Shown one piece after another: positions 1 through 60,189 of a DNA stretch of 60,189 nt; positions within the stretch are counted from its first letter, which is position 1; each line of letters starts with the position of its first letter. Both the position numbers and the translations under genes were made by a program. The DNA comes from Chitinophaga pinensis (lineage in GTDB: Bacteria > Bacteroidota > Bacteroidia > 2-12-FULL-35-15), in contig CAMCYR010000015.1 of NCBI GenBank assembly GCA_945885475.1, positions 1 to 60,189 of the forward strand, given 5' to 3'. The notes under the pieces are model-generated. The model was given only the letters and a program-made list of their open reading frames with translations, had not been told where the DNA came from and ran no database searches.

Positions 1-1076
1 AGTAGCCAGGCAACTTGAATATAGTTAATGTCTCCTAAAGGCGTTCTACATACGAAATCAACTTCAGAAGTTCTATCTGTCCCTGTCCAGATTTTGTTAC
101 CTCTTCGAAGCAATTCAAGATAAACAATATTTTCCAAAATATGTCCACGATTACTGCTTCTATCTTTTCCCATTAGAATATTTAACAATCCTACATCTAC
201 TAAGTAATATTTTTCCTGCGTAGCCAATTGTTTCCTTCCTTTTAGGTCAAAACGATTCACTTTATAAAACACAAAACTCTCAATCAAATAATCTAGGTAT
301 TTTTCAACCGTTGAATGATGTATTGTTTGTCCGTCATTTTTAAGGATTTTTGAAATATTGTTAGGCGAGAGTGCGCTGCCGATATTGGATGCCATGAATT
401 TCACGATGTTGTTAAAAGCACGTTTATCATTGATTTGATGTCTTTGCGTGATGTCCTTTTCTATAATTGTAGTATAAATAGCTTCCAAATATTCCATTAT
501 TTTATCCATGCCCTCTTCGCGAATTACAGTTCCTTTCGGTAGAGAGGTTTCATTTACATAGTCAAAAAATAGAGCTTCATAATTGAGGTATTTATTTGAG
601 AAATCTATTTTTCTTGCGCTTAAATATTCCTTAAATGAAAAGGGTAATATAGAAATTTCAACGTAGCGACCACTTAACAACGTGGCGAGTTCACTGGAAA
701 GGAGGTATGCATTTGAGCCAGTTACGTAGACATCAGTGTTTTCCGAAGCAAATAAACCATCCACTAATCTTTCAAAACTAGGTATATTTTGAATTTCATC
801 AAGAAAGATGTAATTCTGTTTATTCGGAATTAACTTTTCCTTGATTTCAAAATAGAGTTCATTCCAAGTTTTATTCAAATAGTTTTCTGGTAACTCGAAA
901 TTGTATGAATGAATTTGATTACCTTCTATATCTAAGTCTGAGAGTTGATCACGAAACATTGAAAGAAGCGTACTTTTTCCAGAACGTCTCAGTCCGCTAA
1001 TCACTTTGATTAAATCTTTGTCCTTGTATGCAAGTAAACTTGATATATATTCTGTGCGATTTACATACTGTTTCAT
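1..1076 (-). CDS. AAA+ ATPase of the COG1373 / DUF4143 type, 3' end outside window
   Basis: The reading frame starts with ATG at 1076-1074 (MKQYVNRTEY) and is still open at the left edge, so about 358 residues are visible and the C-terminus is missing. Residues 28-36 form a Walker A loop (GLRRSGKST) and residues 89-95 a Walker B strand (YIFLDEIQ). The later part has the PD-(D/E)xK-like tail usual in DUF4143 proteins, with EVDFVCR near the cut end. These ATPases are common in accessory DNA of Bacteroidota and their cellular role is not settled. It is read toward the left edge, away from the tRNA terminator. No partner gene is visible. I am confident of the family and make no claim about function. 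Confidence 0.85.
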   Translation of the reverse strand, partial: MKQYVNRTEYISSLLAYKDKDLIKVISGLRRSGKSTLLSMFRDQLSDLDIEGNQIHSYNFELPENYLNKTWNELYFEIKEKLIPNKQNYIFLDEIQNIPSFERLVDGLFASENTDVYVTGSNAYLLSSELATLLSGRYVEISILPFSFKEYLSARKIDFSNKYLNYEALFFDYVNETSLPKGTVIREEGMDKIMEYLEAIYTTIIEKDITQRHQINDKRAFNNIVKFMASNIGSALSPNNISKILKNDGQTIHHSTVEKYLDYLIESFVFYKVNRFDLKGRKQLATQEKYYLVDVGLLNILMGKDRSSNRGHILENIVYLELLRRGNKIWTGTDRTSEVDFVCRTPLGDINYIQVAWL

Positions 1077-1170
1077 GTAGTAAAGATATCTAAATTATCG
1101 AAACTTGCAGAAAATACATTTTTCGATACATTTGTTTGGAAGATTCAAAAAGAAATTCAATAATCTAAAA

Positions 1171-1195
1171 AAAAGCCCCTTATTCAGGGGCTTTT
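1171..1195 (-). terminator. Rho-independent terminator of tRNA copy 1
   Basis: A 10-bp stem (AAAAGCCCCT / AGGGGCTTTT) with a 5-nt loop is followed, on the minus strand, by a run of T. It begins 9 nt beyond the 3' end of the tRNA at 1205-1278. The second tRNA copy at 10136-10209 has no equivalent hairpin. Confidence 0.8.
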
Positions 1196-1204
1196 AGGGT
1201 GACG

Positions 1205-1278
1205 TGGGCCCACTTGGAATCGAACCAAGCACCCACAGATTATGAGTCTGTTGCTCTAACCGAATGAGCTATAGGCCC
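1205..1278 (-). tRNA. tRNA with CAU anticodon (Met, or Ile2), copy 1
   Basis: On the minus strand the 74 nt fold into a complete cloverleaf: 7-bp acceptor stem (GGGCCTA / TGGGCCC with one G-U pair), 4-bp D stem (GCTC/GAGC), 5-bp anticodon stem (ACAGA/TCTGT) with loop CTCATAA, and a 5-bp T stem (CTTGG/CCAAG) with TTCGATT. The discriminator is A and CCA is not encoded. CAU fits elongator tRNA-Met; a lysidine-modified tRNA-Ile2 cannot be excluded by eye. The sequence is identical to the copy at 10136-10209. It has its own promoter and terminator. Confidence 0.95.
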
Positions 1279-1280
1279 TT

Positions 1281-1338
1281 ACAGCTTAAACACGCTGTAC
1301 AAGGCTACAAATATAGTAATAATTGGTTTTTCCTGCAA
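1281..1338 (-). promoter_or_regulatory. Promoter and leader hairpin of tRNA copy 1
   Basis: Minus strand: TTG (1336-1338), 20 nt, then TATATTTG (1308-1315). This matches the Bacteroidota housekeeping pattern TTG-N17-23-TAnnTTTG. Transcription would begin about 1301. The short leader before the tRNA holds a 6-bp hairpin (TACAGC / GCTGTA) near 1280-1300, possibly a processing signal. Confidence 0.6.
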
Positions 1339-1387
1339 CAGTTAACGTTGCTTATTTTAAGCTAAAAAGTCACTTTTTACCCTAAAA

Positions 1388-1420
1388 CCTGCAAATAACT
1401 TGCACATAACTTGCACATTT
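1388..1420 (+). repeat. Three 11-bp tandem repeats (TTGCAC type), left inner edge of island
   Basis: Three consecutive 11-bp units, CCTGCAAATAA, CTTGCACATAA and CTTGCACATTT, lie 109 bp inside the left tRNA copy. An 11-bp period puts all units on one face of the DNA helix. Related units with the same spacing and orientation occur inside the right tRNA copy. They could be arm-type binding sites for a recombinase or an accessory protein. Confidence 0.6.
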
Positions 1421-1445
1421 GATTGAGCAGATTTTTGCCAAAATC

Positions 1446-1707
1446 CTATGTTATTTGTAGACCAATAAATGGGTGCTTCCATTTTGTGAATGGCGAGTTT
1501 TTTACAATAGCGTCAAACGTACTTGCGAAATCTTTCGCTTTTCCCTTTTCAATTATATCAATGTCAATAGAAAATCTGCGTGGCTCCTTCAATAACAATA
1601 CAAGTATATGTCCAAGTTTGATGTTTTTTTCTTCAAATATATTGTTGGTTCGACATTACCATATACAAGATATTGTTTCTTTGCTAAGTAAATTAACTAA
1701 ACTTTAA
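1446..1707 (-). pseudogene. Remnant of an AbiEii-type nucleotidyltransferase toxin gene
   Basis: On the minus strand, the frame ending at a stop (1448-1446) reads KEPRRFSIDIDIIEKGKA and then FDAIVKNSPFTKWKHPF. The RFS-DIDI block resembles the D-x-D metal-binding segment of AbiEii/AbiGii nucleotidyltransferases. Upstream this frame meets a stop just before 1652, while the neighbouring frame reads LAKKQYLVYGN, which looks like the preceding part before a frameshift. There is no start codon and no complete gene. I therefore read it as a frameshifted internal or C-terminal fragment. The plus-strand open frame over the same DNA has no recognisable content. Confidence 0.5.
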
Positions 1708-1717
1708 ATCTTAATTT

Positions 1718-2476
1718 TTATATCTCAAAAAACAAATCTCTTTGAAATAGTTTATTTTCATTGTGTCTAACGTAACCTAATTGATTCGTTAACATTTGGG
1801 TATTGCTAATATTGAATGGTCGAGTATTAGCATGATGATGACCGTAAATCCAATTACTAATATTTGCGTTTGATATAAGCTCAAATAACTCAACAGCAAA
1901 TGCCTCATTAATTGGACTGCTTTTATATTGTTCAGGATAATTCATTAATGTTGGTACATGATGAGTTACCACTACATTTTTTTCATCATGATGTTCAGAA
2001 AGTGCGGTCTCTAAAAACGTTAAAGATTTTTTATGTAATTCATTAAACTCTAATGCCGTTAGATTACAACCATTATTTTTAATCACAAAAAAATCCGAAA
2101 CACTTTGTTGTATCTTCCAACTGTTTTGCTCACCAATATGACTCCATAGAGTAGAGAAAATAAAATTAACATCTTTAATTTTTACGGATTGATTGTCCAC
2201 TAAAAATAAATTTTCTTTTATTTTTTCGTTTAAAGGATCGGATACGTCTTTCATGTCGTATTGATAGTACTCATGATTGCCCGGTATCCAATAAATTTTT
2301 TCATAATTATCCGACACGAAATCAAAAAAATCACACGGCTTATTAAGCAATGCAAAAGGTAAAATATCGCCCGCTAATAATAGAATATCGCCAACGGGTA
2401 TTAAAGGATGTTGCTTTATAAATGCTCTGTTTTCAGGAAATTCAAGATGTAAATCTGAACAATATTGTACTTTCAT
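1718..2476 (-). CDS. Calcineurin-like metallophosphoesterase
   Basis: The 252-residue protein has the ordered metal-binding motifs of the family: D8-L-H10, G36-D37, G66-N-H-E69, THH near 171 and GHHH near 213. It has no signal peptide or membrane segment, so it should be cytoplasmic. The substrate (nucleotide, phosphodiester or phosphoprotein) cannot be read from the sequence. Its ATG lies 2 bp after the stop of the nucleotidyltransferase gene, so it should be the third gene of the operon starting at 4220. That link to a toxin-antitoxin pair is the unusual point: the enzyme could act on whatever the nucleotidyltransferase modifies, though this is inference. Confidence 0.88.
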   Translation of the reverse strand: MKVQYCSDLHLEFPENRAFIKQHPLIPVGDILLLAGDILPFALLNKPCDFFDFVSDNYEKIYWIPGNHEYYQYDMKDVSDPLNEKIKENLFLVDNQSVKIKDVNFIFSTLWSHIGEQNSWKIQQSVSDFFVIKNNGCNLTALEFNELHKKSLTFLETALSEHHDEKNVVVTHHVPTLMNYPEQYKSSPINEAFAVELFELISNANISNWIYGHHHANTRPFNISNTQMLTNQLGYVRHNENKLFQRDLFFEI

Positions 2477-2478
2477 TT

Positions 2479-3246
2479 TTATTCTTTTAAAATAAATGTA
2501 TTCTCTATTAAATCTAATAAGTCAGTTAGCGAAGTTGTTCCCAATCCTAAATCTTTTATTATTGTAGTAACATCAGGATTTTCGGATTTTACTGTTTGTA
2601 TATAATTTTTTAAATCATCTTTTATTTGTGGAGAAACGTCATAAGTACCTGCAAGAGTAGCTGCCAATTTCAAAACATCTTTCTTGTGCTTTTCAATATC
2701 TTCTGTCCTTACTGCATGACCATCGTCTTTTCTTTTTTTATTGTTTAAATACGCCTTCACTTTTAAACATAACAACGCTGGTTCATTTGCAATTGTTAAT
2801 CCATCGTCATTACTACTATTTTTTATTGTAAACTCGTAATAATCATCATGCAATAACATAGCAGATAAACTTGATATTTCTTCATCTGTTGGAATTGGCG
2901 TTAAATGAAATCCCTCTGGTAATGCTATCGTTTCTGGCTTTCTCGAAAAAAGCTCAACTATTATCGGAAAGTTTTCTTGCTTAGGTTTAATGAAACGAAA
3001 AAACTTTCTTTCCCCTTGCTCAAATTGTCTTTCTTGATATTCGCCATCTTTTATAAACTGCCAAAACTGTTTTAAAAAATCGTTATCTAATGCCTCAATA
3101 ATTAAAAGCATATCAATATCCTTTGTTGCTCTAAATGGAATTCCTTGTCCTTCCAATTTTATTTCACATGCTGTTCCACCAATAATGGTATAATGCTTTT
3201 CGAAGCCAGCAAAGTATTTTTTAAGGGTATCTAATCCTACAACCAT
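2479..3246 (-). CDS. AbiEii-like nucleotidyltransferase, probable toxin
   Basis: The 255-residue protein carries the minimal nucleotidyltransferase signature: IIGGTA at 21-26, then TKDIDML with D43 and D45 as likely metal ligands. Length and layout fit AbiEii/MenT-like toxins, some of which add nucleotides to tRNA 3' ends. The start overlaps the end of the upstream regulator gene by 10 bp, which suggests coupled translation, as in antitoxin-toxin pairs. The next gene, a metallophosphoesterase, follows after 2 bp. A remnant of a second nucleotidyltransferase lies downstream at 1446-1707. Nucleotidyltransferase fold is likely; toxicity and target are inferred from family and context. Confidence 0.8.
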   Translation of the reverse strand: MVVGLDTLKKYFAGFEKHYTIIGGTACEIKLEGQGIPFRATKDIDMLLIIEALDNDFLKQFWQFIKDGEYQERQFEQGERKFFRFIKPKQENFPIIVELFSRKPETIALPEGFHLTPIPTDEEISSLSAMLLHDDYYEFTIKNSSNDDGLTIANEPALLCLKVKAYLNNKKRKDDGHAVRTEDIEKHKKDVLKLAATLAGTYDVSPQIKDDLKNYIQTVKSENPDVTTIIKDLGLGTTSLTDLLDLIENTFILKE

Positions 3247-4220
3247 TTTATATTATTTATCATTTCGGTTAATGCCATTTGTACACGAGGATCGTAATCT
3301 TCTTCCATCGAAAGAAAAAGAGATAAGCAATCTACTTCTTTATGATGAGATAAAAGTAATGGATTATAACTCCATACCTGTATACGATACTCGCCAAATT
3401 TTTTATTTATTTTCCCTTCAAACTCTTTATTTTTTAGCCTACGAAACTCATCTTTCCCAATAGCGTAAGTCGCTTGCCTCCCTTCTGATAATTCGCTGTA
3501 ATTTGCTAGCGCTGAGTCATACGATTTTAGAAACTGCTTAACCTGAATGCTCACTTCAATGTACCAAACATCAATTACAGGCGATTTTAATCTGCTATGA
3601 ACTTTATCCCAAAGCAATTTGCCCTGATCTTTAAATTCTATAAATTTTTCTTTCCCTCCTTTTATCTCACAAAATTCAAATGCGGCTAACTCTCTTATTA
3701 TTCTTGTAACGGTCATTCGAGAATAATTTAATAATTCTGCAATTTCTTGTAATGACAGGTTATTTAATGATTTTACTTGCAAATGGAATAAAATAGCCAC
3801 TTGCGCAGGCGTAGTTAATTTATCGTTGCTAATTTCATATTCAGTTTTTCGCTTGGAAATATTATTTAACTCAAGCATAAGGGAAGGGATATAGATTTGT
3901 TTAAATGGTTCTAAAAACGCGATTTTTTTTTCTATCAGACGTTTTCTTTCGTAAGCCTCTAGTTTATCAAAAACAAATACCACAGGAGCATTCAATAGCT
4001 TTTCTAGCATTTCTCCTTGTTTTTCCAATAATGCAGGAGTGGCGTTTTTTTCATTATTTAGCTTTGCAAAAATTATAGTTAAGCCATTTATAATTCCTTC
4101 GGAAAGCGTATAACTCACCTTTAAATAATAAGGTAAGGTTGCTGCTTTTTTAGCGTCAATTGCTTTTAAAGCTAATTGAACTCCGAAAATTGCTTTTAAA
4201 TATGTCGAAAACTTATCCAT
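3237..4220 (-). CDS. Winged-helix (MarR-like) regulator, probable antitoxin
   Basis: This 327-residue protein has a helix-turn-helix at about 155-182 (LSLQEIAELLNYSRMTVTRI), typical of a MarR-like winged helix. It is followed by a region of about 140 residues that I do not recognise. It overlaps the nucleotidyltransferase start by 10 bp, the arrangement seen for AbiEi-type and related antitoxins that repress their own operon. Directly upstream, a perfect 14-bp inverted repeat covers the promoter, so autorepression is likely. The gene begins the three-gene operon 4220-1718. HTH call is strong; antitoxin role is inferred from gene order. Confidence 0.75.
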   Translation of the reverse strand: MDKFSTYLKAIFGVQLALKAIDAKKAATLPYYLKVSYTLSEGIINGLTIIFAKLNNEKNATPALLEKQGEMLEKLLNAPVVFVFDKLEAYERKRLIEKKIAFLEPFKQIYIPSLMLELNNISKRKTEYEISNDKLTTPAQVAILFHLQVKSLNNLSLQEIAELLNYSRMTVTRIIRELAAFEFCEIKGGKEKFIEFKDQGKLLWDKVHSRLKSPVIDVWYIEVSIQVKQFLKSYDSALANYSELSEGRQATYAIGKDEFRRLKNKEFEGKINKKFGEYRIQVWSYNPLLLSHHKEVDCLSLFLSMEEDYDPRVQMALTEMINNIKWL

Positions 4221-4230
4221 TGTAACTTAA

Positions 4231-4267
4231 ATTTGCATTATAACATAAGTTGTGTTATAATGCAAAT
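4231..4267 (-). promoter_or_regulatory. Operator-like inverted repeat of the antitoxin-toxin operon
   Basis: ATTTGCATTATAAC (4231-4244) and its exact reverse complement GTTATAATGCAAAT (4254-4267) are separated by 9 nt. The repeat ends 10 bp before the ATG at 4220 and overlaps the -7 element at 4263-4270. Binding there would block transcription. Confidence 0.75.
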
Positions 4268-4292
4268 ATAGTGTTAATATTTTGAATAGCAA
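4263..4292 (-). promoter_or_regulatory. Promoter of the regulator-nucleotidyltransferase-phosphoesterase operon
   Basis: Minus strand: TTG (4290-4292), 19 nt, TATATTTG (4263-4270), a full match to the Bacteroidota consensus. The -7 box is part of the right arm of the inverted repeat at 4231-4267. Confidence 0.7.
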
Positions 4293-4483
4293 TGTATTTT
4301 ATTATATTTTTAGGGAATAGCACCTTTAAATGCAGTAGCTAAAAGCGCCAAAAATTTGGAATGGTGCTTATCTCGATGCGCTTGTGCTGAACTTGTAAAA
4401 GTACGAACTGACTTTTTTCAATCACTTCCAGTAGTATGGAACTGGCCTATCAAGAAGGATTTTTTACTGATAACTCAATACAT

Positions 4484-4858
4484 TTATTTATACATCCGCT
4501 TTTTCGGCTTTGTATTTTTAAGTAATATCTGTTCAAGTCTTTCGAGTGTTTTACTCATTTTTAACAAAGCATATTTTACCTCTTCCAATTCTATTTCAGT
4601 AGCATAACCATATTCAGATTTATTTTCTTTAGAAGCAATTGACTCAGCACCATCATAATAAGCAAAAAAATCGTGATTGAGCACTTTGCTGATGGTTTGT
4701 AATTGTCTTGTATCAATGGTTTCTTTTTCAAATACTTTATAAGCTCCGTTTCGGTTTAGGTTGATGCTTTTGGCAAAATCAACAACACTGATAGGTGTTT
4801 TATCTAAAATCTCTTTAATTTTCTTACCAATGTGAATGTTTGCCTTTGCCATTAACAC
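4484..4858 (-). CDS. XRE-like helix-turn-helix regulator
   Basis: The 124-residue protein has a Cro/C1-type helix-turn-helix at about 24-66 (SVVDFAKSINLNRNGAYKVF) and a charged, probably coiled-coil C-terminal part (EIELEEVKYALLKMSKTLERLEQ). ATG at 4858 or 4852 (MAKANIHIG) could be the start; the latter gives the better-looking N-terminus. It is transcribed divergently from the adhesin cassette starting at 4990. The shared 131-bp spacer carries an 8-bp perfect inverted repeat on the cassette promoter, so this protein is the natural candidate regulator of that cassette. Cytoplasmic, DNA-binding. Ligand unknown. Confidence 0.75.
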   Translation of the reverse strand: MLMAKANIHIGKKIKEILDKTPISVVDFAKSINLNRNGAYKVFEKETIDTRQLQTISKVLNHDFFAYYDGAESIASKENKSEYGYATEIELEEVKYALLKMSKTLERLEQILLKNTKPKKRMYK

Positions 4859-4909
4859 AAAGTTGCTTTTTTATGTTTTAGTAGCGTTTTTATAATGCTC
4901 ATTAAAAGT

Positions 4910-4940
4910 TTGCATAATGTATATAATTAGTATACATTTG
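4910..4940 (+). promoter_or_regulatory. Promoter with operator-like repeat, adhesin cassette
   Basis: Plus strand: TTG (4910-4912), 20 nt, TACATTTG (4933-4940), a full consensus match. AATGTATA (4916-4923) and TATACATT (4931-4938), exact reverse complements 7 nt apart, lie between and over the two elements. Start of transcription would be near 4947, leaving about 43 nt of leader before the ATG at 4990. Confidence 0.65.
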
Positions 4941-4989
4941 GTCATATTGCCCGACTCCACTTTTAAAAATCAAACAAATTAAAGCATCT

Positions 4990-5511
4990 ATGAGATTTGA
5001 TATAAAAAAACAGTTGCACTTACTTTTTTGTTGCATTTTTTTGTTGTTGCATTTGGCCTCAAAGGCTCAACTTAATACACCAAACGTTATAGCTTCAGCA
5101 GGAGGATATTTTGCGAATTCTAATTTTTCAAATTCATACACTATTGGAGAAATGTGTGTGGTTGAAACCGCCTTCATAAATGGCGATATGCTAACGCAAG
5201 GTTTTCAGCAACCCGATTACGAAGAAGAATCTGATGTTATAGTACTGGATTTGTTTATACCCAATGGCTTTACACCAAACGGAGATGGCTATAATGATAC
5301 TTGGGAAATCCCTTATTTAAATCAATATCCTGATAGCAAGGTAAAAGTATTTAACCGATGGGGACAAGAGCTATTTAGCGGCATTGGTAACTCAAACCCC
5401 TGGAATGGAACATTTAACGGAAAAGATTTACCAACAGCCGATTACTATTACATTATAGTAATTGATCAGTTAGAAAAAAAATTAACAGGAACCATCACTC
5501 TTAAAAAATAA
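4990..5511 (+). CDS. Small secreted protein with gliding-type (type B) T9SS C-terminal domain
   Basis: The 173-residue protein has a signal peptide (cleavage near KAQ, 25-27), a short N-terminal part of about 50 residues, and a C-terminal domain from about 83 to the end. That domain begins FIPNGFTPNGDGYNDTW and contains VKVFNRWGQELF and GTITLKK, which is the CHU_C / gliding motility-associated C-terminal domain (TIGR04131-like). Such type B domains send proteins through T9SS, and known cases need a PorP/SprF-like partner, which is encoded 2.5 kb downstream. The protein is nearly all sorting domain and too small to be a usual adhesin; it may be an anchor or adaptor for the fibre protein that follows 19 bp later. 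Confidence 0.85.
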   Translation: MRFDIKKQLHLLFCCIFLLLHLASKAQLNTPNVIASAGGYFANSNFSNSYTIGEMCVVETAFINGDMLTQGFQQPDYEEESDVIVLDLFIPNGFTPNGDGYNDTWEIPYLNQYPDSKVKVFNRWGQELFSGIGNSNPWNGTFNGKDLPTADYYYIIVIDQLEKKLTGTITLKK

Positions 5512-5530
5512 ACAACTAATAATTTAATTT

Positions 5531-7441
5531 ATGAAAATCAAAAACCTACTATTAATTTTTACACTTGCCATTTTTACAAAAAGTTTTGCGCAAGCTCCAC
5601 AAGCAGTTAATTACCAGGGTGTGGCGCGTAATGCTGCCGGAAAGCCTTATCCTAGCCAAAATGTAGCTTTGCAAATAAGCATACATGCCAATACAGCAAC
5701 TGGTACCATTGTTTATAAAGAAACACATGCGGCAACCACAAATATTATAGGTTTATATGCCTTGCAAATTGGCCGAGGTACAGCAACTGTAGGAACTTTT
5801 AATACCATTGCTTGGGGTACAGCGCCTTTTTATATGGAAGTGGAAATGGATATTAATGGTGGCACTGCCTATGTAAGTGCAGGCACCACCGAATTAATTT
5901 CGGTGCCTTATGCCTTGTATGCTCAAACAGCAGGCAGTGTAACTACTGGAACTGCTGGAGCTACTGGAGCAACTGGAGCTCAAGGTATTCAGGGCTTAAC
6001 AGGTGCAACTGGTGCAACCGGCGCAGCAGGAACAAATGGAATTGATGGAGCAGTTGGTGCAACGGGTTTAACCGGCGCAACCGGCGCAGCAGGTACCAAC
6101 GGAATTGATGGAGCTATTGGAGCTACAGGTGCAACCGGCTCTCAAGGAATAGCAGGAACAAATGGAATTGATGGTGCTATTGGAGCTACAGGTGTTGCAG
6201 GAACGAACGGACAAAACACTTTGGTTAATACAACAACAGAACCCGTAGGAGCAAATTGTGCCGATGGAGGTACAAAATTAGAATACGGTTTAGATGCTAA
6301 TAATAACGGAACTTTAGATGCTGGAGAAATAAATGCCGCTTTAACAAAATACATTTGTAACGGCGTACAAGGTACTCCAGGCTCATTAAATGCTTGGGCA
6401 TTGTTAGGAAATGCAGGTACAGATTCTACATTAAATTTTGTTGGTACTACCGATAATAATCCTTTAATTTTTAAAACGAACAATACAGAAAAAATAAGAG
6501 TAACAACTGCGGGTAATGTTGGTATTGGTATTTCTAATCCTTTACAAAAATTATCAATAATGGATGCTAATGTAAACGCTGTCCCTTTTGGGATTTCCGA
6601 CAATTCAAATTTTGTAAGATTTACAATAGATTATGAAGGTGACTCAACAACTGCGTATACTAATATTAGGTTAGACCCAAAACCAAAAAGTAACACTGAT
6701 CAAGCTCAATTTAGATTTTTTAGGACAACGAATACAACAGGTCCAAAAAGTGTTGTTTTTTTTAGGGGTAATAATACCACTCAAGGATCTGCTCAAATTG
6801 GAATCGATGGTTTGAATAGTTATTTTCAAAACCACGGCGGTAACTTTGGAATTGGTACATTTAATCCACTTGGTAAATTTCATGTAAACAATGATGCAGT
6901 TGGTTCAGACAGTTCTTTTATTGTTACAACTGCTGGTGATGTTGGCATTGGAACGAGCAGTCCGAATGCAAAATTGAATGTTGTTGGAGAAGAAATATCA
7001 TTAAACGGTTGGGAAAATGCTTGTATTTCTTTGACAACTGGTAGCGGACTAAATAGAAGACCCATGGGTTTTTATGCTTTTGATCAAGTGGGACAAAATG
7101 AATGGTTCATAGGCAGGCCTTATTCTCCTTTCGCGGTTGGACAATCAGATTGTTTTGTAATACAGCGATTAAATACATCTGTACATTCCTTTACTACTTC
7201 TGCTATTCTTTCTGGTAGCGCAATTCCAACGGCAACGCAAAGATTCTTTGTCGTAAAAAACAATGGTTTCATTGGTATTGGAACAGATTCACCTGCTCGA
7301 ACACTTCATGTGAATGCTGTTATGCGTTTAGAGCCAATTGCAACTGCTCCAACCTCTCCTGCTAAAGGAGATATGTATTTTGATAGTACGCTCAATAAAC
7401 TCCGTGTTTATGACGGTACCGTTTGGCAGAGTTGCTGGTAA
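5531..7441 (+). CDS. Secreted collagen-like fibre protein
   Basis: The 636 residues comprise a signal peptide (to about residue 21) and a conserved N-terminal domain ([14 protein letters not shown] to [11 protein letters not shown], 24-134). A Gly-X-Y collagen-like segment (about 140-227) rich in GATGATG and GTNGIDG follows, then a DUF7151-like segment with paired Cys (228-284). The rest has repeated GNVGIG-type blocks like those of phage-tail-fibre or S-layer-like surface proteins. The end ([24 protein letters not shown]) is a common C-terminal motif of such proteins. It has no T9SS sorting domain of its own. It lies between a small type B domain protein and a PorP/SprF-OmpA fusion, suggesting a surface filament. 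Function in adhesion is inferred. Confidence 0.85.
5948..6211 (+). repeat. Collagen-like Gly-X-Y coding repeat
   Basis: The DNA encoding residues 140-227 is made of near-identical 9-nt and 23-nt blocks, for instance GGAGCTACTGGAGCAACTGG and repeated copies of GGAACAAATGGAATTGATGG. Slippage or recombination in whole-codon steps could change fibre length without breaking the frame. Confidence 0.8.
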
Positions 7442-7463
7442 TAATTTAAAAAATAGAAAAAAT

Positions 7464-7868
7464 ATGTTTTTTCCTAAAGAACACCCTGAAATAAATAAGT
7501 TTTTTCAAAATATTGTAAAATTAAATGAAAAGGCTGCAAGTTTACTCGAAAGAAGAGGAGAAAATGAATTGTTAGAGCGATTAAAAGATTTTTCAGGAAG
7601 TATCTTTGAAAAATTGAGCGCAATGCCATTTTTAGATACCGTTAGTATTCATGAAGAGATACTCATTAAAGAAATTGCATTAGTAAATAGTATTTTTTCA
7701 AGATTCAAACTGGAAATATCTCGTATAGTAAAGGTTGCTAAGATTGTAATTAATAGCTTGAAAGATTTTGCCACTGATGAACTAAAAAAGATATTTACCT
7801 TGATGGATGAATTGATAGATTTAATTGAATTTATTTGGCAAAAATTCCAAAGTAAAAATTTTATATAA
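7464..7868 (+). CDS. Small all-helical protein of unknown function
   Basis: The 134-residue product begins at ATG 7464 (MFFPKEHPEINKFF), 22 bp after the stop of the fibre gene; an upstream in-frame ATG at 7338 lies inside that gene and is less likely. The sequence is rich in Leu, Ile, Glu and Lys, with heptad-like spacing that suggests long helices, and it has no signal peptide. I do not recognise a family. Position inside the surface cassette suggests a cytoplasmic or membrane-associated helper, but nothing in the sequence proves it. A 7-bp hairpin (GTTGTTG / CAACAAC, 7880-7900) follows without a T-run. Confidence 0.55.
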   Translation: MFFPKEHPEINKFFQNIVKLNEKAASLLERRGENELLERLKDFSGSIFEKLSAMPFLDTVSIHEEILIKEIALVNSIFSRFKLEISRIVKVAKIVINSLKDFATDELKKIFTLMDELIDLIEFIWQKFQSKNFI

Positions 7869-7979
7869 TTTCTGCCCTTGTTGTTGTTATCACCAACAAC
7901 CTAAAGATGAAATTAAAAGGTTACACAAATACTAGCATATTTTCATAATCTAAGTCAATATGATAATACATTACCAGTC

Positions 7980-9596
7980 ATGAAAAAAATTATAAAATAT
8001 AGTTTAGTAGTTTTAGTGTTATGCTTTGGTGTAACAACAGTTTTTGCCCAACAACAAACTCGTTTCACTCAGTTTATGTGGCATGAGTACATTATAAACC
8101 CAGCCTACACCGGGGGTTTGGCGTATAACCCTGTGCAGCTCAGCTATCGCAAACAATGGCAAGGCTTTAATGGTAGCCCCGAAACATTTACTTTTGGCGG
8201 GCATGCCGCGCTTAACCCAAAAATGGGTTTAGGAGCTATGGTGTTTAAAGATAATATGGGTGGTGCCATTACTCAAACCGGCATTATGGTTAATTATGCC
8301 TATCGGGTGCGTTTAAATAAGCAATCTAATTTATCGTTTGGTTTAAGTGGAATTATTAATCAGTTTGTATTTGATAACACCAAAATAAATGCTTTAAATG
8401 TTAATGATCCAAGTTTTCAGGGCGGTGTTCAAAAAAGTACCGCACCCGATGCTATGTTTGGCATATTATACAAATACAAACAAAAATTAACTATTGGTTT
8501 TAGTTCTTCGCAATTAGTACAAAGCAAACTCAAAAACTTAAACGATGTACCTGGCGCTAATAATCGTTTAATAAGGCATTATAATGCTCAAATATCCTAT
8601 AATTTTATTGTGAATGATAAACTTAATATTGAGCCATCATTATTAGCAAAAGCTACAGAAGTAACACCAATGCAGTTAGATGTAAATTTAAGAGGGTGGT
8701 ATCAAAATTTGTTGATGTTAGGTTTTACGTATCGTCACCAAGATGCTTTTGCCGCGTTGTTAGGAGTGAAATACAAAAATATGTTTGTTGGTTATAGTTA
8801 TGATATAAGTACTTCTGCTATTCAATCTTATAATAATGGCTCACACGAAATTGTAATGGGTTATCATTTTGGCGCAAAAACAGAAGATACCGATAAAGAT
8901 GGTGTTTTAGATCATAAAGATAAATGCCCAGATGCAGCAGGTCCAAAAGAAAACAATGGTTGCCCTTGGGGTGATACAGATAAGGATGGCGTTGCCGATA
9001 ATTTAGATAAATGCCCTGATGCAGCGGGTCCAAAAGAAAATAATGGTTGCCCTTGGGGAGATAAAGATAGCGATGGCGTTGCTGACAACGTTGATCAATG
9101 TCCAGATGTAGCAGGTTCAAAAGAAGACAATGGTTGCCCACCAAAAGATACCGATAAAGATGGAATTATAGACAAATTGGATAAGTGCCCGATGACGATG
9201 GGAGATGCTAAAAATAGTGGGTGTCCAATAGTTTCAGATAATCAAAAAGCCATTATTAGTAAAGCCATTAGTAATTTAGAGTTTGAAAATAATAGCGGTA
9301 ACATTGCTAAGGGTTCATTTATAGCATTAGACATGTTAGCTATTTTATTATCAGAAAAAAGTGATTGGAAAATGCGTTTTGCAGGGCACACTGATAATGT
9401 CGGTAATGATGAATTTAACATGACCTTAAGTAAACAGCGTTCGGAGGCTGTGAGAGATTATTTGGTAAAAAAAGGAATTAGTACTGAACGATTTTTTGTA
9501 GAGCATTACGGCGAAACAAAACCAATTGCACCAAACGACACACCACAAGGCCGCGAAAAAAACAGAAGGGTTGAAATGACTTTTGTGTTTGATTAA
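7980..9596 (+). CDS. PorP/SprF-family outer-membrane protein fused to TSP3 repeats and OmpA domain
   Basis: The 538 residues are a signal peptide (1-24), a PorP/SprF barrel (about 25-298, starting with the typical TRFTQFMWHEYIINPAYTGG), four calcium-binding thrombospondin type-3 repeats (about 301-414, DTDKDGVxDxxDKCPD) and an OmpA-like peptidoglycan-binding domain (about 425-538, with GHTDNVG and GREKNRRVEM). PorP/SprF proteins sit in the outer membrane and help T9SS cargo with type B domains reach or stay on the surface. The OmpA domain would tie the barrel to peptidoglycan. It is encoded downstream of a type B domain protein and a fibre protein, its likely clients. Confidence 0.92.
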   Translation: MKKIIKYSLVVLVLCFGVTTVFAQQQTRFTQFMWHEYIINPAYTGGLAYNPVQLSYRKQWQGFNGSPETFTFGGHAALNPKMGLGAMVFKDNMGGAITQTGIMVNYAYRVRLNKQSNLSFGLSGIINQFVFDNTKINALNVNDPSFQGGVQKSTAPDAMFGILYKYKQKLTIGFSSSQLVQSKLKNLNDVPGANNRLIRHYNAQISYNFIVNDKLNIEPSLLAKATEVTPMQLDVNLRGWYQNLLMLGFTYRHQDAFAALLGVKYKNMFVGYSYDISTSAIQSYNNGSHEIVMGYHFGAKTEDTDKDGVLDHKDKCPDAAGPKENNGCPWGDTDKDGVADNLDKCPDAAGPKENNGCPWGDKDSDGVADNVDQCPDVAGSKEDNGCPPKDTDKDGIIDKLDKCPMTMGDAKNSGCPIVSDNQKAIISKAISNLEFENNSGNIAKGSFIALDMLAILLSEKSDWKMRFAGHTDNVGNDEFNMTLSKQRSEAVRDYLVKKGISTERFFVEHYGETKPIAPNDTPQGREKNRRVEMTFVFD

Positions 9597-9657
9597 GCAA
9601 AGTGACTTCGAGTGCGAGGTACGATTGTAGAGAGAAGAGGATTTTGTTAGTCAGCTC

Positions 9658-9942
9658 TTGTTGTTACTATTAATTTTTATATTAATCGTGTATGTATTAT
9701 ATGCAAAAAAATCAGAACCATTAAAACCAAGCATTTACAAAGAAGCAGCAGAAACTATTATTGAGGAGATAGTACATCCAGAAATACCAAAACCTTCTCC
9801 AATACTAAAAAATAAATGGTTACATGTAAGTGATGAATTTGGAGTGATGCACCCCGGGATCTCTGAACTTTATTATCCTGCAAAAAAATTGTGCCCGGGA
9901 AATAATACGCACACATCAAGAACCAGATCCGTGTTATTGTAA
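9658..9942 (+). CDS. Possible small membrane protein at the island edge
   Basis: An open frame of 94 codons starts at TTG 9658; there is no ATG in frame upstream before the stop at 9628. The first 17 residues form a hydrophobic segment (LLLLIFILIVYVLY) followed by a Lys/Glu/Pro-rich part. I do not recognise it. It could be a small single-pass protein or the 3' remnant of a larger gene cut off when the island formed. Non-ATG start and odd C-terminus keep confidence low. Confidence 0.3.
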   Translation: MLLLLIFILIVYVLYAKKSEPLKPSIYKEAAETIIEEIVHPEIPKPSPILKNKWLHVSDEFGVMHPGISELYYPAKKLCPGNNTHTSRTRSVLL

Positions 9943-10090
9943 CTATTTCCTAGTAAAAATTAATGATTGTATGTTTTCCTAACTACAAAACATTTCTCTG
10001 AAGGAAAAAATCTTTATTAAATTATATATTTTCTAAAGATTAAAATTAATCCTACTTTTAACCAACTAATAATTATTAATCAGGTAAAAA

Positions 10091-10112
10091 CTTGCACAAT
10101 ACATGCACAAGG
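10091..10112 (+). repeat. Two 11-bp repeats (TTGCAC/ATGCAC type), right inner edge of island
   Basis: CTTGCACAATA (10091-10101) and CATGCACAAGG (10102-10112) are adjacent 11-bp units, 23 bp inside the right tRNA copy, in the same orientation as the three units at 1388-1420. The rest of 9943-10135 shows only a 7-bp inverted repeat (ATGTTTT / AAAACAT, 9971-9993) and AT-rich DNA. Confidence 0.55.
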
Positions 10113-10135
10113 ATTATGTCATAGGCTGAAAGTGG

Positions 10136-10209
10136 TGGGCCCACTTGGAATCGAACCAAGCACCCACAGATTATGAGTCTGTTGCTCTAACCGAATGAGC
10201 TATAGGCCC
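10136..10209 (-). tRNA. tRNA with CAU anticodon (Met, or Ile2), copy 2
   Basis: Identical over all 74 nt to the copy at 1205-1278, with the same cloverleaf and loop CTCATAA. A TAATTTTG box at 10231-10224 (minus strand) could serve as its -7 element; no clear TTG sits at the right distance. No terminator hairpin follows on the minus strand, so its transcript may run into the island edge. Confidence 0.95.
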
Positions 10210-10287
10210 TTTTTGTATTGCTACAAAATTAGGAAGGCGAAATTATAAATTTATAACGAATTAACAAAGTTCCTTTCCCTTTATATT

Positions 10288-10914
10288 ATGGATATTAGTA
10301 AAAACAAAATTAAAAATATCATATTTGATCTGGGTGGTGTAATCATAAACATTGACTATGCGCTCTTAATAGGTGCTTTTTCTGAAATCGGTCTTCCAGA
10401 TTTTGAAATGCATTTTTCTCAACTGAAACAAAAGGATTTGTTCGATCTTTATGAAAAAGGGTTAATATCTTCTCAGGATTTCAGGGATGAGCTGAAAAAA
10501 CATTGTAAAACTGGGACTACAGATACAGAAATCGATACTGCCTGGAATGCGATGCTGCTCGATCTTCCGAAAGAACGCCTAGAGTTGATATTGAATGTTA
10601 AAAATAAATATCGGACATTCTTATTGAGTAATACGAATGAAATTCACATGCTTTTTATTTACGATTATCTAAAAAAACAGTTGCAAATTCCTGATTTTAA
10701 TGAGCACTTCGAAAAAGTCTATCTCTCTTATGAAATACACATGCGCAAACCCGATGCTGAAATATTTGAATTTGTGATTAATCAAAATAGTCTTCTTAAA
10801 GAGGAGACGCTTTTTATAGACGATTCTGTTCAACACATTGAAAGTGGTAAAATAGCGGGTATTCAGACGTATTTACTGGATGTAAAAAAAGAGAGTATCA
10901 TCGACTTATTTTAA
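10288..10914 (+). CDS. HAD-superfamily hydrolase, YihX-like
   Basis: The 208-residue cytoplasmic protein has the four HAD motifs: I, FDLGGVIINID at about 13-23 with Asp nucleophile; II, LLSNTNE near 113; III, Lys in RKPDAEIF near 154; IV, LFIDDSV near 174. Motif I has Gly where many HAD phosphatases have the second Asp, as in YihX-type sugar-phosphate phosphatases. The helical cap lies between motifs I and II. The substrate is probably a small phosphorylated metabolite and cannot be named. It is the first gene outside the tRNA-bounded island and stands alone. Confidence 0.88.
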   Translation: MDISKNKIKNIIFDLGGVIINIDYALLIGAFSEIGLPDFEMHFSQLKQKDLFDLYEKGLISSQDFRDELKKHCKTGTTDTEIDTAWNAMLLDLPKERLELILNVKNKYRTFLLSNTNEIHMLFIYDYLKKQLQIPDFNEHFEKVYLSYEIHMRKPDAEIFEFVINQNSLLKEETLFIDDSVQHIESGKIAGIQTYLLDVKKESIIDLF

Positions 10915-10976
10915 TTACAGCTTCTTGATGTTTAATATCAATAGTAAAATCGTTATTTTTGTAAAAATATAAAAAG

Positions 10977-11678
10977 ATGAAATTATTTTTTAAAAAAATA
11001 AATTCCCGATTACCTCTTCTCTTCCTCTTCTTATTTATAGGCAGTGCTTCTTTTGCTCAAATAAAAGATTCTATTGTTGAAATACAGCCTAAAAAAATTG
11101 CTAATCCCAAAGATCATATTGTTATTGATTTTAGTTTTGATTCCTATAGAAATTTCCCTGATGGCATTTCTCAAAAACCATATTCATTAGGTTGTAACGT
11201 TTATTTGATGTGGGATTACCCATTTGGGTATGGTCCATTTAGTATTGCAATTGGAGCGGGTTTTAGTTCGCACAATGTTCATACGAATGGAAAAATCGTT
11301 TATTCGATTGATGGTAAGCAAACTTCATTCGTGCCGCTGACAACAAAATACAAAACAAATAAATTTTCTTGTAATTATATTGATATTCCTTTAGAATTAA
11401 GAATTCGTACAAGAGGAGAAAAAAGTTTTAAGTTGGCGATTGGTGGAAAACTAGGATATGCTTATAATGTGCATACTAAATTTGAAGACGCAGATGGGAA
11501 AATTAAAGTGTATAAAATAAAAAATGTAGAACCTTTTCGATATGGTGTTACCTTTAGAATAGGCTATAACAGACTAAATTTTCAAGGCTTTTATGCCTTG
11601 TCTGAATTGTTTAAAAAAGGTAAAGGTGAGCCTAACATGATTCCTTTTTCTGCTGGTATCGGCTTATTGCTTTATTAA
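10977..11678 (+). CDS. Outer-membrane beta-barrel protein (PorT-like)
   Basis: The 233-residue protein has a signal peptide (hydrophobic LLFLFLFIGSASFA, cleavage near residue 28) and then alternating hydrophobic/polar strands (FSIAIGAGFSS, SFKLAIGGKLGYAY, YGVTFRIGYN) ending in an aromatic-rich C-terminal strand (FSAGIGLLLY). This is the pattern of small 8-strand barrels annotated as PorT or outer-membrane beta-barrel family in Bacteroidota. It overlaps the convergent membrane-protein gene by 4 bp. A TATTTTTG box at 10954-10961 is a possible -7 element. Function within the envelope unknown. Confidence 0.8.
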   Translation: MKLFFKKINSRLPLLFLFLFIGSASFAQIKDSIVEIQPKKIANPKDHIVIDFSFDSYRNFPDGISQKPYSLGCNVYLMWDYPFGYGPFSIAIGAGFSSHNVHTNGKIVYSIDGKQTSFVPLTTKYKTNKFSCNYIDIPLELRIRTRGEKSFKLAIGGKLGYAYNVHTKFEDADGKIKVYKIKNVEPFRYGVTFRIGYNRLNFQGFYALSELFKKGKGEPNMIPFSAGIGLLLY

Positions 11679-12289
11679 TAAAAGAGCATCAATCCCAATT
11701 CGATTATAAAACCTGCTAAAAATCCAGTATAAACTTGTGCATGTGTGTGTGCATTTAATCTCAGTCGCGCAGCAGCAACAAGTCCGGATATAAAAATGAT
11801 GAGTATTAAAGGCATAAACAGATCGATTTGTATACGATACATTAGTCCCATTGCAACACCAGCAATTCCTCCTATCCCAACAGTATGCGCGCTTATCTTC
11901 CACCTAAAGTTTATTATGAAAGTAAGCAAAATGGAAAGTGCAGCACCTAAGATCACAATTTTAAATATGCTTGGAAATTCTGCATTGTGAAATAGGTAGA
12001 GTAATGCAAAAAAATACAACGCAGTGCTGCTGTAAGGAATGATACGCTCCTCGTTTGACTCCATTTCTAAACTTTTGATGCGTCCCATTTTTAATAATAT
12101 CAAGGCATTAACTGTAGGAAGTATAAAGGTGAAAAGAAAAGTCACACCGAGAATAATATATTTTAAAATTTCTGAAATGAAAGCGGAGATATAATTGTCT
12201 GTAAAAAAAATAAATGCAAAGCCATAAGTTGGCATTAGGAGTGGGTGAAAAAGATATGAAATGGTTTTTGCGATTCTAGTTTCTAACAT
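11675..12289 (-). CDS. Integral membrane protein, PAP2-like phosphatase family
   Basis: The 204 residues contain about six hydrophobic helices. Near the C-terminus, KISAHTVGIGG and AARLRLNAHTHAQVYTG resemble motifs 2 and 3 of PAP2 acid phosphatases (S-x-H and R-x5-H), while the first K-x6-RP motif is not obvious. Such proteins are frequent in Bacteroidota and are annotated as PAP2-like or hypothetical. The substrate would be a lipid phosphate in the inner membrane. It ends 4 bp inside the convergent barrel gene. Missing motif 1 means catalytic activity is uncertain. Confidence 0.65.
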   Translation of the reverse strand: MLETRIAKTISYLFHPLLMPTYGFAFIFFTDNYISAFISEILKYIILGVTFLFTFILPTVNALILLKMGRIKSLEMESNEERIIPYSSTALYFFALLYLFHNAEFPSIFKIVILGAALSILLTFIINFRWKISAHTVGIGGIAGVAMGLMYRIQIDLFMPLILIIFISGLVAAARLRLNAHTHAQVYTGFLAGFIIELGLMLFY

Positions 12290-12299
12290 AATTACCCGT

Positions 12300-12365
12300 A
12301 TAAATTTTTCAACACAGAGTTCGCAGAGTTTTATTGAGTTGCACAGAGAGATTTTTGTCTCCGAC
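12300..12365. repeat. Degenerate CACAGAG-type dispersed sequence
   Basis: Between the PAP2-like gene and rpoN lie blocks such as AACACAGAGTTCGCAGAG and TTGCACAGAGAG. A related block, AACCACAGAGG, lies at 51177-51187. I recall such intergenic sequences as common dispersed repeats in Bacteroidota; origin and function are unknown. Confidence 0.35.
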
Positions 12366-12409
12366 GAGTATTTCTTTTGAATTTTGACTTTTTTCTCTTT
12401 TGATTTTTC

Positions 12410-13870
12410 TTAGAGTTCTTTTCTTAACCTTGCAACCGGAATTTCAAGCTGCTCGCGGTATTTCGCGATTGTTCTGCGGGCAATGTTATAGCCTTTTTCT
12501 TTTAGAATTTTTGTTAATTTATCATCTGTCAACGGTTTCTTTTTGTCTTCTGCAGCGATACACTCTTCCAGAATTTTCTTCACCTCTCTTGTAGAAACTT
12601 CTTCACCACTATCAGTAGAAAGCGATTCGCTAAAAAAAGATTTCAGTAAAAAAGTTCCGAAAGGTGTTTGAACATATTTACTATTTGCAACTCTGGAGAT
12701 TGTGGAAATATCAAGGTTCACCTTTTCTGCGATATCCTTTAATATCATCGGTTTTAATTGCGTTTCGTCACCGGTCAAAAAATAATCTTTTTGATATTCC
12801 ATGATTGCGTTCATAGAATAAAGCAATGTATAACTGCGTTGCTGTAAGGCATCAATGAACCATTTTGCTCCCTCCAGTTTCTGTTTTACAAACATCGATG
12901 CTTCCTTGCTGCTCTTGTCTTTCGATTTAGAATACTCCTCCAACATTTGAGCATATTCTTTGCTTACTTTCAGATCGGGTGAATTGCGTGAATTCAAAGT
13001 AAGGATCAACTGCCCGTCTTCATTTACAATCATAAAATCTGCAATTACTTGCTGATGGCTTTTTTGTCCATCGGCCATTGAATTGCCTGGTCGTGGGTTT
13101 AGTTTCAAAATTTCCTGAATCACTTCTTTCAGCGTTTCATCATCAATTTCCAGTTTTTTAGAAATTTTATCGTAATGCTTTTTCGAAAATTCATCCATTT
13201 GTTTCTCCACTACTTCTGTAGCGAGTTCAACAATCATATTTTGAACCGAAATGCGCCTCAATTGGATAAGCAGGCACTCTTGTAAATCGCGGGCCCCGAT
13301 GCCTGCGGGTTCAAAATCCTGAATGACTTTTAACAACTCATTCAGTTCTTCTTCTGTAGTAGTTATGTTTTGGGAAAAAGCGATATCATCCACAATCGAA
13401 GACAATTCTCTTCGTAAATATCCATCATCATCCAAATTCCCAATCAAGTGAAGGGCAACCTGATATTCGCGGTCATCAAGGTCTTTCATTCCAAGTTGGC
13501 TCTCAAGCATATCCTGGAAGGAAATACCTACTGAAAATGGAATATCTTTCCGCTCTTCATCCGGACTAATATTGTTTGCTTTTAGTTTATAGGAAGCGCC
13601 TTCATCATCATCCATATAGTCGCTAAGGCTGAAGTCTTCTCTCTGGTTGGCATCATCCTTGGCTGTTTCTTCATACTCTTCATCGTTATCAAATTCGTCT
13701 TTGGGTTCATCATCCGTTTCCACACCTTCTTCAAGTGCGGGATTAATCTCCATTTCTTCTTTGATACGCTGCTCAAGAGCAATAGTAGGTAACTGCAACA
13801 ATTTCATTAATTGAATTTGTTGCGGTGATAATTTTTGAAGTAACTTTTGTGACTGTACCTGCCTTAACAT
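12410..13870 (-). CDS. rpoN: RNA polymerase sigma-54 factor
   Basis: The 486-residue protein starts with the activator-interacting region I (QVQSQKLLQKLSPQQIQLMKLLQLP). An acidic, low-complexity region II follows (about 45-90, rich in Asp and Glu). The core-binding domain carries EPAGIGARDLQECLL. The C-terminal RpoN box, ARRTIAKYRE, lies about 15 residues from the end (EIPVARLRKEL). Length matches the family. It directs core polymerase to -24/-12 promoters with AAA+ activators; no such activator is encoded in this window. Transcribed alone on the minus strand. Confidence 0.97.
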   Translation of the reverse strand: MLRQVQSQKLLQKLSPQQIQLMKLLQLPTIALEQRIKEEMEINPALEEGVETDDEPKDEFDNDEEYEETAKDDANQREDFSLSDYMDDDEGASYKLKANNISPDEERKDIPFSVGISFQDMLESQLGMKDLDDREYQVALHLIGNLDDDGYLRRELSSIVDDIAFSQNITTTEEELNELLKVIQDFEPAGIGARDLQECLLIQLRRISVQNMIVELATEVVEKQMDEFSKKHYDKISKKLEIDDETLKEVIQEILKLNPRPGNSMADGQKSHQQVIADFMIVNEDGQLILTLNSRNSPDLKVSKEYAQMLEEYSKSKDKSSKEASMFVKQKLEGAKWFIDALQQRSYTLLYSMNAIMEYQKDYFLTGDETQLKPMILKDIAEKVNLDISTISRVANSKYVQTPFGTFLLKSFFSESLSTDSGEEVSTREVKKILEECIAAEDKKKPLTDDKLTKILKEKGYNIARRTIAKYREQLEIPVARLRKEL

Positions 13871-13947
13871 AATCGTTTTGTTCTAACTTCTTTTTTTACA
13901 AAAATAACAAAAATTCAGTCAAAGTAGAGTGAGGAAAATAATAGAAA

Positions 13948-16900
13948 TTAGATTTTGAATCCAATCACTAATACATCATCGATCTGTTCCAATTCCCCTT
14001 TCCAGTCGAGGAAGTTTTTGAGAAGGAGTTGCTCTTGTTCTTTGATTGGTTTATGGTATATATCGGAAACTAATTTTTGCATGTTTCCAACCATAAATTT
14101 TTTGCCTTTAGAACCACCAAATTGATCGGCATATCCATCGGAAAAAAGATAGATCGTGTCTCCTTTTTCGATGGAGATACGATGATTGGTGAACGTTCGT
14201 TTTACTTCGTTTTCCATTTCCAAACCACCTATTGGAAATTTATTTGCTTTGATGATTTCAAATGCTGCCTCCCCATTTTTATTTTTTCTGAAAATCCAAA
14301 GTGGACGATTTGCACCTGCATATTCCAGTATGGTGCCTTCTTCATTTAATGAGCACAAGGCAATATCCATTCCATCGCGCCTTTCATTTTCGGCATTCCC
14401 GCTTTGTTTTAAGGCAGTTTTTACACCAAGGTGCAATTCATTTAAGATTTCGGCAGGTGAGGTAATATTTTTTTCCGTAACGATCTCATTCAAAAGTGTA
14501 TTGCCAATGATACTCATAAAAGCTCCAGGAACTCCATGTCCGGTGCAATCTACAGATGCGATAAACCTTTTTTTATTTCGTTTGGCAAACCAATAAAAGT
14601 CACCACTAACAATATCTTTCGGTAAATATAAAACAAAGGCGTCGTTTAATTCATTGTGTAAATTTTGTAATGGAGGTAATAGGGCTTCTTGAATGTTTTT
14701 AGCATACTTTATACTATCCGTAATGTCGTGATTTTTTGCCTCAATGATTGCCTTTTGCTCGGTAACTTCTTTGTTTACGATTTCAACTTTTTCCTTTTCC
14801 TGACGGAGTTGAAAGGTTCTTAGCTGAACTTCCTCTTCCAGTTCGATTTTTGCTTTCTTAAGATTGCGTGTTCTTACTATAATAAAAAGATAGATGCTGC
14901 CCACGGCAATAATTGAAGAAAGCGCATAGAACCACCAGGTTTTATACCAGGGAGGTAAAATTATAAAAGAATAGGTTACATCTTTTTCATTCCACAGGCC
15001 ATCGTTATTCATTGCTTTGAGATGAAAGATATAATCTCCGGGAGGTAATGAGGAATAGGTTGCTTCGGTTTTAGAGGTTGGTGGAAACCAGTCTTCATCG
15101 GCTCCTTCCAGCTTGAATTGATATTTTACTTTATTGGGATTGGTGATACAGACACCAATAAAGTCAAATGTAATGTGATTTTTATCATACGGGAAAATCA
15201 ATTTGTTGGGTAAGTTTGTAGTGGGATCTATTCCTGCTGAGTAATTGAGCAAAGCTTCATCTGCATTCTGAAAGAACAAGCGGATACCTGTAATGCGTGT
15301 GATCGCTTCTTTTTTGTTTGTTTCTTCGAAACGTGGATTGAACCGCGTAACTCCTTTTATTGTTCCGAACCAAAGGTTTCCACTCGCATCTTTTAAACTG
15401 GCATTGGAATTACATTCAATTCCTTTTAATCCTTCTTCTTTTCCGAAATGTCGAATTTCAACCAATTTTTTTTTGTGAAATGCGTTTAAATTTATTTTAT
15501 CCAATCCCTTATTCGTTCCAACCCACAAAAAATTCTTTTCGAGAATCATTAAATAAACTTTGTTGGAAGCCAATCCCATTCCTTCGTTAATTGTATTAAA
15601 GTTGGTGTAGTCGTAACTAAAAACACCTTCATCTGTTCCAAACCATAAATAACGGGTATTGTCCTGCAATATAGAAGTAACACGCTTGTCAGTAAATCCA
15701 TTTGCTTTGTTGATACGTACTGCTTTTTTACGATCATATTTGATCACGCCATTTTCGGTTGCCAGCCAAAGGTCTCTGTTACGATCTTCATAAATGGAAT
15801 AAACATAATTGTTGTCTTTATCATCTTTTAGCTTATCAACATCTTTATTAATGCTGATTTTCCCATCCTTAAAACTACACAAGCCTTTTTGAGTTCCCAA
15901 CCAAATTATTCCGGAACGGTCCATAATAACTGAATAAACTATTTCTCCCGGAAGTCCATCCTTAGCATGATAATTTTTAAATGTTCTTCCATTGTAAATA
16001 CTTAAACCGGATTTTGTTCCGAAATAAATATTTCCTTGCCAGTCTTCGCCAATCGTTAATACTTCATTGTCTGCTAAAGAGCCACTGATATTTTTTGCAT
16101 TTAATTTATAATTAATGATTTTATTTTTTTCGAAGCGGCAAACACCGAAATTTTTAACGCCCAACCAAATATTTTTTTTTGAATCTTGAAATACTGCAGT
16201 GATATAGTCGCCCGGTAGACTGTCTTTTACGGTATATGAAGTAAATGCTTCACTAGAGAATCTAGAAACACCAAATCCATCCGTTCCGAACCAAAAATTC
16301 CCCTCTCTATCTTGAAGAGCGGAAAGTATTTTATTACTCGCCAATCCGTTTTTTTGAAGATAGTTTCTGCAAGTCTGGTCGTTGTATTTATAAACACCAG
16401 CAGATGTTCCCAACCATAAATTATTTTTATTGTCCGAGACAATTGAAAGAAAGGCATTTAATTCTTCATTGGGAATATTTACTTTTTGAATTTGTCCGGC
16501 AGGTGTAATTTTACTTATCCCCGAAATGGTTCCAACATAAATGTTACCTTGAAGATCTTCATTAATAGCACGTACAAAATCATTACGTAGTCCGCGTTTT
16601 GAATTGAATCGTGTAACTGTTTTATTTTTCAGATTGTATTTAATCACACCGTCCTGAAGTGTCCCAAACCAGATATTTCCGGCTTTGTCGGGATAAATAG
16701 TTATGATGGTTGCGGAAGATAAAAGGGTGTCTTCTTTAAATGGTATGATTTTGTCCTTTTGCAGACAACAAACGCCTTTAGCAGTTCCTATCCACACAAC
16801 TCCATTATCATCCTGAACTGTTTTAAACACCCGGTTATGAGGTAATCCATTTTTTTCTGTATAGTTTCTGAATTTTTTCCCATTAAAAATGCTCAAGCCA

Positions 16901-17202
16901 CCGTTTGTGCCGAATAAAATCTCTCCTTTTTGTAATTCGGTAATAGAGAAAACAACATTGTTGATGAGACTGTCGTTTTCGCTAAAGGTTACAAATTTAT
17001 TTCCATCGTATCGACTTACACCACCGCTGTTGGTCCCAAACCAAATGTTCCCGTTGCGGTCCTGACACATAGAAAGAATCTGAGATTGAGCAATGCCATC
17101 ATCCACACTAAAATTACGGAAGTCGTAAGTTTGTGCGCTCACTGTTTGTTTTGCTGAGAGCAGAACAATTAATACAAGTACTATTTTATAATAAATTTTC
17201 AA
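13948..17202 (-). CDS. Periplasmic beta-propeller sensor with SpoIIE-type PP2C phosphatase output
   Basis: The 1084 residues are laid out as follows: signal peptide (1-23), two-component-regulator propeller repeats (about 25-640; many copies of GNIWFGT and similar), a Y_Y_Y domain (about 690-750, LPPGDYIFHLKAMNNDG), one transmembrane helix (about 754-775), a coiled coil, and a PP2C/SpoIIE phosphatase (about 850-1084). Phosphatase metal-site motifs GDFYW, DCTGHGVPGAF, GMDIAL and FSDGYAD are all present. There is no histidine kinase domain. It should sense an extracellular signal and dephosphorylate a cytoplasmic Ser/Thr-phosphoprotein, probably an anti-sigma-antagonist type partner, which is not encoded nearby. 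Confidence 0.92.
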   Translation of the reverse strand: MKIYYKIVLVLIVLLSAKQTVSAQTYDFRNFSVDDGIAQSQILSMCQDRNGNIWFGTNSGGVSRYDGNKFVTFSENDSLINNVVFSITELQKGEILFGTNGGLSIFNGKKFRNYTEKNGLPHNRVFKTVQDDNGVVWIGTAKGVCCLQKDKIIPFKEDTLLSSATIITIYPDKAGNIWFGTLQDGVIKYNLKNKTVTRFNSKRGLRNDFVRAINEDLQGNIYVGTISGISKITPAGQIQKVNIPNEELNAFLSIVSDNKNNLWLGTSAGVYKYNDQTCRNYLQKNGLASNKILSALQDREGNFWFGTDGFGVSRFSSEAFTSYTVKDSLPGDYITAVFQDSKKNIWLGVKNFGVCRFEKNKIINYKLNAKNISGSLADNEVLTIGEDWQGNIYFGTKSGLSIYNGRTFKNYHAKDGLPGEIVYSVIMDRSGIIWLGTQKGLCSFKDGKISINKDVDKLKDDKDNNYVYSIYEDRNRDLWLATENGVIKYDRKKAVRINKANGFTDKRVTSILQDNTRYLWFGTDEGVFSYDYTNFNTINEGMGLASNKVYLMILEKNFLWVGTNKGLDKINLNAFHKKKLVEIRHFGKEEGLKGIECNSNASLKDASGNLWFGTIKGVTRFNPRFEETNKKEAITRITGIRLFFQNADEALLNYSAGIDPTTNLPNKLIFPYDKNHITFDFIGVCITNPNKVKYQFKLEGADEDWFPPTSKTEATYSSLPPGDYIFHLKAMNNDGLWNEKDVTYSFIILPPWYKTWWFYALSSIIAVGSIYLFIIVRTRNLKKAKIELEEEVQLRTFQLRQEKEKVEIVNKEVTEQKAIIEAKNHDITDSIKYAKNIQEALLPPLQNLHNELNDAFVLYLPKDIVSGDFYWFAKRNKKRFIASVDCTGHGVPGAFMSIIGNTLLNEIVTEKNITSPAEILNELHLGVKTALKQSGNAENERRDGMDIALCSLNEEGTILEYAGANRPLWIFRKNKNGEAAFEIIKANKFPIGGLEMENEVKRTFTNHRISIEKGDTIYLFSDGYADQFGGSKGKKFMVGNMQKLVSDIYHKPIKEQEQLLLKNFLDWKGELEQIDDVLVIGFKI

Positions 17203-17240
17203 AACATTTTATAAGTGTGAATAAAGATATAAAAAAAACG

Positions 17241-17272
17241 AAAAGCCGCTAAAAATTTTTGTAGCGGCTTTT
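17241..17272 (-). terminator. Terminator of asnS
   Basis: An 11-bp perfect stem (AAAAGCCGCTA / TAGCGGCTTTT) with a 10-nt loop is followed by a T-run on the minus strand. It lies 26 bp after the asnS stop. Confidence 0.8.
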
Positions 17273-17297
17273 AAGTCGAATCGCAGTGGAAATAATA

Positions 17298-18728
17298 TTA
17301 AAATTCTGCGGTTTTAGGTGCTCTTGGGAAAGCGATCACATCGCGGATGTTTGTCATTCCCGTTACGAATAAAACCAAGCGTTCAAAGCCCAATCCAAAG
17401 CCTGCATGCGGGGCACTTCCGAATCTGCGTGTATCCAGATACCAATACAATTCGTCTGTAGGAATATGCATTTCATTCATTCGTCTTTCCAAATACTCCA
17501 AACGTTCCTCACGTTGAGAACCACCAATGATCTCGCCGATTCCCGGGAATAATATATCCATAGCTGCAACGGTTTTTCCATCATCGTTCTGGCGCATGTA
17601 AAATGATTTGATGTCTTTTGGATAATCAGTTAATATAACCGGTTTTTTAAAATGTTTTTCAACGAGATAACGTTCGTGTTCACTCTGAAGATCAGCGCCC
17701 CAATTCTCGATCAGGTATTTGAATTTTTTCTTTTTGTTTGGGGTGGAATTTTTCAAGATCTCAATTGCTTCGGTATACGTCAATCGTTCAAAGTTGTTTT
17801 CCAAACAGAAATTCAATTTTGCAGTAAGATCCAATTCCGATCGTTCGTCCTGTGGTTTTTGTTTTTCCTCCTCCAATAGTCGGGTTCTGAGAAATTCAAT
17901 TTCATCAGCACAATGTGTAAGTGCATGTTTGATAACATATTTTAAAAGATCTTCAGCCAACTGCATGTTATCTTTCAATTCAAAAAATGCCATTTCGGGT
18001 TCGATCATCCAGAATTCAGCAAGATGTCTTGTCGTGTTTGAATTTTCTGCGCGGAAGGTAGGACCGAAGGTATAAATATCGCCCAATGCCATTGCAGCAA
18101 GCTCTCCTTCCAACTGTCCGCTTACAGTTAAGTTGGTTGATTTTCCAAAAAAATCCTGTTTGAAATCTATTTTTCCATCTTCAGAGCGTGGTGGATTCTC
18201 AAGATCTAATGCTGTTACACGGAACATTTCTCCTGCACCTTCGGCATCGGAAGCTGTAATTATTGGAGTATGCATATATACAAACCCACGGTCATTAAAA
18301 AACTGATGAACTGCAAATGCCAGCGTATGGCGGATTTTAAACACAGCATTGAATGTATTTGTTCTGAAACGTAAATGTGCAATCTCACGCAAAAATTCCA
18401 GGCTGTGTTTTTTTGGTTGAAGGGGGAATTTTTCAGCATCACTGTCTCCTAATATTTCCAATTCCTTAACTTGTATTTCTACTTTTTGTCCTGCACCTTG
18501 GGATGCAACAAGTTCGCCATTAACGCTGATTGCAGCGCCTGTTGTTAATCGTTTTAACAAAGCGGCATCAAACGATTCATTCACTACGGCTTGAATATTA
18601 TTTATTGTGGAGCCATCGTTTATAGCAATAAATTTATCGTTGCGAAAGGTTCGCACCCATCCTTTAACAGTTACTTCAGTTCCATATGCTGTTGAGTCCA
18701 ACAGCTCTTTCACTTTTGTTCTTTTCAT
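17298..18728 (-). CDS. asnS: Asparaginyl-tRNA synthetase
   Basis: The 476-residue class II enzyme has an N-terminal OB-fold anticodon domain (about 1-115, [22 protein letters not shown]) and the catalytic domain. Motif 2 is [20 protein letters not shown], and motif 3 is the C-terminal [15 protein letters not shown]. The C-terminal [12 protein letters not shown] is typical of AsnRS/AspRS. Asn-type rather than Asp-type is supported by the compact catalytic core without a bacterial AspRS insertion. It attaches Asn to tRNA-Asn in the cytoplasm. Monocistronic, with terminators on both sides. Confidence 0.96.
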
Positions 18729-18770
18729 AATCGTTTAATCGTTTAAGTTTGTAAAGGTAACAAAATAAGA

Positions 18771-18800
18771 AAAGCCATCCGCTGGTTGTCGGATGGCTTT
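18771..18800 (-). terminator. Terminator of the 1162-residue T9SS cargo gene
   Basis: An 11-bp perfect stem (AAAGCCATCCG / CGGATGGCTTT) with an 8-nt loop lies downstream of the gene ending at 18921 on the minus strand; T-rich sequence follows. It also separates that gene from asnS. Confidence 0.75.
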
Positions 18801-18920
18801 TTGATTTTATGTTAATTATTAATCAATTACCATCAATCACAACATGTTCGAATTATTATTAAGGGTTGTGAATACGATATACAATCTTAAATTATTTATC
18901 ATTGCCTAGTACCTAAAATA

Positions 18921-21900
18921 TTATTCAGTTATTACTAATCGTTGTGTTGTTGATTTACCATCAATGATCAATGAAATAAAATAAATACCGCTTGTTAATT
19001 TAGTATCACTTGAATTCAGATTCAGTTTGAACTCCCCAGCAGTTTGTTTCGAATTCACTAGTTCGGCAGTTTTTATTCCTAATACATTATAAACAGATAC
19101 GTTCACATCCGCATCGGTTAAAAGAGAATAAGATACTGTTGCATTTCCATTTGACGGATTAGGAAAAACATTAAATTTATTTTCTTTCGCCATTTCTGGA
19201 TTACTGATACCAACACCTGCGTTCGGAACAAAATGAATGGTTGCAGAATCAACCACATAATCCAGATACATAAATTCGCTTGTGGCAGTAGTTAGTTGGA
19301 AGGTATAGGATGAATCGGTTCCGAGTCCTGGAATATCAACATAAACAGTATAGCTTTCTACTCCTGCACTGTATGGAATATCGGGGAAGTAAAAATATCC
19401 TCCTCCATCAGAAGCAGTAGCATTACTTGTTGTAGTGCTCGTGACCATCGCTCCTCCCGGATTTTTTCCTAGCTTAACATCTAAGCCCGGGATCGGGTCT
19501 CCGGGTGTTCTTCCGAATCCGACATCTTCCACAATTCTCCCACGCAAATTTCCAGGGCCTGCTGTAATAATCCCTAACTCTTCTATCATCAGTATGTCTG
19601 CAGTTTCAACTATGCTGCAACCATGAAGAAGTTGTGTAGCTGTTGTCCAAGAAAAAGCATTCCCAAAATAGGTAGAGTTCAGAGTCGGGTATGTAATTGA
19701 ATCGGCAAAAACTTTTATTAAGTAAGTTCCGCTGTTTAAAGCCGTAAAAACATAATTTCCACCTGCATCCAAGGCTGTAACTTGAACAGTATCCAAGCGT
19801 GTATACGTTGGTATGTATTTCAATGCGACAACATTACCTGCTGTAACATTCCCTCCCGAATAGGTCACATGTCCAATTAAATCTGTGCTTGGAATGATTG
19901 TTATGTTTGTAGCGCTTCCTGTATAACATCCGTTTGCATCAAAAACAGTTAGGGAGTAGGTAACGCTTGATAGCGGAGAAACAGCGGCATTTTGTCCTGA
20001 AAAGCTACCACCAATCCCATCATTCCAGTTGAAGGTATACCCGGGAGTTCCGCCTGAAGCTGTTGAAGATAAAAGGGTCGTATCGGCATAACAGATAGAT
20101 GCAGCAGGGCTTGTGGTAACTAATAACTGAGGGTTTGCGGTAACGAATACAGAATCAACGAGCGGACAACCGCTTATTGTATCATTAACATAATACATGA
20201 TATCTGTTGCAGTGGAAGTAATTACTGCAGCACCAGTTATAGCTGAAAGAGAAGTTGCCGGTGACCAATAATAGGTACTTCCACCATTCGCATTTAATGC
20301 TGTACTGCTTCCGTAACAAACAGTAGCCGTAGCAGCAGTAATGTTAATGGACGGCACTTCCAAATCAACGGTCTTGCTTGTTGAGCAACCAATTGCGTTT
20401 GTTGTAGTTAATGTGTAAGAAGTTGTTGTGGTTGGGGTTGCCATTGTATTTGGCGTGTTTACAGAGGATAGGCCTGCAGTCGGCAACCATGAATAGGTCA
20501 TGTTTGTATCTGCTTCAGAAAAATTAAGAGACCAGCCTTTTAAGAATCCTTCATTTAAACTCTGGTTGTCATAAATATCTATTTTCCAGACTCCATTTGT
20601 TGAACCGCTTAAATAATAAAAAGGATCCGTTGGAACATAAGATCCGTTGAATGGACCGCTTCCAGACATTATGGGCGTTGAAGCTGTTTGAGAAAATACT
20701 GTTCCGATAAAATTTTGAGTTCCAAATCCATTATTCGCTGATAGATTAATATACGAACCATCAGGGGCGTAAAGTGTTATGAATAGTTCACCATCATTCG
20801 GATGATATAAGCTATCAATCGTAACATTTACCAAGGTGTATGGAGCGCCATCATCAAATATACCTGCAACGGTTATGCTGTCTTGAGCATATGTATAATC
20901 GGAAATTGCAACTGTATTTGTACTTGATAAAGTAGGTAAATTTGTTCTGAGGTTAGAAATATGAGAAGAAACCATCTGTAATGAATCATCTAAACAAATT
21001 ACCGCCGAAGTGGTTTCAGGACTGCTTATTTGGGAAGATGGAGCAGGTAATAAATTTACAGTAACCGTATCGTAAGAGGAACATCCATTTGCATCAACGC
21101 CTGTTACAAAATGATCGCCACCACTGGAAAGCAATATAGATGGAACTGCTGAAGCAATGGAGGCATCCCACATATAATTTGTAAATCCAGCGGAAGCTGA
21201 AAAAGAGGAGGAAAGTCCATCACACATTGTAACAGATGGAGGTGAAGCAACAATAGGGGTTGGTGTAAAGTCACATAATCTCCATATTTGTCCACCGTAA
21301 TTTTCGGCTGGGGCACCGCCACCTAAAACAAGTGGACTGCCTAAAGAAGGCATACTTCCCGGGAAAAAATTTTCTCCGGTAGCATAAATATTATTTCCAA
21401 ATGAGAAAACATTGCCGAACTCTCCGTTATTGTTGTAACCAAAGCCATTACCATTTGAAAGCGTGTAGGTAATACCATCACTTGTTTTATAGATTTTACC
21501 AGCCATAGGCGCAAAAGCATAAGTAGTAATCCAAAGATTTGTTGCGGTAGAATTTATGCTCGTAACTTTTTCACTTGCAGTAGAAAATTGCATCACAGAA
21601 TCCCAAACCATTTCATCGGATGATCGCCAGATCTGAGCGCCATCCAAAGAGTTGTTTGTACCAATGTATATCGAAGATCCCCAAGTACCGATTGCAGTAA
21701 ATTCATAGTTATTTGGATTAGAAAAGCCGACACCCGCAAACGTATTCAGCGTCCAACTGTTCCCGTCCACTGAGCTGTATAGTTGTGCGAAGTTTGTGCC
21801 AAAAAAAAGCTTGTTATTGTATTCTGCAATGCAATTGATGCGCTCGTAAGTGACCAACTGATCGAAATTCAAGACCGTATCCCAAGTCGATAGAAGATTG

Positions 21901-22409
21901 TCAGGATCATTACTGTCGTATGGTGCCTTCAGAATCATATCGCCAGAAGGAGCTTCCAAAACAAGGTATATCGAATCAATAGCGCCAGTTCCATTAAATG
22001 GTATGATGTGTTTTATCCGATGGTCTGTTGAATTTAAAAACGGTTGCCAGCTGTTTCCATTGTCATCAGAACTAAGTGCTTTTTGTATAGGATAGAAATA
22101 TTTGTATTCTGAAAGATATAATCTTCCTGCTCCTGCAGATGTTGCTGCCATCGCATCAATTATATTATAGCCTGGATCAGTAAATATTTTCTGCCAAGTT
22201 CCAGGATCTCCTGCGCTTGAAGTGTAAACGCTTGCGGAATCCAAACCTGTTCCTGCAAATATTTTCCCGTTATAAACAAGGGAGGTTGAAACTGCTCTGT
22301 TAAACTCATTGTCAAATCCTCCTCCAATAACTGGAGTCCAATTGTCTTGCGCAATAGCTAAAAAGGATAAACTAAAGATTGCAAGCGAAGTAAGTAAATG
22401 TTTTTTCAT
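18921..22409 (-). CDS. Large secreted protein with P-domain and T9SS type A sorting domain
   Basis: Starting at MKKHLLTSLAIF (ATG 22409; an in-frame ATG at 22427 adds six residues), the protein has a signal peptide, a glycosidase/sialidase-like propeller region in the first 380 residues, and Ig-like or PKD-like repeats. A proprotein-convertase P-domain lies at about 510-635 (GELFITLYAPDGS ... NGVWKIDIYDNQ), followed by SprB-like repeats (CYADTTLLSS, GGTPGYTFNW) and a carboxypeptidase-like segment. The C-terminal type A sorting domain reads FNVFPNPSNGNATVSYSL to STTQRLVITE. It should be exported by T9SS and attached to or released from the surface. No catalytic motif was seen; an adhesin or structural role is possible. 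Confidence 0.9.
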   Translation of the reverse strand: MKKHLLTSLAIFSLSFLAIAQDNWTPVIGGGFDNEFNRAVSTSLVYNGKIFAGTGLDSASVYTSSAGDPGTWQKIFTDPGYNIIDAMAATSAGAGRLYLSEYKYFYPIQKALSSDDNGNSWQPFLNSTDHRIKHIIPFNGTGAIDSIYLVLEAPSGDMILKAPYDSNDPDNLLSTWDTVLNFDQLVTYERINCIAEYNNKLFFGTNFAQLYSSVDGNSWTLNTFAGVGFSNPNNYEFTAIGTWGSSIYIGTNNSLDGAQIWRSSDEMVWDSVMQFSTASEKVTSINSTATNLWITTYAFAPMAGKIYKTSDGITYTLSNGNGFGYNNNGEFGNVFSFGNNIYATGENFFPGSMPSLGSPLVLGGGAPAENYGGQIWRLCDFTPTPIVASPPSVTMCDGLSSSFSASAGFTNYMWDASIASAVPSILLSSGGDHFVTGVDANGCSSYDTVTVNLLPAPSSQISSPETTSAVICLDDSLQMVSSHISNLRTNLPTLSSTNTVAISDYTYAQDSITVAGIFDDGAPYTLVNVTIDSLYHPNDGELFITLYAPDGSYINLSANNGFGTQNFIGTVFSQTASTPIMSGSGPFNGSYVPTDPFYYLSGSTNGVWKIDIYDNQSLNEGFLKGWSLNFSEADTNMTYSWLPTAGLSSVNTPNTMATPTTTTSYTLTTTNAIGCSTSKTVDLEVPSINITAATATVCYGSSTALNANGGSTYYWSPATSLSAITGAAVITSTATDIMYYVNDTISGCPLVDSVFVTANPQLLVTTSPAASICYADTTLLSSTASGGTPGYTFNWNDGIGGSFSGQNAAVSPLSSVTYSLTVFDANGCYTGSATNITIIPSTDLIGHVTYSGGNVTAGNVVALKYIPTYTRLDTVQVTALDAGGNYVFTALNSGTYLIKVFADSITYPTLNSTYFGNAFSWTTATQLLHGCSIVETADILMIEELGIITAGPGNLRGRIVEDVGFGRTPGDPIPGLDVKLGKNPGGAMVTSTTTSNATASDGGGYFYFPDIPYSAGVESYTVYVDIPGLGTDSSYTFQLTTATSEFMYLDYVVDSATIHFVPNAGVGISNPEMAKENKFNVFPNPSNGNATVSYSLLTDADVNVSVYNVLGIKTAELVNSKQTAGEFKLNLNSSDTKLTSGIYFISLIIDGKSTTQRLVITE

Positions 22410-22601
22410 GTCTATAAAATTGTTCATGCTAAAAATAGGATTTTTATCTGAATCATTAAGGTAAAAAACGTATATTTTTTCAGCAGTGTTTTAAGTCTGT
22501 TATTACTTTAATTAGTTCTTAGAAAACGATTGCGATTAGAAAAGCATCCATTATATATCTAAATATCAATTAGATATAATTTTTATTTTCAAATAATTAC
22601 C

Positions 22602-22639
22602 TGGAAACTTTGGGAATAAAAAATGTTTCCATAGTTTTG
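22602..22639 (+). promoter_or_regulatory. Promoter and candidate TetR operator of the efflux operon
   Basis: TTG (22610-22612), 19 nt, TAGTTTTG (22632-22639) is a full consensus promoter. Inverted arms TGGAAAC (22602-22608) and GTTTCCA (22625-22631), 16 nt apart, sit over the -33 element and against the -7 element. This is a suitable site for the TetR protein encoded 27 bp downstream. Confidence 0.65.
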
Positions 22640-22665
22640 TACCGAATAAAACAAAAAACAAATAA

Positions 22666-23280
22666 ATGGAAACAAAAGACAGAATATTGCTTGGCGCAGA
22701 AGAGCTGTTCTTTAAATTCGGGATCAAGAGTGTTACAATGGATGATATTGCTAAGGAATTAGCGATTTCAAAAAAAACGATTTATCAATTCTTCAGTGAC
22801 AAGAATGAATTGGTAGAAACATTAATGAAGTTTAAACTAGCTCAGGATGAATGTGAATTCAAGCAAATTCAAAAAGAGTCGGAGAACATGATTGTTGAGG
22901 TACTCAACATGATGAAACATATGGAAGCCATTTTTTCAAAAACAAATCCGAATATTTTTTATGATTTGCAAAAATACCATCCGAATGCTTGGAAACATTT
23001 TAAATCCTTTAAAGAGGATTGTATGGCAAAAATGGTGGAATCATCTATTGAGCGTGGAATCAAAGAGGGTCTTGTGCGGTCAGATGTCAATGCAAAGGTA
23101 TTATCCCGTTTACGGATCGAACAAGTTGAAATGGGACTGAGGGCTGATTTGTTCCCTCCTGATAAATTTAAAATGGTAGATGTTCAACTCGCGATGCTTG
23201 ACCACTTTCTTCATGGGATTTGCACGCTTAAAGGGCATAAAATGATCAATAAATACAAACAACTTATTGAAGAAGAATAA
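22666..23280 (+). CDS. TetR/AcrR-family transcriptional regulator
   Basis: The 204-residue protein has the TetR N-terminal helix-turn-helix (about 5-50; GIKSVTMDDIAKELAISKKT and IYQFFSDKNELV) and a helical ligand-binding part with no clear similarity I can name. It starts the operon tetR-tolC-adaptor-RND: the stop is 9 bp before the next ATG. It probably represses the operon through the inverted repeat at 22602-22631 and is released by a pump substrate, as in other tetR-RND operons. The inducer is unknown. Confidence 0.92.
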   Translation: METKDRILLGAEELFFKFGIKSVTMDDIAKELAISKKTIYQFFSDKNELVETLMKFKLAQDECEFKQIQKESENMIVEVLNMMKHMEAIFSKTNPNIFYDLQKYHPNAWKHFKSFKEDCMAKMVESSIERGIKEGLVRSDVNAKVLSRLRIEQVEMGLRADLFPPDKFKMVDVQLAMLDHFLHGICTLKGHKMINKYKQLIEEE

Positions 23281-23289
23281 AAAAGATAT

Positions 23290-24636
23290 ATGAAAAAATT
23301 AATTCTATTAGTTGGAACCGGATGGATCGCCTTGAATTCTCTTTCACAAACGAAAGATACTTCATCGTATTCATTTTCGCTGCAAAAGGCAATTGAATTC
23401 GCTTTGCAGAATCAAAAAGATATTAAAAATGCACTTATTGATGAACAGATCGCTCAGAAAAAAGTTAACGAAATTGCAGGCATAGGGCTCCCTCAGATAA
23501 ATTCTAGTTTTGATCTGAAAGAATTTATCGAAATTCCTACTTCTTTAATTCCTGCTGAAATTTTTGGCGGTGCACCCGGAACTTATGCTGCAGTTAAATT
23601 TGGAACGAAATATAATTCGACAGCAGGAATTGATGCTTCTCAATTACTCTTCAGTGGAGAATATTTTTTAGGGCTTAAAGCGTCAAAAGTATATGTGGAA
23701 TTATCCTCTAAATCGACACAACGAACTAAAATTGAAACATCCGCTACCGTTTCAAAAGCATACTATACTGTTTTGGTAAATGAAGAAAGAATAAAACTTA
23801 TTGATGCGACAGTTTCTCGTATTAAAAAAACACTAATGGATACCAAAGCCTTACTCGATAACGGTTTTGTTGAAAAAATTGATTACGATCGTTTAACAGT
23901 AACGTACAATAATTTGTTGGTGGAACAGGAAAAAATTCAACGATTACTATCTTTGGGTACTTATCTCTTAAAATACCAAATGGGAATGGACGTTAATGCA
24001 AACCTCACATTATCTGATAAGTTGGCGGATGTAAAATTCGATTTCAGCAATACTATTTCCGCCCAACAATTTGATTACGAAAAACGAGTGGAATTTGGTT
24101 TGTTTCAAACACAATATACCTTAGCAAAATTAGATCTGAAGCGTCAGCGTTTGTCTTATTTGCCAACAGCATTTGCTTACGGAAGTTTAAGCGGTTCTGC
24201 TCAGCGAAATGAATTTGATATTTTCGACACAGATAAAAAGTGGTTCCCGACCAGCGTGATCGGTGCAAAAATTACGATGCCAATTTTTAGCGGTTTTCAA
24301 AGACACTCAAAAAATCAGCAAGCAAAACTATCATTACAGAAAGCAGAAAACAATATCGATTTTATTAAAAACTCCATCGATCTTGAAATTGCATCCTCCA
24401 CAGCCATTTTGCAAAATGCAGCTTCTTCTCTGGAAAATCAGAAAAAAAATATTTTAATCGCGGAAGATGTTGTTCGTGTTTCAAAATTAAAATACGAGCA
24501 AGGTGTTGGTTCAAATTTAGAAATGATAACTGCTGAAACCAGCTTGAAAGAAGCGCAGACAAATTATTTTAATGCCTTGTTTGATGCTTTGGTTGCAAAG
24601 ATTGATTTTGATAAAGCAAATGGAAATTTAAAATAA
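23290..24636 (+). CDS. TolC-family outer-membrane efflux channel
   Basis: The 448-residue protein has a short signal peptide (ending near SLSQ, residue 19). Two similar halves of long helices and barrel strands follow, the usual TolC/OEP repeat; the second half includes VGSNLEMITAETSLKEAQTN, a frequent signature. It should form the trimeric outer-membrane exit duct for the adaptor and RND pump encoded next. It lies 9 bp after tetR and 36 bp before the adaptor gene. Confidence 0.93.
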   Translation: MKKLILLVGTGWIALNSLSQTKDTSSYSFSLQKAIEFALQNQKDIKNALIDEQIAQKKVNEIAGIGLPQINSSFDLKEFIEIPTSLIPAEIFGGAPGTYAAVKFGTKYNSTAGIDASQLLFSGEYFLGLKASKVYVELSSKSTQRTKIETSATVSKAYYTVLVNEERIKLIDATVSRIKKTLMDTKALLDNGFVEKIDYDRLTVTYNNLLVEQEKIQRLLSLGTYLLKYQMGMDVNANLTLSDKLADVKFDFSNTISAQQFDYEKRVEFGLFQTQYTLAKLDLKRQRLSYLPTAFAYGSLSGSAQRNEFDIFDTDKKWFPTSVIGAKITMPIFSGFQRHSKNQQAKLSLQKAENNIDFIKNSIDLEIASSTAILQNAASSLENQKKNILIAEDVVRVSKLKYEQGVGSNLEMITAETSLKEAQTNYFNALFDALVAKIDFDKANGNLK

Positions 24637-24672
24637 CTAATTAGATACAAAACAATATATAACTACAAGCGA

Positions 24673-25773
24673 ATGAAAAAAATACTATTGATCCCAAGTC
24701 TTACTTTACTACTTATCGCCTGCGGTTCAGGTGAAGACAAGAAAGCACAACTCGAAGCATTAAAAAAACAGGAGGTTGAATTAAAATCAAAAATAGCTTT
24801 ATTGGAAGCTGAATTAAGTGCTGGATCAGATTCACTTAATAAGGGAACCGCTGTTGCTGTTCTTGTCCTTAAAAATGAAATATTTAAAAATTATATCGAT
24901 GTCCAAGGACGTGTTGATGCCGATGAAAATGTTGCTTTAAGTTCTGAAATGCCGGGAACCATTACAAAAATCAACGTAAAACCGGGTGATGAGGTGCGTG
25001 TTGGACAAATACTTGCAGAAACAGATGCGCGTGCAATTAATCAACAAATGTCCGATCTTCAGATTAATGCTGACTTGGTGAACCTGGTTTATGAAAAACA
25101 AAAAAACCTGTGGGATCAAAAAATAGGAACTGAAGTACAATTCCTTCAGGCGAAAACGAATAAAGAAAGTATGGCAAAAAAGATGAATGCCATGCAAGAA
25201 CAATTGCGCATGACAAAAATTATTTCTCCGATCAATGGCACCGTTGATGCAGTTGATGTTAAAATCGGACAAATGACTGCTCCGGGAATGCCCGCTATTC
25301 GTGTGATCAACTACTCCAATTTAAAAGTGAAGGCGGATGTTTCTGAAACATACGCCTCCAAAATTAAAAAAGGAAATAATGTAATTGTCTATTTTCCTGA
25401 TGTTCAGGATTCAATTCTTGCGAAAGTAAATTTTGTGTCGCGTGCAATTAATAACTCAAGCCGCACATTTACAGTGGAGGTATTGCTGGATAATAAAAAA
25501 GAATACCATCCGAATATGGTTGCCAAATTAAGTATCAACGATTATCAATCTGCTCAGCCCGGAATTATGGTTCCGGTGAGAACGATACAGAAGGATGAAA
25601 GTAATGCCTTCTTTGTATTTGTAATTGATGGTAAAACAGCGAAAAAACAGTTGATTACAATTGGAAAAGAATACAATGGAAAAGCGGAGGTGTTAACCGG
25701 ATTGAAAGATGGTGATACATTGATTACTCTCGGATATGATCTGATCAATGACGGAGATAGCGTTGCATACTAA
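24673..25773 (+). CDS. RND efflux periplasmic adaptor lipoprotein
   Basis: The 366-residue protein has a lipobox (LLIAC, Cys17), a short coiled coil (about 24-55), and the membrane-fusion-protein layout: barrel-sandwich lipoyl halves (PGTITKINVKPGDEVRVGQ and SPINGTVDAVDVKIGQMTAPG) around an alpha-hairpin. A beta-barrel and a membrane-proximal domain follow. It links the inner-membrane RND pump to the TolC-type channel. Lipid anchoring would be in the inner membrane. Encoded between its two partners, with the pump gene 19 bp downstream. Confidence 0.94.
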   Translation: MKKILLIPSLTLLLIACGSGEDKKAQLEALKKQEVELKSKIALLEAELSAGSDSLNKGTAVAVLVLKNEIFKNYIDVQGRVDADENVALSSEMPGTITKINVKPGDEVRVGQILAETDARAINQQMSDLQINADLVNLVYEKQKNLWDQKIGTEVQFLQAKTNKESMAKKMNAMQEQLRMTKIISPINGTVDAVDVKIGQMTAPGMPAIRVINYSNLKVKADVSETYASKIKKGNNVIVYFPDVQDSILAKVNFVSRAINNSSRTFTVEVLLDNKKEYHPNMVAKLSINDYQSAQPGIMVPVRTIQKDESNAFFVFVIDGKTAKKQLITIGKEYNGKAEVLTGLKDGDTLITLGYDLINDGDSVAY

Positions 25774-25792
25774 TCAAAGAAAAAATTAATTT

Positions 25793-28700
25793 ATGAAATT
25801 TAAAGAATTTAAACCATCGAGTTGGGCCATTGATAATAAAATAAGTATTTATATACTTACTTTCTTTATCACAATAGCCGGACTTTTTTCATACAACAGT
25901 CTTCCGAAAGAAAGTTTTCCTGAGATTGTAGTTCCTACAATTTATATTAATACTGTTTATTTAGGTAATTCACCTACCAATATCGAAAACCTTGTAACCA
26001 AACCAATTGAAAAACAATTGAAAGGTCTTTCAGGGATGAAAAAATTAAATTCAACTTCTTTACAGGATGTATCCGTGATCATGGTTGAGTTTAATACCAA
26101 CATGAAAGTGTCGGACGTGAAAGAAAAAGTAAAGGATGCTGTTGATAAAGCGGCAATGGATCTTCCAAAAGATCTTACTCGGCAGCCAAATGTTTTAGAA
26201 GTTAATTTTTCTGAATTGCCAATCATGTATGTGAATCTGGCAGGAAAAATGGATCTTAATAAACTAAAACTTTATGCAGAAAGTCTGAAGGATAAGATTG
26301 AAGGGATGAAAGAGATCTCTAAAGTTATCATGGTTGGAGACTTGGAGCGTGAAATACAAGTGAATGTGGATATGTATAAAATGCAATCTGCGAATTTATC
26401 ACTTGGAGATATTCAACGTGCTGTTCAATATGAAAATATGAATTTCTCCGGAGGACTTGTTCCGATGGATGGAATGAAAAGAAATATTTCTATTAAAGGT
26501 GAGTTCAAATCTGTTGATGAAATAAAAAATATAATTGTTACTTCTGGTTCAGGTGCAAAACTTTATCTGAAAGATATTGCTGATATTGTTGACGGGAACA
26601 AAGAGCAGGAAAGCTACGCCCGCTTAGAAGGTAAGAATGTAATTACTTTGAACATTGTTAAAAGATCGGGAGAAAATTTAATTGATGCCTCTGATAAAAT
26701 TACCGCTTTGTTGGAAACAATGAAGAAGGATGATTTCCCTCCCGATTTGAAAGTAACTGTTACCGGTGATCAGTCTGAAAAAACAAGAAGTACATTGCAT
26801 GATCTAATCAACACGATCATTATCGGTTTCATATTAGTAACATTTATTTTGATGTTCTTTATGGGCGTAACCAATGCATTGTTCGTTGCAGCATCGGTTC
26901 CTTTGTCGATGTTCATTGCCTTTTGGGCAATGCCAGCTATTGGTGGAGCGTTCGACTTTAGTTATACCATGAACATGATTGTACTCTTCGCATTTTTACT
27001 TGCTCTGGGAATTGTGGTGGATGATGCCGTTGTTGTGGTCGAAAATACGCACCGGCTTTTCGAAAATGGTAAGCGTGATATTAAAACGGCCGCGAAAATG
27101 GCAGCCGGTGAAGTGTTTATGCCTGTGTTAAGTGGAACACTTACAACACTTGCACCTTTTGTTCCTCTCCTCTTTTGGAACGGAATCATTGGTAAGTTTA
27201 TGTTCTTTCTGCCTGTTACTCTTATTGTAACATTGTTGGCTTCCTTGCTTGTTGCCTATATTGTGAATCCGGTATTCGCTGTCGATTTTATGAAGCCACA
27301 CTTGCCGAATCATAAAGAAAAATGGACAAAAAATACCACGTTCACTGCTATTGGATTTTTGATACTGGGCTTATTCATTCATTTAAAAGGCTACCACGCA
27401 ACAGGAAATTTAACCTTCTTTATTCTTGGATTTTATTTGTTGAATAAATTTGTATTGTACGGAGTTTTTGAAAAATTTCAGACAAGAACATGGCCTGCAT
27501 TTCAAACTCGCTATGTAAAATTTTTAGTCAGATTTTTAAAAAGACCGGGTTTAGCGTTAGTCGGTGTATTTGTTTTATTTATTTTTTCTCTTGGCTTTTT
27601 TGTGGCACGCGGACCTAAAGTTGTATTTTTTCCGCAGGGAGATCCGAATTTCGTTTATGTATATCTGAAATTGCCTGTAGGCACAGATCCTGTTCAAACA
27701 AATCAGGCAATGCTTTTTGCTGAAAGTAAAGTGAATAATGTATTAGGCGATTCCAATAAAATTGTGAAGTCGATCATTACGAATGTTACCAAACAAACAA
27801 CCGATCCCCAGGATCAGGATCAGAGCGATTATCCGAATCGCGGGAAGATCGCAATTTCATTTGTTGATTTCAAAGACAGGGAGGGCGTGTCTACTTCCAA
27901 ATATCTGGAAGAACTGCAGAAAATGAATTGGAATATTCCTGGAGCAGAGATCAGTGTATCGAAAGAGCAAGCAGGACCGCCGGTTTCGAAACCTATTAAT
28001 ATTGAAATCAGCGGTGATAATTTTGATGAATTGGTATCTAATTCTATTCAACTGAAAAGATTTTTAGATAAACAAAAAATGGAAGGGGTCGTTAATCTTA
28101 AATCAGATTTTGAAACGATAAAACCGGAGATTGTTTTTAATGTCGATCGTGAACGTGCAAATCGAGAAGGAATTAGTACTGCAACTATCGGAATGGAAAT
28201 TCGTAATGCCGTTTTTGGTGCTGAAATAAGTAAGTTCAGAGACGAAAATGATCAATATCCGATTCAGTTGCGTTATAAATATGATCAGCGCAATAATATT
28301 GAAGCATTGAGAAATTTAAAGATCACTTTCCGCGATATGAATATGGGCGGGATTTTAAGAAGTGTTCCTCTTTCTTCATTTGCGCAAGTTGAATATAGCA
28401 ATACGTATGGCGGAATTAAAAGAAAGATGCAAAAACGTGTGATCTCTTTATCTTCAAATGTTGTTACTGGTTTTAATGAAAATGAAGTGGTTGGGGTAGT
28501 TAAAAAAGCATTGCTTGAATTTAAACCTGTGGGAAAAGTAGATGTTAAAATGACCGGGCAGCAAGAAGAGCAAGCAGAAACAGGAGCGTTCCTCGGTACT
28601 GCTTTATTGTATTCAATAGCTTTAATGTTATTGATCCTTGTATTGCAATTTAATGCTGTTGGTAAACCATTGATCATTTTATCTGAAATTTTATTCAGTA

Positions 28701-29263
28701 TCATCGGTGTATTGATCGGAACAGCGCTGTTTAAAATGGATATGAGTATTGTTATGACGGGTGTTGGTATAATCGCTTTGGGTGGAGTTGTTGTTCGAAA
28801 TGGTATCTTATTAATAGAGTTTGCTGAGGTGGCGCGATCACAAGGAATGGGCTTGTGGGACGCAACAGTTGAAGCCGGCCGTACGCGTATGACTCCTGTT
28901 ATTCTTACTGCTACCGCTGCTATTTTAGGATTGATTCCCTTAGCCGTTGGTTTGAATATGGATTTTGAAACACTTTTCGCTTCCGGAGACCCTCAGCTCT
29001 ATTTTGGTGGTGATAATGTTGTTTTCTGGGGCCCTTTAGCATGGACAATGATCTTCGGATTAGCCTTTGCAACATTCCTTACCTTGCTTTTAGTTCCTGC
29101 AATGTACTTAATGTCTGAACGATTAAAACGCAAATCAGAAATCATTCTTTCTCATATTGGTGCTCCCCATGCATTGATGTATGTTCCTTTTGCAATTATG
29201 ATAATCAGAGTTGTGCTATATTTTAAAGGTACAAAATTGGAATACGGCGATCTGGATTATTAA
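25793..29263 (+). CDS. RND-family efflux permease (AcrB-like)
   Basis: The 1156 residues show the two-fold repeat of RND pumps: N-terminal helix, porter domains, and TM4 with the proton-relay acids (GIVVDDAVVVVEN, near 408). The second half repeats the plan (GGVVVRNGILLIEFAE). It is longer than AcrB by about 100 residues. Part of the excess is a hydrophobic insertion at about 500-555 (IGFLILGLFIHLKG and a following membrane segment) between the halves, and part is a hydrophobic C-terminal tail. It exports drugs, dyes or metabolites from the inner membrane or periplasm using the proton gradient. The final gene of the operon. Confidence 0.95.
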   Translation: MKFKEFKPSSWAIDNKISIYILTFFITIAGLFSYNSLPKESFPEIVVPTIYINTVYLGNSPTNIENLVTKPIEKQLKGLSGMKKLNSTSLQDVSVIMVEFNTNMKVSDVKEKVKDAVDKAAMDLPKDLTRQPNVLEVNFSELPIMYVNLAGKMDLNKLKLYAESLKDKIEGMKEISKVIMVGDLEREIQVNVDMYKMQSANLSLGDIQRAVQYENMNFSGGLVPMDGMKRNISIKGEFKSVDEIKNIIVTSGSGAKLYLKDIADIVDGNKEQESYARLEGKNVITLNIVKRSGENLIDASDKITALLETMKKDDFPPDLKVTVTGDQSEKTRSTLHDLINTIIIGFILVTFILMFFMGVTNALFVAASVPLSMFIAFWAMPAIGGAFDFSYTMNMIVLFAFLLALGIVVDDAVVVVENTHRLFENGKRDIKTAAKMAAGEVFMPVLSGTLTTLAPFVPLLFWNGIIGKFMFFLPVTLIVTLLASLLVAYIVNPVFAVDFMKPHLPNHKEKWTKNTTFTAIGFLILGLFIHLKGYHATGNLTFFILGFYLLNKFVLYGVFEKFQTRTWPAFQTRYVKFLVRFLKRPGLALVGVFVLFIFSLGFFVARGPKVVFFPQGDPNFVYVYLKLPVGTDPVQTNQAMLFAESKVNNVLGDSNKIVKSIITNVTKQTTDPQDQDQSDYPNRGKIAISFVDFKDREGVSTSKYLEELQKMNWNIPGAEISVSKEQAGPPVSKPINIEISGDNFDELVSNSIQLKRFLDKQKMEGVVNLKSDFETIKPEIVFNVDRERANREGISTATIGMEIRNAVFGAEISKFRDENDQYPIQLRYKYDQRNNIEALRNLKITFRDMNMGGILRSVPLSSFAQVEYSNTYGGIKRKMQKRVISLSSNVVTGFNENEVVGVVKKALLEFKPVGKVDVKMTGQQEEQAETGAFLGTALLYSIALMLLILVLQFNAVGKPLIILSEILFSIIGVLIGTALFKMDMSIVMTGVGIIALGGVVVRNGILLIEFAEVARSQGMGLWDATVEAGRTRMTPVILTATAAILGLIPLAVGLNMDFETLFASGDPQLYFGGDNVVFWGPLAWTMIFGLAFATFLTLLLVPAMYLMSERLKRKSEIILSHIGAPHALMYVPFAIMIIRVVLYFKGTKLEYGDLDY

Positions 29264-29273
29264 TATTTTATAG

Positions 29274-29301
29274 AGGCTGTCTGCAAATGTTGCGACAGCC
29301 T
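29274..29301 (+). terminator. Terminator of the efflux operon
   Basis: An 8-bp perfect stem (AGGCTGTC / GACAGCCT) with a 12-nt loop and a T-rich tail begins 10 bp after the RND stop. Confidence 0.75.
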
Positions 29302-29748
29302 TTATCTTTTATTCACAGTCCTTAACTTTAGAGTTTTACTGCTTCGGTATTATTTTTCGAGTTGGAATAGCTTATGTCCCCTTTTCCATTTTTCTGTTGC
29401 TCTTCTGTAAACAAATTACTGTTGCTCGGTGTTAATATATAAATGATTCTAGTGTTCACTAAAAAAGTTTTTGTTGCAAAAATCTTCTTGAAGTTTTTTA
29501 TAAAGCCTGTATCTGCTTCTCCTGCCTTAATTGAATGTGAGAGTATCAAGAGGTAAGAAGAAAATGAAATATTTTTTAATCATCAGACGAAGTATACCAA
29601 GAACAAAATTAAAAGAATGTGTTAATTATTCTAAAATTTATGAATGACTGCAATAAACGCTTATAAATCTAGTTTTTAGTTAGTTTCACGCTGTTATAAT
29701 AAATTATTTTATCTTTGTAACGAATATAAAGTACCCCCGAAAAAAGGA
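29302..29748. other. Gap of about 450 bp between efflux operon and dxs
   Basis: No convincing gene is seen. A 73-codon minus-strand frame (29549-29328) has no start context, signal or recognisable motif. The only clear element is TATCTTTG at 29710-29717, a good -7 box for dxs, without a matching TTG at the usual distance. The rest is AT-rich. Confidence 0.5.
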
Positions 29749-31680
29749 ATGGAATTTAAAGCCGGTAAACTGTTGGATAAAATTGAATATCCCTCAGATT
29801 TAAGAAAATTAAAAGAAGAACAACTTCCTGAAGTGAGTAACGAATTGCGCCAGTTTATTATTGACGTTGTTTCTCAAAAGGGTGGACACTTTGGCGCGAG
29901 TCTGGGTGTAGTCGAACTTACCGTTGCTTTACATTACGTTTTTAATACGCCATACGATCAGCTTGTCTGGGATGTCGGTCATCAGGCATACGGACACAAA
30001 ATTTTAACCGGAAGGCGGAAAATATTTCATACAAACCGTATCTATAAAGGGATAAGTGGTTTTCCAAAAAGATCAGAAAGCGAATACGATACCTTCGGTG
30101 TTGGGCATTCTTCTACCTCAATTGGCGGTGCTTTAGGAATGGCTGTTGCTTCCGCTTATAAAGGTGAAAAAGAACGTCAGCACATTGCTGTTATTGGTGA
30201 TGGTTCAATGACCGCCGGTCAAGCATTTGAGGCACTTAATCATGCAGGAATAACCAATTCAAACTTGTTGGTTATTTTGAACGATAATTGTATGAGTATC
30301 GACCCCAATGTTGGTGCTTTGCGCGAATATCTTACTGATATCACTACTTCTCATACCTACAACCGTGTAAAAGATGAGGTTTGGAATTTACTTGGTAAAA
30401 TCAGTAAATTCGGGCCTAACGCGCAGGAAATTGCATCAAAAATTGAAAACGGGATCAAGTCATCATTGCTGAAACAAAGCAATATGTTCGAATCCCTTAA
30501 ATTTAGATATTTTGGCCCTGTTGATGGCCACGATGTGGAACGCTTGACTAAGGTATTGCAGGATCTGAAAGATATTCCAGGACCCAAGATCTTACATGTG
30601 CTCACACAAAAAGGTAAAGGATACAAATTTTCAGAAGAAGGAAATCAAACCCTTTGGCATGCTCCCGGATTATTTAACAAAGATACCGGTGAAATTATCA
30701 AAATAGTTCCCAAAGAACCACAGCCCCCCAAATATCAGGATGTATTCGGTTATACAATTGTTGAACTGGCTGAAAAGAATTCCAAAATAATGGGTATTAC
30801 ACCTGCAATGCCTTCTGGCTGCTCACTTAATATTATGATGAAAGCAATGCCCGACAGAGCTTTCGATGTTGGAATTGCAGAACAACATGCGGTTACTTTT
30901 TCTGCAGGGCTCGCAACTCAGGGTCTTGTTCCATTTTGTAATATTTATTCCTCTTTCATGCAGCGTGCATATGATCAGGTAATTCATGATGTGGCTTTGC
31001 AAAATCTGCATGTCGTTTTTTGTTTGGATCGAGGTGGATTTGCTGGTGCTGATGGACCAACTCATCACGGTGCTTTTGATCTTGCTTTTTTCAGATGCAT
31101 TCCCAATATGATTGTTTCGGCTCCGATGAATGAAGAGGAACTGCGCAACTTGATGTATACCGCTCAATTGCCTGAAACGAAGGCCCCTTTTTCAATCCGT
31201 TACCCAAGAGGCAACGGTGTAATGGTTGATTGGAAAACGCCTTTTCAGAAGATTAAAATTGGTGAAGGTAGACGCATTCAAACAGGTGAAGATATTGCTA
31301 TTTTGTCAATAGGACATATTGGAAATAATGCCGTTGAAGCTTGTAAAATATTGGAAAGTAATAGAATAAAAGCCGCTCATTACGATATGCGCTTCGTAAA
31401 GCCGATTGACGAACAATTGTTACACGAGGTTTTTTCGAAGTATTCGAAAGTAATTACTATTGAAGATGGCTGTATTATGGGTGGAATGGGAAGTGCAGTG
31501 CTGGAATTTATGGCCGACAATAATTATACTGCTCATGTTAAGCGTTTAGGTATTCCCGATAAATTTATTGAACACGGTGAACAAAAAGAATTATACATCG
31601 AATGTGATTTTGATGCCGACAGTATCGTTAAAACAGCTATAGAAATGGTAGGTGTTAAAACACATACAATGGTCGGATAA
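29749..31680 (+). CDS. dxs: 1-deoxy-D-xylulose-5-phosphate synthase
   Basis: The 643-residue thiamine-diphosphate enzyme condenses pyruvate and glyceraldehyde-3-phosphate, the first step of the MEP isoprenoid pathway. Visible signatures are VWDVGHQAYGHK, the TPP/metal motif GDGSMTAGQAFEALN with a downstream NDN (about 148-185), the middle-domain AEQHAVTFSAGLA and DRGGFAGADGPTHHG (near 427), and the transketolase C-terminal domain. Length fits the family. It stands alone, with a TATCTTTG -7 box 32 bp before the ATG. Its product feeds undecaprenyl phosphate synthesis, whose enzyme (uppS) is encoded at 46811. Confidence 0.97.
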   Translation: MEFKAGKLLDKIEYPSDLRKLKEEQLPEVSNELRQFIIDVVSQKGGHFGASLGVVELTVALHYVFNTPYDQLVWDVGHQAYGHKILTGRRKIFHTNRIYKGISGFPKRSESEYDTFGVGHSSTSIGGALGMAVASAYKGEKERQHIAVIGDGSMTAGQAFEALNHAGITNSNLLVILNDNCMSIDPNVGALREYLTDITTSHTYNRVKDEVWNLLGKISKFGPNAQEIASKIENGIKSSLLKQSNMFESLKFRYFGPVDGHDVERLTKVLQDLKDIPGPKILHVLTQKGKGYKFSEEGNQTLWHAPGLFNKDTGEIIKIVPKEPQPPKYQDVFGYTIVELAEKNSKIMGITPAMPSGCSLNIMMKAMPDRAFDVGIAEQHAVTFSAGLATQGLVPFCNIYSSFMQRAYDQVIHDVALQNLHVVFCLDRGGFAGADGPTHHGAFDLAFFRCIPNMIVSAPMNEEELRNLMYTAQLPETKAPFSIRYPRGNGVMVDWKTPFQKIKIGEGRRIQTGEDIAILSIGHIGNNAVEACKILESNRIKAAHYDMRFVKPIDEQLLHEVFSKYSKVITIEDGCIMGGMGSAVLEFMADNNYTAHVKRLGIPDKFIEHGEQKELYIECDFDADSIVKTAIEMVGVKTHTMVG

Positions 31681-31823
31681 TAGATTGATTTCGTTTATAT
31701 ACTATAAAACCTCCTTGTCTTTTTGCGAGGAAGCTTTTTTATTTTTTCACAAGTTTTAAGCCTTCCTGTAATTAATACCGATATTGTATTATATTTGGAA
31801 TAAATTTCCTAAAAGATAAAAAG

Positions 31824-32720
31824 ATGAAAATCAAAAAAATACCTTTTTTCGGATTCATAGCTATTTCTTCTGTATTTGTTGCATGTAGTTCTTCTTCGAA
31901 CGACTCTGCTTCTGAAGATGTAATTGATTCTGCTGTTGCAGAGGCAAAAGTTAGGGATGTAAATGCTCAAAATGTATTTTATAGCATCCCATCTCCTATT
32001 GAAACAACTTCTTTATTGAAAGCTGCGGGTGCCAAATATGATTCAAAAATTTTAAATCCTATTGAAAACGTTTCAAATTATTCGACAGTTGCTTCAAAGG
32101 CACTGAATTTAGGTGTTTATGGTTCAGATTTAAGCTTCACAAGCATTTATGATCAAACGCAGGAGTCCATGTTGTATCTACGTTGCACTAATAAGCTGGC
32201 TTCAGGCCTAGGTATCAGTGGCGCATTTGATGAAACGACCTCTTCCCGAATTGAAGCAAATATGCAAAACAGAGATTCCTTGCTTGCAATTATTTCTGAT
32301 TCATATTTGAATGCAGATGCTTACCTTAAAGAAAACGGTCAGCCGGGTGTTTCTTCACTCATTGTTGCAGGTGGTTGGATAGAAGGACTTTATATTGCTA
32401 CCCAAATTGCAAAAAAGACCAAAAATACTGGCATCATTGCACGTATAGGAGAGCAAAAAAGTTCACTTGATAATCTAATTTCTTTATTAGAAGCCTATAA
32501 AACGTATAATGAATCAATTCCAACATTGCTTATAGAATTGAATGACCTGAAAAAGGTATTTGATGCAATTCCAGTTACTGCTACTGAAACAACTGCTTCA
32601 ACCAATAAGGAAAAAGGTGAGACCGTAATCGGGAATGGCAATACTTTTAATCTTACACCTGAACAACTAAAGCAGGTTTCTGACAAATCTTCAGAAATTA
32701 GAAACAAAATAATCAAATAG
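31824..32720 (+). CDS. Lipoprotein of unknown function
   Basis: The 298-residue protein has a signal peptide with lipobox (FVACSSSS, Cys about 21) and a Ser/Asp-rich linker. The mature part is mostly helical (for example KASNYSTVASKALNLGVYGSD-like spacing and long Leu/Ile runs near the C-terminus). I do not recognise a family. It is followed after 8 bp by a second exported protein gene, and the pair ends at a terminator, so they form a two-gene operon. A role in the envelope is all that can be said. Confidence 0.7.
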   Translation: MKIKKIPFFGFIAISSVFVACSSSSNDSASEDVIDSAVAEAKVRDVNAQNVFYSIPSPIETTSLLKAAGAKYDSKILNPIENVSNYSTVASKALNLGVYGSDLSFTSIYDQTQESMLYLRCTNKLASGLGISGAFDETTSSRIEANMQNRDSLLAIISDSYLNADAYLKENGQPGVSSLIVAGGWIEGLYIATQIAKKTKNTGIIARIGEQKSSLDNLISLLEAYKTYNESIPTLLIELNDLKKVFDAIPVTATETTASTNKEKGETVIGNGNTFNLTPEQLKQVSDKSSEIRNKIIK

Positions 32721-32728
32721 GACTTAAA

Positions 32729-33184
32729 ATGTCCTTCATGAAATACAACTATTCTCTGAAAGCGTTTCTTGCCATCTGCAGCATCGCCCTGGCGACAGCA
32801 ACTGTAAGCGCTCAATGTGCTACTTTTGTAAAGAAAAAATGTATGCCCAAAATTTCTCCGTTTACTCAAAATGGGCAAATGAACACATCAACTCTTAGTT
32901 CAGGGCAAAAAACATCACTGAACCTTACGTTTTATGCTGGACAAGACTATCGTATACTTGTTTGTGCCCAAGAGCAATTGGGTGATGTCACCTTTAAAAT
33001 TTTGGATATGCAGGGGAAAGTGGTTTTCGATAGCCCCCAAAATGACTATCCCGATTTTTGGGATTTTAAAGTAAAAAATACACAGCAATTTATTGTTGAA
33101 GTGCAGGTTCCAGAATCCGAATCAACAAGCTCTGTTCTCCCTTCCGGATGTGTTTCTATTGTTGTAGGATTCAAAAAAGGATAG
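32729..33184 (+). CDS. Small exported protein of unknown function
   Basis: The 151-residue product starts at ATG 32729 or, just as plausibly, at 32738 (MKYNYSLKAFLA). It has a signal peptide cleaved near TVSAQ, then a compact beta-rich domain with four Cys (CATFVKKKC near the N-terminus, VCAQ, GCVS) that could form two disulfides in the periplasm. The segment DVTFKILDMQGKVVFD resembles Ig-like or CTD-like beta-sandwiches. It is the second gene of an operon with the lipoprotein at 31824. Confidence 0.7.
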   Translation: MSFMKYNYSLKAFLAICSIALATATVSAQCATFVKKKCMPKISPFTQNGQMNTSTLSSGQKTSLNLTFYAGQDYRILVCAQEQLGDVTFKILDMQGKVVFDSPQNDYPDFWDFKVKNTQQFIVEVQVPESESTSSVLPSGCVSIVVGFKKG

Positions 33185-33206
33185 TACACCAATTAATAAA
33201 TTAGAA

Positions 33207-33230
33207 AGGCCCCGTAATAATACGAGGCCT
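33207..33230. terminator. Bidirectional terminator
   Basis: A 10-bp stem with one mismatch (AGGCCCCGTA / TACGAGGCCT) has T on its right and A-rich sequence on its left. It lies between convergent genes ending at 33184 (+) and 33255 (-) and can serve both. Confidence 0.75.
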
Positions 33231-33254
33231 TTTTTTAAGATGGTGTTTTTTGAT

Positions 33255-35366
33255 TTATTTTACAATTAATTTTTTTGTGAAGGATGATCCACCAACGGTT
33301 AATCTAACGAAGTATACGCCTGCAGCTAAATGTGTTTTTTCTGCAATCGGAAATTGGTGCTCCCCATTTCCTAAGTTCCCTTCAAATACAGAATTGATCT
33401 CTTTACCTACAATATCGTACACCTTTATTTTTACTGAATTGTTCTCTACTAGAGTAAATGAAACCATTGTATTGTCTTCAGCAGGGTTCGGATAGATAGT
33501 GTAATTAATGTTGCTTGCTAATTCATCGATTCCAACATTTCCCATAATGTTAATGTCATCGATATAAATATTGTTTCCGGCATCACTAGTGAACTTAAAC
33601 ATTAGTAATGCGCTTGTTGCAGTGGAGATAGTCCCAAGACTCACTGTTTTTGTTACCCACTGTGCAGCAGTTGGAACAAAAGATCCACTGACAACACCTG
33701 CTGTAGAAAGACTTGCTCCGGAAATTGTTTGTCGCAAAGACCATGTTTGTCCGCAGTTTGTCGAAACATATACCTGAAGCTTATCTATAGAAGTGCTTAG
33801 TTTTTGTGCATGTGCAATTTTGTATGTCATTGACGGTGTCCCTGGAATTGCCGTAATATCAATTGTAGGACTGATTAGTTCATCCACATGAGCATCGTAG
33901 GTGCTTGCATTTACAATACGAACAGATTTTGTTCCTGAAGCAGCAGCAACAGTTGTTTGTGTCCATGTATTGGATCCTGTATTTGCATTGCGTACGTTCC
34001 AGTCTGCATTAGGTATAGCAGTTCCTTCAAAACTTTCAGAATAAAAGGAAGCCGAATAGGTTGCTGTATTCGGATAAACAGTAATATAAGATGATTTACT
34101 TGCATTCACAGAACCGGACGCGTTTGATACAACCAACGTTACATCGAATACGCCCGGTGTGTTGTAAGTGATAACCGGAACAGAATCTGCAGATGTTGCA
34201 GGTGTTCCACCTGCAAACGTCCAAGCCCAACTCGTTGGGTTCCCATTCCAAGATAGATCGGTAAACGTTAAATTATCTCCCTGGCAAACAACATTAAGAG
34301 CATTGTTTGATTGAAAATCAGCTAAGCACAATACGGCCGGTGTGCTAAGTCCCGTAGCTGTTAAATTGCTACTCGACCATAAATTATAACGTTGCGGAAT
34401 TGCTCCAAAACCAGTTGTCGTGGTTAAAGCAGTTCTCATTCTTGTTTTTTGCCCGGTTGTAAACATATTGCTGCAATAGGAATATTCCATAAAGTTTTGA
34501 ACGTTATCTAAAGGGCTACCACAGGATGATCCCGAAAGATTACAGCTAGTCCAACCAATTGTTTTTGGCGTGTCAGTAACGTTATCAGTCCCTGTGCAAT
34601 CTACCCCAGGATTATTTGTTCCGCCCCAAGTATGATTCAAATTTAAATGGTGACCAACTTCGTGCGTCAATGCGCGGGAACGGGTAGTAGAACCAGTGCC
34701 AATGCTTCCAACGTAAGTAGATAAGATCATGATACCATCATTCGCAGAAGCTGTGGTTCCAGGCAAATAGGCATAGCCAGCAGCTCCGCTTGTAATAGTT
34801 TTTACCACCCAAATATTCAAATATTTATTGGGTGCCCATTGGTTCAGTTTTGACCCATCATCGCCAACGTTTGTCTCTGACGAATAAATTCGATCGATTC
34901 CATTTGTGCAATTTCCGGAAGGATCTTTTTGTGCCAAACGAAACTGAATTTCACAATCTGCTGCAATTGATGTGAAGCCAGATACAACAGAAGAAATATC
35001 TGCATTCAATTTTCGGTAATCTTCATTTAAAATACGCATTTCATCTAGTATTTGTGCATCAGAAATATTTTCTGTACCACCTTCATGTAAAATGTGAAAA
35101 ACAACCGGAATGGTATATATCGGAGGCATCGCTCTTCCATCACCTTCTTTATAACCGTTAGCGAAAGCAGCTTTGTCTTCCAGATCACGTAATTGCTCTT
35201 CAGCGATATATTGCTGCTTTATTTCGGGATGCTCATCAAAGTATTTTTGCATCATCTCAGTCGTACCACAATTTTTTAATTCCTGCGCGGAAACTATGCT
35301 GAATGTGATTGCAGATAAAAAAGCTGCACCTATTAAGTTTGTAATTTTGTTCATTTTAAATAGCAT
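33255..35366 (-). CDS. Secreted M43-family zinc metalloprotease with T9SS sorting domain
   Basis: The 703 residues show a signal peptide (MLFKMNKITNLIGAAFLSAI...; ATG at 35354 is an alternative start), a propeptide, and a pappalysin-type catalytic domain with the extended zinc motif HEVGHHLNLNH near residue 235. A PKD domain (about 370-440, SWAWTFAGGTPATS), a MAM/choice-of-anchor-like domain (about 445-610, ESFEGTAIPNADW) and a C-terminal type A sorting domain (YTIYPNPAEDNTMVSF to SFTKKLIVK) follow. It would be exported by T9SS and digest extracellular protein. All zinc ligands are present. Monocistronic. Confidence 0.95.
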   Translation of the reverse strand: MLFKMNKITNLIGAAFLSAITFSIVSAQELKNCGTTEMMQKYFDEHPEIKQQYIAEEQLRDLEDKAAFANGYKEGDGRAMPPIYTIPVVFHILHEGGTENISDAQILDEMRILNEDYRKLNADISSVVSGFTSIAADCEIQFRLAQKDPSGNCTNGIDRIYSSETNVGDDGSKLNQWAPNKYLNIWVVKTITSGAAGYAYLPGTTASANDGIMILSTYVGSIGTGSTTRSRALTHEVGHHLNLNHTWGGTNNPGVDCTGTDNVTDTPKTIGWTSCNLSGSSCGSPLDNVQNFMEYSYCSNMFTTGQKTRMRTALTTTTGFGAIPQRYNLWSSSNLTATGLSTPAVLCLADFQSNNALNVVCQGDNLTFTDLSWNGNPTSWAWTFAGGTPATSADSVPVITYNTPGVFDVTLVVSNASGSVNASKSSYITVYPNTATYSASFYSESFEGTAIPNADWNVRNANTGSNTWTQTTVAAASGTKSVRIVNASTYDAHVDELISPTIDITAIPGTPSMTYKIAHAQKLSTSIDKLQVYVSTNCGQTWSLRQTISGASLSTAGVVSGSFVPTAAQWVTKTVSLGTISTATSALLMFKFTSDAGNNIYIDDINIMGNVGIDELASNINYTIYPNPAEDNTMVSFTLVENNSVKIKVYDIVGKEINSVFEGNLGNGEHQFPIAEKTHLAAGVYFVRLTVGGSSFTKKLIVK

Positions 35367-35398
35367 TTTTAGATTATAGTTTAGAGGGGGGATGATTT

Positions 35399-36142
35399 TT
35401 ATTCATAGTCTTTTATAGAAGACAAAACATTTTTGATATTGTTTATATTAGACAAGATATTAATATATTTTCTAGAAACAAATTCCGGCTCCGAAAGTTC
35501 ATTATTGACTTTGTAGCCTATAAAGTCTTCCAATCGGCTAAAGTCTTCCTTTTGTGCAGATCTGATTTCATCTTGCATACCCGTATTCACAACTCCCGGG
35601 GCAATAGAAAACACATGAAAGCCTCGGTGAATGTTTTCCTGAGGCTTTGTTTCTCGTATTTTTTGTTCTGCATCCACAACACGACTGAACATATCCAAAC
35701 CGGACTTTGAAGCACAATAGACAGCCCAGCCATCGATCGGATTTTTGCCCGCTCCTGAACTGATATTTAAAATTACCTTTTCAGCGTCCCTGGAGTCATA
35801 ACATTCGATAAAGGCATTTGTAAGAACAGCTGGAGCGATTAAATTAACCGTAAAGTTTTTTATAATCGTGGCTGCGTCCAGGCTCCCAACTGGCTTAATA
35901 AAACCAAGCACTCCTGCATTATTTATCAAATAAATTTTTTTTGCATTTGCATGGAGTTCAAATTTGAATTCAGCTATTGTGGACGGATCCGTAAGATCCA
36001 AAAACGAATGTCTGTAATTGGGGTGATCAATACTCCGCTGACGGGATAAACCTATGACCCGATTAGAGGGGTTTTCTAATAAATTCTCAGCAATGGCCTT
36101 CCCGATTCCACGACTTGTTCCTGTTATGTAATAGTAGTTCAA
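35399..36142 (-). CDS. Short-chain dehydrogenase/reductase
   Basis: The 247-residue Rossmann protein has the cofactor motif TGTSRGIG (8-15), NNAG (about 74-77), the catalytic Ser in NISSGAG, and Y-x3-K in YCASK. It resembles the sepiapterin-reductase-like branch of SDR enzymes. Substrate is unknown; NADP preference is suggested by the Arg after the Gly-rich loop but not certain. It starts 42 bp beyond the cystathionine gamma-synthase terminator and is probably transcribed alone. Confidence 0.88.
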   Translation of the reverse strand: MNYYYITGTSRGIGKAIAENLLENPSNRVIGLSRQRSIDHPNYRHSFLDLTDPSTIAEFKFELHANAKKIYLINNAGVLGFIKPVGSLDAATIIKNFTVNLIAPAVLTNAFIECYDSRDAEKVILNISSGAGKNPIDGWAVYCASKSGLDMFSRVVDAEQKIRETKPQENIHRGFHVFSIAPGVVNTGMQDEIRSAQKEDFSRLEDFIGYKVNNELSEPEFVSRKYINILSNINNIKNVLSSIKDYE

Positions 36143-36183
36143 AATATTCTTTTAAAATCACCATAAAGATATTTAATAAAACG

Positions 36184-36220
36184 AAAAAAAGCAAGAGCTT
36201 TTTACGCGCTTGCTTTTTTT
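36184..36220 (-). terminator. Terminator of the cystathionine gamma-synthase-type gene
   Basis: A stem of at least 12 bp (AAAAAAAGCAAG / CTTGCTTTTTTT) with a 13-nt loop lies 23 bp after the stop at 36243; the minus-strand 3' side is a T-run. Confidence 0.75.
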
Positions 36221-36242
36221 ATATATCAAAAAGAAAATTATA

Positions 36243-37403
36243 CTATTCTCCTAAGGCTTGCTTTAAATCAGCAATCAGATCTTCAATGTTTTCTATTCCA
36301 ACACTTAATCGTAAAAGTGATTCTACTACACCTGCTTTGTCACGTTCTTCTTTGGGAATAGAAGCATGTGTCATAGTTGCTGGGTGATTGATCAATGATT
36401 CTACTCCGCCCAATGATTCTGCTAATGAAAAAACGTTCATGTTAGAAGCAATCTTAAAAGCATCTTCCTGTTTGTTTCCTTTTAATGAAAAAGAAATCAT
36501 ACCGCCAAAATCTTTCATTTGTTTTTTTGCAATGTCATGATTCGGACTGTCAGGGAAGCCCGGCCAATATAATTTATCGATCTTCGGATGCGTTTTTAAG
36601 AATTCCGCAATTTTTCTTCCATTAAAGCAATGGCGCTCCATACGGATGTGCAATGTTTTTAGTCCGCGCAACACTAAAAAGCTATCCATCGGACCAGGTG
36701 TTGCACCGCAACTGTTATGAATAAAAGCGAGTTGTGTATAAAGGTTTTCATCGGTCACGCACAAAGCACCCATAATTACATCACTGTGACCACCTAAATA
36801 TTTTGTTGCTGAATGCATCACAATATCTGCACCTAATGCTAATGGATTTTGTAAATAGGGTGAAGCAAAGGTGTTGTCAACGGCACAAATTAATTTATGC
36901 TCTTTCGCTATTTTTGAACACGCTTCAATATCTATAATCTGCATGGTTGGATTTGTAGGTGTTTCCAGCCAAATTAATTTCGTTTTGTCGTTGATATACT
37001 TCTTGATATTATTTGCATCTTTCATATCAATGAAATGAAACTTGATACCAAAAGGTGCAAATACTTTGGTAAACATTCTATAACTTCCGCCATACAAATC
37101 GTCACCTGTGATTACTTCATCTCCGGGACGAAGCAATTTCATTACCGCGTCAATCGCACCCATTCCGCTTGAAAAACACAAAGCATATTTTGCTCCTTCC
37201 AATTCCGCTAAACACTTCTCCAACGCTGTTCGTGTCGGATTTTTACCGCGGGCGTAGGCATAGCCTTTGTGGTTACCCGGACTTTCCTGCCAGTAAGTAG
37301 ATGTCTGGTAAATTGGAGTCATGATCGCTCCTGTAGTTGGGTCAGGCTCTTGTCCTGCATGTATTGCTTTTGTTCCAAAGCCAAATTTTGATGAATCTTT
37401 CAT
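36243..37403 (-). CDS. Cys/Met metabolism PLP enzyme, cystathionine gamma-synthase type
   Basis: The 386-residue protein is a trans-sulfuration-family enzyme: FGTKAIHAGQEPDPTTGAI at the N-terminus, YARGKNPTR, the phosphate-binding SSGMGAI, and the PLP lysine in SATKYLGGHSDV (about residue 199). The C-terminal SLGGVESLINHPATMTHASI is typical. Cystathionine gamma-synthase and gamma-lyase share these motifs, so synthesis of cystathionine from an activated homoserine and cysteine, or its cleavage, cannot be separated by eye. Cytoplasmic tetramer by family. No other methionine gene is adjacent. Confidence 0.9.
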   Translation of the reverse strand: MKDSSKFGFGTKAIHAGQEPDPTTGAIMTPIYQTSTYWQESPGNHKGYAYARGKNPTRTALEKCLAELEGAKYALCFSSGMGAIDAVMKLLRPGDEVITGDDLYGGSYRMFTKVFAPFGIKFHFIDMKDANNIKKYINDKTKLIWLETPTNPTMQIIDIEACSKIAKEHKLICAVDNTFASPYLQNPLALGADIVMHSATKYLGGHSDVIMGALCVTDENLYTQLAFIHNSCGATPGPMDSFLVLRGLKTLHIRMERHCFNGRKIAEFLKTHPKIDKLYWPGFPDSPNHDIAKKQMKDFGGMISFSLKGNKQEDAFKIASNMNVFSLAESLGGVESLINHPATMTHASIPKEERDKAGVVESLLRLSVGIENIEDLIADLKQALGE

Positions 37404-37518
37404 TTGATTTTTTTATTTGAGGGATAAAGGTAATGGTTTTGAAGAAAAAGGGCTTATAAAATGATTTAACATTTTTTAATTATTAACCTTTCGAATTTTC
37501 GTAACTTTGCTACTATAA

Positions 37519-37983
37519 ATGAAAACAATTCAAAAAATAACAGCTGTTTTTTTAGCAGTAGTTTTTCTTTTTTCCAGTTTGGGTTTTACCATTAGTTCAA
37601 TGGTGTGTATCAAAAGTGGAAAAGGCAAAGTTTCTTTTGCTTCGATTGAAGATTGCTGCTCTAAAAAGAAAGAAATAGTAGCTATTATTCCTGAAAAAAC
37701 GTGTTGTGATGATGAACAGGAACTAATTTTCTCTGAACCTTTTGCAACTATTAATAAAGGCGACTGCTGTGATATTACCAACTTTACTTATAAGTTGAAT
37801 GATTTTCAAAATGCTCAACAATTATTTCTTGATCTCCCTGTTGTTTTAAATACAATTTTTCTTTCTGCAGAACAATCTTCTTCTTTTTATTCAGAAAATA
37901 AATTGGATTTTCAATCTTCCGATCTTCCACCGCCTCCTCATGGACGAACGCTACTCAATTTTATTTCTATCCTTATTATTTGA
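37519..37983 (+). CDS. Cys-rich exported protein, HYC_CC_PP family
   Basis: The 154-residue protein has an N-terminal hydrophobic segment (ITAVFLAVVFLFSSLGF), then Cys in VCIKSG and three CC pairs (EDCCSK, KTCCDD, GDCCDI), and ends with the Pro-rich DLPPPPHGR. This matches the HYC_CC_PP family, found next to TonB receptors and heavy-metal-associated proteins. The thiols suggest metal binding in the periplasm. A TAACTTTG -7 box lies at 37502-37509. It precedes the TonB receptor gene by 86 bp and probably belongs to the same metal-handling locus. Confidence 0.8.
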   Translation: MKTIQKITAVFLAVVFLFSSLGFTISSMVCIKSGKGKVSFASIEDCCSKKKEIVAIIPEKTCCDDEQELIFSEPFATINKGDCCDITNFTYKLNDFQNAQQLFLDLPVVLNTIFLSAEQSSSFYSENKLDFQSSDLPPPPHGRTLLNFISILII

Positions 37984-38069
37984 TGTGTTAAAGTAAACGG
38001 TTGACCCTTAGCCGGGAAAACGGATGTTTCGTATTTACCGAAAAATCATACTAAAACAGTTAAAATCAA

Positions 38070-40289
38070 ATGAATAAATTATTTTACATAATAATTCTTT
38101 TATCATTTGCGAAACAAATTTCTGCTCAGCATATTGCCGGAAAAGTGTTTACTGCAGATGGGAAAGGAAATAAAGAAGAGGTCAGCGGTGCAACCGTTTA
38201 TTGGTTCGGAACATCTGTTTCTTCAACATCCGACTCAATCGGAATGTTTTCTATACCGAATCCTGATACCATTCCAGCTCAATTAATTGTAACGATGGTC
38301 GGTTTCTTAACCGATACCATTCGAATTGAAAAATTTGATCGGTCTGATGTTTTTGTCGTTCTCAAAAATTCGGTCAATCTGAACATCGTTGAAGTTGCAG
38401 AAAAACAAGGTACCACCTTGAACAAACTTTTCACTCCTATAAATACCGAAGTGATTAGTGGGAAGGAACTTTTGAAGGCTGCGTGCTGTAACCTCTCTGA
38501 AAGTTTCAGTACCAATGCTTCTGTTGATGTCGCATTTACGGATGCGGTTTCCGGGGCGAAAAAAATTCAAATGCTCGGATTGGACGGAGTATACACTCAG
38601 ATTCTTTCTGAAAACATGCCCATGCTTCGCGGACTCTCTGCCTCGTATGGACTCAATTATATTCCCGGCACCTGGATCGAAAATATCATGGTTACAAAAG
38701 GAACCGGTTCTGTTGTGAATGGTTATGAAAGTATCTCCGGACAAATAAATCTAGAATTTTTAAAACCTCAAGAACAGAAAAAAAGATTTTTCATTAATGT
38801 CTATGGAAATCATAAAGGAAGAGCCGAAGCAAATGTGCATGCAGCAAAAAAGATCAATACTAAATTAAGTACGATGCTTTTTACACATGCCAGCTCCAAC
38901 ACTATGAAACAAGATATGAATAAGGATGGTTTTTTGGATATGCCCTTGACTCGGCAATATTCTGTTTTTAACCGCTGGGATTTTCACAATCAGAAAAATT
39001 TTGAAGCACAGTTCGGGATAAAGGGTTTGTATGAAACAAGACAGGGCGGACAAACAAATTTTATTAATTCGTCTGAAAGAGATTCTTCAAATCATTATGG
39101 AATAGGGATTAACACAAAGGCGATGGAGTATTTTTCTAAAACCGGATTTATGTTCCCCTCCAAACCATATAAGAGTATTGGTATTCAAACTTCTGGAAAA
39201 TGGCAGCAGCAGGATATGTATTTTGGTTTGAAGAGCTATAATGGTGAACAGAAGAATTTTTATGCAAATGTTATTTTTGCGAATATTATTAATAATACCA
39301 ATCATAAATATAAGTTGGGAGCAAGTTATTTATTAGATGATTATTCCGAAAACTTTAATGATACTGCTTTTGCCAGAACAGAAAGTGTTCCCGGTGTATT
39401 TGCGGAATATACTTACTCTCATCCGGATAATTTTTCATTAGTTGCGGGTATTCGTGCTGATTATCACAATATATATGGGGTATTCTATACACCGCGTTTA
39501 CATATACGTTACAATGTTACAAAGAAAACAACCCTGCGCTTGTCAGCTGGCAGAGGTTTTAGAATAAGTAATGTTTTTATAGAAAACCAATCGGTATTTG
39601 CGAGCTCCCGAAAAATTGTAATGAATGAAAAGCTAAATCCAGAAATAGCTTGGAATTATGGTATTTCTGTCAATCAGCAATTTAAACTCTTCGGCAATGA
39701 AGCGTTTGTTAATCTCGACTTTTTTAGAACTGATTTTGAAAATCAGGTCATCGTTGATCTGGATCAAAGCGTAAATAAAGTAGTATTCTATAATCTAGAT
39801 GGTCGTTCTTATTCGCACAGTTTACAGATGGATATGGGTTTTGAACCTTTGGAAAATTTCGCAGTTAAATTGGCATATAAATGGTACGATGTAAAAAGCA
39901 CCTATAATAAGGAGTTACTCGACAAGCCATTTGTTCCGAAGCACCGTGTGATGCTCAATATGGCCTATTCAACTTATATGGATATATGGAAATTTGACTT
40001 TACAAGCAATTGGCTTGGGCAAAGCCGTATTCCAAGTACTGTACTAAATCCTGTTCAATACCAATTACCAAAGCATTCGAAAGATTATTTTCTGCTGAAT
40101 GCGCAGATTACAAAAAAATTCAGAAAATTTGAAATGTATTTGGGTTGTGAAAATATTCTGAATTACACGCAAAAAAATCCGATCATTGCTTCTGAAAATC
40201 CCTTTGGATCAAATTTTGATGCATCGATGATCTACGCTCCTGTAGAAGGGAGAATCATTTATTTTGGATTAAGAATAGAAATTAAATAA
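38070..40289 (+). CDS. TonB-dependent receptor, metal locus
   Basis: The 739 residues include a signal peptide (to about 20), a carboxypeptidase-regulatory-like domain (about 22-105), the plug (about 120-230, LNKLFTPINTEVISGKELLKAACCNLSESF) and the 22-strand barrel ending in GRIIYFGLRIEIK. A CC pair sits in the plug. It would import a ligand across the outer membrane with TonB energy. Lying between a Cys-rich HYC_CC_PP protein and a heavy-metal-associated domain protein, its ligand is probably a metal complex, with copper a guess. The following gene starts after 58 bp. Confidence 0.92.
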   Translation: MNKLFYIIILLSFAKQISAQHIAGKVFTADGKGNKEEVSGATVYWFGTSVSSTSDSIGMFSIPNPDTIPAQLIVTMVGFLTDTIRIEKFDRSDVFVVLKNSVNLNIVEVAEKQGTTLNKLFTPINTEVISGKELLKAACCNLSESFSTNASVDVAFTDAVSGAKKIQMLGLDGVYTQILSENMPMLRGLSASYGLNYIPGTWIENIMVTKGTGSVVNGYESISGQINLEFLKPQEQKKRFFINVYGNHKGRAEANVHAAKKINTKLSTMLFTHASSNTMKQDMNKDGFLDMPLTRQYSVFNRWDFHNQKNFEAQFGIKGLYETRQGGQTNFINSSERDSSNHYGIGINTKAMEYFSKTGFMFPSKPYKSIGIQTSGKWQQQDMYFGLKSYNGEQKNFYANVIFANIINNTNHKYKLGASYLLDDYSENFNDTAFARTESVPGVFAEYTYSHPDNFSLVAGIRADYHNIYGVFYTPRLHIRYNVTKKTTLRLSAGRGFRISNVFIENQSVFASSRKIVMNEKLNPEIAWNYGISVNQQFKLFGNEAFVNLDFFRTDFENQVIVDLDQSVNKVVFYNLDGRSYSHSLQMDMGFEPLENFAVKLAYKWYDVKSTYNKELLDKPFVPKHRVMLNMAYSTYMDIWKFDFTSNWLGQSRIPSTVLNPVQYQLPKHSKDYFLLNAQITKKFRKFEMYLGCENILNYTQKNPIIASENPFGSNFDASMIYAPVEGRIIYFGLRIEIK

Positions 40290-40326
40290 GTCAAAAGGTA
40301 TTAAGTCAAAAGTCAAAAGTCAAAAA
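40289..40326 (+). repeat. AGTCAAA short tandem repeat
   Basis: Four copies of GTCAAAA-like heptamers, three of them contiguous, lie between the TonB receptor and the HMA protein gene. The region continues into an A-rich ribosome-binding stretch. Slippage could alter spacing upstream of the HMA gene. Confidence 0.6.
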
Positions 40327-40347
40327 GAAAAATAAAAAAAAGAAAGT

Positions 40348-40716
40348 ATGAAAAAAGTAAAATCAATTTTATTGTCAGGCATTATAGTAATGTTTGCAAT
40401 TATTACAAATTCAGTAAAAGCACAAGATGCAACAACTGCGGAACTAAAAATTAAAACATCAGCAGTTTGTGATATGTGTAAAGAAACTATTGAAAAGTAT
40501 GTCGCATTCGAAAAAGGAGTAAAAAAATCCAATTTAGATGTCGAATCAAATATGTTAACTGTTACTTATAATCCAACGAAAATAACACCTGAGCAAATTC
40601 GTAAGGCAGTTTCTAAAAGCGGATATGATGCAGATGAAGTACCTGCTTATGCTAAAGCCTATAAAAAACTTGCAGCTTGTTGCAAAAAGGGAGCTGTTTG
40701 TAACGATAAAAAGTAA
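40348..40716 (+). CDS. Exported heavy-metal-associated (HMA) domain protein
   Basis: The 122-residue protein has a signal peptide (cleavage near VKAQ, residue 26) and an HMA ferredoxin-like fold (about 30-100) with the metal-binding pair C-D-M-C in TSAVCDMCKETI. ITPEQIRKAVSKSGYDADEV matches the domain's second helix and last strand. A C-terminal tail adds three Cys (ACCKKGAVC). It would bind soft metal ions such as Cu(I) in the periplasm. It follows the TonB receptor in the same orientation and is likely co-expressed. Confidence 0.92.
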   Translation: MKKVKSILLSGIIVMFAIITNSVKAQDATTAELKIKTSAVCDMCKETIEKYVAFEKGVKKSNLDVESNMLTVTYNPTKITPEQIRKAVSKSGYDADEVPAYAKAYKKLAACCKKGAVCNDKK

Positions 40717-40778
40717 TCCAATCTTTTTTATTTGTATTTTTATTGAGTCGAGAATAACCCTTTGCGAACAATAAATTA

Positions 40779-41312
40779 ATGAACAAAATTATGGCATTAA
40801 TAAAACCTGTAAAAGGAATTCATCCGAAGTTTGGTGACGATTGTTATTTAGCTGAAAATGCTACAGTTGTTGGAGATGTCATAATGGGAAACCAATGTAG
40901 TATCTGGTTCAATGCTGTTGTGCGCGGTGATGTAAATTCTATTCGGATGGGGAATAAAGTGAATGTTCAGGATGGTGCTGTTATTCATTGTACGTATGAA
41001 AAAACAAAAGTGAATATAGGAAACAACGTTTCTATCGGACACAATGCTTTGGTGCACGGCTGTACGATACACGATAATGTATTAATTGGAATGGGTGCAA
41101 TTGTAATGGACAACTGCGAAATAGGAAGTAATACAATCATTGCAGCAGGTGCTGTTGTTTTAGAAAACACGAAAGTTGAATCGGGGGTAATCTACGCAGG
41201 TGTTCCAGCAAAAAAAGTGAAAGACATCAACCAGGAACTGATTAAGGGCGAAATCAACCGGATTGCTGACAATTATTTGATGTATAGTGGTTGGTTTAAA
41301 GAAGAAAAGTAG
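40779..41312 (+). CDS. Gamma-carbonic-anhydrase-like hexapeptide-repeat protein
   Basis: The 177-residue protein (start at ATG 40779, or 40791 giving MALIKPVKG, the common N-terminus) is a left-handed beta-helix with hexapeptide repeats (VVGDVIMGNQCSIWF, IGHNALVHGCTI). The zinc-ligand histidines expected of gamma carbonic anhydrases are visible in VIHCTYE and IGHNALVHG. Many such proteins in bacteria are annotated as gamma carbonic anhydrase or as acyltransferase-like without proof of activity. It ends 1 bp before the convergent murI stop. Confidence 0.87.
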   Translation: MNKIMALIKPVKGIHPKFGDDCYLAENATVVGDVIMGNQCSIWFNAVVRGDVNSIRMGNKVNVQDGAVIHCTYEKTKVNIGNNVSIGHNALVHGCTIHDNVLIGMGAIVMDNCEIGSNTIIAAGAVVLENTKVESGVIYAGVPAKKVKDINQELIKGEINRIADNYLMYSGWFKEEK

Positions 41313-41313
41313 A

Positions 41314-42138
41314 TTATAGCTCCAGATGTTTTGACCTAACTTCTTTTCCGTAAAACATACTTGCAGCCTTATCAAAGTTTTCCGGAGAATCGGTCGTGTA
41401 AAATTCAATAGATTTTCCTTTACTGCATCTTTCTTCCATTTCAGGATGTCGCTTTAGGTAATCCGCTAATCCTTCGGCAACGATTTCTCCTTGTGATACC
41501 AAAATAATATTGGATGGTAAATGTTTTTTTATTTTGCGAATCAATAATGGGTAATGCGTGCATCCCAATATGATCGTATCAATATTTTTATCCTTGGCGA
41601 GCAAGTTGCTTAAATTCTTTTGTATAAATAGATCCGCGGCTTCACTTTCAATTTCATTGTTTTCGACGATTGGAACCCACATAGGACAAGCTTCCTGATG
41701 AACAGTTATAGTCGGATAAAACTTCTCAATTTCAATCGGGTAGGAGTTGGATGTAATTGTGCCTGTTGTTCCTAATACACCAACATGTCCGGTCTTACTT
41801 AATTTACCAACTACTTCAGTTGTGGGCCGGATTACACCGAGGACACGCTTTTCGGGAGCAATTTTTGGTAGATCGTGTTGTTGTATGTTCCGCAATGCTT
41901 TGGCAGAAGCGGTGTTGCAAGCCAGAATAACAAGTTCGCAATCCATCGCAAATAATTGCTTCACGCACTCTAATGTATATTCATAAACTGTTTCAAATGA
42001 TCGTGAACCATAAGGTGCACGTGCATTATCACCCAGATATAAATAATCATAGTTCGGCAATTGTTTCACTATTTCTTTCAAAACAGTCAATCCACCGAAG
42101 CCGGAATCAAATACGCCTATTGGTTTTTTTATGCTCAA
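41314..42138 (-). CDS. murI: Glutamate racemase
   Basis: The 274-residue enzyme converts L- to D-glutamate for peptidoglycan. Both catalytic cysteines are present, in LACNTASA and LGCTHYPLL, and the N-terminal FDSGFGGLTV is diagnostic. Length fits. It lies at the end of the envelope cluster bamA-ompH-ompH-murI but after a terminator at 42176-42208, so it probably has its own promoter. It meets the gamma-carbonic-anhydrase-like gene tail to tail. Confidence 0.97.
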   Translation of the reverse strand: MSIKKPIGVFDSGFGGLTVLKEIVKQLPNYDYLYLGDNARAPYGSRSFETVYEYTLECVKQLFAMDCELVILACNTASAKALRNIQQHDLPKIAPEKRVLGVIRPTTEVVGKLSKTGHVGVLGTTGTITSNSYPIEIEKFYPTITVHQEACPMWVPIVENNEIESEAADLFIQKNLSNLLAKDKNIDTIILGCTHYPLLIRKIKKHLPSNIILVSQGEIVAEGLADYLKRHPEMEERCSKGKSIEFYTTDSPENFDKAASMFYGKEVRSKHLEL

Positions 42139-42175
42139 AATATGTTTTGTTTACTATAATCAAAGATACAAATAA

Positions 42176-42208
42176 AAAAGCCCCTATTCTGAAAAGAAGG
42201 GGGCTTTT
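42176..42208 (-). terminator. Terminator after the second ompH gene
   Basis: A 9-bp stem (AAAAGCCCC / GGGGCTTTT) with a 15-nt loop lies 27 bp past the stop at 42236, with T-rich sequence after it on the minus strand. Confidence 0.75.
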
Positions 42209-42235
42209 GACTAGCGATCTTAAGAAGACCTTTTT

Positions 42236-42781
42236 TTATTTTTTTGGCGGCGCCACAGTTGTAGCAGCAGGCACAGTGATTCCTAGTTTTTTAATCACCA
42301 ATGAAATAATATCGTCAGATGGTTCGCTGTACAGAACCAATCCTGTACTTGTATCCAATACATATTTGTAACCATTGTCTTTTGCGACCTGATCAATTGA
42401 TTTTTTTGCTTTTTCGTAAACAGGCTTAGAAAGATCTGCGCTTTTCTTTTGGTAATCTGCTTGTGCTTGTTGTTGAAAATCAGTGATACGTTGATTTAAA
42501 TCATTTAATTCTTTTTCTTTAGAAGCACGAACTACTTCAGCCATGTCTTTTGAACCTGCCTGATATGCTTCATATTTAGTTTGCAATTCGGTTTGCATTG
42601 CAGTAACTTGTTGTTCTAGTTGTTTCGCGTAATCTTGTACCGCTTGTTGTGCAACTTTTGATTCTGGCATTAATGTAATTAATGAATCTAGATTGATGTG
42701 AGCCACTTTTTGTGCCGAAGCTGTAAATGAACTTACAACGAATGCAACTCCTACAACAGTTATTTTTAAAACATTCTTCAT
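42236..42781 (-). CDS. OmpH/Skp-family periplasmic chaperone (second copy)
   Basis: The 181-residue protein has a signal peptide (to about SAQ, 24), the OmpH start KVAHINLDSLITLMPE, and then the long coiled-coil arms typical of Skp (about 50-130). Skp trimers hold unfolded outer-membrane proteins for delivery to BamA, which is encoded upstream. The C-terminus (VPAATTVAPPKK) is a short Pro/Ala-rich tail. It follows the first ompH copy after 48 bp and is probably the last gene of the bamA operon, given the terminator behind it. Confidence 0.93.
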   Translation of the reverse strand: MKNVLKITVVGVAFVVSSFTASAQKVAHINLDSLITLMPESKVAQQAVQDYAKQLEQQVTAMQTELQTKYEAYQAGSKDMAEVVRASKEKELNDLNQRITDFQQQAQADYQKKSADLSKPVYEKAKKSIDQVAKDNGYKYVLDTSTGLVLYSEPSDDIISLVIKKLGITVPAATTVAPPKK

Positions 42782-42829
42782 AGTATTTGTTTTTTGGTTT
42801 TTGATTTGATTTTTTATTTATAGTCAGAA

Positions 42830-43387
42830 TTAATTTGATTTTTTTGTTGTTCCTCCTTTGGTTCCACTGCCGCCTTTGTATCCTAATTGAACCAATACAT
42901 CATCACTTTTATCCAATTTAGAACTTGCATAAAGCATCGTCATATCACTTGATTTATCAAACATTACAGAGTAAGCTCCTTTTTCAGCAACCGCTTTGAT
43001 AGCATTGAATACTTTATCCTGAATCGGTTTTACAAGCTCCTGACGTTTTTTGAATAATTCGCCATCGACACCAAAACGTAATTTCTGAAGATCTTTTGCA
43101 TCTTTTTCTTTTGCAATAATATCGGCTTCACGTTTCTTTTTCATATCATCCGTCAGCAAAATTTGTTCCGCCTGATAAGCCTTGTACATTTTATCAATTT
43201 CAGCATATTTAGCTTCAATTTCTTTTTGCCATTGAATGGATGTTTTATCCAATTCAGCTTGTGCTGATTTATATTCAGGTATTTGTCCTAAGATATATTC
43301 CGTATCTACATAAGCAAATTTTTGTGCAATCGATACAATGCTTGTTGCAAGTAAGATGCTTAATGTCAAAAATAGTTTTTTACTCAT
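42830..43387 (-). CDS. OmpH/Skp-family periplasmic chaperone (first copy)
   Basis: The 185 residues begin with a signal peptide (cleavage near SIAQ, 21), continue with the OmpH start KFAYVDTEYILGQIPEYKSAQ, and then a long Lys/Glu-rich coiled coil. The C-terminal tail is Gly/Lys-rich. It lies 50 bp after bamA in the same direction and shares low but clear similarity with the next gene. Tandem Skp copies behind bamA are common in Bacteroidota and may form hetero-oligomers, which is inference. Confidence 0.93.
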   Translation of the reverse strand: MSKKLFLTLSILLATSIVSIAQKFAYVDTEYILGQIPEYKSAQAELDKTSIQWQKEIEAKYAEIDKMYKAYQAEQILLTDDMKKKREADIIAKEKDAKDLQKLRFGVDGELFKKRQELVKPIQDKVFNAIKAVAEKGAYSVMFDKSSDMTMLYASSKLDKSDDVLVQLGYKGGSGTKGGTTKKSN

Positions 43388-43437
43388 TTTTTCTTCTTTT
43401 TTGTCAAGCCGAATGTCGGCACGAATTTAGTAATTTA

Positions 43438-45999
43438 TTATAACTCTCCAATGGATGCTCCTATGGTAAAGTGAAATTGTCCTTTTTGCATTCCTTTATT
43501 AGATGGTACATCATCTAATCTCCATCCGTAATCAAATCCTAATAATCCGAACATTGGTAAAAATACTCTCACACCAACTCCCGTTGAACGGTATACATTG
43601 AACGGATTGAATTCTTTTGAGTTCTCCCAGGAATTTCCTGCCTCAGCGAATCCAAGAATATAAATGGTTGCTTGAGGGTTCAATGAAACCGGGAATCGTA
43701 ATTCAGCTGAATATTTTGTAATAAAAGCTGCTCCGGTTCTTGGCGACAACGACTGATCGTCATATCCTCTCAATGCAATGATTTCTCTACCATCTAAAGC
43801 AAAACCTGTTAATCCACTTCCACCCAGATAAAAACGTTCAAAAGGTGAAATACCAACCGCACTGTTATAGGAAGTTAAGAATCCAAAACCTGCTGATGTC
43901 TTCAGAATCAAATTGCGTGCCTCTTTTCCATCCGCCCCGCGCTTATTCGTGATTGGTGTATAGAAAGTGCTTGTAAATTTGTATTTTTGATACTCTACAA
44001 ATTTGTATCGCTCCTGGTCAGTCATTGCTGTACTTCTGTAATCTTTGTTATCAAAAAGAGAATAGGGAGGTGTCCATTGTCCCGTTAATGAAATTTGTGA
44101 CCCACGTGTTTCAAAAATAGGTTTGTCTATATTATTACGCTGGATGGTCGCTTTGTAATAGATATTATTTGAATACCCTTTACTGAATGAAAAGATAGAG
44201 CTGAAATTATTCAAGGTATAGTATTGATAATTTAATTCCTGGTACAAGGTGAAATAATCATCCGGCTTTTTCAATCGCTTTCCTAAACCAACAGATACAC
44301 CAAAGATATCAAGTGACTGACGTAAAGGATTATCAATTTTCTCTCCCGCACTATTTGTTGCTGTCTTCTTTTGTCCGTTTGTTTGAACTGAATAATAAGC
44401 TGTAACACTTAATGAATTCGGTTTTTTACCGCCTAACCAAGGTTCTGTAAATGAAATATTGTACGATTGAAAAAACGTACCATTAGATTGTGCACGTACA
44501 CTTAAACGCTGTCCGTCGCCGGAAGGAAGTGGTCGCCATGCTTGCTTTTTAAAGAAATTTCTACCAGAAAAATTATTGAAGGTTACACCGAGTGTTCCAA
44601 CAATACGTCCACCGCCATAACCACCGGATAATTCGATTTGATCTGATGGTTTTTCTTCCACTGTGTATTCAATATCAACTGTTCCTGTTGCTTGATTTGG
44701 AGTAGGTGTTACATTCATTTTTTCAGGATCAAAATATCCTAATTGTGAAAGTTCACGCTGAGAGCGAATGATGTCTGATCTGCGGAAGAGTTGTCCCGGT
44801 TTCGTTCTGATCTCTCTCAAAATAACACGGTCGTTGGTTTTTGTATTTCCTACAATGGTTACTTTGCTTATGGTTGCTTGTTTCCCTTCGTAGATGCGCA
44901 TTTCTAAGTCGATAGAATCTCCGGAAACCATCGTTTCAATCGGACTAACATTGAAAAACAAATATCCTTCATCCATGTATAATGAGCTGATATCATTTCC
45001 ATTTGGATTCATAAATAGTTTTTGATCTAGTTCTGCCTGATCGTAAACATCGCCTTTCTTTATTCCGAAAACTTCGGACAATGTTTTTGCTGTATACTTG
45101 CTATTTCCAATCCAGCTAACATTTCTGAAAAAGTATTTACTTCCTTCGCTAACAACAATGTCGATACTGATGCGCTTACTAGAGCCCGGAGTTCTGTATA
45201 CAGAATCTTTAATGATTTTTGCATCACGGAAGCCCTTTCCATTGTATTTGGCGATTAATGCTTTTTTATCTTTTTCATAATTGTCTTCATCGAACTTTCC
45301 GGAATTAAAGGGATTCCACCAAAACCTACGTTTTGTTTCATCGAATGTTCTGCGGAGCTTCCACATCTTTATGCTTGAAGTCCCGACCAAGTTTATGTCC
45401 TTAATGCGGATCATATTTCCTTTGTCAACAGTAATAACAAGGATGACTACATTTGCTGCTTTTTCAATTTTTTCCTGTTTGATACTAACCTTCACATCCA
45501 TGTGTCCCTTTGTCACAAAAAATTCTTTAATTTTCGAATTTGTTGAAGCAATCAATCGGTCGGTTACAACTGTTCCTTTAAATAATTTTATTTTTTCACG
45601 GATATCATCTGCTTCACTCTTCGTCACTCCTTTTAAAGAAAACTTTGCAAGGCGCGGACGTTCTAAAACAGTTATGGTTACAAAAATATTTTCTCCCTGA
45701 ACTTTTCCCGTAATTTTTATATCCTCAAATAAACCTTGTTTCCATAAATTGGAAATAGCGGTAGAAAATTTTTCTCCGGGAACCTGAACTTTATCCCCTT
45801 GTGCCAGTCCGGAAAGTAAAACAAGCACTCCTTGATCCAGATGTTCAGCACCTAAGATGGTTACACCACCTACTTTATATTCTTTAGGTACAGAAAAGTC
45901 TATGTCGGTACTGTCGCCACCAAGCTTTATAACTTCCTGCGCATTTATAAGCGGCGTAAATATTGAAAGAAAAAAAAGAATCGCTATTTTTTTGTACAT
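43438..45999 (-). CDS. bamA: Outer-membrane protein assembly factor BamA
   Basis: The 853 residues consist of a signal peptide (to about NAQ, 21), five POTRA domains (about 40-450; VTILGAEHLDQGVL, VSEGSKYFFRNVSWIGN, ISKVTIVGNTKTNDRVILREI) and a 16-strand barrel (about 460-853) with the loop-6 motif GGSGLTGFALDGREIIALRGY close to the VRGF/Y consensus. The end, GQFHFTIGASIGEL, lacks the usual terminal Phe. It inserts barrel proteins into the outer membrane. It sits between uppS and the two Skp genes, a conserved order. Confidence 0.97.
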   Translation of the reverse strand: MYKKIAILFFLSIFTPLINAQEVIKLGGDSTDIDFSVPKEYKVGGVTILGAEHLDQGVLVLLSGLAQGDKVQVPGEKFSTAISNLWKQGLFEDIKITGKVQGENIFVTITVLERPRLAKFSLKGVTKSEADDIREKIKLFKGTVVTDRLIASTNSKIKEFFVTKGHMDVKVSIKQEKIEKAANVVILVITVDKGNMIRIKDINLVGTSSIKMWKLRRTFDETKRRFWWNPFNSGKFDEDNYEKDKKALIAKYNGKGFRDAKIIKDSVYRTPGSSKRISIDIVVSEGSKYFFRNVSWIGNSKYTAKTLSEVFGIKKGDVYDQAELDQKLFMNPNGNDISSLYMDEGYLFFNVSPIETMVSGDSIDLEMRIYEGKQATISKVTIVGNTKTNDRVILREIRTKPGQLFRRSDIIRSQRELSQLGYFDPEKMNVTPTPNQATGTVDIEYTVEEKPSDQIELSGGYGGGRIVGTLGVTFNNFSGRNFFKKQAWRPLPSGDGQRLSVRAQSNGTFFQSYNISFTEPWLGGKKPNSLSVTAYYSVQTNGQKKTATNSAGEKIDNPLRQSLDIFGVSVGLGKRLKKPDDYFTLYQELNYQYYTLNNFSSIFSFSKGYSNNIYYKATIQRNNIDKPIFETRGSQISLTGQWTPPYSLFDNKDYRSTAMTDQERYKFVEYQKYKFTSTFYTPITNKRGADGKEARNLILKTSAGFGFLTSYNSAVGISPFERFYLGGSGLTGFALDGREIIALRGYDDQSLSPRTGAAFITKYSAELRFPVSLNPQATIYILGFAEAGNSWENSKEFNPFNVYRSTGVGVRVFLPMFGLLGFDYGWRLDDVPSNKGMQKGQFHFTIGASIGEL

Positions 46000-46064
46000 A
46001 TTATATTTTATATAACAGGTTTTGCCTGTTTATTGGTTTTATCGGGGATTATAATGCTACAATA

Positions 46065-46811
46065 TTATTCTGAAATTAATTGTTCGCTTGTTTTCCCAAA
46101 TCTACGTTCACGGTTTTGATAGTCCACAATCGCTTCGTAAAAATCATTTTTTCTAAAATCTGGCCATAATTTTTCTGTAAAATAAAGTTCAGAATACGCT
46201 AGTTGCCATAACAAAAAGTTGCTGATGCGGTGTTCACCGCTTGTGCGAATCATTAATTCCGGTTCAGGCATTCCTACAGTACATAAATTCTCATTAATCG
46301 TGTCTTCAGAAATTTCAGCAGCTGTAAGTTTTTTATTTTCTATTTGCTCAGCAATTTGTTTGATCGCATTTGTAATTTCCCAACGTGAGCTATAGCTTAA
46401 GGCCAATACAAGTGTTGTGCGTGTATTGTGTTTCGTCTTTTCTATTGCATCCTGTAATTCCTGAAAACAATCATCAGGTAAACTTTTTAAATCGCCAATT
46501 GCTTGCAATCGGATTTTATTTTCATTCAATGTTTTTGTTTCCGCACTGATGGTATGTACTAGCAATTGCATCAGTGCAATTACTTCTTCTTGTGGGCGGT
46601 TCCAGTTTTCAGTAGAAAATGCATAAAGTGTCAGATATTTTACTCCTAATTCAGCAGCAGCTTCAACGGTATCGCGAACAGATTTTACCCCGTTTTCATG
46701 ACCAAAGATGCGTTGCTCCCCTTGTTGTTTCGCCCATCGGCCATTGCCATCCATGATGATCGCGATGTGCTGGGGTAATTTTTCAAGGTTTATCTTTTCT
46801 TTCAACTCCAT
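46065..46811 (-). CDS. uppS: Isoprenyl transferase (undecaprenyl diphosphate synthase)
   Basis: The 248-residue enzyme builds the C55 carrier lipid for peptidoglycan. Signatures: HIAIIMDGNGRWAKQQG with the catalytic Asp (about residue 20), FSTENWNRP, and ELMIRTSGEHRISNFLLWQL near the C-terminus. Length is typical. It lies 65 bp upstream of bamA and 79 bp downstream of the DUF6089 gene in one direction, so it is part of the long envelope operon. Confidence 0.97.
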   Translation of the reverse strand: MELKEKINLEKLPQHIAIIMDGNGRWAKQQGEQRIFGHENGVKSVRDTVEAAAELGVKYLTLYAFSTENWNRPQEEVIALMQLLVHTISAETKTLNENKIRLQAIGDLKSLPDDCFQELQDAIEKTKHNTRTTLVLALSYSSRWEITNAIKQIAEQIENKKLTAAEISEDTINENLCTVGMPEPELMIRTSGEHRISNFLLWQLAYSELYFTEKLWPDFRKNDFYEAIVDYQNRERRFGKTSEQLISE

Positions 46812-46890
46812 TTTTTCTTTTTCAATCTGCTTTTATAAACAAAATCGCCCCAATTTGAAGGACGATCTTATGAAGGTTGTCTCAATATTA

Positions 46891-47733
46891 TTAAGCACCC
46901 GGACAGGTTTCTCTTTTTTCTTTCAGTTTAATTGTAAGTGCTATTCCTACAAAGGAATACCAATCTTTGTTAGTTGGATTTCCTCTTTGTCGTCCGGTAT
47001 TGCTAAATCCCGGATCTGTTCCAATGCTGGGATCAGATAGAACTCCAGCTGTTGCACCGCGTGTTGCAGCAAGAACAGTAGGGTCGTAATATTTTTTGCT
47101 GACATCATCCAAATAATCGGTGAATGTTTTACGCATTCCCCACTCAAATGAAATTCCGATATTCTTCGAAAGATTTACTTTCGCGCCCACTCCAAAAGGA
47201 ATGGACAATTGTATAAGCTTATATTTCTTTTTTGATGCGCCTCCTTCAAGCCCCTGTCCTTCTGTCCCTAAGGGCTGTAATGCTACCCAAGCACCATTTG
47301 CCAATTGTCCTTGCGGATTAAATTTAAACCCGGCTATTCCCAAAAAAAGATAAGGGGAGAATTTCCGTTTTTCATTTCCAATCGCGTAATCAAAAAAATT
47401 GAATTCCAATTGTAGCGATAATTCGTTGATTGGTGATTTGAAATTTAAATTGCGTTGAAGCGCTGCTTCTGAAGAAGAAAAAGAGTCGTGACCCTCAATC
47501 CGTCCTGCCAAAAAGTTTAATCTAGCAGATAAACGGGAGTTCATGTTGTAGCGGAAAACAAATCCTCCAGCAGGCTTGGTGAACTGGTTTAGGTGAGCAG
47601 TTGGATTGATCTCACCAATATAATAGCTTCCGCCCAAAAATACGCCAACTTCAGCGCTTCTTTTTTTGCGTTGAGCAGAGCTCGTTAAGACTATTAACAA
47701 GCCGATTGAAAGAATGAAAAGTTGTTTTTTCAC
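46891..47733 (-). CDS. DUF6089-type outer-membrane beta-barrel protein
   Basis: The 280-residue protein has a signal peptide (cleavage near SSAQ, 20), an RKKRSAEVGVFLGGSYYIGEIN start typical of the DUF6089 family, and alternating beta strands ending in WYSFVGIALTIKLKEKRETC. The family is conserved in Bacteroidota between nadK and uppS, and its function is not known. Position in front of uppS and bamA suggests a role in envelope building. A TATATTTG -7 match lies just upstream on the minus strand near 47803-47810. Confidence 0.85.
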   Translation of the reverse strand: MKKQLFILSIGLLIVLTSSAQRKKRSAEVGVFLGGSYYIGEINPTAHLNQFTKPAGGFVFRYNMNSRLSARLNFLAGRIEGHDSFSSSEAALQRNLNFKSPINELSLQLEFNFFDYAIGNEKRKFSPYLFLGIAGFKFNPQGQLANGAWVALQPLGTEGQGLEGGASKKKYKLIQLSIPFGVGAKVNLSKNIGISFEWGMRKTFTDYLDDVSKKYYDPTVLAATRGATAGVLSDPSIGTDPGFSNTGRQRGNPTNKDWYSFVGIALTIKLKEKRETCPGA

Positions 47734-47843
47734 GTAAATTTAATGTTCCCGCTAGATAACTTTAAAATTGGAAAATTATTGCCTTTTTTTTACGGGATAG
47801 CAAATATAGTGGAATTTTGGTAATTCGGAGCTGTTAATATTAG

Positions 47844-48722
47844 TTAATTCCGCTTGTCTAATCCCCAAAGCAGCTTGTTTCTCATGGTGGTAAAAAAGCT
47901 TTGATTTTCGAGTTTGATCAGGTGTGCGTAAAAATCAGCTTTTTTGATCGTAAGTTCAGTTGATGACTCTATTATTTCACTTCTTGAATCAAGGGTTACA
48001 AGGTAATTAGGGCTACGGCCTTCTACCTTTAAAGTGATTACATTGTTGTCGGAAATAACAAAGGGACGGACATTGAGATTGTGAGAGGCAATGGGTGTGA
48101 TAACAAAGTTTTCTGAGCCTGGCATGATCAAGGGACCACCGCAACTTAATGAGTAAGCTGTTGATCCTGTTGGTGTTGCAATGATGAGCCCATCAGCAAA
48201 ATAAGAGTTTAAATAATCACCATTAATGAAAGCATTAATGGTGATCATAGAAGATGTGTCTTTTTTCAGAACTGTCAATTCGTTTAAGCCGTAGTTAACT
48301 TCCCCGAAAATACCTTTTGGTCCTGAAACACTCAATAATGATCGTTTTTCTATGCTGTATCTTTTTTCTGCTAAGGCCGCCACGGCATCGTTGATTTCAG
48401 ATTTAGCAACTGTTGCTAAAAAGCCCAATCGGCCTGTATTTATTCCCAAAACCGGGATTTCAGAGTCGCGCACAAATGACAACGTTTCCAAAAATGTGCC
48501 ATCGCCTCCAAGGCTGAGCATGGTTTCTACTCTTCCTGATAGGTCGGTGTGTGAACTGAATGTTTTTATATTTCCAACCAGTTCTAATTTTTGTTTAATG
48601 AATTGGTAGAAGGGTTCATAAATAAGTATTTCAGTTTTATATTCATTCAGTTTATAAAACAGTTGCTGAATATACTCTGAAGTATTATCGTTTGTTGGGC
48701 GTCCGTATATTGCTATTCGCAT
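47844..48722 (-). CDS. nadK: NAD kinase
   Basis: The 292-residue enzyme phosphorylates NAD to NADP. The GGDGT motif (LSLGGDGTFLET, about 71-82), the NE pair in GLNELTVLKK and the Gly-rich ATPTGSTAYSLSCGGPL are all present. Length is normal. Its ATG is 6 bp after the CBS-protein stop, so the two genes should be co-transcribed. Confidence 0.97.
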   Translation of the reverse strand: MRIAIYGRPTNDNTSEYIQQLFYKLNEYKTEILIYEPFYQFIKQKLELVGNIKTFSSHTDLSGRVETMLSLGGDGTFLETLSFVRDSEIPVLGINTGRLGFLATVAKSEINDAVAALAEKRYSIEKRSLLSVSGPKGIFGEVNYGLNELTVLKKDTSSMITINAFINGDYLNSYFADGLIIATPTGSTAYSLSCGGPLIMPGSENFVITPIASHNLNVRPFVISDNNVITLKVEGRSPNYLVTLDSRSEIIESSTELTIKKADFYAHLIKLENQSFFTTMRNKLLWGLDKRN

Positions 48723-48728
48723 TTGAAA

Positions 48729-49391
48729 TTATATATTTATATAATTCATAAATGAATCGAAACGGTTTTTCATATCATCTGAAAATTCGCTTTGATGAAA
48801 AGATGCTTTGACGTTGTAGTTGTACCTGTAAAATGTCTGTAGGATCGCTGAAAGGTCAGCTTTGTTCAATTTTAATGTCACCTCGATTTTTGTGGAGTCG
48901 GCCAATGAATTTACATAAGAACTCAAAATTTTTGCATCGTTGCCTTCAACAATTTGAGCCACTTGTGTCATCGAATAATCATGGACATTCATCTCGAGAA
49001 TAATGATCCCCCCCGGTTCACGAGTGGCAGCCAATGTTGCAAATTGATGGATCAATGATATCACAGGTATTATTCCTACATAGTGTTCCTGTGTATTCAA
49101 TACGGGCAATACAGATAGTTTCATGCTTGAAGCGAGTTTTATCACCTCATAAATATGTTGACTTTCATAAACGAATGGACGCAATAGAGAGAGTTTGCTC
49201 TTTCCCAACTCCTGATCTGTAATATTTAAATCTAAAATATCAGTGTCTGAAATCAGACCAAGGTATTCGTGCTTTTCAACTATAGGTAGCTGTGACACCT
49301 TGAACTCTTCCATCCAGTTAATTGCCATTAACCCAGTATCTGAAGTTTTCAGTGGCGGTATTTCGTCCGTAATTAAATCTTTTGCTAACAT
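48729..49391 (-). CDS. CBS-domain protein
   Basis: The 220-residue protein has two CBS repeats (about 7-60, ITDEIPPLKTSDTGLMAINWMEEF; and about 70-120, VYESQHIYEVIKLASSMKLSVLPVL) and a C-terminal ACT-like or small alpha/beta part (about 130-220). CBS pairs bind adenine nucleotides and act as energy or ligand sensors. It is the first gene of the CBS-nadK-DUF6089-uppS-bamA series and is divergent from pdxJ. Its partner could be NAD kinase, 6 bp downstream; this is suggested only by gene order. Confidence 0.88.
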   Translation of the reverse strand: MLAKDLITDEIPPLKTSDTGLMAINWMEEFKVSQLPIVEKHEYLGLISDTDILDLNITDQELGKSKLSLLRPFVYESQHIYEVIKLASSMKLSVLPVLNTQEHYVGIIPVISLIHQFATLAATREPGGIIILEMNVHDYSMTQVAQIVEGNDAKILSSYVNSLADSTKIEVTLKLNKADLSAILQTFYRYNYNVKASFHQSEFSDDMKNRFDSFMNYINI

Positions 49392-49566
49392 TCTTTTCTC
49401 TCAATATTTATTAATTGTTTCGTATCTTTAAAACAATTAATTACCAATCTTATTATACAAACTTACTAATTTTTTAGTTTTGCGAGAACATATTCCAGCA
49501 ATCAACCATCGCAAATAGTACCTTACATTTTCCCTAAAATACGGGATCTATTATTAATATGCAATT

Positions 49567-50292
49567 ATGTCAACAAAGTTAAGTGTAAATATCAATAAAA
49601 TTGCGACTATTCGTAATTCAAGAGGCGGAAATACGCCCGATCTTTTAAAAGTTGCGATGGACTGTGAACGCTTTGGTGCACAAGGGATTACTGTCCATCC
49701 GAGACCGGACGAAAGACATATTCGTTACAGTGATGTACGCGAATTAAAACCCTTGCTTCAAACGGAATTTAATATTGAAGGGAATCCGAGAGAGCAGAAA
49801 TTCATGGATCTTGTTTTCGAAAACAAACCAGCTCAAGTAACATTGGTACCTGATGTTTTGGGACAGCTTACCTCCGATCATGGTTGGGATACCATCGCGA
49901 ATAAAGATTATTTAAAAGAAATAATTTCCGAATTTAAAAAGGCTGGAATTCGGACATCTATTTTTGTAAGTCCTGATCTGAACATGATTGATGGTGCTCT
50001 TGAAACTGGAGCCGACAGAATAGAATTGTATACAGAGTCGTATGCGAAAGATTTTTTCCATGATCGCGAAAAAGCAATTGCTCCTTTTCGTGTCGCTGCT
50101 AAACGAGCTAATGAAGTAGGTTTAGGAATAAATGCCGGTCATGATCTGAGTTTGCAGAACCTGAATTATTTTGCAAAAAATGTTGAAGGACTTTTGGAGG
50201 TTTCTATTGGTCATGCCCTCATCTCGGATGCTTTATATTTTGGATTAGAAAATACAATTCAGTTGTATTTAAGGGAGCTTGTGATAAGGTAA
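49567..50292 (+). CDS. pdxJ: Pyridoxine 5'-phosphate synthase
   Basis: The 241-residue TIM barrel condenses 1-deoxyxylulose-5-phosphate with 3-amino-1-hydroxyacetone phosphate to form pyridoxine phosphate. [37 protein letters not shown] and [11 protein letters not shown] are family signatures with the active-site His and Arg residues. Its substrate deoxyxylulose phosphate is the product of dxs at 29749. A TAGTTTTG -7 box lies at 49475-49482. The alpha/beta hydrolase gene follows after 83 bp. Confidence 0.96.
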
Positions 50293-50375
50293 TTAAGCGA
50301 TAGAATGGGCTTGTCCGGCAGTTCGATCAGCAACGGGAACAAGGGACTTGATCAAAATAAAATGAGAGTACAGAG

Positions 50376-51161
50376 ATGAAATTATTTTACAGGAAATTCG
50401 GAGAGGGGCAGCCAATCATCATTTTGCATGGTTTATTTGGGCAGAGTGATAATTGGAATTCACTTGCAAAACAATTTGCGGAAAATGGATTTGAAGTATA
50501 TGCTGTAGATCAGCGTAACCACGGACTTTCCCCACACAGTGATGTGTGGAACTATAAAGTGATGAGTGAAGATGTTTTCGAATTGATAACGGATTTGAAT
50601 TTAAAAAATGTGATTCTTTTGGGTCATTCTATGGGTGGAAAAACGGCTATGCAATTTGCTGTTAATCATGCTGAGTGTCTTGATAAATTAGTTGTTGCGG
50701 ATATTGCACCCAAGTACTATCCAATCCATCATCAGGGTGTTTTGGAAGCATTGCAAGCGGTTGATTTCAATGTTGTAAAAACGAGAAGAGAGGTAGAGGA
50801 TGTGCTATCAAAATACATTTCGGATTTCGGTACAAAACAGTTTTTGTTGAAAAATATTTTTTGGTTGGATGAAACTGAAATGGCATGGAGATTTAATTTA
50901 AAGGTGATCATTCAGCAGATAGAAAATGTGGGACAGGATGTTGAACACATTGGAGATGCAACTCCTTTAGACATCGTTTGTGATGTTCAAACATTATTTG
51001 TGAGAGGAGAAAATTCGAATTATATTTTGGAGGAGGATATTGATCTTATTCATGAAATCTTTCCTCGTAGTGCTCTTGAAACAATCCAAGGTGCAGGGCA
51101 TTGGTTACATGCCGAAAAACCCAAAGCGTTTTTTGAATGTGTGATGAAGTTTATAAAATAA
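50376..51161 (+). CDS. Alpha/beta hydrolase, YbfF-like
   Basis: The 261-residue protein has the oxyanion motif ILHGLFGQSDNW (about 16-27), the nucleophile elbow GHSMGG (Ser about 88) and the catalytic His in GAGHWLHAEKP near 244. YAVDQRNHGLSPHS is typical of YbfF/MhpC-type esterases. It would hydrolyse a small ester or thioester; the substrate is unknown. It lies behind pdxJ in the same direction, an order I have seen in this phylum. Confidence 0.9.
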   Translation: MKLFYRKFGEGQPIIILHGLFGQSDNWNSLAKQFAENGFEVYAVDQRNHGLSPHSDVWNYKVMSEDVFELITDLNLKNVILLGHSMGGKTAMQFAVNHAECLDKLVVADIAPKYYPIHHQGVLEALQAVDFNVVKTRREVEDVLSKYISDFGTKQFLLKNIFWLDETEMAWRFNLKVIIQQIENVGQDVEHIGDATPLDIVCDVQTLFVRGENSNYILEEDIDLIHEIFPRSALETIQGAGHWLHAEKPKAFFECVMKFIK

Positions 51162-51311
51162 TCGCAACAAATTTAACCACAGAGGGTCATAGAAAAATAA
51201 AAATAGAAAATACTTAAAATATTCAGAAACCGCTGCTATCAATTCTTCTAACAACTAATACAACTATCTATGTTTCTATGTCGTTAAAATTTTTGCTGAT
51301 GTCAAGCAAAA

Positions 51312-51339
51312 AAGCGCCATACATTGCTGTATGACGCTT
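51312..51339 (-). terminator. Terminator of the TonB receptor-endonuclease operon
   Basis: A 12-bp stem with one mismatch (AAGCGCCATACA / TGTATGACGCTT) and a 4-nt loop lies 21 bp after the endonuclease stop; the minus strand continues with six T. Confidence 0.8.
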
Positions 51340-51359
51340 CCCTCTCATTTATTCTAAAT

Positions 51360-53564
51360 TTAATCAATTATCAACTTTACATTCTGTTTACCATTTTTGG
51401 TGATACACTCAAAGAGATAAATGCCTTTATTTAATTCATTCAATTGTAAATCAAGCGTGTTAATACCAATAGATAATTTTATTGCGTTTCTATACACCGC
51501 TCGCCCGGTTACATCATATACTATAATCATCGCTGTTTCTTCTTTTGAAGAGGTGTAGTAGGTTGTAAAACTTCCATTGTTTGGATTGGGAGCAATTGAA
51601 ATCAATGCGTTATTTGCGTTATTATCAGTAATTCCGGCAGTGATACATGGTGCAGGTGTGCCCGGTATTTTTGTCATTGTACTGAAATCGATATAACAAG
51701 CATATTGAACACTATCAATAAATGGATTACGATTGTTCTGAAGTGAATCTACAAAATCATTACGGGCAATCTCATATGAGGATGGAGGATCTTGATAATG
51801 CCATCTTTTCAATAGATCTTGATCTTGTCCGTATGGTATACTTGTACTAATCGGATTAGGAAACGACCAGTTATTTCCGCTAACACTATTATAGCAGGTT
51901 GCTTCATACATTAATGCGCGAGCTGCGTCCCCTTTTTGTGCATCACGAGGTTCAAAAACCACTTGTCCATTTATGTTCGTTCCTAATTTGCAACCCAAAT
52001 AAGTATAGGAAGCTGTTACCACTTCTCCTAATGGATAATTACTTCGAATTGCATTCGCATTATTTTGATTCGCTGGAAATAAGTGGTGATAATCATCGTA
52101 TTCCGGTAATCCTGATGCTGGATTAGTAGGCATCCAGTCGTGGCAGTATGAATGCTCTCGGCTATAGCCCGTTGCTGTCCAGTCGAATGGTTCTGTATAA
52201 ATTTTTTCTTCACCACTGTAAACGCATGTCAATACACGTTGATCGCCTGTTGTATCGCGAGCAGCAAAAATAGAAACCATTTTTGTTCCATAATTGCTAT
52301 AAAACTGCTGAAAATGTGGATTTATTTTGTTGTGTAAATCTGTTACAAAGTTTGCGCTTGCTGTAGAAACTGTATTGTAATATGTTGGTGGTTGCATTGA
52401 TCCAGAACTTGTTACCATTCCCGTTAAAGGGCTAGAACTTAAGTAATTTCTGAAGGATCCGGTACCATTGTAAGTGAAAACAGAAAAGTAATAATTGGTA
52501 TTTGCAACAATATTATTGGGAGCAAATGCTGTTGCTATTCCGCTCGTCACAACCATTGAATTCCCAATTACATCACCACGTTGATATACAGTTCCATCAA
52601 CAGGAATATCCGTAATTGCAGAACCTGTTCGGCGCAAAATTATATAACCATCTGGAGAACCCGAAGCAGGAGTGAAGGAGGCATTAAAGCGATATGACTT
52701 GATATTTGAGAAAGTCAACGCTGTTGCTTGTGCAGTAGGTTCAGATGCAAATGCTCCTCCGATACCATTAAAGTTGATCACGTACGCTGCCTCATCAGCG
52801 TCATTGCTGTTGATTGTAATTATAGCATTTCTACTACCGGCAATTGAGGGGGTGAAATTAATTACCACGTTTCCTGTGCTTGTTGTTGCAACTGTTGTCG
52901 GCGCTGAACCAACAGTAAAATCAGTTGATGCGGGACCAGTTATTACAACAGAAGAAATATTTAGTGGGTTTGCAGTACCTAAATTTTCAATGGTAAACGT
53001 TGTTGGTAAAAGAGTGCTTACAGGAGAATTTGCAGTATACGTTCCTCCGGTCACAATTGTTGTAACACCTTGTTTAATGTTTATTTCTTGAGCGGGACCT
53101 GCGGCACCTGCATTGATAGTAACATCGTCAATTCCGATATTACCTAAAACTTTATTCGTGTAATTAAAACGAATAAAACGACTTGCAGGATTGGGAATAT
53201 CCGTAAAAAGGGTATAGGTGGCTGCAGGAGGGCTAGTAAATGTATGTAGGGTTGTCCAAGTAGTTCCCGCTACTGATTCTTCCACTATAAATGTACCACC
53301 GGAAAAACTATTTCCGGTAAGATAATATGTTAAGTTTCCTGGAGCACTTGCAAAGTTGATGGTAACCATATCACCCGTATTATCAAATTTACAAGCCGGT
53401 GGAGTAGGAACGGAGGATGTATAAAATGCAGTTCCAGATTGTGTCCAACCTGCTGGTAAGGCAGTTGTAGTAAAACTCCAGGTAGTTGGTAATACCGCTT
53501 GCGCAATTGCAGTTACATTGGTTATAAAAACAAAGAGCAAAGAATAAATAATTTTTTTAATCAT
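51360..53564 (-). CDS. Secreted endonuclease I with T9SS sorting domain
   Basis: The 734 residues hold a signal peptide (to about AIAQ, 22), a beta-rich N-terminal domain (25-150), a choice-of-anchor D-type domain (about 155-265), a fibronectin-like segment, and an endonuclease I (EndA/NucM) domain at about 395-640. Catalytic features are YSREHSYCHDWMP (near 465) and YDDYHHLFPANQNNANAIRS (near 491), the beta-beta-alpha-metal core. The C-terminal type A sorting domain is ISIAPNPNNGSFTTYY to GKQNVKLIID. It would cut extracellular DNA or RNA. The gene is 27 bp after the TonB receptor stop, so they share a transcript. Confidence 0.95.
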   Translation of the reverse strand: MIKKIIYSLLFVFITNVTAIAQAVLPTTWSFTTTALPAGWTQSGTAFYTSSVPTPPACKFDNTGDMVTINFASAPGNLTYYLTGNSFSGGTFIVEESVAGTTWTTLHTFTSPPAATYTLFTDIPNPASRFIRFNYTNKVLGNIGIDDVTINAGAAGPAQEINIKQGVTTIVTGGTYTANSPVSTLLPTTFTIENLGTANPLNISSVVITGPASTDFTVGSAPTTVATTSTGNVVINFTPSIAGSRNAIITINSNDADEAAYVINFNGIGGAFASEPTAQATALTFSNIKSYRFNASFTPASGSPDGYIILRRTGSAITDIPVDGTVYQRGDVIGNSMVVTSGIATAFAPNNIVANTNYYFSVFTYNGTGSFRNYLSSSPLTGMVTSSGSMQPPTYYNTVSTASANFVTDLHNKINPHFQQFYSNYGTKMVSIFAARDTTGDQRVLTCVYSGEEKIYTEPFDWTATGYSREHSYCHDWMPTNPASGLPEYDDYHHLFPANQNNANAIRSNYPLGEVVTASYTYLGCKLGTNINGQVVFEPRDAQKGDAARALMYEATCYNSVSGNNWSFPNPISTSIPYGQDQDLLKRWHYQDPPSSYEIARNDFVDSLQNNRNPFIDSVQYACYIDFSTMTKIPGTPAPCITAGITDNNANNALISIAPNPNNGSFTTYYTSSKEETAMIIVYDVTGRAVYRNAIKLSIGINTLDLQLNELNKGIYLFECITKNGKQNVKLIID

Positions 53565-53591
53565 GTGAGTGGTTATTATTAGTAGTTGTGT

Positions 53592-56447
53592 TTAAAATGT
53601 AATTTTTAATCCAATATTAAATCTTCTTCCCATTCCTAAATATACTGTTGCAGTTGTAGCATTGAACTTTGTCCCGTTTTGTGCATCAGAAATGTACAAT
53701 GTGTCCAATAAATTAATTGCTCCGGCAGTAATAGAAAATTTGAGTTTTGAAAATTTAAAATCGTAACCTGCATATAAATCAAGGAGTCCATAATTTGGCA
53801 TTTTCCAAGATTCACGGTCTTTATTTGTACCAACTAAGATAGTTGGATCTAAGTTGGAATAATTTTTCGCAAAATAAGTGAAACGTGGTTTAATGTATAA
53901 GTTTTTAATTATTTCATAGCGTACACTTCCTGCTAACTGAATTTGTGCGGCATCCCCAACGTGTACTTCTTTTGCGCTAAAATCTATTCTTGATATAACA
54001 ACGCCGTTTTCATCAGTTACATCTGCTGTTGATCCCGATGTTGTTTTCCAATCTCCGATTGAAGCTAACCCTTCAACGTCTAAATTTTTAAGCAATTTGT
54101 ATATGAAATCCAATTCAACGCCTTTGTGTAAAGCATTTAGTCCATTGATATTGTAATATAAGATTCCATCGGGAGTAGTTACTTGTGGCAACGTTGCCGG
54201 TGGTTTGTTCTGCCAAATGGTGTAATATAAGTTTAGATTAGCGGCATATTTTTGTTTATGCATACCATAACCTCCTTCAATAGCGTACACTTTTTGATTT
54301 TTAATATCAAGTACTTCTCTATTATTATTATCGAAAACAACGTTCATTCTTGGCGCCATGCTCAAATGGCCAATATTCATAAAAACACTGTGATGTTCGT
54401 TGATGTTAAAGTTTGCTCCACCTTTAAAGGTGTATCCGAAAAACCATTTTTGCTCAGTGGTTGCGGCTCTTGCTTCACTCGACTGATTTGTAAATTTAGT
54501 AGCATTTAAAATATATTTTTCACTTGCTCCTGATCCAACAAAGGTTGTATCTCCGTTTTGACTAACAGGTGTGCTAGATGAAGCGATTAAATAAGTTGTT
54601 CCATTGTAAAAAAATGCATCACCCTTGCCAACTACTTGTTCAAATACATTTCCATCGATTACAAGATCTCTCTTTTTGTAGTAGTCAATTCTTTGATAGC
54701 CGGTTTCTGAAACGGATGCGGTAAAAAACGTTGCCCATTTTTTCTTTTTATATTCCACTTGTCCGAATAATCCACCCCACATTACTTTTGAATCATAGTA
54801 ATAAGTTGTTTTATCTCCAACACGTCTAACACCATTCTGAAAATTAGGATCACCTACGTAAGTACCGCCATACTGATTCAAATCGGAAGTGTTGTCGATT
54901 GCGTAATCGCCACCCATCAGATCATAAATGGATTGGTAATGTATTCCTTTGTAATAACGTGCGTCAATGCCAATTAAAGTTGAAATGTGTTTATTTATTT
55001 TGTAATTCCAAGATGAGATTAATCCATACCAGATATGATCATTGTTGCTCGCTCTCAAGTAATTTGTAGAAGGATGCTCGGTTGCGCTGTAATAAATAGA
55101 AGGAGGGGCATCTATATTTGTTTCATAAGCAGACTGTATATTTAATTGCCCTGTTTCCTTGTTTCTACTAACAGAGCTTTTTAATCCTGTGCCACCGCCT
55201 TTTCCTAAAGAAAGATATAGAATAGTAGAAACAGATAATTTCTCATTTGGGGTCCAAAAATGTGACAAATTAAATTGTGGTTTATGATAATAGTTTACTC
55301 TATCATTAAATTTATCTTCATTACCGATTGGTGGAAATGGATTTCCCCTATAATTTACATCATATGTTGTATTCCCCCAATTTGGATTGTATGAAGTGCC
55401 ACGTTCTATTTGGTTGTATGCAAGTAATACAGAATCTGAATTAATACCTAATCTGTTGGATAATCCTTTGTTGTAAACTGCAACAGGTAATCTATCGGAG
55501 CGTTGACCATGCTTTTGAGGCGCACCGTTTCCGCTTAGGCTAAAAAGATGCTTCTTAAAACGTTTTTGAACTTTTATGAAGTATGACCATGCATCAGTGA
55601 AAGTAGCATCGGCAAAACCATCTCCCCACTTACGAGAACCAGCAACAGTAATTCCCCACCCACCTTTTAATTGTCCGGAATTAAATCCGAAAGATGTTTT
55701 GTATAAACCAAAGTTGTTGACTTCTTGTTTTATACCAGCACCAAATTTACTGTCAATTCCTTTTGTAATAATGTTGATCGTTCCTCCAACAGAAGCAATT
55801 GCAAGTTTCGAAGCTCCAAGCCCACGCTGAACTTGCATCGTTTGAGTGATATCTCCAAGTCCATCCCAATTGCTCCAATATACTTGTCCATTTTCCATAT
55901 CGTTTACAGGAATGCCATCTACCATTACGGCCACATTGCGTTGGTCAAAACCTCTTATGCTTACACGCGCATCGCCACTGCCACCACCTTGTTCCGTTGC
56001 ATAGACACCAGGAGTAGAATTTAAGATCATTGGAAGATCTCTTGTTCCTAATTCTTCCTTAATTTGTTTCGTATTGATGGTTGAAAAAGCAACGGGTGTT
56101 TCTCTGATCTTCGCAACATCAGCAACTACTTCTACTTCTGTGAGTGTTTTTGTCTCTAAAGAAAAATTTAAAGCAAAAGGTTTATTGGCAACCTTTATAA
56201 CGCGTTTTTGTGGTTCAAATCCAACATAAGAAATAGTAACGGTATAAGTTCCTGAGTCTACTTTGATAGAATAATCACCATTGACATCTGTAATGGCAAC
56301 TTTCCCTTCGGCAACCATAATGCTAGCGCCAACAACTGTTTCACCAGTTAGGAGATCTTTCACAGTTCCTTTTATTTCTCCACCCGATTGAGCAAAATTA
56401 GAAACAGTTATAAGAATGAAAAGGATGAGTAGACAAACTTTTTTCAT
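53592..56447 (-). CDS. TonB-dependent receptor, nuclease operon
   Basis: From ATG 56447 (MKKVCLLILFILI), the 951 residues are a signal peptide, a carboxypeptidase-regulatory-like domain (about 25-100, GEIKGTVKDLLTGETVVGA), the plug (VARIRETPVAF-like VVADVAKIRETP onward, to GGTINIITKG) and a barrel to the end (RRFNIGLKITF). A longer frame to 56477 would put the first codons inside a terminator hairpin (56461-56495), so the shorter start is preferred. It is co-transcribed with the endonuclease I gene; uptake of nucleic-acid breakdown products is a reasonable guess. Confidence 0.93.
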   Translation of the reverse strand: MKKVCLLILFILITVSNFAQSGGEIKGTVKDLLTGETVVGASIMVAEGKVAITDVNGDYSIKVDSGTYTVTISYVGFEPQKRVIKVANKPFALNFSLETKTLTEVEVVADVAKIRETPVAFSTINTKQIKEELGTRDLPMILNSTPGVYATEQGGGSGDARVSIRGFDQRNVAVMVDGIPVNDMENGQVYWSNWDGLGDITQTMQVQRGLGASKLAIASVGGTINIITKGIDSKFGAGIKQEVNNFGLYKTSFGFNSGQLKGGWGITVAGSRKWGDGFADATFTDAWSYFIKVQKRFKKHLFSLSGNGAPQKHGQRSDRLPVAVYNKGLSNRLGINSDSVLLAYNQIERGTSYNPNWGNTTYDVNYRGNPFPPIGNEDKFNDRVNYYHKPQFNLSHFWTPNEKLSVSTILYLSLGKGGGTGLKSSVSRNKETGQLNIQSAYETNIDAPPSIYYSATEHPSTNYLRASNNDHIWYGLISSWNYKINKHISTLIGIDARYYKGIHYQSIYDLMGGDYAIDNTSDLNQYGGTYVGDPNFQNGVRRVGDKTTYYYDSKVMWGGLFGQVEYKKKKWATFFTASVSETGYQRIDYYKKRDLVIDGNVFEQVVGKGDAFFYNGTTYLIASSSTPVSQNGDTTFVGSGASEKYILNATKFTNQSSEARAATTEQKWFFGYTFKGGANFNINEHHSVFMNIGHLSMAPRMNVVFDNNNREVLDIKNQKVYAIEGGYGMHKQKYAANLNLYYTIWQNKPPATLPQVTTPDGILYYNINGLNALHKGVELDFIYKLLKNLDVEGLASIGDWKTTSGSTADVTDENGVVISRIDFSAKEVHVGDAAQIQLAGSVRYEIIKNLYIKPRFTYFAKNYSNLDPTILVGTNKDRESWKMPNYGLLDLYAGYDFKFSKLKFSITAGAINLLDTLYISDAQNGTKFNATTATVYLGMGRRFNIGLKITF

Positions 56448-56460
56448 AGGCAGATAAATA

Positions 56461-56495
56461 AAAAACTGCCTACGCATTTACAACGTAAGCAGTTT
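56461..56495 (-). terminator. Terminator of the lamin-tail protein gene
   Basis: A 12-bp stem with one mismatch (AAAACTGC-C-TACG / CGTA-A-GCAGTTTT) follows the stop at 56508 by 13 bp, in the minus direction; T-rich sequence continues. It also lies just upstream of the TonB receptor start at 56447. Confidence 0.75.
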
Positions 56496-56507
56496 TCATT
56501 TTAAAAA

Positions 56508-57476
56508 TTACTGTATCGAGAGTTTTGCAACAGTGGATTTTCCTTTTTCGAATGATACTTTAACAAAATAAACTCCTTTTGAAAGTTCTGCTGTTTCAAG
56601 TGTCATTATTTTGTCGTTTTTATTTCCTTGGTTCATAATTACTATTTGACCAATTCCATTCATTACTTGAGCAGAAATAATTGCTTCAGTTGCAGAGATT
56701 GTTACATTTTCTAAGTTCGTTGGATTCGGAAAAACAGAAATAGAGACACTGTTATCAATTTCAGTTATGGAGGCAACAGGACAACTGCAAGTGTGAGAAC
56801 CTAAAGAATCAAATGTATTTTGTGGTAAAGAATCCCATTGTGTTGTTACAATAAATTCTGGCGAAGGGTTTGAAGTTACACCTTGCGTAACAGTAGATTT
56901 ACGAAATAATGTCTGGTTGATTGTCCACCAAGCTCCAGCAGAACCATCATACGGAAAAGCATCGCTCCAAGCAACACCAGAAACCATTGCTGCATCTCCC
57001 ATCATTCCGAAAATGTCTACATAATTCCAAGAAGTTCCGTTGAATTTTTGTAATGACATAGCATCGTTTCCATTAAAGTACATCGCATTGTTTGTAAAAT
57101 AAACCGGACAAAGAAAAGTGTCTGCCACTGCTTGTAATGCAAGGTCTACAGCACATTCTGTTCCTGGACAAGGTTGAGCAGCGTCACGTTTGTCAAGTAC
57201 GATTACCCAAGCTCCGCGTGATGGAATAACATGTGTTCCTAAGTTTTGAATTACCTCCACAGTTGCTTCAGCAGCAGCAGATGAAGCTCCATCCCTATAG
57301 CGGACAATACGGTAGTTATTATTTAAAGCAATTGCGTTAGGAGTTGGGTTATAGATTTCTAATGCCTTGTTGTTGCTAGAACCTTCTACGTACTCCGAAA
57401 TAAATAATTCATTGCATTGAGCATTAGCAGCCGAATAAAGCGCCAAAGCGAAAACTGAAAGTAAAAGTTTTTTCAT
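56508..57476 (-). CDS. Secreted lamin-tail-domain protein with T9SS sorting domain
   Basis: The 322-residue protein has a signal peptide (to about ANAQ, 19), a lamin-tail domain (about 20-150; CNELFISEYVEGSSNNKALEI with IYNPT and IVLDKRDA) and a C-terminal type A sorting domain (VSISVFPNPTNLENVTIS to KSTVAKLSIQ). Lamin-tail domains occur in many secreted bacterial proteins next to nucleases, and some bind nucleic acid, though this one has not been tested. It precedes the TonB receptor-endonuclease operon in the same direction with a terminator between. An extracellular DNA-handling role is inferred from position. Confidence 0.9.
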   Translation of the reverse strand: MKKLLLSVFALALYSAANAQCNELFISEYVEGSSNNKALEIYNPTPNAIALNNNYRIVRYRDGASSAAAEATVEVIQNLGTHVIPSRGAWVIVLDKRDAAQPCPGTECAVDLALQAVADTFLCPVYFTNNAMYFNGNDAMSLQKFNGTSWNYVDIFGMMGDAAMVSGVAWSDAFPYDGSAGAWWTINQTLFRKSTVTQGVTSNPSPEFIVTTQWDSLPQNTFDSLGSHTCSCPVASITEIDNSVSISVFPNPTNLENVTISATEAIISAQVMNGIGQIVIMNQGNKNDKIMTLETAELSKGVYFVKVSFEKGKSTVAKLSIQ

Positions 57477-57675
57477 GATGTTTTGTTTTAAATAAATTGT
57501 TAAAAGCCGAACGGGAGCGGTTTCGGAATACTCTTCGATTGAAGAATTCTTGTAGGTTGTTCGCTTCCTTATTAATTACGTTACAAATGTACCATCTTTT
57601 TTTAGATGACAATTCCTAAATCCCTAATCTATTTAACAGATAATGAACAGATAACATATTTTTTACATTAGTAGC

Positions 57676-57725
57676 TTGGTATTTTTAATTATCTCTTACT
57701 TTTGCATCCCGATAGCTTTCGGGAT
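57676..57725 (+). promoter_or_regulatory. Promoter and leader hairpin of the deoxyhypusine-synthase-like gene
   Basis: TTG (57676-57678), 18 nt, TACTTTTG (57697-57704) matches the consensus. Directly after it, ATCCCGA (57706-57712) and TCGGGAT (57719-57725) form a 7-bp hairpin in the leader, near the predicted transcript start. CCCGATAGC-TCGGG palindromes recur in Bacteroidota genomes, so this may be a dispersed repeat inside the leader. Confidence 0.6.
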
Positions 57726-57748
57726 ATTTAACATAAAACAAGACAACT

Positions 57749-58723
57749 ATGAGCAAAGGACCTATTTCAAATTTTATTGAAAAACATTATAAACACTTTA
57801 ATGCCGCTGCTTTGGTAGATGCTGCCAAAGGATATGAAACGCATTTAACCGAAGGCGGAAAAATGATGGTGACCCTCGCGGGTGCCATGAGTACTGCTGA
57901 ACTAGGTAAATCATTGGCTGAGATGATCCGTCAGGGAAAAATTGATATTATTTCCTGCACTGGCGCTAACTTGGAAGAGGATATCATGAATTTAGTTGCC
58001 CATTCTTATTATAAGCGTGTTCCAAATTATCGTGATCTTTCTCCTCAGGATGAGTGGGATCTTTTGGAAAATCATTATAACCGCGTTACAGATACCTGTA
58101 TTCCTGAAGAAGAAGCTTTCCGCAGGTTACAAAAGCACATTCATAAAATATGGAAAGATGCAGATACTGCCGGTGAGCGTTATTTTCCGCATGAATATAT
58201 GTACAAAATATTGTTAAGTGGTGAACTAGAACAATATTATGAGATCGATCCGAAAGATTCATGGATGCTGGCTGCTGCTGAACGTAATTTACCTATCGTT
58301 GTTCCGGGTTGGGAAGATTCTACAATGGGCAATATATTTACTTCTTATGTCATTAAAAATGAGATAAAAGCGTCCACTATGAAATCTGGGATTGAATATA
58401 TGGCTTGGTTAGCAGATTGGTACCCGAAAAATTCAGGTGGAAAAGGAATTGGTTTTTTCCAGATCGGTGGTGGTATTGCCGGTGATTTCCCTATTTGCGT
58501 TGTTCCGATGCTTTACCAGGATATGGAAATGCACGATGTTCCATTCTGGAGTTATTTCTGCCAGATCTCTGATTCTACCACCAGTTACGGCTCTTATTCC
58601 GGAGCGGTTCCGAACGAAAAAATTACTTGGGGTAAATTAGACATCCATACGCCTAAATTTATTGTGGAAAGCGATGCGACTATTGTTGCACCACTTATGT
58701 TTGCCTGGATTTTAGGTTGGTAA
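57749..58723 (+). CDS. Deoxyhypusine-synthase-family protein
   Basis: The 324-residue protein belongs to the deoxyhypusine synthase fold family: MMVTLAGAMSTAELGKSLAEM, DIISCTGANLEEDIMNLVAHSYY, and the segment VPNEKITWGKLD, in which Lys296 matches the lysine that carries the butylimine intermediate. The eukaryotic and archaeal enzyme uses NAD and spermidine to modify eIF5A, which bacteria lack, so here the acceptor may be a small amine (a homospermidine-type reaction) or another protein. The gene has its own promoter and stands alone. Confidence 0.9.
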   Translation: MSKGPISNFIEKHYKHFNAAALVDAAKGYETHLTEGGKMMVTLAGAMSTAELGKSLAEMIRQGKIDIISCTGANLEEDIMNLVAHSYYKRVPNYRDLSPQDEWDLLENHYNRVTDTCIPEEEAFRRLQKHIHKIWKDADTAGERYFPHEYMYKILLSGELEQYYEIDPKDSWMLAAAERNLPIVVPGWEDSTMGNIFTSYVIKNEIKASTMKSGIEYMAWLADWYPKNSGGKGIGFFQIGGGIAGDFPICVVPMLYQDMEMHDVPFWSYFCQISDSTTSYGSYSGAVPNEKITWGKLDIHTPKFIVESDATIVAPLMFAWILGW

Positions 58724-58754
58724 TTTTATAATATGTTGCACTTTGCTCGTGGCC

Positions 58755-58836
58755 GTCAATTCGAGTTGAGTCGAGAACGAGATTAATATAGGAAAGAAAA
58801 ATGCTTGTCGCCAGTCAATTCGAGCGGAGTCGAGAA
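58755..58836 (+). repeat. Two REP-like units of the TCGAG-GAGTCGAGAA family
   Basis: A 23-24-nt unit (GTCAATTCGAG ... GAGTCGAGAA) occurs at 58755-58778 and 58814-58836, 59 bp apart, and some similarity continues for about 15 nt upstream of each. The ends are related to the 36-nt repeat at 60071 (TTCTCGA ... CTCGAACTGAC) read on the other strand. A half unit, GAGTCGAGAATAA, lies at 40745-40757. Confidence 0.65.
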
Positions 58837-58861
58837 TAGGCAAAGCACTATTTAAATTCAT

Positions 58862-58889
58862 AAAACTCCCGTACCTTTACGGGAGTTTT
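58862..58889 (+). terminator. Terminator upstream of the DAHP synthase gene
   Basis: A 12-bp perfect stem (AAAACTCCCGTA / TACGGGAGTTTT) with a 4-nt loop and T-run lies 139 bp past the deoxyhypusine-synthase-like stop. Confidence 0.8.
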
Positions 58890-58912
58890 TAGTTTATACA
58901 CATTTTTGTGAA

Positions 58913-58940
58913 CGTCATTGTGAGGAACGCAGCAATCTCT
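58913..58940 (+). repeat. Dispersed CGTCATTG-GAGGAACG-AGCAATCT element
   Basis: The element reads CGTCATTGTGAGGAACGC and then AGCAATCTCT. It matches a short repeat I know from many bacterial genomes (GTCATTGCGAGGAACGAAGCAATCT-like). It lies between the terminator and the GTG start of the DAHP synthase gene, so it is probably in that gene's leader. Confidence 0.55.
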
Positions 58941-58959
58941 CATTATTTAATTAAGAAAA

Positions 58960-60060
58960 GTGAAATTAGATTTAAATATTACGCCATTAAAAGAATGGTT
59001 TCCGAATTACAGCAAACCCGGACTTATTGTCGGTCCATGCAGTGCTGAGTCGGAAGAACAGATGCTGGAGACGGCAATCAGTATCGCAGCCTTATATCCT
59101 AATGCCGTATTTCGTGCAGGAATCTGGAAACCACGTACTCGCCCGAATACGTTTGAAGGAATCGGTGATATAGGATTAGAGTGGCTGAAATTGGTCAAAA
59201 AGCAAACTGGATTGCTAATTGCAACGGAAGTGGCAACTGCCGACCATGTTGAAAAATGCCTGAAAGCGGGTGTTGATATTTTGTGGATTGGCGCACGGAC
59301 AACCGTAAATCCCTTTTCTGTTCAGGAGATTGCAGATGCCTTAAGAGGTGTTGACACTGTAGTTTTTGTTAAAAATCCGATCTACCCCGATCTGCAATTG
59401 TGGGTAGGCGCTCTTGAACGTGTAAATAATGCAGGAGTAAAAAAAATTGCAGCGATCCACAGAGGTTTTCACTCCTATGATAATGGTCCTTTCCGCAATT
59501 CTCCGAAATGGGAATTGGCAATCGAACTGAAAGCGGCATGCCCAGAACTTCCTATTTTTTGTGATCCTTCACATATTGGGGGTGTACCCGAATTGATACC
59601 CTACATTGCTCAAAAAGCAATGGACATGGATATGGACGGACTGATGATTGAAACGCATCGCAATCCACTTGTTGCTTTGAGCGATGCCAAACAGCAAGTA
59701 ACGCCATCAGCCTTAAAAGAAATTATTGATAATCTGCAGATTCGCTCTGCTTCAGTAGAAAATTTAGAGTTACAATCTAAATTGGATGAGTTACGCTTTA
59801 TCATTCAAAAGTTAGATACCGATTTATTAGAGTTGTTGGCAAAACGCATGGCTATTTCAACCCAGATTGGAGAATATAAACGGGATAATAATGTGATCAT
59901 TTTGCAAGTTGCACACTGGAAAAAATTGATTGAAGGAAGTCTTGCGAATGCTGAATCACTGGGCCTACCTAAAGAATTTATTAAAGGATTGTATCAGATG
60001 ATACATGATGAATCGATCCGAAGACAAACGGATGTGATGAATAAAGTAATTAAGAAATAA
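58960..60060 (+). CDS. Bifunctional DAHP synthase / chorismate mutase
   Basis: The 366-residue fusion starts with GTG at 58960 (VKLDLNITPLKEW). The N-terminal KDPG-like DAHP synthase (about 1-260) has LIVGPCSAESEEQ, FRAGIWKPRTRPNTFEGIG, and FCDPSHIGG, with the usual Cys, Lys, His and Asp metal and substrate residues. The C-terminal AroQ-type chorismate mutase domain (about 275-366) has LDELRFIIQKLDTDLLELLAKRM. This fusion starts the shikimate pathway and also commits chorismate to Phe/Tyr, and in related species the mutase domain gives feedback control. No other aro gene is in view. Confidence 0.95.
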   Translation: MKLDLNITPLKEWFPNYSKPGLIVGPCSAESEEQMLETAISIAALYPNAVFRAGIWKPRTRPNTFEGIGDIGLEWLKLVKKQTGLLIATEVATADHVEKCLKAGVDILWIGARTTVNPFSVQEIADALRGVDTVVFVKNPIYPDLQLWVGALERVNNAGVKKIAAIHRGFHSYDNGPFRNSPKWELAIELKAACPELPIFCDPSHIGGVPELIPYIAQKAMDMDMDGLMIETHRNPLVALSDAKQQVTPSALKEIIDNLQIRSASVENLELQSKLDELRFIIQKLDTDLLELLAKRMAISTQIGEYKRDNNVIILQVAHWKKLIEGSLANAESLGLPKEFIKGLYQMIHDESIRRQTDVMNKVIKK

Positions 60061-60070
60061 AATTATCATT

Positions 60071-60189
60071 GTTCTCGATACATTTTTCTAAAAAGAAAAA
60101 CACTCGAACTGACGGGTACAATTTCAATATAGTTCGGAATGAAATGAAGCAAAGTTCTCGATACATTTTTCTAAAAAGAAAAACACTCG
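60071..60189 (+). repeat. Two copies of a 36-nt dispersed repeat, second at window edge
   Basis: The same 36 nt (GTTCTCGATAC ... GAAAAACACTCG) occurs at 60071-60106 and 60154-60189, 83 bp apart. Each holds a small inverted repeat TTTTTC-TAAAAA-GAAAAA. The first copy continues with AACTGACG, so its two ends (GTTCTCGA and TCGAACTGAC) match the GTCA-TTCGAG/CTCGAGAAC-type palindromes at 58755-58836. It looks like a REP-like family of this genome. Confidence 0.6.

Follow-up and report, generated by a model that had tools for sequence, protein, structure and literature searches.

A probable decayed integrative element between two complete tRNA-CAU genes in an uncultured Bacteroidota genome

The DNA analysed here (the window) is a 60,189-nucleotide stretch of an uncultured Bacteroidota MAG; nearly all of the genomes compared with it are also MAGs. 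An island at its left part lies between two complete CAU tRNA genes (Table 1), and contains a winged-helix/nucleotidyltransferase/metallophosphoesterase operon (1718-4220) and a T9SS type-B/collagen-like/PorP-OmpA cassette (4990-9596). The initial annotation had listed a toxin-antitoxin-like operon, a toxin remnant and a surface cassette, and these gene types check out, with the AbiEii likeness of the remnant judged by eye only. GC content does not differ clearly between the island and its flanks.

Table 1. Features of the island and its immediate flanks, in window coordinates
Feature	Coordinates	Strand	Basis or remark
AAA_14/DUF4143 gene, left of island	1..1076	-	Cut by contig end, continued in contig C32
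Intrinsic-terminator-like hairpin AAAAGCCCCTGAATAAGGGGCTTTTTTTT, chromosomal terminator of tRNA	1167..1197	-	Sequence
Left tRNA-CAU copy	1204..1280	-	Element promoter, complete tRNA, chromosomal terminator
Element-borne tRNA promoter (predicted), conserved ATTACTATATTTG	1281..1390	-	Six element ends aligned; 99% identical to G006
Integrase-side putative arm-type sites TGTGCAAGTTATGTGCAAGTTATTTGCAG	1387..1425	-	~156-170 bp from anticodon
Last bases homologous to G006 element	1426..1447	-	G006 integrase start codon ~10 bp further; window without integrase
Fragment resembling N-terminal part of AbiEii-like nucleotidyltransferase, in integrase's place	1446..1598	-	Translation, by eye; no profile match
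Calcineurin-like metallophosphoesterase	1718..2476	-	Pfam PF00149 E=1e-12; weak partial PADLOC PDC-S10
Predicted nucleotidyltransferase (GGTA...DID motif), putative toxin	2479..3246	-	Motif conserved in three homologues; fold matches weak, E 0.02
Winged-helix (MarR-like) protein, putative partner/regulator of nucleotidyltransferase	3237..4220	-	PF01047 E=1.4e-5
Predicted small helix-turn-helix protein	4484..4858	-	
Secreted protein, CHU_C / T9SS type-B sorting domain	4990..5511	+	Domain matches
Collagen-like surface protein with DUF7151	5531..7441	+	Domain matches
Hypothetical protein, 134 aa	7464..7868	+	Reading frame
PorP/SprF - TSP3 - OmpA outer-membrane protein	7980..9596	+	Domain matches
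Distal element end	9877..10134		G007 97%; last (tRNA-proximal) 121 bp also G006 99%
Distal putative arm-type sites (TTGTGCATGTATTGTGCAAG on minus strand)	10088..10112		~76 bp from anticodon
Right tRNA-CAU copy	10135..10211	-	Chromosomal promoter and complete tRNA, followed by element end
Core HAD-family gene, divergent neighbour of tRNA, outside island	10288..10914	+	Synteny

The metallophosphoesterase, winged-helix and nucleotidyltransferase genes also occur together, with changed gene order, in two other genomes (G016 and G045). In G045 they are part of a cluster resembling a type I restriction operon and adjoining a patatin and a CD-NTase-like gene (the latter names given by eye from translations). 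This recurrence, once amid a restriction-like cluster, supports a putative defence or toxin-antitoxin role for the three-gene unit. A Pfam profile search with the nucleotidyltransferase gave no match, and its predicted fold (pLDDT 71) had nucleotidyltransferases as its best, though weak, matches, so the toxin label stays a prediction; PDB sequence searches with this protein and the winged-helix protein returned nothing significant.

The two tRNA genes form a direct repeat of 77 nt, identical at 77 of 77 positions and 8931 bp apart; both are encoded on the minus strand and fold into complete CAU tRNAs, bearing out the perfect whole-gene duplication first annotated. Chance origin is excluded by the length of the repeat. 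Contig ends in this assembly overlap by 149 bp; a 77-bp repeat is therefore spanned, and is not an assembly collapse. The genome (84 contigs, 99% complete) contains the 77-nt sequence twice, with no third copy. Acceptor pairs C4-G69 and C5-G68, which we take to fit tRNA-Ile2 identity, are present in the duplicated tRNA and absent from the other CAU tRNA (contig C8). On these assumed identity elements the duplicated gene probably encodes tRNA-Ile2, the reader of AUA codons.

The copies have different neighbours. Upstream of the right copy is the HAD-side promoter that is conserved among congeners, and downstream of the left copy is a terminator hairpin. With the native promoter on the right and the native terminator on the left, the chromosomal tRNA gene is split in function between the two copies. 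Beyond the right copy, the HAD-OMP-PAP2-RpoN genes are conserved core, as the initial reading of ordinary core sequence had it, and the divergent HAD and tRNA pair is kept throughout the genus and also in other families. Core genes do not begin directly on the left, where the terminator is followed by an AAA_14/DUF4143 gene that runs into contig C32. This contig and the window start share 149 bp, and the contig contains the rest of that gene, then methylmalonyl-CoA epimerase (MCE) and the same core genes.

Congeners were found through the neighbouring HAD gene and are mostly lake-water MAGs, judged by their record names; the AAA_14 gene is missing at the corresponding place in them. Comparison with relatives for an empty site with one tRNA, which the initial annotation had proposed, located such a site in G011. 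One contig there ends in HAD-promoter-tRNA and another starts with promoter-tRNA-terminator-MCE, and joining them across their 149-bp overlap leaves a single tRNA. This site and the C32 continuation together give HAD-tRNA-(AAA)-MCE as the native order, and the 8.9 kb as an insertion.

Window positions 1204-1447 are 99% identical to contig C188 of another relative, G006, while the HAD-to-RpoN core DNA of the same pair is only 75% identical (nucleotide). In G006 (L019) a tyrosine integrase starting MATIKLTIDARRPYNDGRSP follows directly on the homologous end. Homology in the window breaks off ~10 bp before that start codon, and a nucleotidyltransferase-like fragment stands in place of the integrase. 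Related full-length integrases (~400 aa) in G023 (L022) and G042 (L112) have the same position and orientation, adjoining the promoter and tRNA end. These cognate integrases have Arm-DNA-bind_5 and Phage_int_SAM_5 domains, and their C-terminal region and motifs are conserved. A tblastn search with five of them against positions 1-10300 found neither an integrase nor a readable remnant in the island (best E 0.06, in non-coding DNA), in agreement with the first reading.

Six integrase-side ends could be aligned; in each, two TGCAAGTTA-type repeats and the promoter-like block ATTACTATATTTG precede the tRNA. Within the predicted element-borne promoter, TTG-N20-TATATTTG resembles the -33/-7 boxes of Bacteroidota. 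Putative arm-type repeats like TGTGCAAGTTATGTGCAAGTTATTTGCAG also adjoin the integrase genes of G023, G042, G009, G020 and G045. Putative integrase arm sites (TGTGCAAGTTA-type) are found at both ends of the island; of four CTTGCAC sites in the 60-kb window three are at the two island ends, a motif thus clustered but not over-represented in the window overall. A gapless alignment of five distal ends extends from tRNA nucleotide 1 to the second TGTGCA/TGCAAG repeat pair.

The distal end is shared with G007, which was rejected as a carrier of an identical island: homology stops at 9877, and different cargo including a type I restriction subunit lies beyond. Relatives with unrelated DNA between the tRNA copies had been named in the initial annotation as an argument against an integrated unit. 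Cargo in G007 does differ, but the right end of the element is the same there, which indicates cargo turnover rather than absence of a unit.

The CAU-tRNA locus is a genus-wide integration hotspot, with partial or extra tRNA copies in G004 (3′ 49 nt), G006, G008, G017, G018, G022, G042 and G049. At this locus G006 has two full copies and one 3′ fragment, in a tandem array with a 568-aa integrase next to MCE at its end; its native promoter is cut short, and element promoters precede both full tRNA copies found. In G008 and G018 tRNA identity on the distal side stops at nucleotide 54 or 51, so that the native-promoter copy is broken, having lost its 3′ end. The intact copy found in G008 has an element promoter, and no intact CAU-tRNA copy was found in the incomplete genome of G018. 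In the window, G006 and G007, a complete tRNA 3′ half fills the space that is broken in G008 and G018. Repeats in G042 end at tRNA nucleotide 38, suggesting a crossover in the anticodon loop. The cognate integrase family is also found at tRNA-Asn (G009, G020 and G047) and tRNA-Lys (G045) genes; G009 has the ordinary 3′-fragment layout with a 50-nt repeat. The promoter-swapping layout is demonstrated only in the CAU-tRNA members, and the tRNA-Lys of G045 likewise points away from the integrase.

Very probably, in our view, an integrative element inserted at tRNA-CAU, later lost its integrase and survives as this decayed island of the cis-mobilizable type (CIME). The initial annotation had suggested an element integrated at the tRNA, now integrase-less and either cis-mobilizable or a fossil, and the G011 site, the 99% identical G006 end and the missing integrase support it. 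A tyrosine integrase of the Bacteroidota family with Arm-DNA-bind_5 and Phage_int_SAM_5 domains would have recombined the attP of the element with the chromosomal tRNA-CAU gene, probably crossing over at the anticodon loop. In this lineage the attP would comprise an entire tRNA gene; a promoter belonging to the element would lie on the integrase side, and arm sites past both tRNA ends. The right product would then consist of chromosomal promoter, tRNA and distal element end, and the left product of element promoter, tRNA and chromosomal terminator. Integration into such a site would yield two complete tRNA genes, which accounts for the whole-gene duplication that had seemed puzzling. Defence-like and surface genes occupy the interior of the element. 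Later deletion of the integrase, with a breakpoint ~10 bp before its start codon, would have left attL and attR behind. No complete integrase-bearing element with exactly both window ends was recovered in one contig, G006 being broken between its ends. No relaxase turned up in the set of G042 element proteins that was scanned, and transfer genes were seen in no element.

Two successive elements or a larger array might also be present, with the AAA_14 gene part of a second element and only the inner portion of the accretion visible in the window. In favour, congeners lack the gene at the corresponding position and G006 clearly has a tandem array at its CAU tRNA; against, C32 showed no tRNA fragment or repeat on the stretch from the AAA gene to core MCE, and we think this reading unlikely. 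Mobilisation in trans at present, by an integrase or phage elsewhere in the cell as for a satellite, would be consistent with the intact look of both att ends and with the other integrases on contigs C83, C37 and C8. A genome search for a tyrosine integrase at the same tRNA had been proposed as a check, and found no cognate integrase at E<=1e-20. The integrases on those three contigs fall outside the cognate family at that threshold, the one in the C8 prophage is located at a different tRNA-Met, and no relatives of the cognate integrase were found in viral contigs and plasmids; we think an active satellite-like element quite improbable. Plain duplication of the tRNA gene, with unrelated accessory genes gathering between the copies, is highly improbable and largely refuted by the integrase-adjacent homologous end in G006: duplicate tRNA genes are frequent in bacteria and the tRNA body alone is silent on the copying process, but identity ends at the tRNA edges, each copy has a different native neighbour, and the new promoter and arm repeats are common to integrase-bearing element ends in other species (up to 99%).

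As a probable decayed integrative element, the island may be compared with CIMEs as defined in the ICESt1/ICESt3 literature (PMC5704250). Like them it has kept attL and attR (the 77-nt repeat and the element promoter, with putative arm repeats at either end) and has lost its integration gene, with no fragment in the island and G006 homology stopping before the start codon. Related integrase-bearing elements and tandem arrays at the site are a further likeness; unlike CIMEs, the element in the window has an attachment site made up of an entire, self-promoted tRNA gene. Since the att ends look intact, an incoming related integrase could still excise the island or add a second element in tandem, and with no cognate integrase in the genome re-mobilisation would need such an incoming relative.

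Among known tRNA-gene islands, the Islander survey found 3′ fragments in 3760 of 3919 islands and 5′ fragments in 159 of 3919 (PMC4383910). G008 and G018 resemble the 5′-fragment islands in that the piece left displaced next to their native promoter is the tRNA's 5′ part; in G008 the element end supplies the new 5′ part. In the window an element promoter is found upstream of the left copy, so that the new promoter and 5′ part come from the element, and no displaced 5′ fragment remains. Both copies being complete, the window matches that class in mechanism only and not in fragment.

Promoter replacement is described as seldom encountered in bacteria and as typical for pTN3-like archaeal elements (PMC8371274; PMC5495485). 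The archaeal integrase genes are split by integration, whereas those of the window's relatives lie intact beside the att site, and the window-type element carries a dedicated tRNA promoter. In tRNA-dependent lysogeny the phage encodes an isotype-matched tRNA of its own, with tRNA-Ile2-CAT among the known examples (PMC10865867). That phage tRNA is separate from attP, with a core of ~10 bp, whereas in the window attP and tRNA are one sequence with 77-nt identity. We found no description in the open-access papers searched of a complete self-promoted tRNA that serves as attP, is integrase-adjacent in relatives and is kept twice after decay.

Compared with common islands, the less usual features here are insertion on the 5′ (promoter-swapping) side and carriage of the whole tRNA. 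Island finders with filters like those of Islander, which call for an integrase close to a tRNA fragment, would be expected to miss this whole-tRNA class. An element can apparently attach through a complete tRNA that it carries with a promoter of its own, leaving two presumably working copies, and a conserved tRNA receives a new promoter from such elements. The locus presents a series within a single uncultured lake genus (unoccupied, 5′-fragment, whole-tRNA, tandem array and integrase-less remnant), which allows decay and promoter capture to be traced step by step. We tentatively raise the possibility, on balance doubtful, that this Bacteroidota element family captures a single-copy tRNA essential to the host (probably tRNA-Ile2), exchanging the promoter and 5′ half of the gene for new ones, the whole-tRNA attP of the window being a derived, harmless version. 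If so, the host would depend on element DNA for an essential tRNA, which would be a toxin-free way to make loss of the element costly.

In G006, one of the compared genomes, a tandem array of three elements (loci L020, L019 and L036) lies at tRNA-CAU: a small element carrying its own promoter, an element of the window type with its integrase present, and a third element that encodes a 568-aa integrase, ends in tRNA nt 34-77 and adjoins the core methylmalonyl-CoA epimerase gene (MCE). At the unoccupied site of congener G011, the two contig ends (L016 and L017), which overlap by 149 bp, fall exactly at the tRNA; speculatively, this is the kind of break that a graph branch would leave if part of the population had an insert at the tRNA. 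Beside the other tRNA-CAU of the window's genome, which is Met-like, a prophage-like region is inserted; it encodes two recombinases, one a serine resolvase and the other a tyrosine integrase.

Between two genus groups (L026 and L112 versus the window), the block of tRNA and HAD gene is inverted with respect to its core neighbours MCE and the OMP gene. An AAA_14/DUF4143 gene matches the PADLOC candidate PDC-S01 (E 3e-125), and within the genus G013 alone gave a DNA match across it. The metallophosphoesterase/winged-helix/nucleotidyltransferase unit of the window is conserved at two further loci and is a candidate for an unnamed defence or toxin-antitoxin system; in G045 the three genes are inserted inside what looks like a type I restriction operon.

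Copies of the tRNA in which the palindrome CCCGATAGCTATCGGG replaces the anticodon loop were seen in G017, G049 and L153. In G017 and G049 they are followed by a complete tRNA copy, together with an intact or remnant GIY-YIG ORF. In L153, a locus from a metagenome-assembled genome, direct repeats resembling a tRNA 5′ half lie on both sides of a GIY-YIG ORF and bear palindromes in the D loop as well as the anticodon loop; this unit may be a homing element derived from a tRNA. G003 contains 52 occurrences of the palindrome, whereas the window's genome has none.

Coordinates of features at or related to the tRNA-CAU locus
Feature	Location	Genome	Remark
Palindrome-bearing tRNA copy	L024 9100-9661	G017	
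Palindrome-bearing tRNA copy	L105 9547-9716	G049	
Palindrome-bearing tRNA-like copies	L153 1-560	MAG nzgw126	
Prophage-like region	L079 7324-8718	G000:C8 (window's genome)	
Three-gene unit	window 1718-4220; L200 7731-10368; L201 6116-8741		
AAA_14/DUF4143 gene	window 1-1076 + L076 19356-19658		inserted between tRNA terminator and core MCE
520-aa serine recombinase	L022 1855-3417	G023	
520-aa serine recombinase	L030 9236-10798	G016	
520-aa serine recombinase	L031 9052-10614	G002	
520-aa serine recombinase	L107 9211-10773	G045	
520-aa serine recombinase	L110 9355-10917	G048	

In five congeners, a large serine recombinase encoded on the opposite strand terminates within the tRNA 3′ half. It represents a second recombinase type that uses the tRNA-CAU locus.

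Follow-up and report, generated by a model that had tools for sequence, protein, structure and literature searches.

A putative T9SS docking protein paired with a collagen-like fibre lacking its own sorting domain in a member of the Bacteroidota

T9SS cargo has been described as bearing a C-terminal sorting domain of its own. Type B proteins bind PorP-like proteins, which were described as anchors (PMC9143113), and require cognate shuttles (PMC12618676), while static type B substrates were suggested to rest on peptidoglycan-bound PorP-PorE complexes (PMC9143113, PMC12618676). The SprB-SprF and PG1035-PorP-PorE systems share a type B domain and a nearby PorP/SprF with the locus reported here, which is located in a 60,189-nucleotide stretch of DNA assigned to Chitinophaga pinensis (the whole analysed stretch, hereafter the window). 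As well, the OmpA domain in the window resembles the PorE-linked static anchors (PMC9143113, PMC12618676). However, SprB- and PG1035-type substrates are discussed as bearing their own sorting domain, whereas the fibre found here, presumably the functional part, is a separate protein without one.

The fibre itself resembles the mosaic adhesive trimer (MAT) chimeric fibres of Bdellovibrio (PMC10769870; NF053851), whose N-terminal domain is similar (the window fibre scores 41 bits). Like the MAT fibres, it combines a constant base with exchanged tips (the window compared with a related locus, L155), and S74 and YadA-head domains are present in its paralogues. Membership of the MAT family was rejected, as all seven fibres of the genome miss the NF053851 cut-off of 60 bits. 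The T9SS-tagged neighbour described here is a candidate for a surface partner of the kind still being looked for with the MAT fibres of Bdellovibrio. The streptococcal and Legionella collagen-like adhesins SclA, SclB, and Lcl share the collagen-like stalk, but the window fibre reaches 40-48 bits with them, far under the cut-offs (325-500 bits), and the Scl proteins are named as LPXTG-anchored, possessing an anchor of their own, unlike the window fibre. Tandem genes of Flavobacterium collinsii (PMC9950754) were also considered and set aside as unrelated polysaccharide genes. No description of such a pair of fibre and docking protein was found in a search of largely open-access literature.

The first-pass annotation of the window proposed a cassette of four genes in a row, and all four open reading frames are indeed present on the + strand. 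The first gene (4990..5511) encodes a 173-aa protein with a signal peptide, a conserved module, and a type B sorting domain, here called the docking protein, and the second (5531..7441) encodes the 636-aa fibre protein. The third (7464..7868) encodes a helical protein of 134 aa, counted from an ATG (the mechanical open reading frame gives 176 aa from an upstream TTG), which belongs to no family. The last gene (7980..9596) encodes a 538-aa protein that carries a PorP/SprF barrel (PorP part, 8043-8864), TSP3 repeats, and an OmpA domain (9282-9566) in one chain; this fusion was correctly annotated, with PorP_SprF (PF11751, 241.5 bits, cut-off 22.3), TSP_3, and OmpA all matched in Pfam and TIGR03519 matched with 254 bits (cut-off 90.55). 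A small divergent gene (4484..4858, - strand) encodes an HTH-like protein, which has a weak HTH_26 match below the cut-off and is a possible regulator.

The tRNA-Met (CAT) genes at 1204-1278 and 10133-10209 (-) bracket the cassette together with the genes to its left. Two overlapping genes at 2479-4220 (-) possibly form a toxin-antitoxin-like pair: one encodes a MarR-type helix-turn-helix (Pfam, above cut-off) with weak CARF/CasR-like PADLOC matches, and the product of the other has the look of a nucleotidyltransferase by eye and matches no family.

The fibre protein is arranged, in order, as a signal peptide (recognized by eye), an N-terminal domain, collagen repeats, DUF7151, and a tip, all encoded on the + strand. 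The signal peptide and the MAT_N-like N-terminal domain, which matches our profile A1, form the fibre base (5531..5926), followed by the collagen-like stretch with DUF7151 (5948..6358; PF01391, 49 bits, and PF23657) and by the tip (6364..7438). The absence of a sorting domain from this protein was confirmed, and sorting domain and fibre are on separate proteins here, as had been stated. A hidden sorting domain was rejected as well, since, according to our own profiles, not one of the 138 complete fibres has a type A or B sorting domain at its end. Collagen, YadA-head, and S74 parts, which occur in the fibre paralogues of the genome, suggest a trimeric fibre.

The 173-residue protein had been described as almost only a type B domain; the domain is there, but the description passes over a conserved module. 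The type B sorting domain (5254..5502, +) was located at the C-terminus by the CHU_C search of the genome (1e-23, residues 89-171, 83.7 bits, cut-off 27) and extends over residues 89-173 according to TIGR04131 (85.7 bits, cut-off 35). Directly after the signal peptide lies a conserved fibre-associated module of ~50 residues (residues ~27-77; 5068..5220, +; match to module profile A4, 2e-20), whose five copies in the genome share roughly the pattern GG...YT(I/V)GE...LTQGFQQP. This module matches no Pfam or NCBIfam family and is common to small fibre-neighbour proteins across the phylum, and it is because of this overlooked module that the docking idea is plausible. By our own profiles, 85 of the 104 complete module proteins end in a type A or type B sorting domain, and TIGR04183 matched in 38 of the 39 members scanned. 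The sorting domain of the docking protein is interchangeable, being usually of type A without PorP/SprF and sometimes of type B with PorP/SprF.

The first sample comprised 198 genomes of the phylum, among which the fibre domain was found in 47, and loci were fetched around the matches. For 39 of 47 strong-matching fibres, a module protein is encoded at most 300 bp away on the same strand. A reverse search of the same 198 genomes with the module profile, built from fibre neighbours and applied regardless of position, gave 44 matches, 41 of which are no more than 3 kb from a fibre domain and without exception on its strand, while the 42nd is the contig-end case C61 described below. About 0.03 such cases would be expected by chance (estimated as 79 fibre sites x 6 kb in ~0.77 Gb, times 44) against the 41 observed, and the pairing of module and fibre is far beyond chance. 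Both were found in 28 genomes, the module alone in 1, the fibre alone in 19, and neither in 150, in counts that ignore relatedness. The second sample consisted of 77 loci from a second collection, gathered with a three-fibre alignment, in which 53 of the 99 fibres have an adjacent module protein and the other 46 comprise, among others, apparent orphans and fibres at contig ends. Relative to the fibre, the docking gene lies upstream in 79 cases and downstream in 13, with a median gap of ~18 bp; a single docking gene can serve two tandem fibres, and no module-fibre fusion was seen among the loci examined. The first-pass annotation had made its proposal depend on co-occurrence elsewhere, and on this count it was not refuted: the pair of docking protein and fibre does recur across the phylum, and the small protein remains the best candidate for the docking unit that was suggested.

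Several loci depart from the simple pair. The docking gene of L147 (G107, 4428-6862) is a 69-aa fragment and, in the same place, the fibre is broken into short ORFs, so that the partners seem to be decaying together. Four loci from uncultured genomes (L190, L176, L160, and L166) possess several such fibres one after another, and for some of these the fetched stretch includes no docking gene.

Within the genome of the window, a profile search identified seven fibres with the same N-terminal domain, together with 15 PorP/SprF matches above the cut-off and 44 CHU_C matches; SprA and PorV are also present. The module profile matched exactly five proteins genome-wide, three with type A and two with type B sorting domains. 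Four of them adjoin fibres, and one adjoins a fibre fragment at the end of contig C61. The C61 fibre is truncated at the contig start within the collagen repeats, the fibre on contig C36 is likewise cut, and the two pieces presumably adjoin each other. On C61, the protein after PorP carries an OmpA domain.

We consider that the small protein is probably a docking adaptor, which would give the signal-less fibre both T9SS sorting and an anchor. The C-terminal sorting domain of the adaptor would be its T9SS passport and anchor, and the N-terminal module would hold a trimeric fibre, which has no sorting signal of its own, by its conserved N-terminal domain; with the base held by the module, the variable tip would therefore point outward. 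A type B adaptor may be handed to its cognate PorP/SprF barrel, here fused to OmpA, while a type A adaptor would go through PorV and be attached to A-LPS. The fibre may be attached to the adaptor when it crosses the outer membrane, or be captured afterwards. We infer the binding of module to fibre base, the trimeric state, the position on the surface, and the way in which the fibre passes the outer membrane. It is also possible, and is put forward here tentatively, that the adaptor provides a secretion signal in trans, in which case the signal-less fibre would cross the outer membrane bound to it, the type A or B sorting domain would also set the anchor, and one adaptor would serve different tips.

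The docking protein and fibre base of L164 were modelled with AlphaFold as a single chain, without a trimer, by reading through in frame with the stop as glutamine. The sorting domain and the fibre base were well ordered, but the module did not exceed a pLDDT of ~47-62 (pTM 0.50); alone, on a shallower alignment than that of the read-through pair, it was at ~39-51. These models weigh neither for nor against binding. A Foldseek search with the read-through model returned a type A CTD (8qb1, mirolase) and otherwise generic folds only.

In the window, the PorP fusion is the third gene after the docking protein. A PorP/SprF gene lies at most three genes away from 7 of 8 type B docking proteins versus 2 of 93 type A ones (Fisher p ~2e-8, relatedness ignored). 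From these counts and the module pairing, it follows that the PorP gene travels with the sorting domain and the module with the fibre. Two congeners have the type B pair beside a PorP gene and a separate PorE-like protein (likeness by eye). A static, wall-anchored fibre is predicted here because PorP and OmpA are fused in the window and PorP-PorE anchoring has been suggested in published work. The association also bears on another reading, improbable in our view, in which the small protein acts in export or assembly and not as an anchor, guiding or nucleating the fibre in passage before being cleaved or released. The same gene pairing would then be seen, and type A substrates can be either released or anchored (PMC12618676), but the type B forms retain a nearby PorP, and PorP-like proteins were described as anchors (PMC9143113). 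A locus of another family, L112 (G037, 5600-9945), encodes a fibre together with a protein of 412 aa whose end is type-B-like and a PorP protein of 600 aa, by eye apparently fused to OmpA; the arrangement is the same as in the window, although the module was not detected.

Slightly less probable still is that the small protein is a T9SS surface protein in its own right that only shares an operon with the fibre. Orphan fibres exist and the module-fibre contact is a prediction, both of which would suit this explanation, but the module is nearly confined to fibre neighbours, and its divergence follows that of the fibre base, not that of the sorting domain in the same protein. Among 67 type A pairs, distances of the module correlated with those of the fibre domain at rho 0.57, while the correlation was 0.35 between sorting domain and fibre domain and 0.15 between the module and the sorting domain of the same protein. 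When partners were shuffled only within genomes, the observed correlation was reached in 4 of 2000 trials. Shared operon history accounts for part of the module-fibre co-divergence, but the sorting domain has the same history and shows a weaker correlation.

The locus L155 comes from a related uncultured organism and has 88% DNA identity to window positions 4445-5937, a block comprising the HTH gene, the docking gene, and the fibre base; the HTH-like protein, kept with the cassette inside this block, is 81% identical. The PorP fusion (7979-9595) has 86% DNA identity and the collagen and DUF7151 stretch is ~67% identical, whereas no DNA similarity is seen in the tip or in the third gene, which in L155 encodes an unrelated protein of 210 aa. 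Because no similarity was found beyond 4445-9595 in the DNA compared, this segment behaves as one block set in differing surroundings. A search of the other 35 genomes of the genus did not turn up the 134-residue gene, and G207, which has the docking gene, the fibre, and PorP, lacks any gene between the latter two. Since the third gene was not found in congeners, is replaced in L155, and is without a counterpart in G207, the cassette is best described as a three-gene core with a passenger, and a conserved four-gene unit, as first annotated, was rejected: the helical gene is lineage-specific, and most pairs are of type A without a PorP neighbour. The unit is thus the docking protein and the fibre base, plus PorP when the sorting domain is of type B, with the helical protein outside it.

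The joint replacement of tip and third gene between flanks that are 86-88% identical could mean that the third gene encodes a chaperone-like partner of the tip, exchanged along with it. This is very unlikely, as there is a single comparison, neither third gene has a family, and G207 manages without any such gene; it would in any case add to the docking model, not replace it. A toxin-immunity reading of the tip and third gene was dismissed, as no toxin or immunity family matched.

If the docking model is true, an adaptor supplying the sorting domain in trans would widen the likely T9SS cargo to signal-less fibres, and a module encoded next door would become a prediction rule for such cargo. The module would also be a candidate for the element that keeps MAT-like fibres on the cell, and the family would offer natural examples in which type A anchoring is exchanged for type B while the kind of fibre base stays the same.
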